Shown: positions 1 through 64,000 of the stretch, in pieces
How the letters are laid out: each line of letters begins with the position of its first letter
Position numbering within the stretch: position 1 is the stretch's first letter
From: an uncultured Wenzhouxiangella sp.
GTDB lineage: Bacteria > Pseudomonadota > Gammaproteobacteria > Xanthomonadales > Wenzhouxiangellaceae
Assembly (NCBI GenBank): GCA_913057195.1
Contig: CAJXNL010000009.1
Span: 1-64,000 of the forward strand
DNA length: 64,000 nt
Direction: 5' to 3'
Translations under genes and position numbers: made by a program
Notes under the pieces: model-generated
Databases searched by the model: none
What the model saw: only the letters and a program-made list of their open reading frames with translations
What the model was told of the DNA's origin: nothing

Positions 1-3000
1 TGCACCTGGTGGCGACGCTGCCATTGCTGCGTATGGGCCACCTGTTGCTGTTTTTCAGCCTCTGTTGAGCGCATCAACTCCACTTGACCATCAGTCTGCG
101 CGGTCTCTTCGCTGGGCAAAAACGTGTTGACGCCCACAATGGGAAGGGAGCCATCGTGCTTTCGTTGCTCGTAGTGCATTGACTCCTCTTGGATCTTGCC
201 GCGCTGATACATCGTGTCCATTGCACCCAGCACGCCTCCGCGCTCACAAATCCGCTCAAACTCTTGATAAACCGCTTCTTCGACCATGTCGGTCAACTGC
301 TCGATGACGTAACTGCCCTGCCATGGGTTTTCACAAAAGTTCAATCCCAATTCTTTGTTGATGATCATTTGAATGGCCACGGCCCGTCGAACTGAATCTT
401 CTGTGGGCGTGGTGATCGCTTCATCAAATGCGTTGGTGTGCAGACTGTTGCAATTATCAAACAACGCGTACAACGCTTGCAGGGTGGTTCGAATGTCATT
501 GAACTGAATTTCTTGGGCATGCAAGGATCGACCGGATGTTTGAATGTGGTACTTCATCATCTGCGATCGCTCGTTGGCGCCGTATCGCTCCTTCATTGCG
601 CGCGCCCAGATGCGTCGCGCGACACGACCAATCACACTGTATTCTGGATCCATGCCGTTGGAAAAGAAAAACGATAAATTCGGCGCAAAATCATCGATGG
701 CCATGCCCCGACTGAGGTAATACTCCACAATCGTTAAACCGTTGGCCAGCGTGAACGCCAGCTGAGAAATTGGATTCGCACCTGCTTCTGCGATGTGATA
801 ACCAGAAATGGACACTGAGTAAAAGTTTCTCACCTGATGATCAATAAAGTACGCCTGAATGTCTCCCATCATTCGAAGCGCAAATTCAGTCGAGAAGATA
901 CAGGTGTTTTGCGCTTGGTCCTCTTTCAATATGTCAGCCTGCACGGTGCCTCGGACCGTTGTCAGCGTCTCTTGTTTGATCGTGTCATAGGTCTGCGCGT
1001 CAATGAACTGATCGCCGGTGACACCCAGCAAACCCAGACCCAAACCATCATGATCTTGAGGCCGCTCGCCTTGATATTCAGGCGCGTTGGACCCCAGCAA
1101 CTTGTCGCGCTTGGCCATCACTTGATCCCACTGGCCAGTGGCTTTGAGATGCTTTTCGACTTGCTGATCAATGGCTGTATTCATGAACATCGCCATCAAG
1201 ATCGGTGCGGGCCCGTTGATGGTCATCGACACCGATGTCGAGGGATCACATAGATCAAACCCCGAATAGAGTTTTTTCATGTCATCAAGCGTTGCGATCG
1301 ACACGCCGGAGTTCCCCACCTTGCCGTAGATATCAGGCCGAACGTCGGGGTCTTCCCCATACAGCGTGACAGAATCAAACGCGGTGGACAGGCGCTTGGC
1401 GGGCTGGCCTCGAGAAACATAATGAAAGCGCTGATTGGTGCGCTCTGGCGTTCCTTCACCGGCAAACATTCGGATGGGGTCTTCACCGCTTCTGCGATAC
1501 GGGTAAACGCCGGCCGTATACGGATAGGCTCCGGGGAGATTCTCTTTAAACAAAAACCGCACCTGCTCGCCCCAATGCCGCGTTTGTGGCGCAGCAATTT
1601 TTGGGATGTCTAGATTTGACAGCGACTGGGTGTGGTTGTGGCCCTCAATCTCGCGCCCTCTGACGGTATAGCGATAGGTGGGTGACTCAACACTGGCCTT
1701 GCGGTCTGGCCAGGCTTTCAGCGCCTCAATCACCTCCTGAGGAATCTGGCCCAGCAATTCGTTGTGTTGATTGATCAATGCTGCCACGGCAGTCGCGTTT
1801 GATGAGCGATCGGTGGGTTCACCGGCCTCCAGGATCGAGAACGGCTCACCAGACCAGTCAGGCTTCAACAGTCGAAGGCTCTCATAAATGTGTTGCAGCT
1901 CATCTGCACGCTCGGCCCAGCGATCAATGTTGGCATCAATGGCCCGAGCGCTGTCGGCGATCTCAGATAGGTATCGAACCCGATGCGTGGGGATCAAGGG
2001 ATGACTCTTCGGCTCCACTGCCTTGGCATCCATGACCGGCTTAAAGTCACAGCGATCTGATCCAATGTTCGGGTGGCGCTGTTTAAGCCGCCGACATAAA
2101 CTCACAAACATCCAATTCAGCCCCGGGTCTTGAAACTGACTGGCGATGGTTGGGTAGACGGGAATGTCCTCGTCCGCCCAATCAAAAGCCAAGCGATTTC
2201 GACGCCACTGCTTTTTGATGTCTCTAAGCGCGTCGGGCGCACCTTGACGGTCGTACTTGTTCAACACCACCAACTCGGCGTAATCAAGCATGTCAATTTT
2301 TTCGAGCTGGCTGGCAGCACCAAACTCCGAAGTCATGACATACATTGGAAAATCAACCAAGTCCGCCACCTCAGAATCCGACTGCCCGATCCCGGCCGTT
2401 TCTAGAATCACCAAATCAAACCCGGCCGCTTTAAAACAGGCCAGGCTTTCGGCGATCACTGCCGAAGTGGCCGCGTGCTGGCGCCGCGTGGCCATGGAAC
2501 GCATGAACACCCGCTCGCTGCGCAGGCTGTTCATCCGAATCCGGTCGCCCAGCAGCGCGCCACCCGTCCGCCGTCGTGTGGGATCGACCGCCAAAACCCC
2601 AATCCGCATGTCCGGGAAACTGAGCAAAAACCGGTTGATCAGCTCATCGGTCACCGACGATTTACCCGCGCCGCCCGTCCCGGTCAAGCCCACAATGGGC
2701 ACATGCGTGGCTTGATCCGCCAATGCGATGATCTGATCCAATTGGGCCCGATCGAGCGCGTGTGTCTCAATGGCACTGAGGAGCTCGGGCAGCGTTGTCT
2801 CTTCGATGCGCTCTCCAACAGCCTCAAATCCCTTGCGATGCGCATTGGCCGCTGCCCGGGTGCGCTTGATGAGATCTTCAATCATCGCCACCAAGCCCAT
2901 CGCCATGCCGTCGTTGGGGTGATAGATGCGGTTCACGCCATGGGCTTGCAGCGCATCGATTTCTGAGGGCGTGATCGTGCCGCCGCCGCCACCAAAGACT

Positions 3001-3308
3001 TGAATATGCGCCGCACCGGCTGCCTTAAGCGAGTCGACCATATAGCTAAAAAACTCAGTATGTCCCCCTTGGTATGAGCTCACTGCGATCGCATCGGCGT
3101 CCTCACAGATGGCCGCTCGGACGATATCGGCCACGGAGCGGTTGTGGCCCAAGTGAATGACCTCGCACCCTTGGCTCTGAATGAGCCGGCGCATGACGTT
3201 GATTGCCGCATCATGCCCATCAAACAAGCTGGCAGCGGTCACCACCCGCAAAGGGGCATCCGATGGCTGGGGCTCTTGATCGCTTGGGTCTTTTAAAACG
3301 CTGCTCAT
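1..3308 (-). CDS. icmF: IcmF: fused isobutyryl-CoA mutase (partial, 3' end outside the window)
   Basis: Adenosylcobalamin-dependent acyl-CoA mutase fused to its own G-protein chaperone; the family interconverts isobutyryl-CoA and n-butyryl-CoA, and in some members isovaleryl-CoA and pivalyl-CoA. My translation from the ATG at 3308 shows the order B12-binding domain (DGHD, residues 30-33, with SSYQGG further on), MeaI-like GTPase (P-loop GTGGAGKSS near 210-218, NKYD base motif) and the catalytic barrel. Two residues that separate isobutyryl-CoA mutases from methylmalonyl-CoA mutases are present: Phe in [10 protein letters not shown], where methylmalonyl enzymes have Tyr, and Gln in [11 protein letters not shown], where they have Arg. 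About 1,102 codons are visible, so only the last few residues are missing. The gene is divergent from the ArsR regulator at 3354. It probably serves valine (isobutyryl-CoA) breakdown beside the leucine genes at 4788-9996. Confidence 0.93.
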
Positions 3309-3353
3309 GGGCCCATTTTAGCCGAGATGCGCCAAGCAAAGGAATCAGCGATA

Positions 3354-3710
3354 ATGGGGGCTATGACAAATGCCATCACACCCACACCTGCGGCCGCGTT
3401 TGAGCCCATCTCGACGACGGACATGGACGAGCACGCCGGTCAAGCGGCCAATTTTTTAAAGCTGCTGGCCAACCGCAACCGATTGATGATCCTTTGCCAC
3501 CTCTTGGAGGGTGAGCTGTCGGTCTCTGCCCTGAATGCCCACCTGCCTCTATCTCAATCGGCCCTGTCGCAACACCTGGCGGTGCTCCGCCACGCCGGGG
3601 TGGTCAGCACCCGCCGCGAACATCAGGTGATTTTCTACCGCTTGGCATCAACGGAAGTCACCGAAATCATGAGCGTGCTGTACCGCCAGTTTTGTGCGCC
3701 CGCCACATAA
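3354..3710 (+). CDS. ArsR-family sulfide/persulfide-type repressor (BigR/SqrR/YgaV-like)
   Basis: Small winged-helix DNA-binding protein of about 118 residues; the helix-turn-helix covers LSQSALSQHLAVLRHAGVV. Two cysteines stand where the BigR/SqrR/YgaV subgroup carries its redox pair: one in LMILCHLL and one in LYRQFC, 66 residues apart, the same spacing as the C42/C108 pair known from that subgroup. Members of the subgroup sense sulfide or persulfides by forming a disulfide or polysulfide bridge and then release DNA. I chose the ATG at 3354 because AAAGGA at 3338-3343 lies ten bases upstream; the ATGs at 3327 and 3363 are alternatives. The downstream DUF2892 and DsrE-like genes support a sulfur role. 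The ligand is inferred and has not been shown here. Confidence 0.85.
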   Translation: MGAMTNAITPTPAAAFEPISTTDMDEHAGQAANFLKLLANRNRLMILCHLLEGELSVSALNAHLPLSQSALSQHLAVLRHAGVVSTRREHQVIFYRLASTEVTEIMSVLYRQFCAPAT

Positions 3711-3776
3711 AAGCCCTCGCCCGGCGAGACTTGGCCAGGTCATCATGGATTGAACTGACGCGAGCCGACCATGGGC

Positions 3777-3805
3777 TTGCATTTATATTAGATATCCCTT
3801 ATGTT
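3777..3805 (+). promoter_or_regulatory. Candidate promoter with AT-rich operator for the DUF2892-DsrE pair
   Basis: TTGCAT (3777-3782) and TATGTT (3800-3805) are separated by 17 bases, a plausible sigma-70 promoter for the gene at 3892. The spacer holds the AT-rich, partly symmetric ATATTAGATAT (3785-3795). ArsR repressors of the BigR/YgaV type usually bind AT-rich imperfect palindromes over the promoter, so this is the natural operator for the regulator encoded just upstream. Promoter and operator assignments are inference from sequence only. Confidence 0.4.
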
Positions 3806-3891
3806 GGAGGCATGGACAAAGCCCCCAATCACCCATCAACGGTGGCTTTGAAACAAACCGCTCATGGAACCTTTCATAAGGAGCGAATCGA

Positions 3892-4098
3892 ATGATGAAT
3901 ATTGATCGCATGGTGATGGCGTTTGCAGGACTGGTGGTGCTCATCAGCGTGGGCCTATCGCAATGGCACAGCCCTTACTGGCTTTTTTTAACCGCCTTTG
4001 TCGGCATTAACCTGTTCCAAGCATCATTCACGGGTTTTTGTCCACTCGCCATGATTCTCAAGCGCTTCGGACAACGCCCTGGGGCTGCGTTTAAATGA
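3892..4098 (+). CDS. DUF2892 inner-membrane protein (YgaP transmembrane-domain family)
   Basis: A 68-residue protein with two hydrophobic segments (roughly residues 7-22 and 28-48) and the family's ending [13 protein letters not shown]. This domain is found alone, or fused to rhodanese as in E. coli YgaP, next to ArsR-type persulfide sensors; its exact biochemical role is unsettled. The start is supported by ATAAGGAG at 3877-3884; ATG codons at 3892 and 3895 are both possible. The stop overlaps the ATG of the next gene as ATGA at 4095-4098, so the two are translationally coupled. There is no rhodanese in this cassette. Confidence 0.85.
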
Positions 4099-4592
4099 GC
4101 GGCTCGACGCGACGTCAACACCGACTGGGACGGCGCTGGATGGCGGCCGGTGTGCTGGGGCTGTGCTCGGTATTCTCAGCCCACTTGCTCGCTCAGCAGC
4201 CGCCCAACAAAGCGCGTCTTGATCAAATTCACTCAACGCCGCAGCTGTTTGTCACCATCACCGGCGCAACACCGCAACAGCGTGCAATGCCGCTGGTGCT
4301 GTCCAATCAGGCCCTAAAGCAAGGGGCCACCGTCCGAATTTTGCTGTGTGATGACGGCGGTGAGCTGGCATTGGTCAATGACCAAGCCCGCCCGCTCGCG
4401 CCTCGCGGCGTGACGCCACAAGACTTGCTCAACAATCTGATCCAGCAAGGCGCTGTGGTGGAGGTGTGCGCGATATTTTTGCCCAACTCAGCCCACACCA
4501 AAGCCGATTTGTTGCCGGGCGTGGGCGTGGCTCAACCGCAAGACGTGGCCACATTCATGCTCGCCCCCAATACGCGGCTGTTCACCCACTAG
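4095..4592 (+). CDS. Exported DsrE/F-like family protein
   Basis: A 165-residue protein. The N-terminus is basic followed by a hydrophobic stretch ending near AHLLAQQPP (about residues 14-35), a likely Sec signal peptide. The rest resembles the DsrE/DsrF-like fold: a strand-rich opening, the segment [13 protein letters not shown], and a conserved-looking cysteine in [10 protein letters not shown]. DsrE-fold proteins in other systems carry or relay sulfur on cysteine. Its coupling to the DUF2892 gene and to a two-cysteine ArsR regulator suggests periplasmic sulfur handling, which is inference. A persulfide-carrying cysteine cannot be assigned with certainty. Confidence 0.75.
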
Positions 4593-4603
4593 CGACAAGC
4601 TGC

Positions 4604-4620
4604 GACAACCTAACGTTGTC
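4604..4620 (+). terminator. Weak hairpin after the DsrE-like gene
   Basis: GACAAC, a five-base loop CTAAC, then GTTGTC forms a 6-bp stem 11 bases after the stop codon at 4592. It is followed only by TTAACC and not by a run of T, so it is at best a weak terminator. Confidence 0.25.
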
Positions 4621-4654
4621 TTAACCGGATAAACAACGACTTACCCCGCCCCGC

Positions 4655-4691
4655 GATCAGGTGCAGTGCACGCTGATCCAGATCATATAGA
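4655..4691 (+). promoter_or_regulatory. Nested palindromes and -10 element upstream of leucine dehydrogenase
   Basis: GATCAG (4655-4660) and CTGATC (4673-4678) flank the palindrome GTGCAGTGCAC (4661-4671), making a nearly symmetric dyad of about 24 bp with a one-base bulge. A second perfect dyad, TGATCCAGATCA (4674-4685), overlaps its right arm and touches TATAGA (4686-4691), a reasonable -10 element. No good -35 hexamer lies 16-18 bases upstream, where the dyad sits. The layout suggests an operator or activator site controlling the branched-chain amino acid operon. The regulator is not identified. Confidence 0.45.
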
Positions 4692-4787
4692 ATACCCACC
4701 AAATTTCGACCCGATGCCCAGCTGCTTGGGTTGACGCCTACAACGGTGTCGTGCGCGTCCGCTGCGCGTGACCATAAGGAGTGATCT

Positions 4788-5900
4788 ATGCACTTATTCG
4801 AAACCCTGGCATCGACAGAGCACGAGCAGGTGGTGTTTTGTCACAACAAGGATGCGGGACTCAAGGCCATTATTGCAATCCACAACAGCACGTTGGGTCC
4901 AGCCCTTGGCGGGCTTCGGATGTGGCCTTACGCCAGTGAACAAGAGGCCGTTGATGATGTCTTGCGCTTATCGCGAGGCATGACCTACAAAGCCGCGGTC
5001 GCGGGTTTGAACTTAGGCGGTGGAAAGTCAGTCATCATTGGTGACCCAAGGACCGACAAATCAGAGGCCTTGTTTCGAGCGTTTGGTCGGTTCATTGATT
5101 CGATGAAAGGGCGCTACATTACCGCTGAGGACGTCGGGATCGATGTCAATGACATGGAATTTGTGTTCCAAGAGACCGATAACTGCGTGGGTGTGCATCA
5201 GGTTCACGGCGGTTCAGGTGACCCATCACCCTTCACCGCCTACGGTACTTTGCAAGGCATCCGTGCCAGTCTCCAGCACGCGTTTGGTGACGAGACCATC
5301 GGGAATTATTCGTATGCGGTACAAGGTGCCGGGCATGTGGGCTTGGAGCTGATCAAACTGCTCCGGGCAAAAAATGCCAAGGTGTTTGTCAGCGACATCA
5401 ATGAGGAGTTGGTGCAGCGCGCGGTGGATTTGGGTGCCGAGGCGGTGGGTTTGGATGAGATTTTTGATGTTCAGGCCGATGTGTTTTGCCCCACAGCACT
5501 GGGTGCCGTGATCAATGAAGACACCATCCCCAGATTCAAATTTAAGATCATCTGTGGTGCTGCGAACAATCAGCTCGCAAACGAAGATTGTGGCGATGAG
5601 CTGGAGCGACGTGGCATCTTGTATGCGCCCGATTATGCGGTCAATGCCGGTGGTTTAATGAATGTCTCGATTGAGTTTGAAGGCTACAACAGAGAACGGG
5701 CCGAGCGGATGATGCGCACCATTTACTACAGTGTCTCAAAGATTTTCAAAATCGCTAAGCGTGATGGCATCCCCACCTGGAAGGCCGCTGACCGAATGGC
5801 GGAAGAGCGCATTGCCATGATTGGCAAACTCAAACTCCCCTTCATGGGTCGGCCGCATCGTTTTCCTGGCAGAGATCGCAGCGCTGCCCATTCATCATGA
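4788..5900 (+). CDS. Leucine dehydrogenase (Leu/Val/Ile, NAD-dependent)
   Basis: Cytosolic enzyme that oxidatively deaminates leucine, valine and isoleucine to their 2-oxo acids and ammonium with NAD+. The catalytic signature is intact: K68 in GMTYKAA, K80 in GGGKSVI and D115 in ITAEDVG fall at the positions known from bacterial leucine dehydrogenase. The NAD-binding domain follows, with GAGHVG near 183-188 and an acidic residue in VSDI at the end of strand two. At 370 residues it is of family length. AAGGAG six bases before the ATG at 4788 fixes the start. The stop overlaps the next start as ATGA (5897-5900). It is the first gene of the catabolic operon. Confidence 0.95.
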   Translation: MHLFETLASTEHEQVVFCHNKDAGLKAIIAIHNSTLGPALGGLRMWPYASEQEAVDDVLRLSRGMTYKAAVAGLNLGGGKSVIIGDPRTDKSEALFRAFGRFIDSMKGRYITAEDVGIDVNDMEFVFQETDNCVGVHQVHGGSGDPSPFTAYGTLQGIRASLQHAFGDETIGNYSYAVQGAGHVGLELIKLLRAKNAKVFVSDINEELVQRAVDLGAEAVGLDEIFDVQADVFCPTALGAVINEDTIPRFKFKIICGAANNQLANEDCGDELERRGILYAPDYAVNAGGLMNVSIEFEGYNRERAERMMRTIYYSVSKIFKIAKRDGIPTWKAADRMAEERIAMIGKLKLPFMGRPHRFPGRDRSAAHSS

Positions 5901-7045
5901 AGTCAGCCGATGACATCAATATGCTCCGCGAAAGTGTGCGGCGGTTTGCTGAAGAAACCATTGCGCCCATGGCCGAGGACATTGACCGTTCGAACGAATT
6001 CCCTCAATCGCTGTGGCAACAACTGGGAGCACTCGGGTTACTTGGCATCACGGTACCCGAGGAGTTTGGTGGTGCCGGTTTGGGTTACTGGGCTCACTTG
6101 GTCGCCATGGAAGAAATCTCACGAGCGTCGGCGTCGGTTGGCTTGTCTTATGGTGCCCACTCCAACCTGTGTGTCGACAACCTATGCCGCAACGCTACGC
6201 CAGCTCAGCGCGAGAAATACCTCCCCAAGCTGATCAGCGGCGAGTGGCAGGGCGCACTGGCCATGTCAGAGCCTGGTGCAGGCTCCGATGTGGTCGGCTC
6301 AATGGCCTGCAAAGCGACCCTCGAGGGCGATGTGTGGGTGGCCAATGGTTCAAAAATGTGGATTACAAATGGCCCAGAGTGCGATGTGGCGATTGTCTAT
6401 ATGCGCACGGCGCCAGCCGAGACAGGCTCTCGATCCATCACCGCCTTCATTGTTGAAGATGGCATGCCCGGTTTTTCTAAAGCACAAAAACTTGACAAGC
6501 TTGGCATGCGCGGCTCGAACACGTGCGAGCTCGTCTTTGATCGTTGTGAAATCCCACAAGACAACGTCTTGGGTGAAGTCAACCAAGGCGTGGCGGTGAT
6601 GATGACAGGCCTCAATTCAGAAAGACTGGTGCTCAGTGGTGGGCCAATTGGCATTATGCGTGCTGCCTTGGATTTAATGCTCCCGTATGTCAAACAGCGC
6701 CAGCAATTTGGTAAACCGCTGGGTCAGATGGGCGTGATTCAAGCGAAAATTGCCGATGCCTACACTGCGCTGGCTTCAAGCCAGGGTTTGGCATACCAAA
6801 CCGCTCAAGACTACGATCAAGGCCAGCAGTCCCGAATCGACGCAGCGGCGTGCTTGCTGCATGCCTCGACTTCAGCGGTGCAAGTGGCCTTGGAAGCCAT
6901 CCAAGCCCTTGGAGGCAACGGCTACATCAATGAATATCCGGCGGGGCGCCTTTTAAGAGACGCCAAGCTTTATGATATTGGGGCCGGAACCAATGAAATT
7001 CGTCGCATGTTAATTGGGCGAGAATTGATCGATACCATCGAATGA
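5897..7045 (+). CDS. liuA: Isovaleryl-CoA dehydrogenase
   Basis: FAD-dependent acyl-CoA dehydrogenase of 382 residues that oxidises isovaleryl-CoA to 3-methylcrotonyl-CoA in leucine breakdown, passing electrons to ETF. Family signatures are clear: AMSEPGAGSD (122-131), the WITNG motif (155-159) and QALGGNGYINEYPAGRLLRD near the C-terminus. The catalytic base is E242 in LNSERLVLSGGP, the position used by isovaleryl-CoA dehydrogenases rather than the C-terminal Glu of straight-chain enzymes, which supports the substrate call. It is coupled to leucine dehydrogenase by a 4-base overlap, and etfAB lies at 16341-18028. The genes for the next steps, methylcrotonyl-CoA carboxylase and hydratase, do not follow. 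Confidence 0.93.
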   Translation: MKSADDINMLRESVRRFAEETIAPMAEDIDRSNEFPQSLWQQLGALGLLGITVPEEFGGAGLGYWAHLVAMEEISRASASVGLSYGAHSNLCVDNLCRNATPAQREKYLPKLISGEWQGALAMSEPGAGSDVVGSMACKATLEGDVWVANGSKMWITNGPECDVAIVYMRTAPAETGSRSITAFIVEDGMPGFSKAQKLDKLGMRGSNTCELVFDRCEIPQDNVLGEVNQGVAVMMTGLNSERLVLSGGPIGIMRAALDLMLPYVKQRQQFGKPLGQMGVIQAKIADAYTALASSQGLAYQTAQDYDQGQQSRIDAAACLLHASTSAVQVALEAIQALGGNGYINEYPAGRLLRDAKLYDIGAGTNEIRRMLIGRELIDTIE

Positions 7046-7070
7046 CAAACAACCCCGTGAGAAATGAACC

Positions 7071-8252
7071 ATGACCGAACCAACCGCCCAAGATGTTGTG
7101 ATCGTTGCAGCACAACGAACCGCGATTGGCGCCTTCCAAGGCCAGTTCAAACGAACGCCAGCCACTGAGCTTGGTGCCGCTGCCATCCGCGGCGCGCTGG
7201 ATCAATGTGGCTTGGCGGCCGATGAAGTCGAGCAGGTCATCCTGGGCTGCGTCTTGCCCGCCGGTCTTGGCCAAGCCCCCGCTCGGCAGGCCATGATGGC
7301 TGCCGGCTTGCCGATCAGCGCCGGCGCCACCACGATCAACAAAGTCTGCGGCTCGGGCATGCAGTCGATTATTTTGGCCCATGATCTCATCAAAGCAGGC
7401 AGCGCAGAGTGTGTGGTCGCTGGTGGTATGGAATCGATGACGCGGGCGCCTTATTTGGTGGATCGCGGCCTTCGCATGGGCCATTCAAAAGCCTTAGATC
7501 ACATGTTTTTTGACGGTCTACAAAATCCCTATGACGGCCAGATGATGGGCCAGTTTGCAGAGCTCTGTGCCAGCCATCACGCCTTCAGTCGCGATGCGCA
7601 GGATGCTTTCGCCAAACAGTCTGTTCAACGGGCGATGGATGCCATTGACTCGGGCGCGTTCGCCTCCGAAATCACGCCCGTGACCCCCCAAGGAAAGCCA
7701 GGCGGTGGCCTCATTGATCAAGACGAGGAGCCGGCCCGATGTGATGTCGGCAAAATGCCCCACTTAAAGCCAGCCTTTGCCCAAGACGGAACCGTTACCG
7801 CGGCCAGCTCCTCCAAAATATCGGACGGGGCGGCCGCCTTGATTGTGATGTCTTATGAGCGAGCCTCTGCGTTGGGCCTCAAGCCCTTGGCTCGGATTGA
7901 TGCGCACGCAGGACATGCGCAGACACCGGAGTGGTTCACCACAGCGCCAGTCGGCGCGATTGAACGGGTTTTGGGTCAGGCGAGCTGGGACAAAGCGTCT
8001 GTCGATCTGTACGAGATCAATGAGGCGTTTGCGGTGGTCACCATGGCCGCCATGCATGCCCATCAGCTTGATCCTAAACATGTCAATGTCTTTGGCGGCG
8101 CATTGGCGTTGGGTCATCCCATTGGCGCCAGTGGCGCTCGGGTGGTGGTGACGCTTCTCAACGCGCTGACTCGCCTCGAAAAAACGCGCGGCATCGCCTC
8201 CCTTTGTATTGGCGGGGGCGAGGCGACTGCGCTGGCGATTGAACGCCTATAG
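7071..8252 (+). CDS. Acetyl-CoA C-acyltransferase (thiolase)
   Basis: Thiolase of 393 residues that cleaves 3-oxoacyl-CoA with CoA. The nucleophile is C93 in [10 protein letters not shown]; the histidine motif [11 protein letters not shown] and the second cysteine in [10 protein letters not shown] complete the catalytic set. By length and motifs it belongs to the biosynthetic/degradative short-chain acetyl-CoA acetyltransferase group. In this operon it would split acetoacetyl-CoA (leucine route, after AacS) and perhaps 2-methylacetoacetyl-CoA (isoleucine route, after the SDR at 9232). It starts 25 bases after the previous gene. Confidence 0.92.
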
Positions 8253-8261
8253 GGCCTTTGA

Positions 8262-9164
8262 ATGACCCAAGCGCCCGAGATCAAGATTGTCGAAGTGGGT
8301 CCCAGGGATGGACTGCAAAGCGAGCCCTATACGGTGCCGACATCAATTAAGGTCGAACTGATTGACCGTCTCGCTGATGCCGGCTTGAGCGTTATTGAAA
8401 CCACCAGTTTTGTGTCGGATCAAGCGATACCACAGCTGTCCGATGCGGAGTTGGTGTATGCACGGCTTCAACAACAGCCAGGGGTTCGATACCCGGCACT
8501 GGTGCCCAATGAGCGTGGCTATGAGCGCGCCCGCGCTGCAGGGATCACCGACATCGCCGTCTTCACCGCAGCGTCTGAGGCATTCAACCAACACAACATC
8601 AATTGCTCCATCGAGCAGTCGATGGCGCGCTTTGCGCCCGTCATTGAACGCGCTCAATCGGACGGGGTCAGCGTTCGAGGGTACGTTTCGACCGTCATGG
8701 GGTGCCCCTATCAGGGCGATGTGCCAATCAGTGATGTTGTCCGCATCTCAGAGGCGCTGTATGCGGCAGGCTGTTATGAAATTTCGTTGGGCGATACCAT
8801 TGGCGTGGGCAACGCTCGTCAAGCCCAAGACCTCATTCGGTCAGTGGCTCAGTCGATTCCCATTGAGCAATTGGCGGTTCACTTCCATGACACGTACGGC
8901 CAGGCTTTGGCCAATATTTTTGCCTGTCTAGAGCTTGGAGTAAAAACCATCGACAGTTCGGTGGCAGGCTTGGGCGGGTGCCCTTATGCACGTGGCGCAA
9001 CGGGCAATGTCGCCACCGAAGATGTGGTGTACATGCTCGATGGCATGGGACTGACCACCGGTATTGATCTCTGGGCACTGGCACAAACAGGGCGTTGGAT
9101 CGCCGCTGAATTGGGCAGGCCTCACTCAAGAGCAGGCCAAGCGGTGCTGAAAACCCGCCAGTAA
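8262..9164 (+). CDS. mvaB: Hydroxymethylglutaryl-CoA lyase
   Basis: Cleaves HMG-CoA to acetyl-CoA and acetoacetate, the last CoA-linked step of leucine degradation. The 300-residue TIM-barrel protein carries [12 protein letters not shown] (11-22) for divalent metal and substrate binding, the metal histidines in AVHFHDTYG (H207, H209), and the signature [19 protein letters not shown] with the catalytic cysteine at C240. It starts nine bases after the thiolase stop. Its acetoacetate product links it to AacS at 11719-13686. Confidence 0.95.
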
Positions 9165-9231
9165 ACTCCAATCGCTGATGGCACGTTTTAAGAGTGCCCA
9201 GTGTTGACTCAATCACCCGAAGGACAGCAAC

Positions 9232-9996
9232 ATGGACCGAACCAAGATTAAAGCAGTCATCACCGGTGGCGCCTCCGGACTGGGCCAGGCAGTGGCTGAG
9301 CAGTGGATGGCCGACGGCGCCCAAGTCGTTTTGATCGATCTGAACTCAACGCAGGCGGACACCTGGATGTCGGCGCACTCAAACGACCGATTGACCTTCA
9401 TCCAAGCCGATGTGACCGACGAGCCGGCGATGGAAGACGCCATGCAGCAAGCCCACGCTGCCATGGACGGCATCAATGTTTTGGTCAATTGTGCCGGCAT
9501 CCTCGGACCAGGCCGGGTATTGGGCAAACAAGGCCCCATGCCGCTGGAGAACTTCTCTAAAACAGTGATGGTGAACTTAATCGGCAGCTTTAATGCCGCC
9601 AAAGCAGCGGCGGCTTGGATGCAGCACAACAATCAACCCGACGACAACGGGGTCATCATCAACACCGCATCCATTGCGGCGTTCGAGGGCCAAATCGGAC
9701 AAGCGGCCTATTCGGCATCCAAAGGCGGCGTGGTCGGGATGACTTTGCCCATGGCTCGAGAGCTCGCCCGATTCCAGATTCGTGTCATGACCATTGCTCC
9801 TGGGGTGTTCCATACCCCCATGGTGGATGGGATGACGCCAGAGATTCAGGACAGCTTAAGCGCTGCCATCCCCTACCCCAGCCGGCTGGGTCAAGCCACA
9901 GAATTTGCGCAGTTGGCCGGTCATATCGTCGATAATCAGTACCTCAATGGCAGCGTCATTCGACTCGATGGCGCCGCCCGTTTGACGCCCAAATAA
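9232..9996 (+). CDS. HSD10-like 3-hydroxyacyl-CoA dehydrogenase (SDR family)
   Basis: Classical short-chain dehydrogenase of 254 residues: TGGASGLG (11-18) binds NAD, D36 after the second strand favours NAD over NADP, NCAG is at 86-89, and the catalytic triad is S147, Y160 and K164 (YSASK). It resembles the type II 3-hydroxyacyl-CoA dehydrogenase (HSD17B10) group, which oxidises 2-methyl-3-hydroxybutyryl-CoA in isoleucine breakdown as well as short 3-hydroxyacyl-CoAs. It lies 67 bases after HMG-CoA lyase with AAGGA before the ATG. The exact substrate is inferred from family and operon. Confidence 0.85.
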   Translation: MDRTKIKAVITGGASGLGQAVAEQWMADGAQVVLIDLNSTQADTWMSAHSNDRLTFIQADVTDEPAMEDAMQQAHAAMDGINVLVNCAGILGPGRVLGKQGPMPLENFSKTVMVNLIGSFNAAKAAAAWMQHNNQPDDNGVIINTASIAAFEGQIGQAAYSASKGGVVGMTLPMARELARFQIRVMTIAPGVFHTPMVDGMTPEIQDSLSAAIPYPSRLGQATEFAQLAGHIVDNQYLNGSVIRLDGAARLTPK

Positions 9997-10014
9997 TTCT
10001 CACTAGGCCTATTT

Positions 10015-10851
10015 ATGGATTCGATCACACAATGGACCACACAGTTTGATCTTCAATCGATCAGCCGTCTGGGCATTGACTTGGCTGTGGCCATTGTCAT
10101 CATGGTCATCGGCCGTTGGGTGGCCAAAGGTCTGGTGTCAGCGCTCAAACGGGCCTTCACAAAGAAAAACCTCGACCCTTTACTGATCAACTTCATCACC
10201 AGCATCATATATGTGATCTTGCTTGGCGCTGTGATCTTAACCGGGGTCGCGTATCTTGGCGTCGACATCACGCCGCTGATGGTGCTTTTGGGTGGCTCCG
10301 CACTGGCCATTGGACTGGCCCTCCAAAACTCACTGTCGAATTTTGCTTCCGGACTGATGCTGGTCGCCTTTCGGCCTTTCAGTCAAGGCCACTATGTTGA
10401 AGCGGGGGGAGTGAGTGGGACGGTCAGCCATGTGGGCCTCTTCCACACGGATCTGGTCACCCCAGACAACCGACACATCGTGGTCCCCAACAGTCAGATC
10501 ACGAGCTCAAGCATCACCAATTACTCCGCGTATGACACTCGACGGATCGATCTGATCATCGGCGTCCACTACGACGATGACCTGAAAGTAGCTCGAGATA
10601 CCATCGCCGCTGTATTCGAGCAACATCCCCTGATCTTGGATGATCCCGCGCCACAGATCTTGGTCATGGAGCTGGCCGACTCAGCGGTCAATATTGCCGC
10701 ACGGCCATGGGTCAAAGCGGACGACTACTGGGCGGTCCGATCAGAGCTTTTAGAGGGCATCAAGACCGCTCTGGAAGCGGCCGGTTGCTCGATTCCGTAC
10801 CCGCAAACAGACCTGCACATCCACTCAAGCAGCAGCCTAAAAATCGACTGA
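10015..10851 (+). CDS. Small-conductance mechanosensitive channel (MscS family)
   Basis: Inner-membrane channel that opens under osmotic downshock. The 278-residue protein has three N-terminal membrane segments (about 20-40, 60-80 and 85-115). The pore helix with Gly/Ala packing reads GGSALAIGLALQNSLSNFAS and is followed by the beta domain with VVPNSQI and a cytoplasmic C-terminal cage. Length and layout match E. coli MscS. It begins 18 bases after the SDR gene and may be transcribed with the catabolic operon, though no functional link is apparent. It converges with the NYN gene at 10889. Confidence 0.93.
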   Translation: MDSITQWTTQFDLQSISRLGIDLAVAIVIMVIGRWVAKGLVSALKRAFTKKNLDPLLINFITSIIYVILLGAVILTGVAYLGVDITPLMVLLGGSALAIGLALQNSLSNFASGLMLVAFRPFSQGHYVEAGGVSGTVSHVGLFHTDLVTPDNRHIVVPNSQITSSSITNYSAYDTRRIDLIIGVHYDDDLKVARDTIAAVFEQHPLILDDPAPQILVMELADSAVNIAARPWVKADDYWAVRSELLEGIKTALEAAGCSIPYPQTDLHIHSSSSLKID

Positions 10852-10888
10852 GGTCTTGCCGGCGCGGGCTTTGAGCCACCAGCGTGCG

Positions 10889-11710
10889 TCAATCGTCGTC
10901 TGAGGCGATGGTTTGAATGATATAGCCACCGGACTTTTCATCGTGTTGGAGAACGAGCAGGCCTTGAGCCTGAGCCTCCTCAAGCAGCTGATTGAAACTC
11001 TTAAACCCGTGATAGCTTTCTGAAAATCCCGGCTTTCTGCGCTTGAGTGCCTGCTTAATCATCGATCCCCAGATTTTTCCACCAGCATCGCGGTCGGCAA
11101 AAAGCGCCTCAGTGGTCGCCATGACCAGATCAAACGCCTCTTGTTTTTTATCATCAATGCTTGTCGCCCGCGCTGCTTTTTTTGAGGCGGCTTTTTTCTT
11201 GGACTTTTTCTTTTTGCTCGGCGTTTTCTTCTTGGTTTGACGAATTAAATCATCGTAAAAAATAAATTCGTCGCAGTTGGCCATCAAAAGATCCGAGGTG
11301 GAGCTTTTCACGCCCACACCCACGACCGTTTTGTTGTTTTCTCGAAGCTTGGAGACTAAGGGCGAAAAATCAGAGTCTCCGCTGATGATCACAAAAGTAT
11401 CGACATGAAGCTTTGTGTAGCAAAGATCGAGCGCGTCGACCACCATTCTGATGTCGGCGGAATTTTTGCCTGACTGGCGAACATGTGGAATATCGATTAA
11501 TTCAAAAGCCGCCTCATGCATCGCCGGCTTAAATTCTGCATACCGACCCCAGTCGCAGTAGGCTTTTTTGACGACGATATTGCCTTTCAACAACAGCCGC
11601 TCAACGACTTTTTCGATATCAAACGCGGCGTATCGCATATCGCGAACGCCCAGCGCGATATTTTCAAAATCGCAAAATAAGGCCAGGTTACGGGTGGTGG
11701 TTTCAGTCAT
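10889..11710 (-). CDS. NYN-domain putative RNase with LOTUS/OST-HTH domain
   Basis: A 273-residue protein in three parts. Residues about 8-155 form a PIN-like NYN domain with the expected acidic residues (LFCDFENIALG, SADIRMVVDALD, ISGDSDFSPL). Residues about 158-185 are a lysine-rich linker (KKKKSKKKAASKKAAR). The C-terminus (about 205-270) looks like an OST-HTH/LOTUS RNA-binding domain (GGKIWGSMIKQALKRRKPGF). Proteins of this LabA/NYN-LOTUS type are predicted RNA-binding nucleases; targets are unknown. The start lies eight bases after the aacS stop, so the two genes are almost certainly co-transcribed. Confidence 0.85.
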   Translation of the reverse strand: MTETTTRNLALFCDFENIALGVRDMRYAAFDIEKVVERLLLKGNIVVKKAYCDWGRYAEFKPAMHEAAFELIDIPHVRQSGKNSADIRMVVDALDLCYTKLHVDTFVIISGDSDFSPLVSKLRENNKTVVGVGVKSSTSDLLMANCDEFIFYDDLIRQTKKKTPSKKKKSKKKAASKKAARATSIDDKKQEAFDLVMATTEALFADRDAGGKIWGSMIKQALKRRKPGFSESYHGFKSFNQLLEEAQAQGLLVLQHDEKSGGYIIQTIASDDD

Positions 11711-11718
11711 CGAAAATT

Positions 11719-13686
11719 TCAGCCTTGCAGTTCTGGGCGGTCTTTAAAAAAGTTCAAAGCATCGGGATTGGCCAATGCGGATGTGTTTTTAACAGCGTGG
11801 CCATGAATGACATCGCGCACCGCCAATTCAGTGATTTTGCCTGACACTGTTTTTGGGATATCAGGCACTTGACAGACAACCGCCGGAACATGCCGAGGCG
11901 TGGTGTTTTGCCGAATCTGTTTTTTGATGCGATCAATCAGCGCCTCGTCAAGCTCAAGACCAGGACGCAAGACGACAAACAAAATGACACGGACATCGCC
12001 TTCAAATTCTTGCCCAACACACACCGACTCTAAAACAGCATCGATCTGATCGACTTGACGATAGATTTCTGCCGTGCCAATCCGAACGCCACCGGGATTC
12101 AAGGTCGCATCCGATCGGCCCTGAATAATGACGCCCCCCGTATCGGTCATGCAAGCATAATCCCCATGGCTCCAAACACCAGGATGCGCCTTGAAATACG
12201 CAGACCGGTACCGCTTATCGCCGGGATCACGCCAAAATCCAACGGGCATACTCGGAAATGGCATCGCGCAGGTGAGCTCACCTGTTTCATTGAGCACCAC
12301 CTCGCCGTTGTCATTGCGAATCTCAACCTTCATGCCAAGGCCCGGACTTTGCAATTCGCCTTTGATCACCGGTTTGAGCGGGTTGCCCAGCGCAAAGCAA
12401 GAAACAATGTCTGTGCCTCCAGAGATCGACGCCAACTGAAGATCTGACTTGATGTCGCGATAAACGTAGTCAAATGACTCGGGTAAAAGCGGTGAGCCCG
12501 TCGACAAAATCGTTTTTAATGCCGACAAGCGGTGGGTTTTGGCAGGTTGGATGCCCGCTTTTTCACACGCTGCAATCCATTTTGCACTGGTGCCAAAGAC
12601 CTCAATGTCCCACTCATCAATCAGATCCCAAAGGACATGGCCGTCCGGATAGAACGGTGAACCGTCGTAGAGAACAATGGCCGCATCCGCTGCCAGCGCA
12701 CTGATCAGCCAATTCCACATCATCCACCCACAAGTGGTGAAATACAGAATGCGTTCATCGGCCTTGAGATCGGTGTGTAAGACCAACTCTTTGAGGTGTT
12801 GCAGCAATGTCCCGCCTTGTCCATGCACGATGCACTTGGGCACCCCAGTGGTGCCAGATGAGTACAGGATGTAGAGCGGATGATCGAATGGCAAATGCAG
12901 AAATTCAATGGACGTGGGCTGATCGGCGACCCACGATTGATAATCGACTGCATGCGCCGCAGACAGGCTGTTGGCATGGTCTGCGATGTGGTTGACCACC
13001 ACCACCCGCTGCACACTCGGCAGTTCCTCAAGTGCGTCGCTGACTTTGTCCAGACAGTCGTGCACTTTGCCGTTATAGGCATAGGCATTCGCACACAGCA
13101 GCACCACCGGCTCAATCTGCCCAAATCGATCCAGCACCCCACGCACCCCAAAATCTGGAGAGCAGGACGACCAGACGGCACCAATCGCATTGGCGGCCAA
13201 ACAGCCAATCAAGGTCTCTGGAATATTCGGAAGCCAGCCCGCCACTCGATCACCGGGCTTCACCCCCTCGGCTTTAAGTGCCTGAGCCAGCTGAGCCACA
13301 GCCTCATACAGCGCCGCGTGGCTCAGTGTTCGGCGTTGGCCCCTCTCATCAGCAAAAATGACGGCCAAGCCGTCATCGCGGCGCTTGAGCAAGTTCTCGG
13401 CATAGCTGAGCCTCGCCTGCGGAAACCAGCGCGTCCCAGGCATTTGGCCCCACTCGGCGGTCACCTGCTCCGGTGGCTGGCCGGTGCCGGCGGCATCAAT
13501 CACACCGCAATAAGCCCACAGCGCCGACCAAAAAGCGTCTGGCCGGTTGATCGAGAACGCATAAAGAGAATCCCAGTCGTTCACCTCAGGGGCGATATGG
13601 GCGGCCACGTGGCCAATGAAGGCCTGCATATGCGTTGCGCCCTGTCGGGCGGGGGGCGGGGACCACAAAATTTCAGGCTCAGTCAT
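11719..13686 (-). CDS. aacS: Acetoacetyl-CoA synthetase
   Basis: ANL-superfamily adenylate-forming enzyme of 655 residues that activates acetoacetate to acetoacetyl-CoA with ATP. The N-terminus has the AacS/Acs-type cap domain (DWDSLYAFSINRPDAFW). The ATP loop is YSSGTTGVPK and the C-terminal catalytic lysine is in PKTVSGKITE. Overall similarity and length fit acetoacetyl-CoA synthetase rather than acetyl-CoA synthetase. It would return the acetoacetate made by HMG-CoA lyase (8262) to the thiolase (7071). It is followed by the NYN gene after eight bases. A Fur-box-like palindrome at 13728-13746 sits 42 bases before the start. Confidence 0.93.
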   Translation of the reverse strand: MTEPEILWSPPPARQGATHMQAFIGHVAAHIAPEVNDWDSLYAFSINRPDAFWSALWAYCGVIDAAGTGQPPEQVTAEWGQMPGTRWFPQARLSYAENLLKRRDDGLAVIFADERGQRRTLSHAALYEAVAQLAQALKAEGVKPGDRVAGWLPNIPETLIGCLAANAIGAVWSSCSPDFGVRGVLDRFGQIEPVVLLCANAYAYNGKVHDCLDKVSDALEELPSVQRVVVVNHIADHANSLSAAHAVDYQSWVADQPTSIEFLHLPFDHPLYILYSSGTTGVPKCIVHGQGGTLLQHLKELVLHTDLKADERILYFTTCGWMMWNWLISALAADAAIVLYDGSPFYPDGHVLWDLIDEWDIEVFGTSAKWIAACEKAGIQPAKTHRLSALKTILSTGSPLLPESFDYVYRDIKSDLQLASISGGTDIVSCFALGNPLKPVIKGELQSPGLGMKVEIRNDNGEVVLNETGELTCAMPFPSMPVGFWRDPGDKRYRSAYFKAHPGVWSHGDYACMTDTGGVIIQGRSDATLNPGGVRIGTAEIYRQVDQIDAVLESVCVGQEFEGDVRVILFVVLRPGLELDEALIDRIKKQIRQNTTPRHVPAVVCQVPDIPKTVSGKITELAVRDVIHGHAVKNTSALANPDALNFFKDRPELQG

Positions 13687-13727
13687 GGGCGATTGTCGTT
13701 TTTTGTCATTTGGCGCTTGCCATCGCT

Positions 13728-13746
13728 AATGATAATGGTTATCATT
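13728..13746. promoter_or_regulatory. Fur-box-like palindrome
   Basis: AATGATAATGGTTATCATT is a perfect 8-bp inverted repeat with a 3-base centre. It matches the 7-1-7 Fur site model (TGATAAT-N-ATTATCA) at 13 of 14 positions. It lies between the divergent starts of aacS (13686, minus) and the DUF2061 gene (13819, plus), so it could control either or both. The match is seen in the sequence; binding by Fur, and the direction of its effect, are inference. Confidence 0.65.
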
Positions 13747-13818
13747 TGGGTTAGTAGGGCCGAAGGCCACCGGTAATGACAACTTGGTCGTGCCATTATT
13801 CATTTTTCTGGAGCAATT

Positions 13819-14100
13819 ATGACGCAAAAAAAGACCTTCACGTTCGCACTGGTCCACATGACCGTCGCTTTCGGGGTTGTTTGGGCATTGACAGGTTCTA
13901 TGGCGCTCGGCGGACTCGTGGCTTTAATTGAGCCGGCATGTCAGACCGTGGCGTATTTTTGTCATGAAAAAGTATGGGAGCGGTTTACGCGCAAATCGGC
14001 ACGTGCTCCAAGCCTGGTCAAAGTGCAACAAATGACCGAAAGATGCAACAGAGCGGGATCGTTCAACGGAAAATCCCAATACTCCCAGCCGAGCCAATGA
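13819..14100 (+). CDS. DUF2061 family membrane protein
   Basis: A 93-residue protein. Residues about 5-55 match the DUF2061 pattern: KTFTFALVHMTVAFGVVWALTG-like first helix, then GGLVALIEPACQTVAYFCHEKVW. Two membrane helices are predicted and the family function is unknown. The last 38 residues or so after the usual FHEKVW end point are hydrophilic and unlike the family. A near-consensus Fur box lies 73 bases upstream of the ATG, suggesting iron-dependent expression. It ends 39 bases before the convergent VCBS gene. Confidence 0.75.
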   Translation: MTQKKTFTFALVHMTVAFGVVWALTGSMALGGLVALIEPACQTVAYFCHEKVWERFTRKSARAPSLVKVQQMTERCNRAGSFNGKSQYSQPSQ

Positions 14101-14139
14101 TATGGCCTCTGTGAAGCTCACAAAACCAGTCCGCCCTCA

Positions 14140-16161
14140 CTAGTCCTGTTTCCTTACCGGCTTGTAAGCTTTGATTGGATTGATAACATAAACCGCGCTT
14201 AGGTCATATTCATCATCGCCAGGAGAAACATCCTGAGGAGGATCCATCTGAATTACGAACGACGCCAGACCATTACCGTTTAAATCAATGGGGTAGATAT
14301 GCATGGTTCGGGAGTTGCCATACTCGAAGCCCTCCCAATCCTCAAATCCGCGCAGATGATAATTCTGGACAATGGCAAGCTCTTCGGTTGGTAAGCGCTC
14401 ATAAAAACCCTCGCCGTCGTTGACAAGAATCGCATTATCTTTCGGCCTTCCCCCAGACGAATCAACAATATCAACATAGCTATCGCCATTGATGTCCATG
14501 ACGAAGGTAATCCCTTCACCTTGCGCTTCAGGTCTAATTCCCTCAGCCAATCTCAACTCTGTCTCATCAACAAAAACACCATCACCTTTGTTGGCCAGTA
14601 GCTGGAGTTGCCGGCCTTCATAGTAAGGCTGCGCCTTGGTTTGCCCAATCAAAATATCCTTTCGCCCATCACCAGTGACATCCGCGATTACCATGCTATT
14701 GTGCTTGGTGTTAAGCAACCCATATCGACCCTCTGGAAGCTCAATTCTTTTTGCGTTTGTGATGTCCGTGGCTCCGTCACTCAGAAGTATCCAACCGCTC
14801 ACGGCTTTGTCAGGTGATTGGTCCTCTGCAAGCCCAATGACGAGGTCATCAATTCCATCACCATCTAAATCACCGATGGCGCTAGACATTGCATAGGCTT
14901 CTGACCCACGCCCATCTCTCGCAGTGGGCTCCTGGCTTACCGAAAAGCGGCCGGACCCATCACCCGTGAATATATGTCGTCCCTGATAAAAATCAATGTG
15001 GCCATCTCCATTAATGTCTCCCACCGCAAGATCGTGCGCAAAACTAAACGTTGGCAACACCGATGTCTCTTGCCCCTCGATCCGATCAGAGTAGTCGACC
15101 AACTTCTTATTTTCACTGACCATGAGTGGGATACGCTCATGTATGAAGTTGAACCCCCCGTCTGCGAGTCTTTCTATAATCCCGAAAGACCCAAGCACCA
15201 CATCATCAGTGTCATCGCCATTAAAATCCGCGACGCCAACCTTATAAGAAAACATTCTGGCAGGTGGCGCCCCTTGCCAAATGGATGATGACAAGCGCAG
15301 CTGACCACCCTCATTTATTAAGATGCTGGGTGAGATAGGGGGTCGCGGTAATGTATGCGGGAATGTTGCCCAATTGATCATCATGTCTTGGGCAGAGTCT
15401 CCATTAAAATCACCGATGCCCGCTTTGTGAGCATCGATGACATACGTCCCAGGCCCGCTGACTTGATTGTTGTACCGCCACTCCTCAAACCTCTCTTTGG
15501 TAAAAGCAGTAATAACGTTCCACTGTCCCAATTCAAAATATTGGGTACGCAGCTTTTCGCGGGCACCCTGTGCGAGAGGAATGTCATAGTCATCCGTTAT
15601 GATCCATGGTGAGTTCGCTTGACCAAACGACTGAGTACACCCCACGCCCTCGAGACCAAGTGCAATCCGCTGCAAGTTATACTCCAGACTCGCTGTACCA
15701 AGTTCCGCTGACCCAGATTCAGGGCTCCAAGATGCCACTGCAGAGTTGCAGCTTTCGAAAACAATACTCAATTGTCCCTGTGGCTTTTGAGTGAGCTCAT
15801 CTGGATCAAAATCTCGACCGAATCCGGTACCGGATACTTCAAGCATGTCGAACTCCAACAGACCGACATCATCAAACACGGCTGGAACATATTCTGTGCT
15901 TCCAATCAGCCAATAAGTGTTTTCATTCCGATGGGTGAACCAGTAAATTGTCGCAACAGCCCCTGAGGGAACTTTGGACAACTCCAGGACAAACCCCTCC
16001 CCATCTCGTGCTGGATCGTACCAGCTGCCTGAAAAGGCGCCACGGGCGCCACTACTTGACATTGCGGGCTCTACCGCTGCTACAAATAAAAAACTCACGA
16101 CAAGACATCTCAGCAGAGGCCTCGCCTGAAGATATTCTATGCGATTGAAAAAGCTAGACAT
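14140..16161 (-). CDS. Secreted VCBS/FG-GAP repeat protein
   Basis: A 673-residue protein with an N-terminal signal peptide (basic start, then LLRCLVVSFLFVAAVEPAMS). A first domain (about 40-165) opens with GSWYDPARDGEGFVLE, a motif common in secreted gammaproteobacterial proteins of unknown role. The remainder (about 240-640) holds at least seven FG-GAP/VCBS repeats with calcium-binding D-x-N/D-G-D loops, such as GDFNGDSAQD, ADFNGDDTDD, GDINGDGHID, GDLDGDGIDD and ADVTGDGRKD, which should fold as a beta-propeller. GGGGG four bases before the ATG supports the start. No enzymatic motif is visible; an extracellular or surface adhesion/binding role is inference. Codon use looks less GC-rich than in neighbours. 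Confidence 0.8.
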   Translation of the reverse strand: MSSFFNRIEYLQARPLLRCLVVSFLFVAAVEPAMSSSGARGAFSGSWYDPARDGEGFVLELSKVPSGAVATIYWFTHRNENTYWLIGSTEYVPAVFDDVGLLEFDMLEVSGTGFGRDFDPDELTQKPQGQLSIVFESCNSAVASWSPESGSAELGTASLEYNLQRIALGLEGVGCTQSFGQANSPWIITDDYDIPLAQGAREKLRTQYFELGQWNVITAFTKERFEEWRYNNQVSGPGTYVIDAHKAGIGDFNGDSAQDMMINWATFPHTLPRPPISPSILINEGGQLRLSSSIWQGAPPARMFSYKVGVADFNGDDTDDVVLGSFGIIERLADGGFNFIHERIPLMVSENKKLVDYSDRIEGQETSVLPTFSFAHDLAVGDINGDGHIDFYQGRHIFTGDGSGRFSVSQEPTARDGRGSEAYAMSSAIGDLDGDGIDDLVIGLAEDQSPDKAVSGWILLSDGATDITNAKRIELPEGRYGLLNTKHNSMVIADVTGDGRKDILIGQTKAQPYYEGRQLQLLANKGDGVFVDETELRLAEGIRPEAQGEGITFVMDINGDSYVDIVDSSGGRPKDNAILVNDGEGFYERLPTEELAIVQNYHLRGFEDWEGFEYGNSRTMHIYPIDLNGNGLASFVIQMDPPQDVSPGDDEYDLSAVYVINPIKAYKPVRKQD

Positions 16162-16340
16162 ATTGCCCCCTTTTTTGAGCTTTGTAGAACCAGTGGTATT
16201 TAAGGGATTGTCATCGGAGGTCTTGGCCCAAAACTTTCTGCACGTGACCCTTACCCGAAAATCTCATAAACGCAGTCACCAGTCAAGGCGCAGGCCCGGC
16301 TCGGTGTGAATAGACTGCTCACAGTTGGGAATCGGTCAAT
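16162..16340. other. Intergenic stretch without recognised gene
   Basis: These 179 bases separate the VCBS gene start from the etfA stop, both on the minus strand. They must hold the VCBS promoter and any etfBA terminator, but no convincing hairpin with a T-run, promoter pair or RNA gene was seen. Confidence 0.4.
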
Positions 16341-17285
16341 TCAAAGCGCGTCCTCTAATTCCGGTAGCAGCTGAAATAAATCCCCTACCAGCCCCAAATC
16401 TGCCACCTCAAAAATCGGTGCATCGGGGTCTTTGTTGATGGCCACGATGGTGCCAGCGTCTTTGATCCCTGTCAGATGCTGAATGGCCCCCGAAATGCCC
16501 ACGGCAATGTACAGATCCGGCGCGATAATTTTGCCGGTTTGTCCCACCTGCAATTCATTGGGGACATACCCTGCATCCACGGCCGCGCGCGAGGCCCCCA
16601 CTGCTGCACCAAGCTTTTTGGCCAATGAGCCGATCAATTCGAAATTCTCGCTTGAGCCCATTGCCCGACCACCCGACACCACGACCGTGGCCGACGAGAG
16701 GTCTGGCCCCTCGCCTGATGAGCCCTCAGCCCCAACATATTCCGTGTGGCCCGGATCTTGGGCCTGTGCCGAGGCCGCTTCCACCTTGGCCGAGCCAGAT
16801 GCCGCTGCCGCCGCGAACGATGCCGTTCTCACGGTGGCCAACACAGGCGAAATGGCGTCGGGGACGCGCACAGTGACAATGGCATTCCCCGCGTAAATCG
16901 GCCGCTTGAAGGTACGTGCATCCACCACTTCCATGACATCCGAGACCTGATTGCAGCCCAATAAGCCAGCCACGCGGGGCAACAGATCCCGACCGAAAGT
17001 GGTCGAGGGTGCGAGGATGTGCGTGTAGCCCTCACTCAATGCCACCACTTCAGGCGCCAACCTCGAAGCCAGTGCGGGCGCCAAAGATGCATCTTCCACG
17101 ACCCGCACGCAAGTGACGCCCGCCAGCTTCGCGGCGTCTTGAGCGATGGCATCAAGCGCATCACCAAACACCACCACATCGATGACGTCGGCAGCCAATC
17201 CGTGTGCGCCTTGAACCGTTTTCGCGGTGGCTGGCGACAGTGAGCGCCCATCGTGCTCTGCAATGATCAACACCTTGGCCATCAC
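16341..17285 (-). CDS. etfA: Electron transfer flavoprotein alpha subunit
   Basis: ETF large subunit of 314 residues, which binds FAD and carries electrons from acyl-CoA dehydrogenases to ETF-quinone oxidoreductase. The C-terminal FAD domain is typical: [37 protein letters not shown] (split here as [11 protein letters not shown] and VGQTGK), [16 protein letters not shown] and [20 protein letters not shown]. It overlaps etfB by four bases (17282-17285). It is the electron acceptor expected for the isovaleryl-CoA dehydrogenase at 5897. Confidence 0.96.
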
Positions 17286-18028
17286 AACAATCCTCTTGTT
17301 TTGAGTTCATCGACCAGTTCAGCGACACTTTCAACGGTCTTGCCGCCACCACGCTGCGGCGGTGGTTCGAAGGCCACCATCTCAAAGTCTTGATCCGCGC
17401 TCAAACCCAGCTCGGCCAACGGCTTGCTGTCCAGGGGCTTTTTCTTGGCTTTCATGATCTCAGGGAGTTTGACAAACCGCGGCTCATTCAACCGAAGATC
17501 CACGGTCATCACTGCAGGCAACTCAACCGCGATCGTTTCGAGGCCAGCATCCACCTCCCGGGTCACTTCGGCCCGTCGATCATTAAAAACAATTTTGGAG
17601 GCGAACGTGGCCTGTGGACGCCCCCACAGTGCCGACAGCATCTGGCCGGTCTGCGAGCAATCGTCATCAATGGCCTGCTTGCCCATCAACACCAGATCAG
17701 GCGTTTCGGCCTCCACCACGTTAAGCAGTGCTTGGGCTGCCGTCAGCGGCTGAACCCATTGGTCAGTTTCCAACAAAATGGCCCGGTCTGCCCCCATGGC
17801 CAAGCCTGTTCGAAGCTGCTGCTGGCTGGCGTCCGGGCCAATCGAAACCACCACGATTTCGTCGGCTTCACCGCGCTCTTTGATTCGGATGGCTTCCTCT
17901 AGAGCAATTTCGTCAAATGGGTTGATGGACATTTTCACGCCATCGGTTTCGACCCCAGAGCCATCATTTTTTACGCGCACGCGGACGTTGTAATCCACCA
18001 CGCGCTTTAACGTCACCAAAATTTTCAT
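17282..18028 (-). CDS. etfB: Electron transfer flavoprotein beta subunit
   Basis: ETF small subunit of 248 residues, partner of EtfA. It starts MKILVTLKRVVDYNVRVRV and contains INPFDEIALEEAIRIKE, the AMP-binding region SIGPDASQQQLRTGLAMGAD, and the recognition-loop sequence AKKKPLD near residue 196 that docks onto acyl-CoA dehydrogenases. Transcription runs etfB to etfA. Its start is 60 bases from the end of prmB, which lies upstream on the same strand. Confidence 0.96.
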   Translation of the reverse strand: MKILVTLKRVVDYNVRVRVKNDGSGVETDGVKMSINPFDEIALEEAIRIKERGEADEIVVVSIGPDASQQQLRTGLAMGADRAILLETDQWVQPLTAAQALLNVVEAETPDLVLMGKQAIDDDCSQTGQMLSALWGRPQATFASKIVFNDRRAEVTREVDAGLETIAVELPAVMTVDLRLNEPRFVKLPEIMKAKKKPLDSKPLAELGLSADQDFEMVAFEPPPQRGGGKTVESVAELVDELKTRGLL

Positions 18029-18088
18029 TTATTCGAATGCCCGAAAAAACTCGATTTCAATTGTACCTGCTCAACCATCGTGTTTGGG

Positions 18089-18994
18089 TCAAGGCGAGAC
18101 TGCCGCAAGTGCCGAGGCCTCTGCCAAAAAAACCCCTTCGCCTCCATGCTCAAACTCCAGCCAAGTGATTTCCAGCCGATGGTCTTGTGCCCAAGCATCA
18201 AAGGCCGGCTGAGCCTCACCCACCTCACAAATCAGCACGCCCGACGGCGTCAGATGGCTCTTGGCTTGTTGAACCAACGGGATCACCACATCCAAGCCAT
18301 CCTCACCGGCAGCCAAACCCAGCTTCGGCTCGTGGCCGTATTCTTCTGGCAACGTTTCCATGGTGCGTTCTGGAACATAGGGCGGATTGGCCATGATGAC
18401 ATCAAAGCGCTGATTGTCGAGCGCCGAAAACAAATCCGATAAGTGGATTTTGACCTGCTCATCCAGCCTCAAGCGGGTCACATTCTCCTGCGCCAAAGCC
18501 ACCGCCTCTGGGCTGACATCCACCGCCTCCACCGACAGATGAGGCCATGTTTGGGCAGCCAAACAAGCCAGGCACCCACAACCGGTGCCGACATCCAGCA
18601 CCCGCCGGATGGCCTCAATCTCCACCCAAGGCGCAAACCCCTCACCGATCAATTCAGCCAGCGGCGAGCGCGGCACCAACGCATGTGAATTGACTTTGAA
18701 CTTTAAAGGCCCAAGCCACGCCTCACCGAGCAGATAGGCCATGGGTTGACGGGTTCGGATGCGCCGCTCAACCACGTCGTCCAGTCGCCCAACCAAGTCA
18801 ACAGAGATCCGCCGATCACCCACTGCTTTTGAAAAATTCGGTGCCATGTCCAAACCCCAAGCCACCACCCAGCACGCCTCATCCCATGCGCTGGCGGTCC
18901 CATGCCCAAAGAACAGACCCGCCTGATCCATGGCCTGTGCGGCATCGCGCACCCAATCACGAACGAGTGGAGACGGGTCAGTGGACTGGCTCAT
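18089..18994 (-). CDS. prmB: Ribosomal protein L3 N5-glutamine methyltransferase
   Basis: SAM-dependent methyltransferase that modifies a glutamine of ribosomal protein L3 (encoded at 55199-55843 in this window). The Rossmann motif is VLDVGTGCGCLACLAAQ and the catalytic motif is NPPY in DVIMANPPYVPERTM, followed by the PrmB-type EYGHEPKLGLAAGEDGLD. I start at 18994, giving 301 residues, because GAGAG lies just upstream. The longer reading frame to 19057 would run across the start of the divergent sco gene and adds an atypical N-terminus. Confidence 0.92.
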   Translation of the reverse strand: MSQSTDPSPLVRDWVRDAAQAMDQAGLFFGHGTASAWDEACWVVAWGLDMAPNFSKAVGDRRISVDLVGRLDDVVERRIRTRQPMAYLLGEAWLGPLKFKVNSHALVPRSPLAELIGEGFAPWVEIEAIRRVLDVGTGCGCLACLAAQTWPHLSVEAVDVSPEAVALAQENVTRLRLDEQVKIHLSDLFSALDNQRFDVIMANPPYVPERTMETLPEEYGHEPKLGLAAGEDGLDVVIPLVQQAKSHLTPSGVLICEVGEAQPAFDAWAQDHRLEITWLEFEHGGEGVFLAEASALAAVSP

Positions 18995-19027
18995 GGATTC
19001 TGCTCTCTTTGACTTGAAGTCGCTATA

Positions 19028-19678
19028 ATGCCCGATATGATTCATGATTACCGACAAAACAAGGCTCGAGGCAATGCCATCGTGGTGGCCATTGTCTTGT
19101 TGGGTGCCATTGCAGCAGGCATCTTATTTTCTCGCGGCATCTTAGACCAGAGCATGGAGCTTCGCGCGGCGTCAATATTCCCCACGCCGCGCCTGGTGAA
19201 CGACTTCGAACTGGCGACACCCAGTGGCGAGGTATTCGATCAACAAACGCTCAAAGGCCAGTGGACACTGCTTTTTTTCGGATTCACGAATTGCCCAGAC
19301 ATTTGCCCTGATACCTTGGCCAATCTCGCACAATCTATGGATGCGTTGAGGTTAATGAAAGCCGACCCGCTCCCTGAGGTCGTGTTTGTGTCCGTTGATC
19401 CAGCACGTGATCGTGGGGCGTTGTTGGCAGAGTATGTGGCATGGTTCGATGAGGACTTCACCGCGGCCACCGGCACTGATGAGCAATTGGCAGACTTAAC
19501 GCAACAATTGGGCGTTATTTTCGTTCGCGATGACCCTGATCCCCAGACGGGCTTTTACAATGTTGATCACTCGGCTGCGGTGATGATCATTGACCCTGAG
19601 GGTCGCCTCTATGGGCGTTTCGGGCATCCATTGAATCCCGAAGACGTCACAGCAGATCTTTTCCAAATCACTTCATGA
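19028..19678 (+). CDS. SCO1/SenC copper chaperone for cytochrome c oxidase
   Basis: Membrane-anchored thioredoxin-fold protein that helps assemble the CuA centre of cytochrome oxidase. One N-terminal membrane segment (about residues 17-36) is followed by a periplasmic domain with the copper cysteines C89 and C93 (NCPDIC) and ligand H181 (VDHSAAV). Length (216) is normal. The ATG at 19028 overlaps a TATAAT (19024-19029). If that is the -10 element, the transcript would begin at the next in-frame ATG at 19037 and be leaderless. The stop overlaps the psd start by four bases. Confidence 0.93.
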   Translation: MPDMIHDYRQNKARGNAIVVAIVLLGAIAAGILFSRGILDQSMELRAASIFPTPRLVNDFELATPSGEVFDQQTLKGQWTLLFFGFTNCPDICPDTLANLAQSMDALRLMKADPLPEVVFVSVDPARDRGALLAEYVAWFDEDFTAATGTDEQLADLTQQLGVIFVRDDPDPQTGFYNVDHSAAVMIIDPEGRLYGRFGHPLNPEDVTADLFQITS

Positions 19679-20529
19679 GCAGTCGTTTAAGCCAAACGGT
19701 TCGCGTTTGGCCGCAGTATCTTATGCCCAAGCACGCCCTCACCCGGTGCGCATGGTGGATTTCCAACATCCAATGGCCGCCTTTCAAAAACGCTTTCATT
19801 CGTTTGTTTTGTCGGCTGTTTCCGGTGGATTTAAGTGAGGCCGAGGCGAGCAACCCCAGCGACTATACACACTTCAATGCTTTTTTCACACGATCGCTCA
19901 AGCCAGACGCCAGACCGGTGGCGAGCGCTCAATGGGTGGCGCCTGCCGATGGCACCCTTTCACAGCTCGGCACGCTGACTGGCTCAAACAAAAACCAGCT
20001 GATTCAAGCCAAAGGTCTGCACTATTCTCTTGAAGCACTCGCAGGACGAACCACGGGATTGGATCATTACCGAAATGGTCAATGGATCACCATTTATCTC
20101 GCGCCATACGATTATCACCGTGTCCACATGCCGGCCGGCGGACGTTTGCTCCAAGCCACACGGCTGCCAGGTGAGCTGTTCAGTGTGTCTGACCGAACAG
20201 CAGCCATCATCCCCAAACTCTATGCCAAAAACGAGCGGCTGGTCGCAGAGTTTGCGCATGAACACACGCAGTTTATGGTGGTGATGGTTGCGGCGTTGAT
20301 GGTCGCCGGCATCGAGACAGTCTGGGACAACTCCACCGAGCGACGACCCCAGGCCCAAGCTCGCACGACCACCCCGGCTGGCATTGAATTGGCCAAAGCA
20401 CAAGAAATGGGGCGTTTCCACTGGGGCTCGACTGTGATCGTCATCACCCCCCCAAACACTGCGCCATGGCGCGATGACCTACAACCCGGTCAAACCATTC
20501 GCCTTGGTGAAGCGTTGACCGCAGCCTAA
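19675..20529 (+). CDS. psd: Phosphatidylserine decarboxylase
   Basis: Inner-membrane enzyme that makes phosphatidylethanolamine from phosphatidylserine. The 284-residue proenzyme has the self-cleavage site FHWGST, with cleavage expected between G251 and S252 to give the pyruvoyl alpha chain, plus the conserved YDYHRVHMP and PADG (ADGTLSQLG) motifs. The cleavage motif has Trp before GST where many enzymes have Leu or Met. It is coupled to sco by ATGA and stops three bases before the 3' end of the oppositely oriented rnpB. Confidence 0.94.
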   Translation: MSSRLSQTVRVWPQYLMPKHALTRCAWWISNIQWPPFKNAFIRLFCRLFPVDLSEAEASNPSDYTHFNAFFTRSLKPDARPVASAQWVAPADGTLSQLGTLTGSNKNQLIQAKGLHYSLEALAGRTTGLDHYRNGQWITIYLAPYDYHRVHMPAGGRLLQATRLPGELFSVSDRTAAIIPKLYAKNERLVAEFAHEHTQFMVVMVAALMVAGIETVWDNSTERRPQAQARTTTPAGIELAKAQEMGRFHWGSTVIVITPPNTAPWRDDLQPGQTIRLGEALTAA

Positions 20530-20532
20530 ATT

Positions 20533-20900
20533 AGGGTGAGAGCCGGCCGATAAGCCGGGTTCTGTCGTGGACAGTCATTCATCTGCGATGGTTGTCACCA
20601 ACCACCTGTAGCGGCCTACCCGGATGCAGCGCGGGCCACGCTGTGGCATCCCTATTTGGCCTTGCTTCGAGTGGGGTTTACCGTGCCGCCCGGGTTGCCC
20701 CAGACGCGGTGCGCTCTTACCGCACCATTTCAACCTTACCTGTGCCCAAAGGCCATCGGCGGTATATTTTCTGCTGCACTGGCCGTCGGTGGGGCGTTTC
20801 CGCCCAACCGCCCAGGGGTTACCTGGCACCCTGCCCTGTGAAGCCCGGACTTTCCTCCACATCTGTCATATGATGCAGCGACTGCCTGGCCGACTCTCAA
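20533..20900 (-). ncRNA. rnpB: RNase P RNA, bacterial class A
   Basis: Read on the minus strand, the conserved blocks of the type A ribozyme occur in order: CAGGCAGTCGC near 20890, GAGGAAAGTCCGGGCT, CAGGGCAGGGTGCCAGGTAA, CCGCCGATGGCC, GGTAAGGTTGAAA, GGTGCGGTAAGAGCGCACCG, AAGCAAGGCCAAATAGG and CGACAGAACCCGGCTTATCGG. Both P4 halves and the CCA-binding loop (GGGT... region) are recognisable. The ends are set by comparison with the E. coli RNA and may be off by several bases. It lies between psd and the acyltransferase-like gene. A weak promoter (TTCCGT, 17 bases, TATGCT) lies just upstream, in and just after the end of that gene. Several reading frames across it are spurious. Confidence 0.95.
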
Positions 20901-20925
20901 CCGATAAGCATAGCCGATTGCAAGG

Positions 20926-21795
20926 TTAGACGGAAGCTTTGTGGATCAGCGCATCCGCAACCATCCACAATCGCCATTGTGCACTGTCGAACTGGAGCGC
21001 AAGGTCCAAATGGCAAGCCGCTTGGTCAGCGATGGCCTGAGGATCCGTCGGCAGGCACTCAGGGCCGATGTGCAGCTGCCGCACACCGGTTTTCGGATCA
21101 AATCCGCATCGATAGAAAACGCATCGAATCTGCTCCCGACACAGCATGTCCAACAATCCCGATCGGACATTTAAGACAATCGAATGCCCCCGCCCTGTCA
21201 ACGTGGGTCGACCCTCGGCCGGTGCGTCAATCAATATGACAGGTGTGGCGCCAGTGGCCAAAGCTTCCATGATTTGCGCATAAGCTCCGCCGACGCGAAT
21301 GGCGCCACCAAAGCGATCAATCGCCCTCAAGTGTTGTCGGTGGGCAAGCCTGGCGGCTGCACCCGTAAAGACCGAATCAGGCTCTTGGCGGTAAACAAAA
21401 CGGGGCTTGAGGCCATGGGCGCACAAATGAGCCAGCGTTGGCATGCCTGCCCCCCAGTGTGTCCCCAAGGCAACAAAGGGCGACTTGGGCCACTGCCCGG
21501 TGACCACGACGTCATGAGCCAGGCGGTCGATTGAACCCCAGGCTCCCCGCCAGTCGTCTCTGCGATCGAGCGCCTCGGTCAGCGCGCTGCGCAATGGCCA
21601 GCGATCATCCACCTCGAACCCGTGGCGCATCGCACTATGCTGGTGGGCCGCTGCCGCATCCATCGCACCTGGAAAGGCCTTGGCGTGTCGCTTGAACGCA
21701 TCGGCGTTGGCTGACACGCCTCGCACCGCATCCCAAAAAGGCAGCCAAAGATGGTGGTAAAGACTCACGGTCTGAGCATCCGAAGCCACCACCAA
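20926..21795 (-). CDS. Putative lysophospholipid acyltransferase-like protein (LpxL-type fold)
   Basis: A 289-residue protein weakly resembling the LpxL/HtrB group of acyltransferases: LGTHWGAGMPTL in the middle recalls the family's histidine motif, and a glycine-rich FGGAIRVGGAYAQIMEAL and VILIDAPAEGR follow in similar order. No N-terminal membrane anchor is obvious. Its start overlaps the YugP-like peptidase by 31 bases, so it is translated as the third gene of a minus-strand unit rsmI-peptidase-acyltransferase, with rnpB 26 bases further on. The acyltransferase call is tentative; substrate and catalytic residues cannot be confirmed. Confidence 0.55.
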   Translation of the reverse strand: MVVASDAQTVSLYHHLWLPFWDAVRGVSANADAFKRHAKAFPGAMDAAAAHQHSAMRHGFEVDDRWPLRSALTEALDRRDDWRGAWGSIDRLAHDVVVTGQWPKSPFVALGTHWGAGMPTLAHLCAHGLKPRFVYRQEPDSVFTGAAARLAHRQHLRAIDRFGGAIRVGGAYAQIMEALATGATPVILIDAPAEGRPTLTGRGHSIVLNVRSGLLDMLCREQIRCVFYRCGFDPKTGVRQLHIGPECLPTDPQAIADQAACHLDLALQFDSAQWRLWMVADALIHKASV

Positions 21796-22487
21796 AAGTT
21801 CACCAAGCCCATCATGGATGCGGCCACATAAGTCAACGCCGCCGCCGAGAGAATCTTTCGCGCGTGCGGCTCATCGGCCGGTTTCAGGTAACCGCCCTTG
21901 GTCAACAATGGCAACGCTCGACGAAAACTGGCATCCCACTCGGTGGGCAGGGTCACCAAATGCACAATGATGCCTGACCCCAGCGCGGCCAAACCCACTG
22001 CCAAAAAGACCAGCCCTGCACGGGGCATTTTTAAAGCGACCATGGCCACCGGCATCAAACCGATCAAGATCACCCCAAGGCGTTGAAAACGCTGCATCCA
22101 CGCCACCCAGCGGGTGCGCCAGATCAAAGGACGATAGCCGTCGGCATGCTGAATGGCGTGCCCAACCTCGTGTGCAGCGATGGTGATGGCGGTTAACGAG
22201 CGACCCTCAAAGTGATCCGGCAGCAGTCGCACCGCCCGATCGTTGGGGTCATAGTGATCTCCGACCATCCCCGAGCGAGGATCCACAGGCTCGACCTTAA
22301 CCGCCTCCAATCCAAGTTTTTCAAGGAGGTGTTTGGCCAACTGCCCCCCGGTTCCCGGGTAGCGATCGTTGGGTTGTGCATAGCGCCGCAGCACCCGCTT
22401 GACCCACCACTGAGGCACGAACACCACCGCTGCAACCAGGCCCAAAGCCACCACCCAAATCACGCCCGAGAACCCCCATCCTCGCAT
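21765..22487 (-). CDS. YugP-like membrane zinc metallopeptidase
   Basis: A 240-residue membrane protein of the neutral zinc metallopeptidase family typified by Bacillus YugP. One N-terminal membrane helix (about 5-25) is followed by a domain with GDHYDPNDRAVRLLPDHFEGRS-like sequence before the zinc site HEVGHAIQHADGY (residues near 106-118), then hydrophobic segments near 135-175 and 215-235, with the third-ligand region LPTEWDASFRRAL. The substrate is unknown. It overlaps rsmI by 28 bases upstream and the acyltransferase-like gene by 31 bases downstream. Confidence 0.85.
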   Translation of the reverse strand: MRGWGFSGVIWVVALGLVAAVVFVPQWWVKRVLRRYAQPNDRYPGTGGQLAKHLLEKLGLEAVKVEPVDPRSGMVGDHYDPNDRAVRLLPDHFEGRSLTAITIAAHEVGHAIQHADGYRPLIWRTRWVAWMQRFQRLGVILIGLMPVAMVALKMPRAGLVFLAVGLAALGSGIIVHLVTLPTEWDASFRRALPLLTKGGYLKPADEPHARKILSAAALTYVAASMMGLVNFWWWLRMLRP

Positions 22488-23338
22488 GAGTCGTTGCCCT
22501 CAACCAGGGCCCAGGCCTGCTGGCGAGTCAGGCCACTGACATTCGCCAGCAGGCGCGCTGCTTTTGAGGGTGGCAGCGCCTCTTTCAGCGCCCGCGCCAG
22601 CACATTGGCCGCAATTTTTGGGCTGGGTACATTTGAGCCGTGGATCACACACACCGCCTCACCCAACCGCTGGTCGGGATCGGCCAACACCCAAGCCTTC
22701 AGCTCACCGATGGTGCTTCGCCGCACGGTCTCAAACTGTTTGGTCAACTCACGGGCCAGCGTGATGGGTCGTTCAGCACCTAAGGCCGTGCTCATATCCT
22801 CCAACACCACGCCTAAATCTCGAGCGGGGACATAGACAATCCAAGTCGACGGGTGGTCTGCCAGTGCCGTCAGTCGACGCTGACGCGCTTGGCGCTTAGG
22901 GGGTAAAAACCCCTCAAAGAAAAACCGATCACACGGCAGTCCCGAAACACTCAGCGCTGCAATCGCGGCTGAAGGGCCGGGCACGGGCGAGACACGAATC
23001 TGGTGGTCATGCGCAGCCGACACCAACCGGAAGCCGGGATCTGAAATGAGGGGGGTGCCAGCATCACTCACGAGCGCGACATCGTCACCGGCGCGAAGCG
23101 CATCAATCAGCTCATTGATCCGGTCGGACTCAGAGTGCTCGTTCACGCTGACCCAGCGCTGATGCCTGGCCGGCTCAACCAATCGGCGCGTGATGCGCGT
23201 ATCCTCGGCCGCGACCACCGGTGCTGTGGTCAACACCTCGCGCGCCCGGTCACTGATATCGTCACGATGCCCCAAGGGCGTGGCCACCACCCATAGGGTC
23301 CCGTAAGCTTGGGACGATTGATCACTCGCTTTGGTCAT
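22460..23338 (-). CDS. rsmI: 16S rRNA (cytidine1402-2'-O)-methyltransferase
   Basis: Tetrapyrrole-methylase-fold enzyme that 2'-O-methylates C1402 in the decoding centre of 16S rRNA. Diagnostic blocks are LWVVATPLGHRDD, AAEDTRITRRL, LVSDAGTPLISDPG and VPGPSAAIAAL, then GFLPPKR, and a C-terminal helical domain. I start at 23338, giving 292 residues. A longer frame to 23482 would run into the divergent lpoA start and adds a non-homologous N-terminus. The divergent pairing with lpoA is the usual gammaproteobacterial arrangement. Confidence 0.95.
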   Translation of the reverse strand: MTKASDQSSQAYGTLWVVATPLGHRDDISDRAREVLTTAPVVAAEDTRITRRLVEPARHQRWVSVNEHSESDRINELIDALRAGDDVALVSDAGTPLISDPGFRLVSAAHDHQIRVSPVPGPSAAIAALSVSGLPCDRFFFEGFLPPKRQARQRRLTALADHPSTWIVYVPARDLGVVLEDMSTALGAERPITLARELTKQFETVRRSTIGELKAWVLADPDQRLGEAVCVIHGSNVPSPKIAANVLARALKEALPPSKAARLLANVSGLTRQQAWALVEGNDSCEDGGSRA

Positions 23339-23394
23339 GAGGGCATTGTAAACCGGGCGTCCAACGCAAACGATGGATGGTTTATCATCAAGCA

Positions 23395-24993
23395 ATGAAA
23401 GCGCTTTGGCCATTGATCTCCTCCCATGTCCGCGCTGGCGGCTTACTGATCCTGGCGCTTGTGCTCCTGAGCAGCTGCGCACCGACCGGCCCTGTGCGGA
23501 CGGATCCGCCGGGCTCGGACTTCGACGTCAGCAGCAATTTAGGCACCACAGCCGAGCCCCGAGCAGCCACAACCGATCAACAACGCGCGGACCAGGCCAT
23601 CGAAACAATCAAACGCCAGCTCACCTCCGGTGGCGTGGCCGTCCCTCAGATGTTGGATTGGCTCGCCCCGTACACCATCAATGAGCTGAATTGGCAGCTG
23701 AGACAGCAATCCCATCGGGCTCCCATATCACCGTGGTTGGAGCTTGCTTTAATCGTTCAAACCCAAAAGCTTCAGCCTGAGCGGTTGAACGATCAGCTGA
23801 ACCTCTGGCAGGTGCGTCATCAAGCGCGACTGAGCCAAGCATCCGCACACGCTGAGGCTGCACGTCAGTGGGTTTCGACTTGGCGTGGCCAATCCCACGG
23901 CCCCCGAATCATTGGCCTGGTACTGCCGGGTCAATCATCGTTGGCAGCGCCAGGCAAACGTATACGTGACGGGCTTATGAGTGCATGGCTTCAGCTGCCC
24001 GCACAGCTTCGCCCCCAACTGAAGTTCTATTATGTGAATGACGACGACACTGCCGGCCTTTTTCAAGCCCTTGAGCAGGCCAAACAGGACAATGTCAAGT
24101 GGCTTATCGGTCCACTGCCCCGTGAACAAGTGGAGTTCGTCCTGGCCAATCGCTCCGCGCGTTGGTCCGTTCCCACGCTTTTTTTGAACCTCCCGCGCCC
24201 TGCGGGGCTGAAAAGTGCCTTGGGTGGCCAGCGGTTGGCGTTTGCATTGGATCCGGAGACGGACGCACATTGGGCCGCACGCTACGCCGCACGAATGGGA
24301 TGGGACCGAGCGCTGGTCCTGGCGCAGGACACGCCATGGGGCGATCGCATGGCTGAAGAATTTATGGCCTCATTCAAAAAAGTCGGCCACACCGTGGTGG
24401 ATCAAGCGGCCTACAACCCGGCGCGCGTTGATCATTCCGATCTTTTGGAGCGCGTCTTAGGCCTTGACGAATCAAATGCTCGGATCGAGGCCCTGAGCGA
24501 CATCTTAGGTCAGCCCATCGATGCTGAGCCACAGCGACGACGCGACATCGAGTTCATCTTTTTGGCTGCGCGGGCCGAGGATGCCCGCCAACTTCGACCC
24601 CAATTGCGGTTTTTCCGGGCCGAGGATTTACCGGTGGTCAGCACCTCCTACGCAATTGAAGGCGCACCCAATCCGCGTCGTGATGTGGACCTGGAGGGCG
24701 TTTGGCTGCCGTTAGCACCCTGGTTTTTGAATGAACCAGAGACCACCACGCTGCGTCAACAGGCGCAGGCACGGTATCCGCAATTAACCACGCCGACCCT
24801 GTCTCACCTCCATGCCATGGGGCAAGACCTGGTGACTTTGATGCGCTGGTGGGATGCGATGCAACAAGACCCTGATCTGAAAGCCCCAGGTCTCACTGGC
24901 CAGCTGCGAGTCGCCTCGTCAGGTCAAATCAAGCGCGAACTTCCGTGGGTATCGATCGACAATGGCCGCGCCCAGCCAATGGTCTGGCCATGA
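23395..24993 (+). CDS. lpoA: Penicillin-binding protein activator lipoprotein LpoA (YraM)
   Basis: Outer-membrane lipoprotein that activates the peptidoglycan synthase PBP1A. The N-terminus is a lipoprotein signal ending LVLLSSCAP, with the lipidated cysteine at about residue 28 from the ATG at 23395. A helical TPR-like N-domain and a C-terminal periplasmic-binding-protein-like domain follow (IIGLVLPGQSSLAAPGKRIRDG opening, here split at GLVLPGQSSL). It has about 532 residues. An ATG at 23377 is also possible. The stop overlaps the next start (ATGA). yraN and diaA, which commonly follow, are absent here. Confidence 0.88.
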   Translation: MKALWPLISSHVRAGGLLILALVLLSSCAPTGPVRTDPPGSDFDVSSNLGTTAEPRAATTDQQRADQAIETIKRQLTSGGVAVPQMLDWLAPYTINELNWQLRQQSHRAPISPWLELALIVQTQKLQPERLNDQLNLWQVRHQARLSQASAHAEAARQWVSTWRGQSHGPRIIGLVLPGQSSLAAPGKRIRDGLMSAWLQLPAQLRPQLKFYYVNDDDTAGLFQALEQAKQDNVKWLIGPLPREQVEFVLANRSARWSVPTLFLNLPRPAGLKSALGGQRLAFALDPETDAHWAARYAARMGWDRALVLAQDTPWGDRMAEEFMASFKKVGHTVVDQAAYNPARVDHSDLLERVLGLDESNARIEALSDILGQPIDAEPQRRRDIEFIFLAARAEDARQLRPQLRFFRAEDLPVVSTSYAIEGAPNPRRDVDLEGVWLPLAPWFLNEPETTTLRQQAQARYPQLTTPTLSHLHAMGQDLVTLMRWWDAMQQDPDLKAPGLTGQLRVASSGQIKRELPWVSIDNGRAQPMVWP

Positions 24994-25619
24994 TGACATT
25001 CGATAGCTTTGCCACTTCACGGCTGCACGTTCTGTGGTCGCGCATCGGCGCCATCATTATGATTTTTTTGACCTTAAGCGGCTGCGCTGTCGTGGCGGTC
25101 AGCGCGGTGGTGGTTACCGCATCCGCCGTGCATGATCGACGAAGCGTGGAGACGGTCGTGGACGATCAACGATTGAGTTTAGCGGTGCGTCAAACGCTGA
25201 ATCGATCAAATCAATTCACCGGGGAGGCCAGCTTTGAAGTCAGCACTTACAACGGTTGGGTATTGCTCGTCGGTGAAGTCGAATCGGCCGAGATGATTGA
25301 TCAGGCCACCGAATTAATCAGCGGTTTGGCCGGTGTGGAGCGGCTGTTCAATGAGTTGGTCGTGGCATCTAAAAGTCGGTTTGGACAAACGGCCCGCGAT
25401 GGGCTGGTGACTTTACAGGTCAAAGCAGCGATTGCTGACATCAAAGACCTGCCCCAATTCGACGCATCCCGTGTCAAAGTCACCACGCGACGCCAAGTGG
25501 TTTACCTTCAGGGCCTGGTCAATGAACGTGAATCAGCCCGCGTTGTTGACCAAGCGCGTCGGGTCAGCGGTGTCAAAAAAGTCGTCGTGGTCTTCGAACT
25601 CATGGCCGAGCCCCGTTAG
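24990..25619 (+). CDS. dolP: BON-domain outer-membrane lipoprotein (DolP/YraP-like)
   Basis: A 209-residue lipoprotein with signal sequence ending LTLSGCAVV, then two BON domains (about 60-125 and 135-200; cores YNGWVLLVGEVESAEMIDQA and RQVVYLQGLVNERESARVVD). DolP/YraP binds anionic phospholipids at the division site and supports outer-membrane integrity. The ATG at 24990 overlaps the lpoA stop, which decides the start against an in-frame ATG at 24945. The stop overlaps that of the convergent pgpA by four bases. Confidence 0.88.
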   Translation: MMTFDSFATSRLHVLWSRIGAIIMIFLTLSGCAVVAVSAVVVTASAVHDRRSVETVVDDQRLSLAVRQTLNRSNQFTGEASFEVSTYNGWVLLVGEVESAEMIDQATELISGLAGVERLFNELVVASKSRFGQTARDGLVTLQVKAAIADIKDLPQFDASRVKVTTRRQVVYLQGLVNERESARVVDQARRVSGVKKVVVVFELMAEPR

Positions 25620-26149
25620 GCCCCTCCAGCGGCCACAGCAGGCCACAGATGAATCCCCAACCACACCACAGCAATCGCGTAGAGCCCTGCCAGAATATCA
25701 TCGGCCATAATGCCAATCCCGCCAGCCAAACGCTCATCCAGCCAGCCAATCGGCCACGGCTTGAGAATGTCAAACACGCGGAACAGCACAAACCCCAAAC
25801 CCCAGATCCACACGGTCTGAGGGATTAATAAAAGCACCAGCCACATGCCGACAAACTCGTCCCAAACAATGGCAGGATGATCATGCACGCCAAGTGCTTG
25901 GGCGGCACGTTGACAGATCACCACCCCAATGATCGCTGCCAGCGCCACCCACACCATCAACGCCCACTCCGGCAAGACTGACAATGGCCACATTAAACAC
26001 CACGCCAGCGCTGTCCCCATGGTGCCCGGGGCTTTGGGGCTTAAGCCACTAAAACACCCCATCGCGGCAAAACCCGTCACAGTGCCCGTGGCCACGCGCT
26101 TGAGCTGAAGCCGCTCGTTGTTATGGGGCTGATGCGCTGTCTTGGTCAT
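25616..26149 (-). CDS. pgpA: Phosphatidylglycerophosphatase A
   Basis: Inner-membrane enzyme of 177 residues that dephosphorylates phosphatidylglycerophosphate. The N-terminal motif FSGLSPKAPGTMGT and the DEFVGMW segment are diagnostic; four hydrophobic segments follow in the usual order. It is the last gene of the minus-strand operon and overlaps thiL by four bases (26146-26149), as in many gammaproteobacteria. Confidence 0.93.
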   Translation of the reverse strand: MTKTAHQPHNNERLQLKRVATGTVTGFAAMGCFSGLSPKAPGTMGTALAWCLMWPLSVLPEWALMVWVALAAIIGVVICQRAAQALGVHDHPAIVWDEFVGMWLVLLLIPQTVWIWGLGFVLFRVFDILKPWPIGWLDERLAGGIGIMADDILAGLYAIAVVWLGIHLWPAVAAGGA

Positions 26150-27129
26150 GTCGATCGAAAATGGTCCCAGCCAGCCAAAGGGGCATCGTATCGCTGGCCA
26201 TCGGGTTGGATCAGATCGATGCCGGGTGTTTCAACCACACGCCCAATCACGCTGGCGGGCACATCCATCTGGTGGAGGCTGTGCAACCAGGCCTCAATTT
26301 GGCTTGAAGGCACACTCATCAATAGCTCGTAATCACTCCCGCCCCCAAGCTGCAATGGCCAGCGGGTTTTGGGATCTGGAAATGCTTCCATCAAGCCCGC
26401 TGACGCCGGCAGCGTCTCAAGCCACAGGGCTGCCCCAAGCGCTGACATCCGTTGATTGGACGAGGCTTCAAGCATGTGGCCCAAATCGGCCAGAAGCCCA
26501 TCCGAGATATCAATCATGGCGTGCACGACTCCCCATGCCTGTTGGCCGACCCTCACGCGAGGCGTGGGGTGTTTCATTCGACGCTCCAGCGGTCCGTCCA
26601 CGATACCGCCTTGATCAGACAGCGCCAACGCGCCTGCCACGTCTCCAAGGTGACCTGTGACCACCAATGCGTCACCCGGTTGGGCGCCACTTCGCATGAT
26701 CGCCTGACCTGATGGGACCTCACCCATCAGACAGACACCGATGTTCAGCGGACCGCCGGCCATATTCCCACCCGTTAAGATCACGTCAGGGCAGGCCCCC
26801 AAAAATCCGTCTAGGAACTTGTCGAGCCAAGGGGGTTGCGTCCATGGCGCATGATTGGGCAACGTCAGCGAGAGCATCACCCAGCGAGGCAATGCCCCCA
26901 TCGCGGCCAGGTCACTGAGGTTGACAGCCATGGCCAAATGCCCCACATCCTGTGCGGGCCAGTCCTCGGTAAAGTGGCAATCGAGAACGATAGAGTCGGT
27001 GGTACAAACCAATTGATGATCGACACTGGGTGCAAGCACACAGGCGTCATCACCAATCCCAGTGACCACATCCGATCGTTGGGGGATGCGTTGTTGAATG
27101 CGCTTGATCAGATCAAACTCTGAACTCAT
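26146..27129 (-). CDS. thiL: Thiamine-monophosphate kinase
   Basis: Phosphorylates thiamine monophosphate to the diphosphate cofactor. The 327-residue protein shows the PurM-like ThiL motifs: VVTGIGDDACVL near the N-terminus, DSIVLDCHF, AVNLSDLAAMGA, LTGGN, VTGHLGDVAGAL and IDISDGLLADLGH. It overlaps nusB (27126-27129) and pgpA by four bases each, giving tight translational coupling. No TPP riboswitch precedes it because it is embedded in the operon. Confidence 0.95.
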   Translation of the reverse strand: MSSEFDLIKRIQQRIPQRSDVVTGIGDDACVLAPSVDHQLVCTTDSIVLDCHFTEDWPAQDVGHLAMAVNLSDLAAMGALPRWVMLSLTLPNHAPWTQPPWLDKFLDGFLGACPDVILTGGNMAGGPLNIGVCLMGEVPSGQAIMRSGAQPGDALVVTGHLGDVAGALALSDQGGIVDGPLERRMKHPTPRVRVGQQAWGVVHAMIDISDGLLADLGHMLEASSNQRMSALGAALWLETLPASAGLMEAFPDPKTRWPLQLGGGSDYELLMSVPSSQIEAWLHSLHQMDVPASVIGRVVETPGIDLIQPDGQRYDAPLAGWDHFRST

Positions 27130-27566
27130 GAGTGCTGGATTTCGATCGCTCTGAGCTGATTGGCCAAACGGTCCATGACACCGTTAACAAATGTATGAGC
27201 GTTTTCCGAGCCAAAGCGATGCGACAACTCGATGGCTTCATCAATCACCACCCGATATGGAATTTCGGGGTGGTTCAGCAACTCATTGATGCCCAATCGG
27301 AGCACCGCTCGTTCCATTTGATCCAAGCTTGCGTCGACGCGCTCCAATGCCGGCGCGATCAATTCATCAATCTTGGCATGGTCTTTGACCACCTCTTGTA
27401 CCAGACGCTGAAAGTAGTCCTGATCCACGCCCTCAAAGTCTTGCTCTTCTGTGAACTGACGAATAATAGCGGCGGGCTCATCGTGGTTCAATTGCCATTG
27501 ATAGAGCGCCTGAAGCGCCCTTCTCCGCGCACGCTGCCGGGATTGGAAAGGGCGCTCAGAACTCAT
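27126..27566 (-). CDS. nusB: Transcription antitermination factor NusB
   Basis: All-helical RNA-binding protein that, with S10, binds boxA in rRNA operons. I start at 27566 (MSSERPFQSRQRARRRALQ), giving 146 residues; the arginine-rich first helix and ILRLGINELLN-type core (here VLRLGINELLNHPEIPY), then VIDEAIELSHRFGSENAHTF and FVNGVMDRLA, are typical. The start lies within the last codons of ribH (11-base overlap). S10 is encoded at 55865-56176. Confidence 0.94.
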   Translation of the reverse strand: MSSERPFQSRQRARRRALQALYQWQLNHDEPAAIIRQFTEEQDFEGVDQDYFQRLVQEVVKDHAKIDELIAPALERVDASLDQMERAVLRLGINELLNHPEIPYRVVIDEAIELSHRFGSENAHTFVNGVMDRLANQLRAIEIQHS

Positions 27567-28041
27567 CAGGACTGGCCCAAAGTGACTGATTCTGGCTGAG
27601 CGCGACCATTTCAACAACCGCCATCGCCACCTCGCGGCCTTTGTTTTTGCGCGCGGGATCTGAGCGCTCGAGCGCTTGCTGAGCAGTATCGGTGGTCAGC
27701 ACGCCGAAACCGACTGGGACCCCAGTATCCAGACTGACCTGCCCCAAGCCCCGCGCGCACTCTTGTGAGATAAATTCAAAGTGTGCTGTTTCACCGCGGA
27801 TGACCGCGCCCAGTGCGATGATGCCCTGATGATGCCCGGTCAAAGCCAGCTGGTGACACGCCAGTGGCAACTCCCAGGCGCCGGGAACATAGACCGTGGT
27901 GATGTTGCCCTCATCCATGCCAAGCTCATGGAGCGCCTGTCTTGCACCTGTAAGCAGCCCATCAGTGACTTCTTGGTTGAATTGAGCCACCACAATGGCA
28001 AGTCGTCCGGGAACATGGGGGCTAAATTGAGATGCGCTCAT
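27556..28041 (-). CDS. ribH: 6,7-dimethyl-8-ribityllumazine synthase
   Basis: Penultimate riboflavin enzyme of 161 residues, joining 3,4-dihydroxy-2-butanone 4-phosphate and the pyrimidine intermediate. Motifs: RLAIVVAQFNQEVTDGLL, VPGAWELPLACH, ALGAVIRGETAHFEFI and the GFGVLTTDT block. It lies between the ribB-type gene and nusB in the usual order. The start at 28041 is 23 bases after the upstream gene. Confidence 0.95.
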   Translation of the reverse strand: MSASQFSPHVPGRLAIVVAQFNQEVTDGLLTGARQALHELGMDEGNITTVYVPGAWELPLACHQLALTGHHQGIIALGAVIRGETAHFEFISQECARGLGQVSLDTGVPVGFGVLTTDTAQQALERSDPARKNKGREVAMAVVEMVALSQNQSLWASPDEF

Positions 28042-28064
28042 CAGATTTTGCCTTTTTTATTGGG

Positions 28065-29177
28065 TCAAGGAACGATGTATTCGGTGATTTCAAGACCAAA
28101 ACCATCCAGTGCACTTAAGCGTTTGGGCGCGCCATAGACTTGCATTCTCTCAATGCCCAACTCTGCAATGATCTGTGCTGCAATCCCATAGCTTCTAAGC
28201 TCATAGCTGCTGTCTTGTTCAACCTCAGTATCGGTGGGGTGAGCACCTGTGTCTGCGTCAAGCAGTGAGCTCATGCGCGCGGCATCGTCTTCATCATAGC
28301 CCAGAATCAAGGCGAGCCCTCGACCCCTTGTCTGAATATCAGCCAGCACCGGGCCCAGCGGCATCCCAAAAGCGGGATCAACAATGGCCATGACGTCGCC
28401 GAGCAATTCGGGCACATGGACTCGCACGGGACATGGCTCACTGCCCTCGACATGGCCCAAACTGAGCGCCCAGTGCAGCTTGTGATAAATCCGGTCCTTA
28501 AACACTTTCAAATCAAACGCACCGTAGGCGGTTTCAACCGATTGGTGGTGCACGCAAGTCACGGTGGGTTCATTCGCGAGTCGATAACGAATGAGGTCGG
28601 CCACCGTGCCCATTTTTAGGCCATGCGCCTTAGCAAAGGCTTCCAGCTCGGGGCGGCGGGCCATGGTGCCATCCTCATTGAGGATCTCAACGAGCACACC
28701 TGCAGGTTCCAACCCTGCCAAAAGCGCCAGATCGAGACTGGCTTCAGTGTGTCCAGCCCGCGCCAGAACGCCTCCCGGCTGAGCCATCAACGGAAAGACA
28801 TGACCGGGATGATTGAGGTCTCGTGGACTTGCATCAGGAGCGACCGCTGTTCGGATGGTATGCGCCCGATCATAAGCCGAGATCCCAGTGGTGACACCCT
28901 GCGCCGCTTCAATAGACACCGTGAAGTTTGTTTGGTGATGGCGGTCGGTGTCAGAAACCATCAGCGCCAACTCCAGTTGCTCGCATCGCTCTTTTGTTAG
29001 CGACAGACAAATCAAACCCCGACCGAACCGCGCCATAAAATTGATGTCGTCAGGCTTGACCAAGCTGGCGGCCATGACAAGATCACCTTCATTTTCTCGA
29101 TCTTCATCATCGAGCATCACCACCATTTTCCCGGCCCGGATATCTTCAAGTATCGATTCAATGGAGTCAAAAGCCAT
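28065..29177 (-). CDS. ribB: 3,4-dihydroxy-2-butanone 4-phosphate synthase with degenerate GTP cyclohydrolase II domain (RibBX-like)
   Basis: The N-terminal half (about 1-205) is a complete DHBP synthase: EDRENEGDLVMAA, FMARFGRGLICLSLT, ISAYDRAHTIRTAV and HTEASLDLALLAGL. The C-terminal half (about 206-370) aligns with GTP cyclohydrolase II but lacks its zinc cysteines: where an active enzyme has CLTGD...RCDCG it reads ELLGDVMAIVDPAFG, and the RQEGRG motif is absent. It should therefore make the butanone phosphate but not open GTP. Proteobacterial hybrids of this kind have been described as RibBX. A separate ribA would be needed elsewhere in the genome. Confidence 0.92.
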   Translation of the reverse strand: MAFDSIESILEDIRAGKMVVMLDDEDRENEGDLVMAASLVKPDDINFMARFGRGLICLSLTKERCEQLELALMVSDTDRHHQTNFTVSIEAAQGVTTGISAYDRAHTIRTAVAPDASPRDLNHPGHVFPLMAQPGGVLARAGHTEASLDLALLAGLEPAGVLVEILNEDGTMARRPELEAFAKAHGLKMGTVADLIRYRLANEPTVTCVHHQSVETAYGAFDLKVFKDRIYHKLHWALSLGHVEGSEPCPVRVHVPELLGDVMAIVDPAFGMPLGPVLADIQTRGRGLALILGYDEDDAARMSSLLDADTGAHPTDTEVEQDSSYELRSYGIAAQIIAELGIERMQVYGAPKRLSALDGFGLEITEYIVP

Positions 29178-29184
29178 CAGTGTC

Positions 29185-29793
29185 TCACTTTGCCATCATT
29201 TGATTTAGGTAGCGGGCCAGCAAATCAATCTCAAAATTCACGCCTTGCCCAACCGACAACGTGCCGAGGGTGGTCACCGCCCACGTATGGGGAATAATAT
29301 TCACCCAAAATCGACGCCTGCCGTCACTTTCTTCAATCAGGTCATTCACCGTCAAACTGACCCCATCTAGGCTCACCGATCCTTTCGGCGCAATAAAAGG
29401 CTCAAACCCCTCTGGAATCAGGACTTCGAGGCGATGATTGCCCGATTCAAGCGCCTCAATGCTCCAGACCTGCGCCACCGCATCAACATGGCCCGTCACA
29501 TAATGCCCGCCCAAAGAATCGCCGACTCGGAGGGCGGGCTCCAGGTTGACCGCATCGCCAACATCTCGCTCGCCCAAGGATGTTTTTTCTAAGGTCTCAT
29601 CAGATAAATCGGCGCTGAAGCCATTCTCATCCGTCTCCAATGCGGTCAAGCAACATCCAGACACGGCAATGCTTGCCCCGGGCTCCCACTCACTGGGCTT
29701 GAGCACGGGGCAATCGATCCGATACCGCGCCCCTTGACCCATTGGGTGCTTCGCGCTGATGGTGCCCAGTGCTTGTATTAATCCAGTAAACAT
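29185..29793 (-). CDS. ribE: Riboflavin synthase alpha subunit
   Basis: Catalyses dismutation of two ribityllumazines to riboflavin. The 202-residue protein starts MFTGLIQALGTI and has two homologous barrels; the second opens near residue 97 with GHYVTGHVDAVAQV, and KGSVSLDGVSLTVND is present. It starts 13 bases after ribD and ends seven bases before the ribB start. Confidence 0.95.
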   Translation of the reverse strand: MFTGLIQALGTISAKHPMGQGARYRIDCPVLKPSEWEPGASIAVSGCCLTALETDENGFSADLSDETLEKTSLGERDVGDAVNLEPALRVGDSLGGHYVTGHVDAVAQVWSIEALESGNHRLEVLIPEGFEPFIAPKGSVSLDGVSLTVNDLIEESDGRRRFWVNIIPHTWAVTTLGTLSVGQGVNFEIDLLARYLNQMMAK

Positions 29794-29806
29794 GAACCAC
29801 CCATAG

Positions 29807-30919
29807 TCATTTTGAAACGCCAGGACGCCGAAGTCGCATCCGGCAGTCTGGGCCCATTTGTTTTGTTTCGAACCATGTCAGCGTCACAGCGTCATCAAGT
29901 GTCTGTATCTGATCAAGCTCGGCCATCGGTCGGCCGTTGCCCAGCCACATGGGCGCTTGATAGAGCAGCACCTCATCCAGCCACTCACTGGCCATAAAGG
30001 CCCCCGTTAAACCTGGACCGCCCTCAACGTGGACTTCGTTGAAGCATTGCTCAGCCATCCATTTCATGAACGCCTGCAAGGAGACTCGACCATCCTGATC
30101 GGCCGGCAAACAATGCCAGCTCACATGCGAATGGCTTTCTACCCAGGTTGGCGGCGGCTGGGTGCTGATGACATCAATCCGCTCCTGCGTTTGCAACATT
30201 TTCGCATGCGGAGGGAATCGACCCCGTGAGTCCAGAATCACCCGAGCCGGCTGCTCCACGGGCCACTCAGTTGACAGGCGTGCGTTTAAAAGGGGGTCAT
30301 CAGCCAACACCGTGCCAATGCCACTCAACACCGCGCACGCGCGTGCCCGCCAGACATGCACATCGGCTCTCGAGGTCTCAGCGGTGATCCACTGAGACTG
30401 CCCATCGGGTGCGGTGGCGCGCCCATCAAGACTGGCAGCCATCTTGACTCGAATCCAGGGTCGGTGAGTGCGTTGTCTTTGAATGAAACCAATGTTCAGC
30501 TCAGCTGCGGCTTTTTCGCATACGCCAAGACACACGTCGATCCCTGAGGCGCTTAAACGCTCAATGCTTTGGCCCGCGGTTCGTGGATCTGGGTCGGTCA
30601 TCGCCACCACCACCCGCGCGACAGCAGCCTCAATCAGCGCATTGACACAGGGCGGTGTTTGACCATGATGGTGGCAAGGCTCCAGTGTCACATACGCGGT
30701 GGCACCCTGTGCTTGTTCTCCAGCCTCTCGTAGCGCCACCACCTCTGCGTGGTCTTCGCCTGCTCGGCGATGCCAACCAGAGCCGACGACTTCGTTGTCT
30801 CTCACCAACACGCAGCCCACGCGTGGATTGGGCATGGTTGAATACATGCCCCGCTCAGCCAAGGCGATGGCCTGCTCCATCCACTGAATATCAATCGGAT
30901 CGGGAGGGATATCACTCAT
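29807..30919 (-). CDS. ribD: Bifunctional riboflavin deaminase/reductase
   Basis: N-terminal pyrimidine deaminase and C-terminal reductase acting on the product of GTP cyclohydrolase II. Zinc and catalytic residues are in DHAEVVALREAG and EPCHHHGQTPPCV; the reductase domain begins around RPWIRVKMAASLDGR. I start at 30919 (MSDIPPDP), giving 370 residues. That start overlaps the nrdR end by eight bases. A longer frame to 30985 lies inside nrdR and is not needed. Confidence 0.95.
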   Translation of the reverse strand: MSDIPPDPIDIQWMEQAIALAERGMYSTMPNPRVGCVLVRDNEVVGSGWHRRAGEDHAEVVALREAGEQAQGATAYVTLEPCHHHGQTPPCVNALIEAAVARVVVAMTDPDPRTAGQSIERLSASGIDVCLGVCEKAAAELNIGFIQRQRTHRPWIRVKMAASLDGRATAPDGQSQWITAETSRADVHVWRARACAVLSGIGTVLADDPLLNARLSTEWPVEQPARVILDSRGRFPPHAKMLQTQERIDVISTQPPPTWVESHSHVSWHCLPADQDGRVSLQAFMKWMAEQCFNEVHVEGGPGLTGAFMASEWLDEVLLYQAPMWLGNGRPMAELDQIQTLDDAVTLTWFETKQMGPDCRMRLRRPGVSK

Positions 30920-31451
30920 TTTTTGAGCTTTCAGCTTCCGTGGCATCGTCCCCCATCTCTCTGAGCAAAGAGATTTGGCGAGCATCCAACCGAGTTAACT
31001 CATCGCGCTCTAGACGCTCAATTTCTTCTCGAAACGCCTGCACATCTTCAAAGCGCCGATACACTGACGCAAATCTGACATACGCCACCTGGTCAAGTCG
31101 TGCCAACTCCTCAGCAACCCAACCCCCCAGTTGCTGCGAAGATATCTCTGATTCTTCAAGCGTTCGAATGCGCCGAATGAGAAGACGCATCGCACGCTCG
31201 ACCGCTTCTGTCTCAACAGGTCTTTTTTCCAGTGCTTTCCCAATGCCACGTTTGAGCTTGTCTTCATCGAACGCCTGGCGCGTGCCGTCAGCTTTAACCA
31301 CATTGGGCGCTTTCAGCTCAGGGGTCTCATACGTATTAAAACGAGCCCCACATTCACCACACTCACGACGTCGCCGAATTTGGAAGCCTTCGGCGGTGAG
31401 ACGACTGTCAACGACCCGTGTCTCTTGGTGATTACAAAAAGGACACCACAT
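30912..31451 (-). CDS. nrdR: Transcriptional repressor NrdR
   Basis: Represses ribonucleotide reductase genes in response to (d)ATP. The zinc ribbon uses C3, C6 (CPFC), C31 and C34 (CGEC), followed by an ATP-cone (about 49-139). At 179 residues it is somewhat longer than the usual 150-160, with an acidic, serine-rich tail. It starts 12 bases after glyA and leads the riboflavin genes, the normal gammaproteobacterial order. Confidence 0.95.
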   Translation of the reverse strand: MWCPFCNHQETRVVDSRLTAEGFQIRRRRECGECGARFNTYETPELKAPNVVKADGTRQAFDEDKLKRGIGKALEKRPVETEAVERAMRLLIRRIRTLEESEISSQQLGGWVAEELARLDQVAYVRFASVYRRFEDVQAFREEIERLERDELTRLDARQISLLREMGDDATEAESSKNE

Positions 31452-31463
31452 CGAAAACGAGTT

Positions 31464-32732
31464 TTAAAAAATATAACTCTGATAGACGGGGAACCGACGA
31501 CACAAGTCTACTGCGCCTTCGCGAACCTTGGCGTGCATCGACTCATCTCCCATATGATCAAGAAGGTCACACATCAAGGCCGCAAGTGTCTGACACTCCT
31601 CAGCGCCAAACCCACGGGTGGTGACTGCCGGTGTTCCTATTCTCAGCCCGGAGGTCACAAAGGGCGACCGAGGCTCTCCCGGAACGGTGTTTTTATTTGC
31701 AGTGATGTGCGCAGCCCCCAGGGCTTGCTCGGCGTCTTTGCCCGTGATGTCTTTATCAATGAGATCAACCAAAAACAAATGATTATCTGTGCCTCCAGAA
31801 ACCACTTTGTATCCGCGCTCGATGAATACGCCGGCCATCGCACGCGCGTTGTCGATCACCTGTTGCTGATACGCTTTGAAAGAGGGTTCCAAAGCCTCCT
31901 TAAAGGCCACCGCCTTGGCCGCAATGACGTGCATCAACGGCCCGCCTTGACAACCTGGAAACACCAGTGAGTTGAACTTCTTTGTCACTGCCTCATCGAG
32001 CCCCTTCGATATGATGATGCCACCGCGAGGCCCACGGAGCGTCTTATGGGTGGTTGATGTCACAACATGGGCATGCGGTACGGGACTGGGATAGACCCCA
32101 CCAGCCACCAAACCTGCGATGTGTGCCATGTCGACCAGGAACCACGCCCCCACCTCATCTGCAATGGACCGCATGCGAGCCCAATCGACCACTTTTGAAT
32201 ATGCTGAAAACCCGCCGATAATCATCCTCGGCTGATGTTCGCGCGCGAGCTCAGCCATTTGGTCGTAGTCAATTTCGCCGGTGGCGTGATCAAGCCCATA
32301 ATGAACTGCATTGAACAAGCGACCCGAGAAGTTGACCTTGGCTCCGTGAGTCAAGTGCCCACCCTCTGAAAGGTCCATCCCAAGGATGGTGTCACCAGCG
32401 TTCAACAGCGCTAAAAATACGGCTTGATTGGCTTGTGAGCCAGAATGAGGTTGAACGTTGGCGTAATCGGCACCAAACAATTCTTTGAGCCGCTCAATGG
32501 CAAGCTCTTCGGTGATGTCAACGTGCTCACAGCCGCCATAATATCGCCGCCCTGGGTAACCTTCTGCGTATTTGTTCGTCAGCACCGAGCCCTGCACCGC
32601 CATGACTCGGGGGCTTGCATAGTTCTCAGAGGCGATCAGCTCGATGTGGTCTTCTTGACGAGTCTGCTCATTCCGGATGGCCTCGTACAGCTCATTGTCG
32701 AAGCCTTTCACAGTGTATGTATCGTCGAACAT
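31464..32732 (-). CDS. glyA: Serine hydroxymethyltransferase
   Basis: PLP enzyme of 422 residues interconverting serine and glycine with tetrahydrofolate. Motifs include [15 protein letters not shown], the tyrosine segment [23 protein letters not shown] and the PLP lysine in [14 protein letters not shown]. It is the first gene of the minus-strand unit ending at pgpA and starts 55 bases from the alkB stop. No riboswitch fits in that gap. Confidence 0.96.
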
Positions 32733-32787
32733 GGCCAGGATTTCTCGGGTGTTGAGTGGAAAGCCCTATGATATCACCCTTATTCGC

Positions 32788-33987
32788 TCAAACCGTCACG
32801 CCTTTTCGCCGAGGGTCCAAATTGACCCGGCTCAAATCGCCCTGAATATGGGGCAATGCCAGCAGTCGCTGATCCATGACCCGGAACCACAGCGGTGGGA
32901 TATACGCCAATAAATACATCCCGAAGTAACCGCTGGGCAAGCGTGGCACATCCTCAAAATCACGCAATGACTGGTAACGTCGCTGCGGGTTGGCGTGGTG
33001 GTCTGAGTGGCGCTCGAGGTGGAACAGCACCAGGTTCGACATCACGTGGTTGCTGTTCCAGGAGTGGTGAGGCTGGCACCGCTCGTACCGGCCCTTGACA
33101 TCGCGCTGTCGAAGCAGTCCATAGTGCTCAATGTAGTTGGCGCTGGTCAGCTGAAACCATGCCACAACATTGTGAATCAGTAGAAACAGCGCCGCCGGCC
33201 AACCGAAAACGACAATCAACCCGCCTTGGAGAATCAGGGAGATGAGGTATGACTGCAAGATCTCGTTATGAACCGACCACACGGATCGCCCACGCCGGGA
33301 TTGACGGGATTTTTCAATGTTCCAAGCTCGAAGCAATCCGCCTGGCATTTCACGCAGGGCGAAACGGTAAATCGACTCCCCCATTCGAGCCGAGGCCGGG
33401 TCTTCGGGAGTGGCCACCTCTTTGTGGTGCCCAAAGTTATGCTCAACTGAAAAATGACCATAAAACGGTACGGCGAGCGCAAACTTGGCGAGCCACTGAT
33501 CAACCCAATGGCGTTTGTGTCCCATTTCATGAGCGGTGTTGACCGCCACGCCACCCGCCAACCCCGCTGTCACCGCGAGAATGACCCAACCGGCCGGGCC
33601 CAGGTCACCGCGCATTGCAAACCACACCGAGCCTAACAAGGCCAAGTAGTGAAGCGGCACCGTAATCCAGGTCAATACCCGATAATATGGATCGTTTTCC
33701 AATTCGGGCACCACCGCCTCCGGCGGATTGGAGGCATCCTCGCCCAACCAATAATCCAGCAGCGGAATTCCGAAGTAGCTGAGCAGCAAGGGCACCGCGA
33801 GCGTCCAAGTTGCTCCCGTGATGGTGTACAGGGCGATGGCATACAGAGGAAACAGGGGATAAATCACAGACGCCAGCCACCAGGGACGCTTCTTGTCCAC
33901 ATAGACCCTGGACTGACCCAATTGATCCTTGAAAGGATAGCGCCTTGAGAGCACGCCACTCCAAAGTGAGCGAACTGGATTCGACAT
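32788..33987 (-). CDS. alkB: Alkane 1-monooxygenase (AlkB)
   Basis: Integral-membrane diiron hydroxylase that oxidises terminal carbons of medium-chain n-alkanes. All AlkB histidine motifs are present: NTAHEMGHKRH, EHNFGHHKEVATPEDPASAR, NYIEHYGL and LERHSDHHANPQRRYQ. Those residues separate it from fatty-acid desaturases and xylene monooxygenases. Six membrane helices are expected. I start at 33987 (MSNPVRSLW), with GGAG nine bases upstream, giving 399 residues; longer starts exist. It needs rubredoxin and rubredoxin reductase, neither of which is nearby. Its presence indicates hydrocarbon use. Confidence 0.95.
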   Translation of the reverse strand: MSNPVRSLWSGVLSRRYPFKDQLGQSRVYVDKKRPWWLASVIYPLFPLYAIALYTITGATWTLAVPLLLSYFGIPLLDYWLGEDASNPPEAVVPELENDPYYRVLTWITVPLHYLALLGSVWFAMRGDLGPAGWVILAVTAGLAGGVAVNTAHEMGHKRHWVDQWLAKFALAVPFYGHFSVEHNFGHHKEVATPEDPASARMGESIYRFALREMPGGLLRAWNIEKSRQSRRGRSVWSVHNEILQSYLISLILQGGLIVVFGWPAALFLLIHNVVAWFQLTSANYIEHYGLLRQRDVKGRYERCQPHHSWNSNHVMSNLVLFHLERHSDHHANPQRRYQSLRDFEDVPRLPSGYFGMYLLAYIPPLWFRVMDQRLLALPHIQGDLSRVNLDPRRKGVTV

Positions 33988-34149
33988 ACCCATACACTCC
34001 ATGAGCTGGCTTGAGGCCTTAATGCCGCAAGCTCCCGCGTTTTCCATAGTATATCAACAACCTGCCGAGCAGATCGATCGTTTACAATGCCCGTCTGTAG
34101 GTGGATTTTGCGCGCGGCGATGAGCCGTTTTAAGGGGCGATGGTGGTCT

Positions 34150-34677
34150 ATGAGTGCCGTTCCAAAAACTGAACACGAGCGCTTTTGGCATGCGGTCTTT
34201 TGCAAACCACAGCAAGACGCTCGCGCCGAAGAGAACCTTCTCAATCAGGGATTTGAGGTATTTCGGCCCAAAACCCGGGCCCGACGGGGATCCGGCGGCC
34301 GGCGCCGCGTGGTGATCGAATCGTTATTTCCTCGGTATATCTTCGTCCGCTTAGGCAGAACGGGACAAGACTGGTCACCCATTCGCTCAACGTTTGGTGC
34401 CGTTGGACTGGTTCGGCTTGGTCCCGAGGTGCCCATTGTCCCTGACCCGGTGATTGACTCATTGCGTCTACGCTGCGATGAGTCGGGCATCATTGATCTC
34501 ACCGGGGCCATTGATTACCGAGAAGACGACCCCATCGAGATTATCGACGGCGCGTGTGCCGGCTATCGCGCAGTCTTTAAGAGTCGCACCAAAGAGGAAC
34601 GTGTGGTCGTTTTACTCAAGCTGCTGTCACAAGAAAGAAAAATTGAAATCCCCGAAGAGTACATTCGAAAACTTTAA
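34150..34677 (+). CDS. rfaH: RfaH-type transcription antiterminator (NusG paralogue)
   Basis: A 175-residue NusG-family protein: NGN domain (about 10-110) with FWHAVFCKPQQDARAEENL, QGFEVFRP and LFPRYIFVRL, then a linker and a short KOW-like C-terminal domain (DDPIEIIDGACAGYRAVF). The NGN sequence is of RfaH type. RfaH is recruited by ops elements to long polysaccharide, LPS or pilus operons. It lies 28 bases before a phosphomannomutase gene and is therefore co-transcribed with sugar-nucleotide genes. Start chosen at 34150 because the sequence before it is not RfaH-like. Confidence 0.88.
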   Translation: MSAVPKTEHERFWHAVFCKPQQDARAEENLLNQGFEVFRPKTRARRGSGGRRRVVIESLFPRYIFVRLGRTGQDWSPIRSTFGAVGLVRLGPEVPIVPDPVIDSLRLRCDESGIIDLTGAIDYREDDPIEIIDGACAGYRAVFKSRTKEERVVVLLKLLSQERKIEIPEEYIRKL

Positions 34678-34705
34678 TCCGACTTAAAAAATCAATGGAA
34701 CTGCG

Positions 34706-36079
34706 ATGTCCAAACTGCCCCACTCGCCCTTCAAAGCCTACGACATAAGAGGCCAAGTCCCCACTCACCTTAACGCAGAGCGCGCTTTCGACATTGGTCG
34801 CGCATATGCTGATGTCATCCAGCCGTCCGGACCTGTGGCGATTGGTAAAGACATGCGCCAATCCAGTGATGAGTTGTCGGGCGCGCTGAGTCGAGGCCTG
34901 AACTCAATGGGGGTCGACACCATTGACATTGGACTGTGCGGCACAGAGCTGGTCTATCACGCGGCCTCCGAGAGCGGCATGGGCGGCGGCATCATGGTCA
35001 CAGCGAGCCATAACCCCGCCGATTACAATGGCATGAAGATGGTGAGAGAAAAAGCCATTCCCATCAGTGCCGATACCGGCCTGGCAGACATTGAAGACAG
35101 AATGGTTACAGCGGCCTTTTCAGAGCCGGCACCAGTCGCTGGGACGAACCAGTCATCCGACGTCACTGACAGCTATATAGAGCGCGTGTTGTCGATGATA
35201 GACCTGAAGGCACTTAAACCTTTGAAACTGGTTGTGAATGCTGGCAATGGCACCGCCGGACCTTTCTTTGATCGCTTGGTTGAGGGTCTTCCACTGGATG
35301 TGGTGCGATTGCATCATCATCCCGATGGCACATTCCCCAACGGTGTTCCCAATCCCCTACTGATAGAAAATCGGGCTGAAACAGCGCAAGCGGTGGTCAG
35401 CCACCAGGCTGACTTTGGGGTGGCTTGGGATGGTGATTTCGACCGGTGTTTTTTCTTTGACCATACTGGCCGTTTTATCGAGGGATATTACCTTGTTGGA
35501 CTGTTTGCGGCCATGCTCTTGGAGCATCACCCGGGGGCAAAAATCGTCCTTGACCCGCGTCTGACCTGGAATACCTTAGACGAGGTGGCTCGGGCTGGTG
35601 GCCAGGCCTTGATTAACAAAAGCGGTCATGCGTTCATCAAAGAAAGGATGCGCAAAGAGGGCGCCATATATGGCGGCGAGATGTCAGCCCATCACTATTT
35701 TAAGGATTTTTCATACTGCGACAGCGGCATGATCCCATGGCTGATGCTGTCCCAAATCCTTTCTCAGACCGGACAGACTTTGGCCGCGCTGGTTGATGAA
35801 CGCATCACTGCCTATCCGTGCAGTGGCGAATTGAACTTTAAAGTCGGAGACACCGGCGTGGTGATCGACCAAGTGCTCCAGAGGTACGCACACAAAGATC
35901 CTCAAATTGAAAGAACCGATGGCATCAGCCTCGAATTTGAGCGCTGGCGCTTTAATTTGCGAGCGTCAAATACAGAACCTGTGATTCGACTGAACATCGA
36001 AACTCGAAAAGACGCTGAGCTTTTAGCAGAGAAAACCAAAGAGCTTAGCGCCTTTATAGAGAGCTTTGGACAAGGATAG
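34706..36079 (+). CDS. manB: Phosphomannomutase (CpsG/ManB type)
   Basis: Alpha-D-phosphohexomutase of 457 residues converting mannose 6-phosphate to mannose 1-phosphate, the precursor of GDP-mannose. Four-domain layout: FKAYDIRGQVP, phosphoserine loop TASHNPADYNGMK, metal loop WDGDFDRCFFFD, sugar loop GGEMSAHHYFKDF and phosphate loop RASNTEPVIRLN. It resembles CpsG/ManB; additional phosphoglucomutase activity cannot be excluded. It lies between rfaH and an epimerase gene two bases further on. Confidence 0.9.
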   Translation: MSKLPHSPFKAYDIRGQVPTHLNAERAFDIGRAYADVIQPSGPVAIGKDMRQSSDELSGALSRGLNSMGVDTIDIGLCGTELVYHAASESGMGGGIMVTASHNPADYNGMKMVREKAIPISADTGLADIEDRMVTAAFSEPAPVAGTNQSSDVTDSYIERVLSMIDLKALKPLKLVVNAGNGTAGPFFDRLVEGLPLDVVRLHHHPDGTFPNGVPNPLLIENRAETAQAVVSHQADFGVAWDGDFDRCFFFDHTGRFIEGYYLVGLFAAMLLEHHPGAKIVLDPRLTWNTLDEVARAGGQALINKSGHAFIKERMRKEGAIYGGEMSAHHYFKDFSYCDSGMIPWLMLSQILSQTGQTLAALVDERITAYPCSGELNFKVGDTGVVIDQVLQRYAHKDPQIERTDGISLEFERWRFNLRASNTEPVIRLNIETRKDAELLAEKTKELSAFIESFGQG

Positions 36080-36081
36080 AA

Positions 36082-37116
36082 ATGATGAGTCCAACCAACG
36101 CCTCAAAATCACCAATTCTCGTCACCGGTAGCGCGGGCTTTATCGGCTCGCATGTCGCTCATCGACTCCTCGAACAAGGGCATGAGGTCCTTGGGCTAGA
36201 CAACTTGAATGACTACTATGATGTCACCCTAAAAAAAGCGCGACTGGCGCGCTTAGAGCGATACTCGCGTTACCAACATGATCATGCCGATCTGGCAGAT
36301 CGAGGTGCGGTTGAGGCTTTATTTGAGCATCACAAACCTCGACGAGTTATCCACCTGGCGGCTCAGGCAGGCGTTCGTTATGCCGCTACCAATCCGCATG
36401 CATATACAACCAGCAACGTCACTGGCTTTTTGCATATTCTCGAGGGCGTCCGCCACCACCCTGTGGATCATCTGGTTTATGCATCAACAAGTTCGGTGTA
36501 TGGCGCGAATACAGCGATGCCATTTTCCGAGCATCAGAGCACAGAGCACCCTCTCACCCTCTATGCGGCCACAAAAAAAGCCAATGAAATGATGGCGCAC
36601 AGCTATGCCCATCTATATGACATTCCATGCACCGGCCTTCGTTTCTTTACGGTTTATGGCCCTTGGGGTCGCCCAGACATGGCACTGTTTTTATTCACCC
36701 GCGCCATTTTGGCCGGTGAACCCATCCAAGTGTTCAACCACGGTCATCACCAACGGAGTTTTACGTACATCGACGATATTGTGGACGGCGTGGTGGCAAT
36801 CAGCCAACAACCCGCAAAAGCTGATCCAGACTGGTCAAGCCTGTCTCCTAATCCAGCCAGAAGCAGCGCGCCGTATCGCCTTTTCAATATTGGCAACCAA
36901 CAACCCATCGAGCTGCTTCGGTATATCAAGGTGCTTGAAGAGTGTTTGGGTAAAAAAGCTCAGATGGAGATGCGCCCCTTACAGCCAGGAGACGTGCCTG
37001 ACACTCAAGCTGATGTCAGCGCCCTCATCCAGGCCACTGGAGAAGCTCCCAAGATCTCTGTTGAAGAGGGCGTGGCGCGCTTTGTGGCATGGTACAGAGA
37101 CTTTTATCAAGTGTAA
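36082..37116 (+). CDS. NAD-dependent nucleotide-sugar epimerase (UDP-glucuronate 4-epimerase-like)
   Basis: Extended SDR of 344 residues: NAD loop GSAGFIGSHVA (17-27), LDNLNDYYDVTLKKARL, typical of UDP-glucuronate 4-epimerases, then AAQAGVRYAATNPHAY, the Ser-Tyr-x3-Lys catalytic set (STSSVYG and YAATKKANE), and LRFFTVYGPWGRPDMA. The product would be UDP-galacturonate for capsule, exopolysaccharide or LPS. It follows manB by two bases and ends an rfaH-manB-epimerase unit. Confidence 0.88.
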   Translation: MMSPTNASKSPILVTGSAGFIGSHVAHRLLEQGHEVLGLDNLNDYYDVTLKKARLARLERYSRYQHDHADLADRGAVEALFEHHKPRRVIHLAAQAGVRYAATNPHAYTTSNVTGFLHILEGVRHHPVDHLVYASTSSVYGANTAMPFSEHQSTEHPLTLYAATKKANEMMAHSYAHLYDIPCTGLRFFTVYGPWGRPDMALFLFTRAILAGEPIQVFNHGHHQRSFTYIDDIVDGVVAISQQPAKADPDWSSLSPNPARSSAPYRLFNIGNQQPIELLRYIKVLEECLGKKAQMEMRPLQPGDVPDTQADVSALIQATGEAPKISVEEGVARFVAWYRDFYQV

Positions 37117-37118
37117 TT

Positions 37119-37138
37119 GCCGAGCACACTGGCTCGGC
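37119..37138. terminator. Hairpin between convergent genes
   Basis: GCCGAGC (37119-37125), a six-base loop and GCTCGGC (37132-37138) form a perfect 7-bp stem two bases after the epimerase stop and seven bases before the DUF885 stop on the other strand. The T-run is poor on either strand, so it is a plausible but weak bidirectional terminator. Confidence 0.45.
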
Positions 37139-37144
37139 CAGGTT

Positions 37145-38935
37145 TCACTCCCGCATCAGCTTAGCGATCTCTGATACAGGGGCTGATCCAAAGCTCAAAA
37201 ACTCATTGTGCCAGTCACGTAGGCTAAATGCCTCGCCCTGCGCTTGCTTCATTTGCTCTCTTAGCGCATAAATCTCGGCATAGCCGGTATAGTACGAGGT
37301 CAATTGAACCTGGGACAATGTGAGTCTCCGCCACTTTTGATTGGCTTCTGAGGCCTCCTGAAAGGCTTGTGTCTGCAACATATCGACAACTTCGTTGCGA
37401 GTTTTGCCTTGAACATGGACCTCATAGTCCAAAATGGCATTATGAACGACGCGAAGCAGCCATTTCCCATGCATTAACCAAAGCTCTGGCTCATGATCTC
37501 CCCAACCTTCCTCTAGCATCATGCGCTCGGCATATACCGCCCAACCTTCAATCATAGCGCCGTTTCGAAACAGACTTTTAACCAAAGAAGGCGAGCGATT
37601 GGCATGGAGCAGCTGGGTGTAGTGGCCGGGAATGCCCTCATGGATGTTCAAAATTTGCAATACCCAATCGTTATACTCCCTTAAGTAGCTGGCAGCGGCT
37701 TCCTCACCAAAATACTCCAATGGCGTGATGTTGTAATAGGTCTCAGCCCCAGGGTTAAAGGGTCCAGGCGAGCTGACAGAGGCAATGGCACCACCACCTC
37801 GCATGTATTCTGGCGTTTCTCGAACAACCAAAGGTTTCGAAGGGTCTTGAAAAAGAAGATCATTGTCACGGACAAAATCAGCCAACAGCGGAATTTGTCG
37901 ACGAATCTCAGGTACGAACTCATCCAACTCAACATGTTGATCAGACAAGAAAGACACCAATTGCCCAATGCGCTCAAACTGCTTATCGGGCATCGGCGTC
38001 TGGGGGAAATATTTAGACCAAAGCTCAATGGTGATGACATCCATCTCAGCAAGCAAGGCCTCTTTTTCTGCTAATGCGCGGCGATAGAGTTCAGAGGCAT
38101 CGAACTGAGATTGAATATCTAAACGGAACTTCTCTTCATACAGATCTTCACCGATGCGGAAGGACCTCGGATTTTCATGGTCAGCCCATTGCTCTGAGAG
38201 CGCACCCAAATAGTCAATCCAATCACGCACAGCTCTCTGTGCTGCCTCAAAGTGCTGCTCAAACTGCGCTTTTTCTGTCGCGCTGAGCTCAGAGTCTCGA
38301 ACAGCGTCTAAGAGATCATCATTGATGACACTAAAGATGCCCTGACTCCGCACCAAAGCCAGATCAATATGCTCAAGGGTTGGCCTTTCAATATTTTGCT
38401 TGGCCGCCTCATAATAGGCGCCGGCATCGGCCAGGCGCTGCATCACCAGTCGGTAACGCGTTTCTTCGGGTGCAAATTCGGTGTTGAGCAATATGGCCAC
38501 TGGGCCGGCAATGTTGTAAGTCGCCGGGTTCCAGGCCCAGTTTTTGAAGACCTCTTGATACCAAATCCGAGACTCCAACGCATTCTTAAGCAGAGCAAAC
38601 TCCGGCTGTTGCTTTGGAGTGAGCGAGTCCACATCAAATGCTTCAAGTCGCCCAAGCCATTCGCGCCAAAAAGCCAGATTGGCCTCCCGCTGCTGCTCCG
38701 TTGGGATAGAAACCTCTCCTGCCGAGTCGTAGTGACCTTGATAAATTGCCCATTCAGGGTGGTGTTCGAGCATCGCATCGATAAATGCCTGACTGAATTC
38801 GGAGAAGGCCTCAGCCTCGTCTGCCGAATGACGAGATTGCTCGGACGCAGCGGTAGGATCTGCCCCCGGCTCACATCCCACCAAGACAACGCCCACGCAC
38901 AACAGTGCCACCAGCCCCAAAAATTGTTTTTTCAC
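37145..38935 (-). CDS. DUF885 family lipoprotein (putative metallopeptidase)
   Basis: About 596 residues from a GTG start at 38935, chosen because GGAG lies eight bases upstream and the resulting N-terminus is a lipoprotein signal (VKKQFLGLVALLCVGVVLVGC, lipobox VLVGC). A longer frame to 39067 would overlap the divergent SYLF gene. The DUF885 hallmark HEGIPGHYTQLLHANRSPSL near the last third resembles a zinc HExxxGH site, and EGWAVYAERMMLEEG supplies further acidic ligands. Family members are predicted peptidases of unclear substrate. It is probably anchored in the envelope. Confidence 0.85.
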   Translation of the reverse strand: MKKQFLGLVALLCVGVVLVGCEPGADPTAASEQSRHSADEAEAFSEFSQAFIDAMLEHHPEWAIYQGHYDSAGEVSIPTEQQREANLAFWREWLGRLEAFDVDSLTPKQQPEFALLKNALESRIWYQEVFKNWAWNPATYNIAGPVAILLNTEFAPEETRYRLVMQRLADAGAYYEAAKQNIERPTLEHIDLALVRSQGIFSVINDDLLDAVRDSELSATEKAQFEQHFEAAQRAVRDWIDYLGALSEQWADHENPRSFRIGEDLYEEKFRLDIQSQFDASELYRRALAEKEALLAEMDVITIELWSKYFPQTPMPDKQFERIGQLVSFLSDQHVELDEFVPEIRRQIPLLADFVRDNDLLFQDPSKPLVVRETPEYMRGGGAIASVSSPGPFNPGAETYYNITPLEYFGEEAAASYLREYNDWVLQILNIHEGIPGHYTQLLHANRSPSLVKSLFRNGAMIEGWAVYAERMMLEEGWGDHEPELWLMHGKWLLRVVHNAILDYEVHVQGKTRNEVVDMLQTQAFQEASEANQKWRRLTLSQVQLTSYYTGYAEIYALREQMKQAQGEAFSLRDWHNEFLSFGSAPVSEIAKLMRE

Positions 38936-39046
38936 TGAATTCACTCCGCGCAACTGCCAATTGATATCACTCAATCCTACCCGATTCGGCAAGACGGTGC
39001 TATCCTTAATCGGCATCGTTTCTGTTAATGCGAAGGACCTTTCTTC

Positions 39047-39586
39047 ATGCACACACGCATCAACCAAATCTTCTGGGCTGCATTGGCCATTCTTCTTCTG
39101 TCTGGATGTGCTTCAGTGCCCTCAGAGGACCGGATCGTGAGGGAAGCTGAGGTGGCCTTGGTTCGCTTTCTTGAAAAAGATCCAGATCTTCAGAGGTGGC
39201 TGGACAACGCCTACGGGTATGCTGTTTTCCCCGAAATAAACAAAGGGGGGTTGGGTGTTGGTGGAGCATTTGGGCATGGGATTGTCTACGAACAGGGCGC
39301 CTTGATTGGCCGCGCCAGCGTTTCTCAAGCAACCATTGGTGCACAAATTGGCGTTCAAGCTTTCAGCCAAGTGATTTTTTTTAAAGATGAGCCGGCATTG
39401 AGAACCTTCCAACGCGGCAACTTCGAGTTTTCTGCACAGGCCACAGCGGTTGCCGCGGCCTCAGGGGTGGCATCCACGACAAACTATGAAGGCGGTGTGG
39501 CTGTGTTTATCTCGACCCGATCGGGCTTGATGGCGGAAGCCACCGTGGGCGGTCAGAAGTTCTCTTACTCAGCCTTCATGCCCTAA
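39047..39586 (+). CDS. SYLF (Ysc84) domain lipoprotein
   Basis: A 179-residue protein with a lipoprotein signal (LAILLLSGCASV). A SYLF/Ysc84 lipid-binding domain fills the rest: GYAVFPEINKGGLGVGGAFG, a central hydrophobic block, and the C-terminal VFISTRSGLMAEATVGGQKF. The family binds phospholipids in eukaryotes; the bacterial role is unknown. It is divergent from the DUF885 gene by about 110 bases, and its stop overlaps that of the convergent ABC transporter gene. Confidence 0.88.
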   Translation: MHTRINQIFWAALAILLLSGCASVPSEDRIVREAEVALVRFLEKDPDLQRWLDNAYGYAVFPEINKGGLGVGGAFGHGIVYEQGALIGRASVSQATIGAQIGVQAFSQVIFFKDEPALRTFQRGNFEFSAQATAVAAASGVASTTNYEGGVAVFISTRSGLMAEATVGGQKFSYSAFMP

Positions 39587-41370
39587 ACAGGTTTTGATTT
39601 GGCCTCATCCAGAAACTGCAGTCTCGCCAAATTGGCGTAAAGTTGGCTGCTTCCCAACAGCTCTTCATGCGATCCTTGGGCAACGATCTGTCCCTCGTCC
39701 ATCACCACAATCCGATCGGCTCGCCTCACCGTCGCGAGGCGATGCGCAATGACAACAACTGTATGATCTCGACTGATTGACTCTAATGCCTGCTGCACCA
39801 ACTGCTCACTCTGAGCATCCAAGCTTGCGGTGGCCTCATCAAGCAAAAGCAACTGCGGTGCTTTAATCAAGGCTCTGGCAATGGCAATTCGCTGGCGCTG
39901 TCCGCCGGATAGGCGAACACCACGCTCCCCCAGCTCAGTCTCATAGCCAGATTCCCAGCGTTTGATAAACTCATGAGCATGCGCCATCTCTGAGACCTTT
40001 GACACCAACGCTTTGTCAGCGTCGGGTTGCCCATAACGAATATTGTGACTGGCTGTTCCAGAGAAAACGGCAACATCTTGTGGTACATAACCAATCGCTC
40101 TGCGCAACTGGGCAACTTCAAGCGCCTGAATTGAGATGCCACCCATTTCAATCACACCATGTGTGGGGTCATAGAATCGAAGCAGCAATTGAAGCAAGGT
40201 CGATTTGCCAGCGCCTGAAGGGCCCACAATGGCAACTGTCTGGCCAGCGGGAATATCCAAATTAATTCCGTTAATGACTGGGTCTGCTGGCCGACTGGGA
40301 TAAGCAAAATGCACGCCACGCAGTTTCACCGACAGCGGACCCTCAGGTAGCGATTGTGGGGTCTCCGGACTGGTAATCGTTGGGCGGAGCGAGAGCAATT
40401 CGGCCAACCGCTCGGTGGCTCCTGCTGCACGCTGTATCTGTGTCCAAATCTCGCTTAAACTTGCAGTAGAACCCGCCGCAATTGCCGCATACAGAACAAA
40501 CTGCCCCAACTGGCCTGGCGTCATTGCTTCTGTCAAGACCGCACGAGCCCCCAACCAAAGCACAAAGGTGATGGCCCCAAACGTCATCAAGATAATAAAT
40601 ACAATCATCACCGTACTGGCGCCGATTCGTCGCTTGGCCGCCAACACTGCCGCCTCGACAATATGCCAAAATCGGCTTCTCTCTCGGTCTTCTTGAGCGA
40701 AGGCCTGTACCGTCTGAATCGCGTTAATTGACTCATCCCCAACCGCAGAAATATCCGCGATTCGGTCTTGCGCATCTCGTGATAAGCGACGCACCCATCG
40801 GCCAAAAAAGGAAACGGGCACAATCATCAAAATGATCAATCCGGCAATCACAAGTGCTAGCTTTGGCGCGGTTAATGCCAATGCGACAGAACTCGCCACC
40901 AGCATGACGGCATTGCGAATGGCGAACGATACGGTGGAGCCCACCAGCGTCTCCACCAATGTAGTGTCCGTATTCAAACGTGAAAGAACCTCGCCGGTGC
41001 GAGTGGTTGCAAAAAACTCAGGCGAGAGATCCAATATTCGCCCATAAACGGCTTTTCGAATGTCTGCCACCACCCGCTGGCCCAACCAGCTGACCCAATA
41101 AAATCGCAGGCCACCGCCCACAGCCATGACGCAGGCTGCCAAGAAAAGAAGCCAAAACCATCGATTGATGTTTGCTAAGTTGTCAGCCATGAAGCCTTGA
41201 TCAATGACCTGCCCCACTGCCGCAGGAATTGCCAAAGCACCACTGGTTGAAATCACTAAAAACAGACCTGCCAGCCCAATCTCCAATCGATAAGGCTTCA
41301 GAAACGGCCTGAGAGCGCGCAAATCGGTCACTTTGCCCTTTTTTAGTGATTGATCTTTCTTGTTGTCCAT
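39583..41370 (-). CDS. ABC exporter half-transporter (ABCB/MsbA type)
   Basis: Fused permease and ATPase of 595 residues. Six membrane helices (about 25-300) of the ABC transmembrane type 1 fold precede the ATPase with Walker A GPSGAGKST, Q-loop YVPQDVAVFSG, signature LSGGQRQRIAIARAL, Walker B LLLLDEATASLD and the switch histidine in IAHRLATV. It would work as a homodimer. Substrate is not predictable: lipid, drug or peptide export are all possible. I start at 41370 (MDNKKDQ), nine bases after the rarD stop. The gene is co-oriented with rarD upstream. Confidence 0.88.
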   Translation of the reverse strand: MDNKKDQSLKKGKVTDLRALRPFLKPYRLEIGLAGLFLVISTSGALAIPAAVGQVIDQGFMADNLANINRWFWLLFLAACVMAVGGGLRFYWVSWLGQRVVADIRKAVYGRILDLSPEFFATTRTGEVLSRLNTDTTLVETLVGSTVSFAIRNAVMLVASSVALALTAPKLALVIAGLIILMIVPVSFFGRWVRRLSRDAQDRIADISAVGDESINAIQTVQAFAQEDRERSRFWHIVEAAVLAAKRRIGASTVMIVFIILMTFGAITFVLWLGARAVLTEAMTPGQLGQFVLYAAIAAGSTASLSEIWTQIQRAAGATERLAELLSLRPTITSPETPQSLPEGPLSVKLRGVHFAYPSRPADPVINGINLDIPAGQTVAIVGPSGAGKSTLLQLLLRFYDPTHGVIEMGGISIQALEVAQLRRAIGYVPQDVAVFSGTASHNIRYGQPDADKALVSKVSEMAHAHEFIKRWESGYETELGERGVRLSGGQRQRIAIARALIKAPQLLLLDEATASLDAQSEQLVQQALESISRDHTVVVIAHRLATVRRADRIVVMDEGQIVAQGSHEELLGSSQLYANLARLQFLDEAKSKPV

Positions 41371-41378
41371 CGCAGGTA

Positions 41379-42284
41379 CTACACTCGAGGGCGATTGACC
41401 CAGCTTGAATAGGTGTACAGCAATAACCCAGACCAAATACACCCAAACGTGATGGCATGATCTGCGCTGAAAGGCTCTTTAAATAAGAATACTGCCATAC
41501 AAAATGACAAACTTGGCGCAATATACTGCAGAATCCCAATTGTGCTTAAGTTCAACCGCCTCACACCAGCGGCAAAAAGCAGCAGCGGCATGACCGTGAT
41601 GGCGCCCGTGCCCACCATCAAGAGGCCATCACTAAACCCATCAAATTCGGCTGTCAGCAACCCCTGCGTTCCTCTCCAAAAGAGCCACAGACCTGCCAGC
41701 GGCAGCACAATCAGCGTTTCCCAAAAAAGCCCAACCATTGGACCCACATCCAACTGTTTCCGAATTAAGCCATAAAGCCCAAAGCTGAAGGCAAGGGTCA
41801 AAGCTATCCAGGGAAAGTCTCCCACTTGAACAGTCAAATACAGTGTGCCGGCAGCAGCCAGCGCCACTGCCAAGACCTGAAGGCCATTAAGGTGTTCTTT
41901 AAAAAAGACCATGCCCAGGGCAACGCTCACCAGAGGGTTAATGAAATAACCAAGGCTTGTTGATAGCACTCGGTCTGAATTGACCGCATACACAAAAATG
42001 AGCCAATTGAGGCCAATAATGGCACCACTTATGCTCAGTGCAAGTAAGGTTTGATACGGAACTTTTAAGTGCGTAAAAACAGACACCCGGTGTCGCAACC
42101 CGAGCACCACACCCAAAATCACCACCGACCAAATAATCCGATGAGCGATAATCTCTAGGGCGAGCACGTCTTCTAGAAGCTTAAAGTACAGAGGGGCAAA
42201 GCCCCAAAGGGAAAACGCCATCAGAGCGCTTGTCAGGCCAAGTCGCTGTTGATATGCCCGATGCGAATCATAGTGGTCTGTCAT
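41379..42284 (-). CDS. rarD: EamA-family transporter RarD
   Basis: A 301-residue protein with ten hydrophobic segments of the drug/metabolite transporter superfamily. The opening GLTSALMAFSLWGFAPLYFKLLEDVLALEIIAHRI (here read in pieces GFAPLYFKLL and EIIAHRI) and YFINPLVSVALGMVFFKE are typical of RarD. The substrate is unknown (the name derives from chloramphenicol sensitivity). It starts 41 bases after the terminator that ends the alpha operon. Confidence 0.9.
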   Translation of the reverse strand: MTDHYDSHRAYQQRLGLTSALMAFSLWGFAPLYFKLLEDVLALEIIAHRIIWSVVILGVVLGLRHRVSVFTHLKVPYQTLLALSISGAIIGLNWLIFVYAVNSDRVLSTSLGYFINPLVSVALGMVFFKEHLNGLQVLAVALAAAGTLYLTVQVGDFPWIALTLAFSFGLYGLIRKQLDVGPMVGLFWETLIVLPLAGLWLFWRGTQGLLTAEFDGFSDGLLMVGTGAITVMPLLLFAAGVRRLNLSTIGILQYIAPSLSFCMAVFLFKEPFSADHAITFGCIWSGLLLYTYSSWVNRPRV

Positions 42285-42324
42285 CTTTAACTACCGCTCA
42301 CCACAAGCCAAAAGGTGCTTTCAA

Positions 42325-42351
42325 TAAAAAACCCGGCTTTCGCCGGGTTTT
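42325..42351 (-). terminator. Rho-independent terminator of the alpha operon
   Basis: On the minus strand AAACCCGGC, a GAAA tetraloop and GCCGGGTTT form a 9-bp stem running into TTTTTATT, about 30 bases after the rplQ stop. This is a strong intrinsic terminator for the ribosomal superoperon. Confidence 0.92.
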
Positions 42352-42381
42352 GGTCGATACTGATCAAGCTTGGATGGGCCA

Positions 42382-42768
42382 TCACTCCCCGGTGTCGCCG
42401 CCAGGAGCATCTGGGCGATCCACAAGCTCAACGTACGCCATTGGCGCCTTATCTCCGGGCCGATAGCCGCATTTGAGGATACGCAGGTATCCACCTGGGC
42501 GTTGGCGATAGCGGGGGCCGATTTCTGAAAACAGCTTCCCAACCGCAGCCTTGTCTCGCAACCTCGCAAAGGCGGTGCGTCGCTTGGCCACGGTGTCTTC
42601 TTTGGCCATGGTTATCAACGGCTCAGCAACGCGACGCAGCTCTTTAGCCTTAGGCAAGGTGGTCTTGATCAGCTCATGTTCAATGAGGCTTGCTGTCATG
42701 TTCTTAAACATCGCCTTGCGGTGCGATGAGTTTCGATTTAATTGACGTCCAGATTTACGATGACGCAT
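42382..42768 (-). CDS. rplQ: 50S ribosomal protein L17
   Basis: A 128-residue large-subunit protein with the L17 opening [20 protein letters not shown] and [19 protein letters not shown]. It is slightly longer than family average, with an acidic tail. It follows rpoA by ten bases and ends the alpha operon at the terminator 42325-42351. Confidence 0.97.
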
Positions 42769-42778
42769 GTCTTGCTCC

Positions 42779-43783
42779 TCAAATCTCAGTCCGAGCTAAG
42801 CTCGCAGGCGGCCAATTTTCCAGCCGGGTACCTAAAGTCAAATCATGCGTCGCCAAAACCGTTTTGATTTCAGTGAGAGACTTTTTGCCCAGGTTCGGTG
42901 TTTTAAGCAATTCTGACTCTGTCCGCTGTACCAAATCACCAACATACTGAATATGCTCAGCTTTAAGGCAGTTGGCAGACCGGACAGTCAGCTCCAGGTC
43001 ATCAATAGGCCGCAATAACACCGGATCAAAGCTCTCTGCTGCGATCTCAGCTGGATCAGTGGGTCGTGCGATGAAGTCCACGAAAACAGACATCTGATCC
43101 ACCAAAATGCCGGCAGCGAGCTTGACCGCGTCTTCACAACTCATGGTGCCATTGGTTTCGATGTCGAAAACCAACTTATCCAGGTCTGTTCTTTGCGCGA
43201 CGCGCGCGCTCTCGACTGCATAGGCCACCTTGTGAATCGGACAAAACGAAGCATCCAAATCCAACCGACCAATCGCTCGTGACTCTTCCTCGTTGAAGCG
43301 CTGCGTGGTTGCGGGCTGATACCCAACGCCACGCGAAACCTTCAGCGTCATATCAATCTTGGCATTCTTTGTCAGATTACAGATCACATGGTCCGGATTG
43401 ACAATCTCGACATCGTGATCAAGAACAATGTCGCCAGCAGTGACAGGCCCGGCCTTGTCTTTGGTCAGAGTCAGGACTGCCTCTTCTCGATTGTGCATGC
43501 GAACGGCCACATCTTTTAAGTTCAGCAACACCTCGACAATGTCTTCTTGCAGACCCTCGACCGCGGTGTATTCATGAAGTACACCATCAATCTCCACACT
43601 CGTAATTGCACTGCCTGGGATCGATGACAACAATACACGGCGAAGCGCATTGCCTAAAGTATGACCAAAACCACGCTCTAAGGGCTCTAAAGTGATCCGA
43701 GCGCGGCGTGGAGAGATCTCGTCAACAATAAGACCCTTTGGCTTCAGCATTGTTGATATAAGTTCGCTGATCTGGCCTGACAT
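42779..43783 (-). CDS. rpoA: RNA polymerase alpha subunit
   Basis: A 334-residue subunit. The N-terminal assembly domain is complete ([22 protein letters not shown] and related blocks). The C-terminal domain retains the UP-element-binding residues in [12 protein letters not shown] and [12 protein letters not shown]. Sited between rpsD and rplQ in the alpha operon. Confidence 0.98.
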
Positions 43784-43852
43784 GGAATGCCTCTCTTCAA
43801 ATCTTTTACGTAACCACGATCATTGAGCAACTGCTCAATGGACATATTTGTT

Positions 43853-44479
43853 TTACTTGGAGTACAGCTCGACAATCAGGTTTTCATTGATGTCTGGGGG
43901 CAGATCGTCACGATCAGGCGCGCCCTTAAAAGTTCCTTCCAATTTATCGAAATCAACCTCGGTCCAAGCTGGTGTCAAGTCTAAATCGCGCGCCAAAGTC
44001 ACTGCCTCTTGAATACGCAACTGCTTGCGCGCCTTCTCACGAACAGAGATTTTGTCACCAGCTGAAACCTGTGCAGACGGAATGTTACAAACACTGCCAT
44101 TCACTTCAATGGCCTTGTGGCTGACCAATTGGCGCGCCTGCGCGCGCGTGGTCGCAAAGCCCATTCGATACACCACATTATCCAACCGCCCTTCCAGCAG
44201 CTGGAGAAGATTCTCGCCGGTCGCACCTTTCAATCGGGCTGCCTTCTTGTAATAGTTGCGGAACTGACGCTCCAAAACGCCATACATCCGGCGGACTTTT
44301 TGCTTCTCGCGAAGCTGCAGCGCATAATCAGATAAACGCTGGCGTCGGCTGTCGCCATGTTGGCCAGGAGGTTGGGTGAGCTTGCACTTAGAGTCCAAGC
44401 CCCGCGCAGGGCTTTTAAGGTTAAGGTCAACCCCTTCGCGCCGTGCAAGCTTACATGTGGGTCCGATGTATCTAGCCAT
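43853..44479 (-). CDS. rpsD: 30S ribosomal protein S4
   Basis: A 208-residue primary 16S rRNA-binding protein starting [16 protein letters not shown]. The N-terminus retains two cysteines (C9 and C32). The S4 RNA-binding domain covers [20 protein letters not shown] and following. In E. coli it represses the alpha operon by binding the rpsM leader; a leader with a short stem is present here after 45321. A 69-base gap separates it from rpoA. Confidence 0.97.
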
Positions 44480-44521
44480 AATGAATTATTTCCAAGCTTC
44501 TATGTGTGCAGGCAAAGCCAA

Positions 44522-44911
44522 TTACACGCGACGTTTCTTCGGAGGACGGCACCCGTTATGAGGAATCGGGGTAACGTCAATGATGTTCGTGATCTTAAAC
44601 CCAACCGCATTCAGCGAGCGGACTGAAGACTCGCGCCCAGGACCAGGACCGTTAACGCGGACTTCTAAATTCTTCATGCCGTGCTCTTGCGCTGTTTTAC
44701 CCGCGGTTTCAGCAGCAACCTGAGCAGCAAACGGTGTCGATTTTCTCGATCCCCGAAACCCAGAACCCCCACTCGTGGCCCAGGACACCGCATTGCCTTG
44801 ACGGTCGGTGATCGTAATAATGGTGTTATTGAACGATGCATGCACGTGAGCGATGCCATCAACAATAACTTTTTTAACCTTCTTCTTTGATTTGGTTTGC
44901 TGCTTAGCCAT
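44522..44911 (-). CDS. rpsK: 30S ribosomal protein S11
   Basis: A 129-residue platform protein with [55 protein letters not shown] and the conserved ending [12 protein letters not shown]. Lies between rpsM and rpsD in the alpha operon. Confidence 0.98.
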
Positions 44912-44925
44912 TTTCTATATATCCC

Positions 44926-45279
44926 TTAACGAACCGGGCGACGGGGCCCCTTACGGGTCCGAGCATTGGTCTTTGTTCGCTGACCACGCACTGGCAGGCC
45001 ACGACGATGTCGCAGGCCGCGGTAACAACCCAGATCCATCAGCCGCTTAATATTCATACCTACTTCACGCCGAAGATCACCCTCGACGGTCATGTTGCCG
45101 ATATGCTGACGAAGCTTCTCTTGCTCTGCCTCGGTCAAGTCTTTCACCTTCGTGCTGGGGTCTATGCCGGCCACATCACACAGTTGGTAAGCCCGCGTTC
45201 GGCCAATCCCATAAATCTGGGTAAGACCTACCCATGTGTGCGCTTGAAGCGGCAAGTTCACGCCTGCTATGCGAGCCAT
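44926..45279 (-). CDS. rpsM: 30S ribosomal protein S13
   Basis: A 117-residue head protein: [31 protein letters not shown] and the C-terminal [20 protein letters not shown]. First gene after the alpha-operon promoter found at 45328-45356, with a leader of about 40 bases. Confidence 0.98.
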
Positions 45280-45327
45280 TGAATCTCTCCGTCTCTCGTT
45301 AGGTGCGGTTGACTAACGCAACCCACT

Positions 45328-45356
45328 ATTGTAGTTAATTTCAGTGAATTACTCAA
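45328..45356 (-). promoter_or_regulatory. Alpha-operon promoter
   Basis: On the minus strand TTGAGT (45351-45356) and TACAAT (45328-45333) are separated by exactly 17 bases, between the rpmJ stop and the rpsM start. The predicted RNA then contains GGTTG...CAACC, a small stem before the rpsM start in the region where S4 acts in E. coli. Promoter match is seen; regulation by S4 is inferred from homology. Confidence 0.6.
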
Positions 45357-45362
45357 GCGGTC

Positions 45363-45476
45363 CTACCCCTGACGTTGTTTGTGCTTGGGGTCGGTGCAAA
45401 TCACATAAACGACACCACGCCGCCGCACCACCTTGCAATTGCGACAGATTTTTTTTACTGATGCCTGCACTTTCAT
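45363..45476 (-). CDS. rpmJ: 50S ribosomal protein L36
   Basis: A 37-residue protein too short for most gene finders. It starts [17 protein letters not shown] and ends [11 protein letters not shown], retaining the zinc ligands (two Cys in CRNC, Cys in ICTD and His in KHKQ), so it is the zinc-containing C+ form. It lies 22 bases after secY and before the alpha-operon promoter. Confidence 0.97.
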
Positions 45477-45498
45477 CTCAAAACTCCGGAAATAAGAA

Positions 45499-46857
45499 TT
45501 AACGGCGAACCACGCCTGAGCGTCCATACCCTTTCAAATTGGACTTCTTCAACAAACTGTCATACTGATGCGACATAAGATGCGCTTGCAGCTGCGCCAT
45601 AAAGTCCATTGTCACCACCACAATAATCAGCAAAGAGGTCCCGCCAAAATAAAAGGGCACGTTCCACCGCATGATCAGAAACTCGGGCATCAGACACACT
45701 GCCACAAGATAAAGCGCACCAATACTCGTCAAGCGGGTCAACACATAATCAATGTATTCTGCCGTCTGGCGGCCTGGGCGAATCCCTGGAATAAAAGCAC
45801 CTGACTTTTTCAAATTGTCGGCAGTCTCTCGAGAGTTAAAAACGATCGCGGTGTAGAAAAAGCAGAAAAAAGCGATCATGCCACCGAACAGCGCGACATA
45901 AATCGGCTGTCCAGGCGTCAACTGCTGGGAGATGGTCTGCAGCCAACTGACACCATCGGCCTGTCCAAACCAAGTGGACATTGTGGCAGGAAACAGCACA
46001 AGACTGGAGGCAAAAATGGCTGGAATCACGCCTGCCATGTTGACCTTTAGGGGCAGATGGCTTGACTGCGAACGGTATGCCTGTCGGCCCTGGCGCTGCG
46101 CGTAGTTCACGGTAATTCGTCTCTGCCCGCGCTCAACGAAAACCACGAACGCTGTGACGGCAAGTGCCAGCACGCCTAAGAATGTCGCGGTTGTGATGCC
46201 CAGCTGCCCTGTATTGACAAGCTCCAGTGTCGATCCCACAGCACGAGGCAGCTCTGCCACGATACCCGCGAAAATCAGAATAGAAATGCCGTTGCCAATG
46301 CCACGTTCAGAGATTTGCTCACCCAGCCACATCAAAAAGATTGTGCCTGCTGTCAGTGTCACCACAGCGGCAAAGACAAACCCTGGTCCTGGCGAGAAAA
46401 CGACCGGCAATTGCGCACCAGCGCTTTGACTTTGGAGGGCCACCGCTACACCCGCTGACTGGAACAACGCTAAAACAACGGTAAAGTAACGCGTGTACTG
46501 AGTAATCTTCCGGCGTCCAGCCTCGCCTTCTTTTCTCAATGCTTGCAACTGTGGAATGGCATGGCTCATCAATTGCATGATGATCGATGCAGAAATGTAC
46601 GGCATTACGCCGAGTGCGAAAATGGAAAAGCGCCCCAAAGCGCCGCCAGAAAACATGTTGAAGATATCAACAATGGTGCCGCTGGACATGTCCATCAACT
46701 CAACCAATGCGACGGGGTTGATTCCTGGCACTGGGATAAACGTGCCGAAACGGAAAACAAGCAAGGACACCAACACCACAGTCAGACGCTGCCGCAGCTC
46801 AGTCATTCGACCGATCCCGCCTAACATGCCAGCCATTCCTGAGGGAGTTGAAGCCAT
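45499..46857 (-). CDS. secY: Preprotein translocase subunit SecY
   Basis: Core of the Sec translocon, 452 residues with ten membrane helices. It contains the plug region and IPVPGINP segment in the first loop, and the cytoplasmic loop [21 protein letters not shown] (in part) that contacts SecA and ribosomes. Coupled to rplO: the start and stop overlap at position 46857. Penultimate gene of the spc operon. Confidence 0.97.
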
Positions 46858-47288
46858 TACTCGACCCGACCACCCGCCGCTTCGATGGCTTTCTTGGCAC
46901 CCGCTGAGACACCGAGCCCTTTAGTCGTGACAGCCCGGTCAATTGAACCCCTGGCAATCACTTTCGCCTTGCGTGCCTCATTCGGCACGACCTTGGCGGC
47001 TTTCAAGGTCTCAAGATCGATGACTTCTTCTTTGAGACCAGCCAACTCATACAAGCGTACCTCACTGGTAAAGCGATTGGCTGAGGTTGCAAACCCCACT
47101 TTGGGCAACCGGCGCTGGATGGGCAACTGCCCGCCTTCGAAGCCAACCTTATGGTACCCACCTGAGCGTGAGTGCTGCCCTTTGTGGCCTCGGCCAGCGG
47201 TCTTACCAAGCCCCGACCCAATGCCCCGCCCAACCCGTTTGCGAGCGGTTCGGCTGCCGGCAGCTGGTTTAACACTATTGAGCTTCAT
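46857..47288 (-). CDS. rplO: 50S ribosomal protein L15
   Basis: A 143-residue protein: [39 protein letters not shown] and the C-terminal [18 protein letters not shown]. It starts four bases after rpmD and overlaps secY by one base. Confidence 0.98.
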
Positions 47289-47292
47289 AACC

Positions 47293-47661
47293 TTAATCCT
47301 TCTCTACGCGTACAAGGTAGTTCACCTTGTTCACCATTCCTCGAGTTGCAGGTGAATCCTCGACTTCCACCGTGTGATTGACATGTCGAAGACCCAGCCC
47401 TCGCACAGTCGCTCGGTGACGGCCGATTGTCCCGATTAAACTTTTGACCAAAGTCACTCGCATTGTCTGGCCTTTTTTACTTACCGAAGGAGCCTGCTTC
47501 GCCTCTGATTCGCTTGGCGTAGCAGGCGCTTTTTTCGTCGCCGCTTGTTTTGACGCGGCTTTTTTGGCCACTTTTTTAGTGGCCGTCTTTTTAGACGCAG
47601 TCTTCTTGGTGGCCTTCTTCTTGGTCACCTTTTTTTGATCGTCATTAGCCATGGTGCTCAT
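47293..47661 (-). CDS. rpmD: 50S ribosomal protein L30 with Lys/Ala-rich N-terminal extension
   Basis: The C-terminal 56 residues are a complete L30 ([43 protein letters not shown]). Bacterial L30 is normally about 60 residues, but this frame runs on for about 66 more at the N-terminus. These are made of repeated (A/T)(S/T)KK units such as [12 protein letters not shown], then a Pro/Ser/Glu linker. GAGGAGG lies three bases before the ATG at 47661 and twelve before the in-frame ATG at 47652. An internal ATG at 47463 with AAAAAAGG seven bases upstream would yield a standard L30. Both products are possible. The extension resembles histone-H1-like tails and may bind RNA or DNA (inference). Confidence 0.9.
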
Positions 47662-48157
47662 GAACCTCCTCGATGGACTTGCCGCGCTTCATGGCCACTT
47701 TTTCAGGGGACATCATCGACTGCAGTCCTTTCATGGTTGCACGCACCAAGTTGATTGGATTGTTTGAACCCACACTCTTCGCCAAAACGTTTTGAACGCC
47801 TACGGCTTCAAAGACAGCCCGCATGGCACCGCCTGCAATGACACCCGTACCCTCAGATGCAGGCTGCATGTAGACCCGAGATCCACTGTGACTGGATTTG
47901 ACCGCATGCCACAAGGTCCCTTCATTCAGAGACACATGCACCATATCTCTTCGAGCACGCTCCATGGCTTTTTGGATGGCCAGCGGGACTTCACGCGCCT
48001 TCCCATAGCCAAACCCAACTTTACCTTCGCCGTCGCCGACGACGGTCAGCGCCGTGAAGCTAAATTGACGACCGCCTTTAACCACTTTGACAACGCGGTT
48101 TACGGCAACCAATTTTTCAATGAGATCGTCGCCTTGTTGCTGCTGTTCTCTAGCCAT
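47645..48157 (-). CDS. rpsE: 30S ribosomal protein S5
   Basis: A 170-residue protein with the N-terminal double-stranded-RNA-like domain ([20 protein letters not shown]) and [21 protein letters not shown]. The last codons overlap the start of the extended rpmD frame and contain its Shine-Dalgarno. Part of the spc operon. Confidence 0.98.
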
Positions 48158-48173
48158 AACGATTCCGTCTTCC

Positions 48174-48533
48174 TTAGAACTTTAGACCGGCTTCGCGCGC
48201 CGCATCTGCCAGGGCCTTGATGCGGCCATGATATTTGAATCCCGAGCGGTCGAAAGCCACTCCCTCAATGCCTGCCGCGATTCCCCGCTCAGCGATGGCT
48301 TTGCCGACCGCCTTTGCCGCCTCAACAGAGCACGTCCCCTTCAGATCACCGCGCACGTCTTTTTGAAGCGTTGACGCCGCAGCAACGGTCCGACCGCCTT
48401 CTGCCAAAATAATTTGGGCATACAAATGGCGGCCCGTGCGATGAACCGACAAGCGCGGCACACCGGAGCGTTGAATTCGAGCACGATTTTTTCGGGCCCG
48501 GCGTAATCTCGATTGCGTCTTACCTTGAACCAT
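48174..48533 (-). CDS. rplR: 50S ribosomal protein L18
   Basis: A 119-residue 5S rRNA-binding protein: [16 protein letters not shown], and the ending [20 protein letters not shown]. Usual place between rplF and rpsE. Confidence 0.98.
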
Positions 48534-48560
48534 GATGCTAAATCCTCAAAGATGATCCGC

Positions 48561-49088
48561 TTAAGCCTTTTTGGCCTCTTTCATAATGACCCGCTCATCA
48601 GCATATCGAACGCCTTTGCCTTTATACGGCTCAGGCGGACGGTAAGCCCGAATTTCAGCAGCCACCTGACCGACTTTCTGCTTGTCTGAGCCTGAAACGA
48701 CAATTTCGGTCTGGCTCGGACACTCGATCGTGACCCCTTCTGGAATGGGATGGTCGACAGGATGCGAAAATCCCAGCTGCAGATTCAAGGTCTTGCCTTG
48801 CACCGCAGCGCGGTAGCCGACGCCCACCAGGCTTAGGCGTTTCTCAAACCCATCGGTGACACCCTTCACCATATTGTTGACCAAAGCCCGCATGGTTCCT
48901 GCCATCGGCATGTTGTCATCACTGATCGGCTTGAAATGCAACTGCCCAGCATCTTCTGTCATTTCTACAGTCGGATGGAGGTCCATTGACAGGCTCCCCT
49001 TAGGGCCTTTCACCTGCACCGCCTGTCCACTGACATTGAACTCGACCCCTTTGGGCAAAGTGACCGGGTAATTTGCAATTCGTGACAT
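48561..49088 (-). CDS. rplF: 50S ribosomal protein L6
   Basis: A 175-residue protein with two homologous L6 domains; the C-terminal signature [22 protein letters not shown] is intact. It binds near the sarcin-ricin loop. Spc operon, between rpsH and rplR. Confidence 0.98.
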
Positions 49089-49130
49089 CGTTTCCTACTC
49101 CAAACCTAAAATTTTGTCCCGTCGGCCACC

Positions 49131-49526
49131 TTAGGCCACGAGACAAAGGACCTCACCGCCGCGATTCTCTGCTCGTGCCCGCGCATCGGTCATGACACCG
49201 CCCGAGGTACTGACAATGGCCACACCCAGCCCATTAAGGACACGGGGGAGCTCATCATGACCGAAGTATCGCCGCCGGCCTGGCTTGCTATAACGGTCGA
49301 GCCGATCGATCACACCACGTCCCTCGAAATATTTCAGCTCAATGGTCAGGGTGCTTTTAACGCCTTGTTCGGTCACTCCGAAATCGCGAATAAAACCCTC
49401 GTCTTTCAAGACGCTGGCAACCGCTGCCTTCACTTTAGATGCGGGCATAGACACCGTTTTTTTCCGCACCGCCTGCGCATTCTTAATGCGAGCCAGCATG
49501 TCAGAGATTGGGTCTGTCATACTCAT
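49131..49526 (-). CDS. rpsH: 30S ribosomal protein S8
   Basis: A 131-residue 16S rRNA-binding protein starting [18 protein letters not shown] and ending with [19 protein letters not shown]. In E. coli it represses the spc operon by binding the rplE region of the mRNA; whether a similar site exists here was not determined. Confidence 0.98.
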
Positions 49527-49539
49527 TTAAGCTTTCTCC

Positions 49540-49845
49540 TTACCAACTGGCCTTGCGCAAGCCCGGAACGTCGCCGGACATGGCCGCCTCCCTGAGCTTG
49601 TTCCGTGAGAGACCAAACTTCCGGTAGTATCCACGCGGCCGTCCTGTCACACGACAGCGATTGCGAGCCCGAGAGGGGCTCGAGTCACGCGGCAACTTCG
49701 CCAACTGATGCATCGCTTGCTGCTTTGACTCATAGTCTGCCTCCGGGTCCGAAATGACCCGCTTGAGCTCAGCTCTCTTGGCTGAGTACTTAGAGACCAG
49801 CTTTGCTCGCTTACGATCCCGCTGAACCATTGAAACCTTTGCCAT
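49540..49845 (-). CDS. rpsN: 30S ribosomal protein S14
   Basis: A 101-residue protein, the longer zinc-free C- form: [20 protein letters not shown] and [18 protein letters not shown]. Placed between rplE and rpsH. Confidence 0.98.
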
Positions 49846-49857
49846 TCTCTAATCTCC

Positions 49858-50400
49858 TCAACGCGCCCGAAACGGGAAGCCAAAGGCCTGGAGCAATGCC
49901 ATACCTTCCTCGTCCGTCCGCGCAGTGGTGGTGACCGCGATATCCATGCCTCGGATCGCATCAATTTGGTCATAGTTAATTTCAGGGAAAATAATTTGTT
50001 CTTTGACGCCTAAGTTGTAGTTGCCCTTCCCATCAAAAGATTTTGGGCTCACACCACGAAAATCTCTCACCCGAGGCAATGAGACGGTAATAAGCCGATC
50101 GAAAAACTCATACATCCGCTCACGCCGCAATGTGACTTTGCAACCAATTGGATAATCATCGCGAATTTTGAAGCTCGCCACCGACTTACGTGCCTTGGTC
50201 ACAATCGGCTTTTGACCCGTAATCTTCGCCATGTCGTCAACCGCCTTCTCGATGACCTTCTTGTCAGCGACGGCCTCGCCCAGCCCCATGTTCAGGGTGA
50301 TCTTGTCCAAGCGTGGCACTTCCATGATGTTGGAATAGCTGAACTTTTCCATCAGCTGGTTGATCACTTGCTTTTGATAGAACTCTTGCAACCTAGCCAT
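49858..50400 (-). CDS. rplE: 50S ribosomal protein L5
   Basis: A 180-residue 5S rRNA-binding protein. I start at 50400 ([11 protein letters not shown]), where GAGG lies eight bases upstream; in-frame ATGs at 50406 and far upstream (50493, inside rplX) are less likely. Motifs: [29 protein letters not shown] and [11 protein letters not shown]. Confidence 0.97.
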
Positions 50401-50410
50401 TGCCATTGCC

Positions 50411-50731
50411 TCAAATATCGACGACTTCACCGGTTGAGCGAAACACTCGCACTTTCCGGCCGTCTTCCAAAGATTTGTAGCCGACGCGATCACCTTGATC
50501 AGTCGCCGGGTTGTACAGCATCACGTTAGATGCATGAATCGGTGCTTCTTTCTCAATAATGCCGCCGGGTCTTTGGGCCTGCGGATCTGGGCGCTGATGG
50601 CGCTTGATCATGTTCACGTTCTCAACCAAGAACCGACCATCTTTCAGAACCTGAAGAACGTGACCTCGCTGCCCCTTACTTCGGCCTGCGATCACAACCA
50701 CTTCATCGCCTTTACGAATGCGCTCCATCAT
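50411..50731 (-). CDS. rplX: 50S ribosomal protein L24
   Basis: A 106-residue assembly-initiator protein with an N-terminal KOW motif ([19 protein letters not shown]) and VKKHQ-like [21 protein letters not shown]. The second residue is also Met, so the start could be three bases later. Confidence 0.97.
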
Positions 50732-50738
50732 CCTCTCC

Positions 50739-51107
50739 TTACAACACTTCTGGCGCCAGAGACACGATCTTCATAAATCGCTCAGTGCGCAACTCTCTTG
50801 TCACCGGCCCAAAGATGCGGGTGCCCACGGGCTCCAACTTACTGTTGAGCAAAACAGCCGCATTTCCATCGAAGCGAATTAAAGACCCGTCCCGACGACG
50901 CACGCCCTTGGCCGTCCGCACAACCACTGCATTGTAGACCTCGCCTTTTTTGACTTTGCCTCTGGGAATCGCATCTTTCACGGTAACCTTAATGACGTCG
51001 CCGATATTGGCGTAGCGCCGCTTGGAGCCGCCCAGTACTTTGATACACATGACTTCACGCGCGCCGCTATTGTCGGCCGCTGAAAGTCTTGATTGCATCT
51101 GTATCAT
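50739..51107 (-). CDS. rplN: 50S ribosomal protein L14
   Basis: A 122-residue, highly conserved protein: [20 protein letters not shown] and the ending [12 protein letters not shown]. First gene of the spc operon; it lies 29 bases after rpsQ with no obvious separate promoter. Confidence 0.98.
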
Positions 51108-51136
51108 TTCAATTCACTCCACTCATCAATCTTGAT

Positions 51137-51421
51137 TTACTGAGCCCGCTCAATAACTTCGATGACCTGCCAAGCCTTCGATTTTGAGACCGGGCGGGTC
51201 TCAGCGATCCGAACAGTATCGCCCTCTTTGCAATCGTTGCTTTCATCGTGGGCATGCACTTTGCTGGACCGGCGAATATACTTCCCATAAAGCGGATGCT
51301 TCACCAAACGCTCCAATCGCACGGTGACAGTTTTGTCCATTTTGTCACTCACGACTCGCCCAACTTGACTGCGCTGGACCTTATCGGAGGCCATGGCTTT
51401 GTTTTGTTCTACATCACTCAT
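51137..51421 (-). CDS. rpsQ: 30S ribosomal protein S17
   Basis: A 94-residue protein: [40 protein letters not shown] and the [11 protein letters not shown] signature. It has about nine extra N-terminal residues before [10 protein letters not shown], so translation may start there instead. It overlaps rpmC by four bases. Confidence 0.97.
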
Positions 51422-51627
51422 GAAGTTTTATCCTGTGCTGACTGAGCCGACTGATTCATCACGGTTTTCACCCGGGCAATCTGACGGCGAACACGCTTCA
51501 TCTCTTTGGGATTGGTCAATGAACCACTGGCTTTTTGCATCCGCAGGTCAAATTGCTCTTTTCGCAACTCAACCAACAGATCCTTGAGTTCAGCGTCGGC
51601 CTTTTGACGAAGTTCACTCGCTTTCAT
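51418..51627 (-). CDS. rpmC: 50S ribosomal protein L29
   Basis: A 69-residue helical protein at the exit tunnel: [20 protein letters not shown] and [21 protein letters not shown]. It overlaps rplP upstream and rpsQ downstream by four bases each. Confidence 0.97.
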
Positions 51628-52037
51628 CCCATCGTCCTCGAAACAAAGTTGGTTTTAACGCTCAGCTTGGCCGCCGCACGCCGAAACGCTTCACGTGCCA
51701 CAGGCTCGCTCACGCCCTGAATCTCATAAATCATGCGCCCGGGCTGAATCACAGCCACCCAGTATTCGACGTTGCCTTTTCCTTTCCCCATCCGAACCTC
51801 AACCGGCTTTTTGGTGATTGGTTTGTCGGGAAAGACTCGAATCCAAAGTTTGCCGCCCCGCTTAACGTGACGCGTGATTGCACGCCGAGCAGACTCAATT
51901 TGACGGGCGGTGATGAATCCGCGAGTGGTGGCCTGGAGACCAAACTCACCAAAGCTCACGCGGTTGCCGACGTGCGCAAGCCCACGATTGCGGCCTTTTT
52001 GCTGTTTCCTAAACTTTGTCCGCTTTGGCTGCAACAT
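51624..52037 (-). CDS. rplP: 50S ribosomal protein L16
   Basis: A 137-residue protein near the A-site: [39 protein letters not shown] and the RMGKGKG segment. It lies two bases after rpsC. Confidence 0.98.
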
Positions 52038-52039
52038 GC

Positions 52040-52726
52040 TTAGCTCTCCTTACGTCCGCCACGTCCTGAGGCGTTCTCTTCACTTGCTTCGCTGTGCAAA
52101 TCAAAGACATCGCCTTTGTAAACCCAAACCTTGATGCCAATAATGCCGTACGTGGTGGCTGCCTCCGCGGTGCCGTAATCAATTCCAGCACGCAGCGTGT
52201 GCAGTGGCACGCGGCCTTCGCGGTAACGCTCGACCCGCGCAATGTCAGCGCCGTTCAAACGGCCGCCCACTTGAACTTTGATTCCCAAAGCGCCGAGACG
52301 CATGGCGTTGCCAATCGCTCGCTTCATCGCTCGACGAAACATCACCCGGCGCTCCAATTGCTGAGCGATGGAGTCAGCAACAAGCTTGGCATCCAATTCG
52401 GGTTTCCTGATCTCGTTGACCCGAATATGCGTCGGTACGCCCATGATCTGGCTGAGCTTCGCTCGCAGACGATCAATATCTTCGCCCTTCTTGCCGATAA
52501 CAATCCCAGGACGCGCTGTGTGCACGGTCACTTCAGCAGACTTTGCTGGACGCTCGATTTGAATGTGACTGACTGCCGCCTGAGACAGTTCCTTTTCGAG
52601 AAACGCCCGCGCTTTCAGATCCGTGTTCAAATAATCAGCGTAGTCTGCGCCCTCAGCGTACCAACGCGCTGACCAGTCCTTGGAAATGCCAAGGCGAATG
52701 CCGTTTGGATGTACTTTTTGACCCAT
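52040..52726 (-). CDS. rpsC: 30S ribosomal protein S3
   Basis: A 228-residue protein at the mRNA entry: [18 protein letters not shown], the KH motif [14 protein letters not shown] and [20 protein letters not shown]. Part of the S10 operon, with a charged, Gly-rich C-terminal tail. Confidence 0.98.
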
Positions 52727-52729
52727 TGG

Positions 52730-53071
52730 TTAACCTTTATCCTGTTCTGACACCACGATTGTGATGTGACTGGTTCTTTTCAGGATTCGCGTGTAACGAC
52801 CCTTCGCCCTGGCTCGACCACGCTTCATGGTCGCGCCTTCGTCCACCATGATCGTGCCCACTTTCAACTCATCGATATCTGCACCGGCATTGTGCTCAGC
52901 GTTGGCAACCGCAGACATCAATACCTTACGGACGATATGCGCTGCTTTTTTGGTGCTGAAAGTCAACAACTCTTCAGCCTTTTCCACAGGCAGTCCGCGA
53001 ATCTGATCGGCCACCAATCTCACTTTCTGAGCAGAGATTCGGGCACCTTTTAGTTTTGCAGTGGCTTCCAT
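52730..53071 (-). CDS. rplV: 50S ribosomal protein L22
   Basis: A 113-residue exit-tunnel protein: [20 protein letters not shown] and the long hairpin ending [20 protein letters not shown]. Three bases separate it from rpsC. Confidence 0.98.
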
Positions 53072-53086
53072 GAGTTTATTTCCCAG

Positions 53087-53359
53087 TTACTTCGACTTGC
53101 GATCGCCCGAGTGACCTTTGAATGTCCTCGTTGGAGCGAACTCACCTAATTTATGACCCACCATATTCTCGTTAATCAAAACTGGAATGTGCTGGCGCCC
53201 GTTATGCACCGCGATGGTCAGACCCACCATATCGGGAAGAATCATTGACCGACGCGACCATGTCTTTATTGGGCGCTTGCTGTTTGTTTCCACCGCCTCA
53301 TTCACTTTGCTGACCAAATGATGATCGACGAATGGGCCTTTTTTAATCGAACGTGGCAT
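53087..53359 (-). CDS. rpsS: 30S ribosomal protein S19
   Basis: A 90-residue head protein: [19 protein letters not shown] and the ending [19 protein letters not shown]. Located between rplB and rplV in the S10 operon. Confidence 0.98.
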
Positions 53360-53387
53360 ACCAAAATTCCTGAGTTAGTCTCGCCAA

Positions 53388-54239
53388 TTACTTCCGCTTG
53401 CGCGAACGTGAAATATATTGTGTGGTCCGCTTGTTGGTTCGCGTCCGCTTACCTTTTGTTTGTTGGCCCCAAGGGGTCACTGGATGACGGCCACCCGAAG
53501 TGCGGCCTTCACCACCGCCGTGAGGGTGATCCACCGGGTTCATCGCCACACCACGCACCGTGGGTCGAACGCCACGCCAACGCTTTGCACCGGCCTTTCC
53601 AAGCTTTTCAAGGTTGTGCTCGGTGTTGGACACCTGGCCAATGGTCGCTCGGCAAACCGTCAAGATTTTCCGCATCTCGCCTGAGCGCAGCAGCACCGTT
53701 GCGTACTGGCCCTCACGTGCAACAAGTTGAACGCTCGCGCCCGCAGACCGAGCCATCTGCCCGCCTTTGCCAGGCTTCATCTCGACGTTGTGCACTTGGG
53801 TACCCACGGGGATGTTGCGAAGTGGCATGGAATTGCCGGGCTTAATCGCCGCATCAGGCCCACTCATCACTTGGTCACCGGCGCGCAGGGTTTTCGGCGC
53901 CAGAATGTAGCGCCATTCACCGTCTAAATACTTAATGAGGGCAATATGCGCGCTGCGGTTGGGATCATACTCAATGCGCTCAACATGGCCTTTGATGCCG
54001 TCTTTGTCACGCTTGAAATCAATTTTCCGGTAGTGATGCTTGTGGCCACCGCCAATGTGGCGAGTGGTGATCCGGCCGTTGTTGTTGCGACCACCCGATG
54101 CGCTCTGAGATTCGACCAGCGCTGCGTATGGCTTTCCTTTCCACAAGTGGTCGTGGCGAATAGACACTTTGCCCCGACGGCCATTCGACGTTGGCTTTGC
54201 TTTGACAATCACTTTTGCATTCGTTTTGGCCATGGCCAT
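53388..54239 (-). CDS. rplB: 50S ribosomal protein L2
   Basis: Core 23S rRNA-binding protein of 283 residues with the catalytic-region histidine in [14 protein letters not shown]. It is a few residues longer than E. coli L2 at the N-terminus, and the exact start (54239 or the in-frame ATG at 54233) is unclear because the Shine-Dalgarno is weak. Confidence 0.97.
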
Positions 54240-54276
54240 GATCCAGTACTCGCTTTAAATCCGTTGTCGACTCAAA

Positions 54277-54573
54277 TTATTCTGGCTGCAAATCTGCAAT
54301 GACTTCACCGGCTCGAATTCGCACATACGCCTTTTTCCAGTCATTTTGGCGCCCGATATTGAAGCGAAAACTCTTCACCTTGCCCTTCATATTTGAAACT
54401 TGCACCGATTCCACGTGCACGCTGAACAATGTCTCGACGGCCCGCTTGATCTCTTGCTTGGTTGCGTCCCGGCGCACCTCAAAAACGTACTGATTGGAGT
54501 CAGCCTGCAAGCGCGCTGTCTTCTCCGAGATGTGCGGATATCGAATGATTTCGTATACACGCTCTTGATTCAT
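54277..54573 (-). CDS. rplW: 50S ribosomal protein L23
   Basis: A 98-residue protein at the tunnel exit that docks trigger factor and SRP. I start at 54573 (MNQERVYEIIRYPHISEKT), with AGGAG eight bases upstream and a four-base ATGA overlap with the rplD stop. The trigger-factor contact region VESLFSVHVESV-like sequence (ETLFSVHVESVQV) is present. Confidence 0.96.
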   Translation of the reverse strand: MNQERVYEIIRYPHISEKTARLQADSNQYVFEVRRDATKQEIKRAVETLFSVHVESVQVSNMKGKVKSFRFNIGRQNDWKKAYVRIRAGEVIADLQPE

Positions 54574-55181
54574 GACAACCACTCCTGAATGCTCTCAATA
54601 GCGGCACGGGTGATGACCACTTGATCCGCATTGACCAGGCTCACCGGATCAATTCGATCAGCCGCCAACAGCTGTACGTTTCTCATGTTCCGAGCTGAGA
54701 GATAAACGTTTTCATGTAGCTCAGCGTCAATCACCAAACACCGGTCATCCTGCCGAATGCCCAGTCCGGTGAAAACGGATTGAACGGCTTTTGTCTTAGG
54801 CTCAGCCACCGACAGCTCGTCCACGACCACAACGCGGTCCTGGCGAACGAGCTCTGACAAAATCACCTTCAGCGCGCTCTGATACTGTTTGCGATTTAAC
54901 TTTTGGCTGAAATCACGGGGCTTAGCAGCAAAAGTCACACCGCCGCCTCGCCAGATGGGGCTGCGGATTGTTCCTGCACGCGCATTGCCCGTGCCTTTTT
55001 GCCGCCAGGGTTTACGGCCGCCGCCAGACACTGCCGAGCGGTTTTTTTGTGCCTTGGTCCCAGAGCGACCACCAGCGAGATAGGCCGTTACGGCTTGGTG
55101 AACCAAACTCTCAGAGAAGTCGCGACCAAAAATCTCATCTGAGACATTGATTTTGTTGCCGCCGTTTACTGCTAATTCCAT
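54570..55181 (-). CDS. rplD: 50S ribosomal protein L4
   Basis: A 203-residue protein with the extended tunnel loop SAVSGGGRKPWRQKGTGNAR and SPIWRGGGVTFAAKPRD. AAGGAG lies just before two consecutive ATGs (55184 and 55181); I use 55181 by comparison with other L4 proteins. In E. coli L4 represses its own S10 operon through the rpsJ leader, which here spans about 56177-56307. Confidence 0.96.
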   Translation of the reverse strand: MELAVNGGNKINVSDEIFGRDFSESLVHQAVTAYLAGGRSGTKAQKNRSAVSGGGRKPWRQKGTGNARAGTIRSPIWRGGGVTFAAKPRDFSQKLNRKQYQSALKVILSELVRQDRVVVVDELSVAEPKTKAVQSVFTGLGIRQDDRCLVIDAELHENVYLSARNMRNVQLLAADRIDPVSLVNADQVVITRAAIESIQEWLS

Positions 55182-55198
55182 CATCGGTCTCCTTAGAA

Positions 55199-55843
55199 TC
55201 AACCCTTGATCGATGGACGGACGAGCACGTGACCACCGGGAGCACCGGGGATCGCACCTCGCACCATCAACAAATGACGCTCAGGGTCCACTCTGACCAC
55301 TTCCAAATTCATGGTGGTGACACGCTCATCACCCATGTGGCCTGACATTTTTTTGCCTTTAAATACGCGCCCGGGCGTTTGACACTGCCCGATCGATCCA
55401 GGTGCACGGTGAGCCAAGGAGTTACCATGCGTGGCATCTTGTGTACGGAAGTTGTAGCGCTTGACGACCCCAGCAAAGCCCTTGCCTTTACTGGTGCCAG
55501 TCACATCTACTCGCTGACCATCTTCGAATCGGTCAACGGTGATCTCACCGCCCACTGCCAGCTCTTCAGAATTCTCAGAATGATTGTCCAGGCGAAATTC
55601 CCAAAGGCCTTCTCCGGCCTCGGTGCCTGCTTTTTTGTAATGACCTGCGCTGGGTCGATTAACTAAAGACGCGCGTTTTTGCCCACTGGTCACTTGAATG
55701 GCGGCATAGCCATCGGTATCGTGCTGCCGAATTTGAGTGATGCGATTCGGCCGCACTTCAATCACAGTCACAGGAATTGAATCACCTGCCTCAGTGAAGA
55801 TGCGCGTCATGCCTTTCTTTTTGCCAACTAATCCAATGCTCAT
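55199..55843 (-). CDS. rplC: 50S ribosomal protein L3
   Basis: A 214-residue protein starting [20 protein letters not shown]. The loop [20 protein letters not shown] reaches the peptidyl-transferase centre and contains the glutamine methylated by PrmB, whose gene lies at 18089-18994. Second gene of the S10 operon. Confidence 0.98.
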
Positions 55844-55864
55844 GGTCTTCGCTCACATCACCTA

Positions 55865-56176
55865 TTAATACAGCTTGATCTGGACATCTACACCAGCGGC
55901 CAGGTCAAGCTTCATCAACGCATCCACAGTCTTGTCGTTTGGATCAACAATGTCCAAAAGACGCTTGTGGGTCCGAATTTCATATTGATCGCGCGCGTCT
56001 TTGTTCACGTGCGGTGAAATCAATACCGTAAACCGCTCTTTTCGAGTCGGCAGCGGAATAGGACCCCGGACTTGAGCGCCGGTGCGCTTCGCCGTGTCCA
56101 CGATTTCTTGGGTAGAACGATCAATTAAGCGATGATCGAAACCCTTCAAACGAATACGGATTTTTTGTTCGGCCAT
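55865..56176 (-). CDS. rpsJ: 30S ribosomal protein S10
   Basis: A 103-residue protein, also the NusE partner of NusB (27126-27566) in antitermination: [20 protein letters not shown] and [15 protein letters not shown]. First gene of the S10 operon, preceded by a leader of about 130 bases. Confidence 0.98.
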
Positions 56177-56319
56177 TGCCGTACGCCTTTAGTTAATTTA
56201 CAAAGAACTTCCAATAGCAGGCCCCTTTCGGGTGCCTCAGAGCGCTCTAATCGAGCACTTCACACGATGAAGCCCACCAGCATGAAACTGGCAGGCTTGC
56301 GTGCCAGCCGTCCATTATA
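56177..56319 (-). promoter_or_regulatory. S10-operon promoter and structured leader
   Basis: On the minus strand TGCTATAAT gives an extended -10 element (TATAAT at 56314-56319) with no good -35, 140 bases before rpsJ. The predicted leader contains CTGGCA...TGCCAG and a strong hairpin, AGGC-A-CCC with GAAA loop and GGG-GCCT (about 56218-56236). A leader with stacked hairpins before rpsJ fits the L4-controlled attenuator of E. coli, but the two leaders are not similar enough in sequence to prove the mechanism. Confidence 0.55.
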
Positions 56320-56360
56320 GCAACGACTGGCGCCTCTTGGCTAGAGGGTTAACTCAGTTT

Positions 56361-57551
56361 TTACTTGTGGATTTTGGCGACGACGCCAGCGCCCACGGTT
56401 CGGCCACCTTCACGAATCGCAAAGCGCAGGCCCTCTTCCATCGCAATCGGCGCAATCAGCTCCACCTGCATCTGGACATTATCGCCCGGCATCACCATCT
56501 CAACGCCATCAGGCAATTCCACCGAACCGGTCACATCCGTCGTCCGGAAGTAAAACTGCGGCCGATAACCCTTGAAAAACGGCGTATGACGACCACCCTC
56601 ATCCTTGCTCAGAATATAAACCTCAGCCTCAAAGTGCGTGTGCGGCGTAATCGTGCCCGGCGCCGCCAATACCTGACCACGCTCAACCTCATCACGCTTC
56701 GTGCCCCGAAGCAAAACACCCACGTTATCGCCCGCCTGGCCTTCGTCAAGAAGCTTCCTGAACATCTCAACGCCCGTACACGTCGTCTTCGTGGTGTCAT
56801 GAATGCCCACAATCTCAATCTCATCACCCACGTGAATCACACCACGCTCAACCCGGCCCGTCACCACCGTGCCTCGACCAGAAATCGAAAATACATCCTC
56901 AATCGGCAACAAGAAAGGCTTGTCCAAATCACGCTCAGGCTCAGGCACATGCGCATCCAAAGCCTCAACCAGCTTCAGAATCGAGGGCACACCAATCTCA
57001 CTGTCATCACCCTCCAACGCCTTCAGCGCCGAACCCGTGATGATCGGCGTGTCATCACCAGGAAAATCATAGTCACTCAACAACTCGCGAACTTCCATCT
57101 CCACAAGCTCCAAAAGCTCAGGATCATCCACCATGTCCGCCTTGTTCAAGTAAACCAAAATAAATGGAACACCCACCTGACGCGCCAACAAAATATGCTC
57201 TCGCGTCTGAGGCATCGGACCGTCCGCCGCAGACACCACCAAAATCGCACCGTCCATCTGAGCCGCACCCGTAATCATGTTCTTCACATAATCCGCGTGA
57301 CCCGGACAGTCAACGTGAGCATAGTGACGCGAGTCCGACTCATACTCCACGTGCGCCGAAGCAATCGTGATACCACGCTCACGCTCCTCAGGCGCGTTAT
57401 CAATCTGATCATATGCGCGAGCCTCACCACCGCGAGCCTCAGAACACACCTTCGTCAACGCCGCCGTCAACGTCGTCTTACCATGGTCAACGTGACCAAT
57501 CGTTCCCACGTTCACGTGCGGCTTATTGCGATCAAACTTTTCCTTGGACAT
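56361..57551 (-). CDS. tuf: Elongation factor Tu
   Basis: GTPase of 396 residues that delivers aminoacyl-tRNA. GHVDHGKTT (P-loop), [20 protein letters not shown] and NKADM are intact. Codon bias is very strong, leaving a 429-codon antisense frame open, which is an artefact. It is the last gene of the str operon, 59 bases after fusA. Confidence 0.98.
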
Positions 57552-57610
57552 GACTTAGGTTCCTCTAATCAATTTTTGATTAAATCTTGACTGCGGTCGC
57601 TTATCACCAT

Positions 57611-59704
57611 TTAAGCTGATTTTTTCATGACCTCTTCGGCCACGCTGTTGGGAGCCTCTGCATAATGCAGGAATTCCATTGAATAGGTTGCTCGACCCTG
57701 ACTCATGGAACGAAGATCGGTGGCATACCCGAACATTTCAGACAGCGGGACGTTCGCCCGGATGATCTTTCCGGCAGGGACATCCTCCATCCCTTGGACC
57801 AAACCGCGTCGGCGGTTCAAGTCTCCCATCACGTCGCCCATGTACTCTTCCGGGCTGACCACCTCAACCTTCATGAGCGGCTCAAGCAAGACCGGGTTGG
57901 CCTTCAACGCCCCATCCTTGAATGCCATTGAGCCGGCGATCTTAAACGCCATTTCGCTGGAGTCGACTTCGTGGTAGGAGCCATCAAACAGTGTGGCCTT
58001 GACATCAACCATCGGGTAACCGGCCAAAACACCATTGTTCATCTGCTCCTCGACACCCTTGCCGACCGCAGGAATATAGTCTTTAGGCACCACACCACCC
58101 ACAATCTCATCGATAAACTCGAAACCGCCGCCCTCTTCCAAAGGCTCCAGACGGATCTTGACGTGCCCATATTGACCACGACCCCCCGACTGTCGGACAA
58201 ACTTGCCCTCTGCGTCGATGGCGCTTCGAATCGTCTCGCGGTAGGCCACTTGCGGCTTGCCCACATTCGCTTCAACGTTAAATTCGCGTTTCATGCGATC
58301 GACAATAATGTCCAGATGCAGCTCACCCATACCAGCGATGATGGTTTGGCCTGACTCTTCATCGGTATGCACTCGGAAAGACGGGTCTTCCTGCGCCAGT
58401 TTGGACAAAGCCACGCCCATTTTTTCCTGGTCACTCTTGGTTTTAGGCTCGACTGCAACAGCAATGACAGGCTCTGGAAACTCCATTCGCTCCAGCGTGA
58501 TGACGTTGCCCTGGTCGCAGAGCGTATCGCCCGTGGTGACATCTTTAAGGCCCACTGCAGCGGCGATATCACCGGCCCGGACTTCTTTGAGCTCCTCACG
58601 CGAGTTCGAATGCATCTGCAAGATACGCCCTATGCGCTCTTTTTTGCCCTTGACTGGGTTAAAGACCGTATCGCCCGACTTGACGACGCCAGAATAGACG
58701 CGGAAAAAGGTTAAGGTGCCCACAAAGGGATCGGTGGCAATTTTGAATGCCAGCGCCGCGAAGGGCTCATCATCGCTGGAGGGACGTGTGGCCTCTTCTT
58801 CATTGTCATCGACACCACGAATCGCTTTAACCTCAGTCGGCGAAGGCATGTACTGTACAACGGCATCAAGCAGGGCCTGCACACCTTTGTTTTTGAACGC
58901 CGTGCCACATAAAACAGGCACCATCTCATTGTTCAAGGTGCCCACGCGCAAACCTTCGATAATTTCCTCGTTGGTCAGCTCTTCACCTTCCAAGTATTTT
59001 TCCATGGTGGCTTCGGTGGCTTCTGCTGCCGCCTCCACCATGAACGCGCGAGCGGCATTGGCCTCATCCACCAATTCTGCTGGGATATCACGAGACTCAT
59101 AAGTCATGCCCATGTTCTCGGTGTTCCAGTAGATTGCCTGCATTTTGACAAGATCAATCACGCCCTCGAAGTTTTCTTCTGCACCTATGGGCAGCTGAAT
59201 CGGAACCGGGTTTCCGCCTAAACGCTCACGGATTTGCTCGACGACCCGCCCGAAATTGGCGCCGGTGCGGTCCATTTTGTTCACAAAGCACATCCGAGGG
59301 ACGGAGTACTTGGTGGCTTGGCGCCAAACCGTCTCTGACTGTGGTTCGACGCCACCCACGGCACAAAAGACTGCCACTGCACCGTCCAGAACGCGCAGCG
59401 AGCGCTCAACTTCAATGGTGAAGTCGACGTGTCCGGGCGTGTCGATGATGTTAATCCGATACTCAGGCCACTGCTGATCCATGCCTTTCCAAAAGCAGGT
59501 GGTGGCTGCCGAGGTAATTGTGATGCCACGCTCTTGCTCTTGATCCATCCAATCCATCACGGCATTGCCCTCATGCACCTCACCAATTTTGTGAGACACA
59601 CCGGTATAAAACAGAATGCGCTCTGTCGTGGTGGTCTTACCGGCGTCAATGTGCGCCATGATGCCGATATTGCGATAACGCTCAATAGAGACTTTGCGAG
59701 ACAC
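57611..59704 (-). CDS. fusA: Elongation factor G
   Basis: Translocase GTPase of 697 residues: [40 protein letters not shown] and [10 protein letters not shown], followed by domains II-V. Third gene of the str operon, with tuf next. Confidence 0.98.
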
Positions 59705-59733
59705 GGGAATAACCTCTTAAATATTTGTATTGA

Positions 59734-60204
59734 TCACCAGCGGTAGTGCGAAAACGCCTTGTTGGCTTCGGCCATCCGGTGCGTATCCTCACGCTTTTTG
59801 ACAGCGGAGCCACGCTCTTCCATCGCGTCCAACAACTCGCCAGCCAAACGACTGGGCATTGACTTTTCACCGCGCTTGCGAGCCGCATCGATCAACCAGC
59901 GCATCGCCAATGTCTGGCGACGCTTTGGACGAACTTCTACGGGCACCTGATAGGTCGCCCCACCCACACGGCGAGATTTAACTTCAACAGCAGGCGCCAC
60001 GTTGTCGAGTGCAGACTCGACGACATTCAAAGGCTCTGCATGCCCACGACCCTCGATTTCCTCGATGGCACCGTAGACAATCTTCTCGGCCACAGACTTC
60101 TTGCCGCTTTGCATGACCATATTAATGAAACGAGCAATCATTTCATTGCCGAACTTAGGATCCGGCAGGATGGGACGTTCAAAATTGGAGTGCTTTCTAG
60201 ACAT
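59734..60204 (-). CDS. rpsG: 30S ribosomal protein S7
   Basis: A 156-residue head protein: [21 protein letters not shown] and [20 protein letters not shown], ending AFSHYRW. In E. coli S7 represses the str operon via the rpsL-rpsG junction; here that gap is 18 bases. Confidence 0.98.
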
Positions 60205-60222
60205 GACTGGCCTTCTGGGAAA

Positions 60223-60597
60223 CTATTTTTTGGGACGCTTCGCGCCGTATTTTGAACGACCTTGACGACGATCAGACACGCCGGCCGTGTCCAAGCTGCC
60301 GCGAACCGTGTGGTAACGCACACCCGGGAGATCCTTCACCCGACCACCGCGAATCAATACCACTGAGTGCTCTTGAAGGTTGTGACCTTCCCCACCAATG
60401 TAGCTGGTCACTTCATAACCATTGGTCAGGCGCACCCGAGCGACCTTACGAAGCGCCGAATTTGGCTTCTTGGGTGTTGTGGTGTACACACGCGTGCAGA
60501 CACCGCGCTTTTGGGGTGAAGACTCCAACGCAGGCACGTTCGACTTGTAATCCTTCGGCCGCCGAGGCTTCCGGACCAATTGATTGATCGTAGACAT
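60223..60597 (-). CDS. rpsL: 30S ribosomal protein S12
   Basis: A 124-residue decoding-centre protein: [33 protein letters not shown] and [16 protein letters not shown]. Lysines at the classic streptomycin sites are wild type. The start at 60597 has AAGG nine bases upstream; a frame extending to 60636 overlaps the leader hairpin. First gene of the str operon. Confidence 0.97.
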
Positions 60598-60627
60598 AAT
60601 TTTTAACCTTCGAAACGAAATAACGAC

Positions 60628-60645
60628 AGACCGCACGAACGGTCT
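60628..60645 (-). other. Hairpin in the rpsL leader
   Basis: AGACCG, a six-base centre and CGGTCT (7 bp if the flanking C/G is included) forms a stem-loop just after the predicted str transcription start. It could stabilise the mRNA end or take part in regulation; no known leader motif is recognised. Confidence 0.45.
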
Positions 60646-60659
60646 GCCGAAGAACGGAA

Positions 60660-60688
60660 ATTTTAAAGGGTTTGGGCGTCAGTGTCAA
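60660..60688 (-). promoter_or_regulatory. str-operon promoter
   Basis: On the minus strand a consensus TTGACA (60683-60688), exactly 17 bases and TAAAAT (60660-60665) stand 63 bases before the rpsL start. This is one of the best sigma-70 matches in the window and fits a strong promoter for rpsL-rpsG-fusA-tuf. Confidence 0.8.
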
Positions 60689-60698
60689 TACGGCGGCC

Positions 60699-60732
60699 GG
60701 CCTTGATGCCCCTAGAATAGGGCATCAAGGCC
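60699..60732. repeat. 13-bp perfect inverted repeat between rpoC and the str promoter
   Basis: GGCCTTGATGCCC (60699-60711), an eight-base loop and GGGCATCAAGGCC (60720-60732) form a perfect 13-bp stem, ten bases upstream of the -35 element of the str promoter. It is 72 bases after the rpoC stop. There is no T-run on either side, so if it ends rpoBC transcription it does so atypically. It may instead be an RNA-processing site or a protein-binding dyad. Confidence 0.7.
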
Positions 60733-60803
60733 TATTTCAACCCACCAGACGACTGTGGGCGAGGCGATGAAAGTCCGCCGGCGTCCAACTCGGCTGATAC
60801 GGC

Positions 60804-63800
60804 CTATTCTTCCTCGCCCGACGCTGGAATGGCGGTCACTGGTTCTTGATTGGCCATCCATTCGCTCTCCGTGGCCTGCAGCGCTGCCGCCAACTCAGCA
60901 TCTGGATCCGGCATGGCTTCACGCTCAGCTTTTTGCCGCGCCATGGCCACACGGCCTGTGCCCGCGGGGATCAAGCGACCGACAATGACATTCTCTTTCA
61001 AACCATGCAACTCGTCGACCGTGCCACGCACAGCCGCGTCGGTCAACACGCGTGTGGTCTCTTGGAACGATGCCGCGGAGATGAATGATTCAGTCGCCAA
61101 CGAAGCTTTGGTGATGCCCAACAGCATGCTTTGGACTTTCGCTGGGGCTTTGCCCTCGGCTTCCAATCGCTCATTCTCTTCCAGCGCGCGGATTCGGTCG
61201 ACTTGCTCGCCGCGTAAAAAGCGACTGTCACCGCTGTCTAAAACCTCCACCTTACGCATCATCTGACGGATGATGACCTCAATGTGCTTGTCATTGATTT
61301 TCACACCTTGAAGCCGGTAGACATCCTGAATTTCTTGAACCAGGTAGTCGGCAAGTTTTTCGACCCCAAGCAGGCGCAGGATATCGTGCGGATTGGGTTC
61401 ACCATCGACCACCGTTTCGCCTTTTTCGACGTGCTCACCCTCGAACACCAACACCTGACGGAATTTTGGAATCAATTCTTCATGAACCTCTCCGTCTTCG
61501 CCGGTGATGACCAAGCGCTGTTTGCCCTTGGTTTCTTTGCCAAAGCTCACCACCCCTGAGGCCTCTGCGAGCAAAGCACCCTCTTTCGGACGTCGCGCCT
61601 CGAACAAATCGGCCACTCGCGGCAAACCGCCGGTGATGTCTCTTGTCTTCGAAGACTCTTGAGGGATACGGGCAATGATGTCCCCGACGCGGACTTCTTG
61701 CGTATCGGTGACGTTGATCACAGCACCGGTGGGCAAGAAGTACTGAGCGGGCTGCTCCGTCCCTGGGATATTCAAAGGCTTGCCTTTTTTATCGACCAAG
61801 CGAATGATCGGGCGCAAGTCTTTGCCTTCCGCTCCGCGTTTTTTCGGATCAGTCACCACCACAGAAGACAGGCCCGTGATCTCATCGGTGTGCTCAGTCA
61901 CGGTCACACCAGAGATGAAGTCTTGGAAGCTTGCGAAACCAGCGACCTCAGACACCACTGGGTGGGTGTGGGGGTCCCAGCTGGCCACGTGTTCGCCAAC
62001 CTCGACACCATCGCCCTCTTTGACCGGCAAAATAGCACCGTAGGGGATTTTGTAACGCTCGCGCTCGCGGCCTTGCGCATCAATGACAGACAGCTCGCCT
62101 GAACGAGACACGGCCACCAGTTTGCCTTCAGCGTTCTCGACCGATTTCAGGTTATAGAACCGAATCGAGCCCATTGACTTGACCTCAATGTGGTCCACTG
62201 CCACTGACCGAGACGCCGCACCGCCGATATGGAAGGTCCGCATGGTCAACTGCGTGCCCGGCTCACCGATCGATTGCGCTGCCACAACACCGGCCGCCTC
62301 ACCTTGATTGGCCAAGTCGCCACGAGCCAGGTCGCGACCATAGCAGGCCGCGCAGATGCCGTGACGGGTCTCGCAAGTGATGGGTGAGCGCACCATCACA
62401 CGGTCAACCGCATGCTCTTCCAGCTTGGCGACCCAGGCCTCGTCCAGCAGGGTCCCTCGAGCACACAACACCTCATCTGAGTCAGCCGCATAAACATCTT
62501 GCGCGACCACACGACCCAAGATGCGCTCCCGCAGCGGCTCGACCACGTCGCCACCTTCCACGATGGGCAACATCTCAAGGCATGCCTCAGTGCCGCAGTC
62601 TTCTTCGACCACCACTAGGTCTTGGGCCACATCCACCAGCCGCCGCGTCAGGTAACCTGAGTTGGCCGTTTTCAATGCGGTATCCGCCAGGCCTTTCCGC
62701 GCACCGTGCGTGGAAATAAAGTACTGGAGCACGTTCAACCCCTCACGGAAATTGGCCGTAATGGGCGTTTCAATGATGGAGCCGTCAGGCTTGGCCATCA
62801 AACCACGCATCCCTGCCAGCTGGCGAATCTGGGCCGCCGATCCCCGCGCGCCAGAATCAGCCATGATGAAGATCGAGTTCATTGAGTCTTGCTCGTGCTC
62901 ATTGCCCTCAGAGTCCACTCGCATCTCACGCCCAATGCGTTTCATCATGGCTCGCGCAACCTCTTCATTGGTTCGCGACCAGATGTCCACCACTTTGTTG
63001 TACCGCTCGCCTGAAGTGACGACGCCCGAGGCATATTGGTCCTGAATATCCAACACTTCGGCCTCGGCCTGCTCCAAAATGGCCTTCTTTTCTGGGGGCA
63101 CTTGCAAGTCATCCAAACCAATGGATACCCCAGCCCGGGTGGAATAACCAAAGCCGGTGTACATCAACTGATCGGCCAGAATGACGGTTTGCTTCAGCCC
63201 GCAATGGCGATAACATTCATCAATCAAACGCGAGATCTGTTTTTTCTTAAGCGCCTGATTCACCAGATCAAACGGCAGCCCATCAGGGACGATTTCCCAG
63301 AGCAAAGCGCGACCGACGGTCGTCTCTTGACGTGTAATCGACTCCACTGCCTCGCCGTCTTCAAACGATGTCTCGGTAATGCGAACCGTGACCGGCGCGT
63401 GGAGATCAACCTCGCGGTTGGCATAGGCGCGATGGACTTCAGCAACGCTGGAAAAGGACATGCCCTCGCCCCGCGCTCCAGGCAGCAAGCGGGTCATGTA
63501 ATACAACCCAAGCACCACATCCTGCGTGGGAACGATGATGGGCTCACCGTTTGCCGGCGACAGAATGTTGTTGGAAGACATCATCAGCGCGCGGGCCTCC
63601 AGCTGCGCCTCCAAGCTCAGCGGCACGTGAACCGCCATCTGGTCGCCGTCAAAATCAGCATTAAAAGCGGTGCACACAAGCGGGTGCAGCTGAATGGCTT
63701 TGCCCTCAATCAAGACAGGCTCAAACGCTTGAATTCCCAATCTGTGGAGAGTCGGCGCGCGGTTCAGCAAGACCGGATGCTCACGGATGACCTCTTCAAG

Positions 63801-64000
63801 AATATCCCAAACCTCACCTTCTTCGCGCTCAACCAACTTCTTCGCAGCTTTGATCGTCATTGCCAGACCACGGCGCTGCAACTTAGAGAATATGAAAGGC
63901 TTGAACAACTCCAAAGCCATCTTCTTCGGGATGCCACATTCGTGCAAACGCAATGTGGGCCCGACAACAATGACAGAACGGCCAGAATAATCCACTCGCT
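60804..64000 (-). CDS. rpoC: RNA polymerase beta' subunit (partial, 5' end outside the window)
   Basis: The last 1,060 or so residues of about 1,400. The catalytic magnesium loop [12 protein letters not shown], the bridge-helix/trigger-loop region ([20 protein letters not shown]) and the second zinc site (EDCGTEACL, then [16 protein letters not shown]) are intact. The N-terminal zinc ribbon and clamp lie beyond the window. The acidic C-terminal tail ends 72 bases before a 13-bp hairpin that separates it from the str operon. Confidence 0.98.

Follow-up and report, generated by a model that had tools for sequence, protein, structure and literature searches.

A three-gene locus of Wenzhouxiangella probably forms a small reactive-sulfur response unit, in which a sensor controls a pair of genes for the handling of sulfane sulfur in the periplasm. 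Judged from the sequence, this pair, which encodes a DUF2892 membrane protein and an exported DsrE-like protein, is very probably under the control of an ArsR-family regulator from a group of sensors for sulfide-derived sulfur. The sensor type is known; the periplasmic effector is unusual and recurs in other bacteria. A reading of this kind had been proposed in an initial annotation made from the DNA letters; it holds, and is stronger than stated there.

The locus and its surroundings

The window, that is, the whole stretch of 64,000 nucleotides that was analysed, comes from contig 9 of a 1.78-Mb genome that is 98.9% complete. The gene order is icmF, arsR, a 181-bp gap that contains a promoter, DUF2892, the DsrE-like gene, leucine dehydrogenase and acyl-CoA dehydrogenase, with the names of icmF and of the two dehydrogenases read from translations, without a family search. 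The three-gene set was called correctly in the initial annotation, down to its coordinates (Table 1). The absence of the usual rhodanese, dioxygenase or SQR, also noted there, is true of the locus but not of the genome, where an SQR-family homologue without the operator described below is found elsewhere, together with a second candidate operator site at a SLAC1 homologue.

Table 1. Features of the locus and its flanks (window coordinates)
Feature	Position	Strand	Basis
icmF	ends 3308	minus	translation reading
ArsR-family repressor gene, SqrR/BigR/YgaV/HlyU-type, 115 aa	3363..3710 (ATG at 3363, stop codon ends 3710)	+	ORF, NCBIfam, PDB matches
Sensor Cys45 codon of ArsR	3495..3497	+	sequence; aligned rows
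Sensor Cys111 codon of ArsR	3693..3695	+	sequence; aligned rows
-35 box TTGCAT	3777..3782	+	sequence; TTGACT or similar at the matching place in most relatives
Predicted operator TATATTAGATATCCCTTATGTT, imperfect inverted repeat between and over the promoter boxes	3784..3805	+	conservation, shuffles
-10 box TATGTT, within the right operator arm	3800..3805	+	sequence; aligned with TTATATT of relatives
DUF2892/YgaP-type membrane protein, 68 aa, FCPL motif	3892..4098	+	Pfam PF11127
Exported DsrE-fold protein, 165 aa	4095..4592	+	ORF, homologue alignments, structure model
N-terminal segment resembling a signal peptide (residues 1 to roughly 33)	4095..4193	+	translation by eye
Invariant Cys85 codon, LLC motif	4347..4349	+	homologue alignments
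Invariant Cys125 codon, VCAIFLPN motif	4467..4469	+	homologue alignments; YchN HMM alignment
Leucine dehydrogenase	4788-5900		translation reading
Acyl-CoA dehydrogenase, probably isovaleryl-CoA dehydrogenase	5897-7045		translation reading

The flanks are themselves conserved, since in most of the genus the regulator of clade A (see below) adjoins icmF and the DsrE-like gene precedes leucine/isovaleryl-CoA-dehydrogenase-like genes (window 1-7045; L022-L039). At six loci (L032, L033, L034, L036, L052 and L053), an opposite-strand gene for a HerA-like ATPase separates arsR from DUF2892, and the operator before DUF2892 is retained.

The regulator

The regulator carries an ArsR-type winged helix (Pfam HTH_5, E=1.3e-12; NCBIfam HTH_metalloreg, 89 bits against a cut-off of 55) and matches the structures of HlyU (E=3e-26), BigR and SqrR in the PDB. 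Because it scores 100.3 bits against the BigR equivalog NCBIfam NF040642, short of the cut-off of 155, it is assigned to the SqrR/BigR/YgaV/HlyU group, not to BigR itself. Its recognition helix, LSQSALSQHLA, is common to most of the aligned ArsR rows and HlyU. Cys45 and Cys111 align with the cysteines of BigR, SqrR and HlyU, at the positions of SqrR Cys41 and Cys107, and both are present in 41 of 41 ArsR rows (window and related loci) and in four references. The spacing between them is 66 residues in 39 of the rows, as in the window, and 67 in two. The initial annotation had described this spacing as identical throughout the BigR/SqrR/YgaV group, which is correct for BigR and SqrR, as it is for HlyU, but not for E. 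coli YgaV, whose cysteines are 67 apart (C31/C98).

In the tree, the window's ArsR falls inside clade A (n=22, support 97/98), whose members are mostly icmF-linked. Regulators of other genus mates form clade B (n=8, support 99/90), and seven of these adjoin DUF2892 in the fetched stretch. The window's genome has one regulator of the SqrR/BigR type; the other match is 35% identical and lies inside a 344-residue frame. At L025, L027 and L028 the clade-B gene follows a gene for a DUF1302-like outer-membrane protein, with a LolA-like lipoprotein-sorting protein gene (named by eye) also upstream at L028; these genes may represent an efflux operon linked with this regulator.

A conserved predicted operator over the promoter

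The promoter, with a 17-bp spacer between its -35 and -10 boxes, is called because it is conserved in relatives, a standard promoter scan having missed it. Upstream of DUF2892, the pattern TATATTAG-N6-CTTATATT matches at 12-16 of 16 positions in all 23 genus loci, mostly right after a TTGACT-like -35 box and covering the -10 box, against a mean of 8.9 and a maximum of 12 in 1150 mononucleotide shuffles of these upstream regions. The window's own site scores 15/16, a value reached by none of 1000 dinucleotide shuffles of the promoter region. Without mismatches, the 15-base operator pattern occurs once in the window, where 0.19 matches would be expected even at three or fewer mismatches, and once in the genome. 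An operator-like element had initially been placed within the spacer, at 3783-3799; it is indeed non-random and kept in every one of these loci, but it extends further, to 3805, through the -10 box.

The clade-A regulator is taken to bind this predicted operator because it is the sole ArsR of its type in the genome and the recognition helix is near-identical. Counting against this assignment, the window's arsR has no operator of its own (best upstream score 8/16), and the seven relatives' loci mentioned above have a clade-B regulator beside DUF2892. Kinship of the operator with known sites was considered and rejected: the likeness to the E. coli ygaV promoter (12/16) was reached by 119 of 1000 shuffles and that to the hlyA operator of HlyU (10/16) by 379 of 1000, neither of which is significant. 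In other families of the order, an operator near ArsR/DUF2892 is clear at L127, L132 and L133 (0/1000 shuffles) and at L128 and L137 (2/1000), and weak or absent at L129, L131, L138, L136 and L130 (22, 43, 69, 166 and 333 of 1000 shuffles, respectively).

A probable sulfide-type regulon across the genus

Across 29 genomes of the genus (G000-G028), 33 operator sites were found at up to two mismatches, compared with four for a reversed-pattern control; nine of the genomes have none. The genes downstream encode DUF2892 (18 sites), SQR-like flavoproteins (four: G011, G017, G024 and G026), SLAC1/TDT channels (three: G014, G018 and G019), RND efflux adaptors (three: G002, G013 and G018, named from translations), clade-B ArsR (two) and cytochrome bd subunit I, cydA (one: G003). 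Genes of these kinds follow 31 of the 33 sites, and the remaining two precede genes without a nameable sulfur link, for an ArsC/Spx-like protein (G024) and a protein kinase (G026), both named from translations. The label 'SQR-like' is used because these proteins score 97-109 bits, below the NCBIfam type III SQR cut-off of 525. Loci L177, L178 and L179, from three species, show the operator in the promoter of an RND efflux adaptor gene identified by eye.

The strongest site of the window's genome is the one in the DUF2892 promoter, and the only other with two or fewer mismatches lies at the start of the SLAC1 homologue (L140, about 555-1503, minus strand; G000:C11:61466), where it is weaker because the ATG sits within the right arm. 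A search of this genome at three mismatches gave no enrichment (seven sites against 13 in the control), so only its 0- and 2-mismatch sites were used. With the operator at several SLAC1/TDT homologues, the sulfide regulon may well include a channel for sulfite or hydrosulfide.

The placement of the operator before SQR-like, bd oxidase and channel genes points to a sulfide-type regulon, and this argument is independent of the cysteines of the regulator. The sulfide or persulfide response, which the initial annotation had guessed from the two cysteines, thus gains support from two sides, namely from the SQR-like, bd-oxidase, anion-channel and RND genes behind the operator in sister genomes, and from the neighbours of the DsrE family described below, which include persulfide dioxygenase (PDO), YeeE/YedE, rhodanese/SQR, peroxiredoxin and cydAB. 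From these genomic patterns, we infer that the window's unit would respond to sulfur species. It is quite unlikely that the inducer is instead peroxide, a metal or an organotin compound and that DUF2892-DsrE serves in envelope stress generally or in the handling of metals. ArsR proteins respond to diverse signals, neither SLAC1/TDT nor RND genes are specific to sulfur, and ygaVP was earlier described as derepressed by tributyltin (PMC9774250). Such an inducer is nevertheless at odds with the operators carried by SQR-like and cydA genes, with the PDO, YeeE and rhodanese genes neighbouring the DsrE family and with HlyU, which has the same helix and cysteine pair and reacts with persulfide, not with H2O2 (PMC10509353).

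A membrane protein and an exported DsrE-fold protein

The DUF2892 protein matches PF11127 (E=1.9e-13, 50.8 bits, gathering cut-off 25.3) and aligns with the C-terminal region of E. coli YgaP; neither the translation nor Pfam reveals a rhodanese domain in its 68 residues. The frame of the DsrE-like protein overlaps the DUF2892 stop by ATGA, through which the two genes are likely to be translationally coupled.

As modelled, the exported protein has the DsrE fold. Its Pfam DsrE match (PF02635) is sub-threshold (17.7 bits, cut-off 22.7), a single-sequence search of the PDB returned chance matches only, and a profile search with the family returned YchN at E=0.13. The AlphaFold2 model, with block-mean pLDDT of 89-98 over residues 51-165, makes the 'DsrE-like' assignment of the initial annotation clear all the same: in the fold comparison, YchN leads with Z 16.2 (2.4 A, 113 residues), with SSO1126 at 15.4, TusD at 14.1 and DsrE at 13.8; the ten top rows range from Z 12.5 to 16.2 over 104-117 residues, and the next, unrelated row stands at 6.5.

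Comparable hydrophobic N-terminal segments recur in the homologues. Cys85 and Cys125 occur in every member of two alignments, one of 19 homologues and one of 58 (from 62 rows, with L058, L062, L112 and L118 left out), and in all eight plasmid homologues read, out of 15; the invariance of Cys125 in the GTDB-scan set is partly selected because this residue lies inside one of the two search patterns, while the 19-homologue and plasmid sets were not selected on it. Cys125 falls on a YchN cysteine in an HMM alignment, and we take its position to be the sulfur-carrying one of the DsrE fold, that of the active cysteine of DsrE and TusD. No DsrF/H or TusB/C gene was recognised beside the DsrE gene in the window, its neighbours being DUF2892 and the dehydrogenase genes.

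Distribution and gene neighbours of the DsrE family

The DsrE-like protein was found by tblastn in 22 of 61 relatives, in three of 25 genera. A scan of GTDB genomes yielded 61 loci, in taxa including Wenzhouxiangellaceae, Ectothiorhodospiraceae, Halomonas, Rhodospirillales, Desulfobulbus, Gemmatimonadetes and Rhodothermia, and plasmids contributed 15 records (Paracoccus, Tistrella, Skermanella, Salinibacter and others); viral contigs held no relative. The Salinibacter ruber plasmid carries a further DsrE-family gene (L120 2410-2892), divergent and encoding a protein that begins with a signal-like segment, a few genes from the first. No prior description of an exported DsrE of this kind was found in the literature covered, outside which most subscription papers lie.

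The neighbourhood search suggested in the initial annotation covered 69 loci (61 from the GTDB scan and eight from plasmids), 16 of them with leucine dehydrogenase synteny, and DUF2892 adjoins DsrE on the same strand in 23. Sulfur markers, counted as persulfide dioxygenase, YeeE/YedE, SQR/rhodanese, DUF2892, peroxiredoxin or cydAB, lie beside DsrE in 28 of the 53 non-syntenic loci, three of which (L069, L096 and L112) are from Wenzhouxiangella; the other 25 showed no marker of this limited query set, and a control on five chunks of the window, a weak one, gave none. In Paracoccus sediminicola, one annotated stretch comprises a phosphatase-family/NAD(P)/FAD oxidoreductase (matched by the SQR query), bacterioferritin, an MBL hydrolase, a YeeE pair, DUF2892, Crp, Rrf2, peroxiredoxin, DsrE and cydAB. 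By annotation, Roseicitreum likewise has an MBL hydrolase, peroxiredoxin, cydAB and DsrE together, and Skermanella a rhodanese and then DsrE. Unrelated genes surround the Salinivibrio and Aliarcobacter loci.

Leucine-catabolism synteny is a feature that the sulfur-response reading leaves unaccounted for, and it counts against it. Leucine dehydrogenase follows DsrE in 18 of 20 mapped loci (window included), within 300 bp in 14, the exceptions being L034, at a contig end, and L040. With several loci lacking DUF2892 and ArsR beside DsrE, one could hold that DsrE belongs functionally with the downstream leucine and isovaleryl-CoA dehydrogenases, its nearness to ArsR being accidental synteny. We consider this very improbable, as leucine dehydrogenase was not found beside the family outside Wenzhouxiangellaceae and an operator-like promoter stands directly before some of the DsrE genes that lack DUF2892 (L030 12/16, L038 13/16; others 9-12, weak).

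In Ectothiorhodospiraceae, the DUF2892-DsrE pair appears to be under another sensor, because a CRP-like palindrome precedes it. TGAC-N4-TCAC, often GTGACTTAGTCAC, lies 84-108 bp upstream of DUF2892 in nine of ten loci of this type (L093, L095, L100, L101, L104, L106, L108, L110 and L114), seven of which have a divergent CRP/Fnr-family gene; the tenth, L099, has no palindrome upstream of DsrE. This arrangement bears on whether the pair is part of the signal path and not the output. In that case DsrE would capture sulfane sulfur from outside and, with DUF2892, deliver it to ArsR in the cytoplasm, in the way that SoxT1B serves SoxR in Hyphomicrobium. The adjacency of ArsR and DUF2892 in several families of the order would fit such a path, which we nevertheless regard as unlikely: no ArsR was found beside the Ectothiorhodospiraceae pair with its CRP-type palindrome, DsrE occurs with PDO and without ArsR, and the pair sits downstream of the operator, as expected of an output.

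Proposed mechanism

In the preferred reading, the pair is the output of the sensor. A reduced ArsR dimer would occupy the operator, whose conservation is observed, and block the DUF2892-dsrE promoter. Persulfides or polysulfides formed from sulfide would then link Cys45 and Cys111 and release the repressor, by homology with SqrR, BigR, YgaV and HlyU; in characterised relatives, repression is relieved through a sulfur bridge between the two cysteines (PMC5823870, PMC9774250, PMC10509353 and PMC12423496). DUF2892 and DsrE would be made together upon release. The exported DsrE would most likely take up periplasmic sulfane sulfur on Cys125, with Cys85 as its putative partner or resolving thiol and DUF2892 as its likely inner-membrane partner, roles for which we know no direct precedent. 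Under sulfide stress, persulfide sulfur in the periplasm would thereby be buffered or passed on, in parallel with the action of the SQR-like, channel and oxidase genes found behind the same operator in sister species.

Relation to known systems

The closest layouts are those of other two-cysteine ArsR repressors. In E. coli ygaVP, as in the window, such a repressor gene directly precedes a gene with a YgaP-type membrane domain, and the YgaV footprint covers the promoter boxes (PMC9774250), a placement that the operator predicted here resembles. The window differs in that its membrane domain lacks the rhodanese fused in YgaP and is followed by an exported DsrE, and in that its repressor gene lacks a site of its own; the cysteine spacing of YgaV is also different. 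The BigR operons (bigR-blh-TauE in Xylella and Agrobacterium; yeeE-yedE-pdo2 in Acinetobacter) share a BigR-type sensor with a cysteine pair 66 residues apart, and BigR-type repression acts at the -10 box (PMC5823870, PMC7315123), but the window's locus has no dioxygenase, rhodanese or transporter and its regulator stays below the BigR equivalog cut-off. SqrR of Rhodobacter capsulatus and SoxR/sHdrR of Hyphomicrobium belong to the same sensor group. The SqrR operator is ATTC-N8-GAAT, as cited in PMC9774250, SqrR-affected genes include SQR, rhodanese and a candidate peroxiredoxin (PMC9995734), and RND pumps are named among the targets of related regulators (PMC12423496); the operator and targets in the window differ from those of SqrR and SoxR/sHdrR.

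With the DsrE-fold carriers DsrE, TusD and YchN, the window's protein shares the fold, and one of its cysteines lies where YchN has one; the DsrE-like protein of the YTD cluster keeps its Cys78 (PMC13047784). Unlike these carriers, it is exported, encoded by a single gene without a recognised DsrF/H or TusB/C partner beside it, and has a second invariant cysteine.

Significance

For sulfide signalling, sensors and cytoplasmic enzymes are known, but much less is understood of the fate of persulfide sulfur in the periplasm. The exported DsrE family with its two conserved cysteines, present in several phyla and often accompanied by DUF2892 or sulfide genes, is a concrete protein to test in this respect, and YgaP-type membrane domains gain in it a recurrent partner. 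We tentatively suggest, as a possibility that falls somewhat short of being probable, that DUF2892 and the exported two-cysteine DsrE are a new, portable periplasmic sulfane-sulfur module, linked on two or more occasions to sensors of unrelated kinds (to SqrR/BigR-type ArsR through TATATTAG-N6-CTTATATT in Wenzhouxiangella and to CRP/Fnr through TGAC-N4-TCAC in Ectothiorhodospiraceae), which would move persulfide sulfur either across the inner membrane or along it. The operator definition allows a sulfide-type regulon to be read in Wenzhouxiangella genomes, including that of W. limi C33 (L068).
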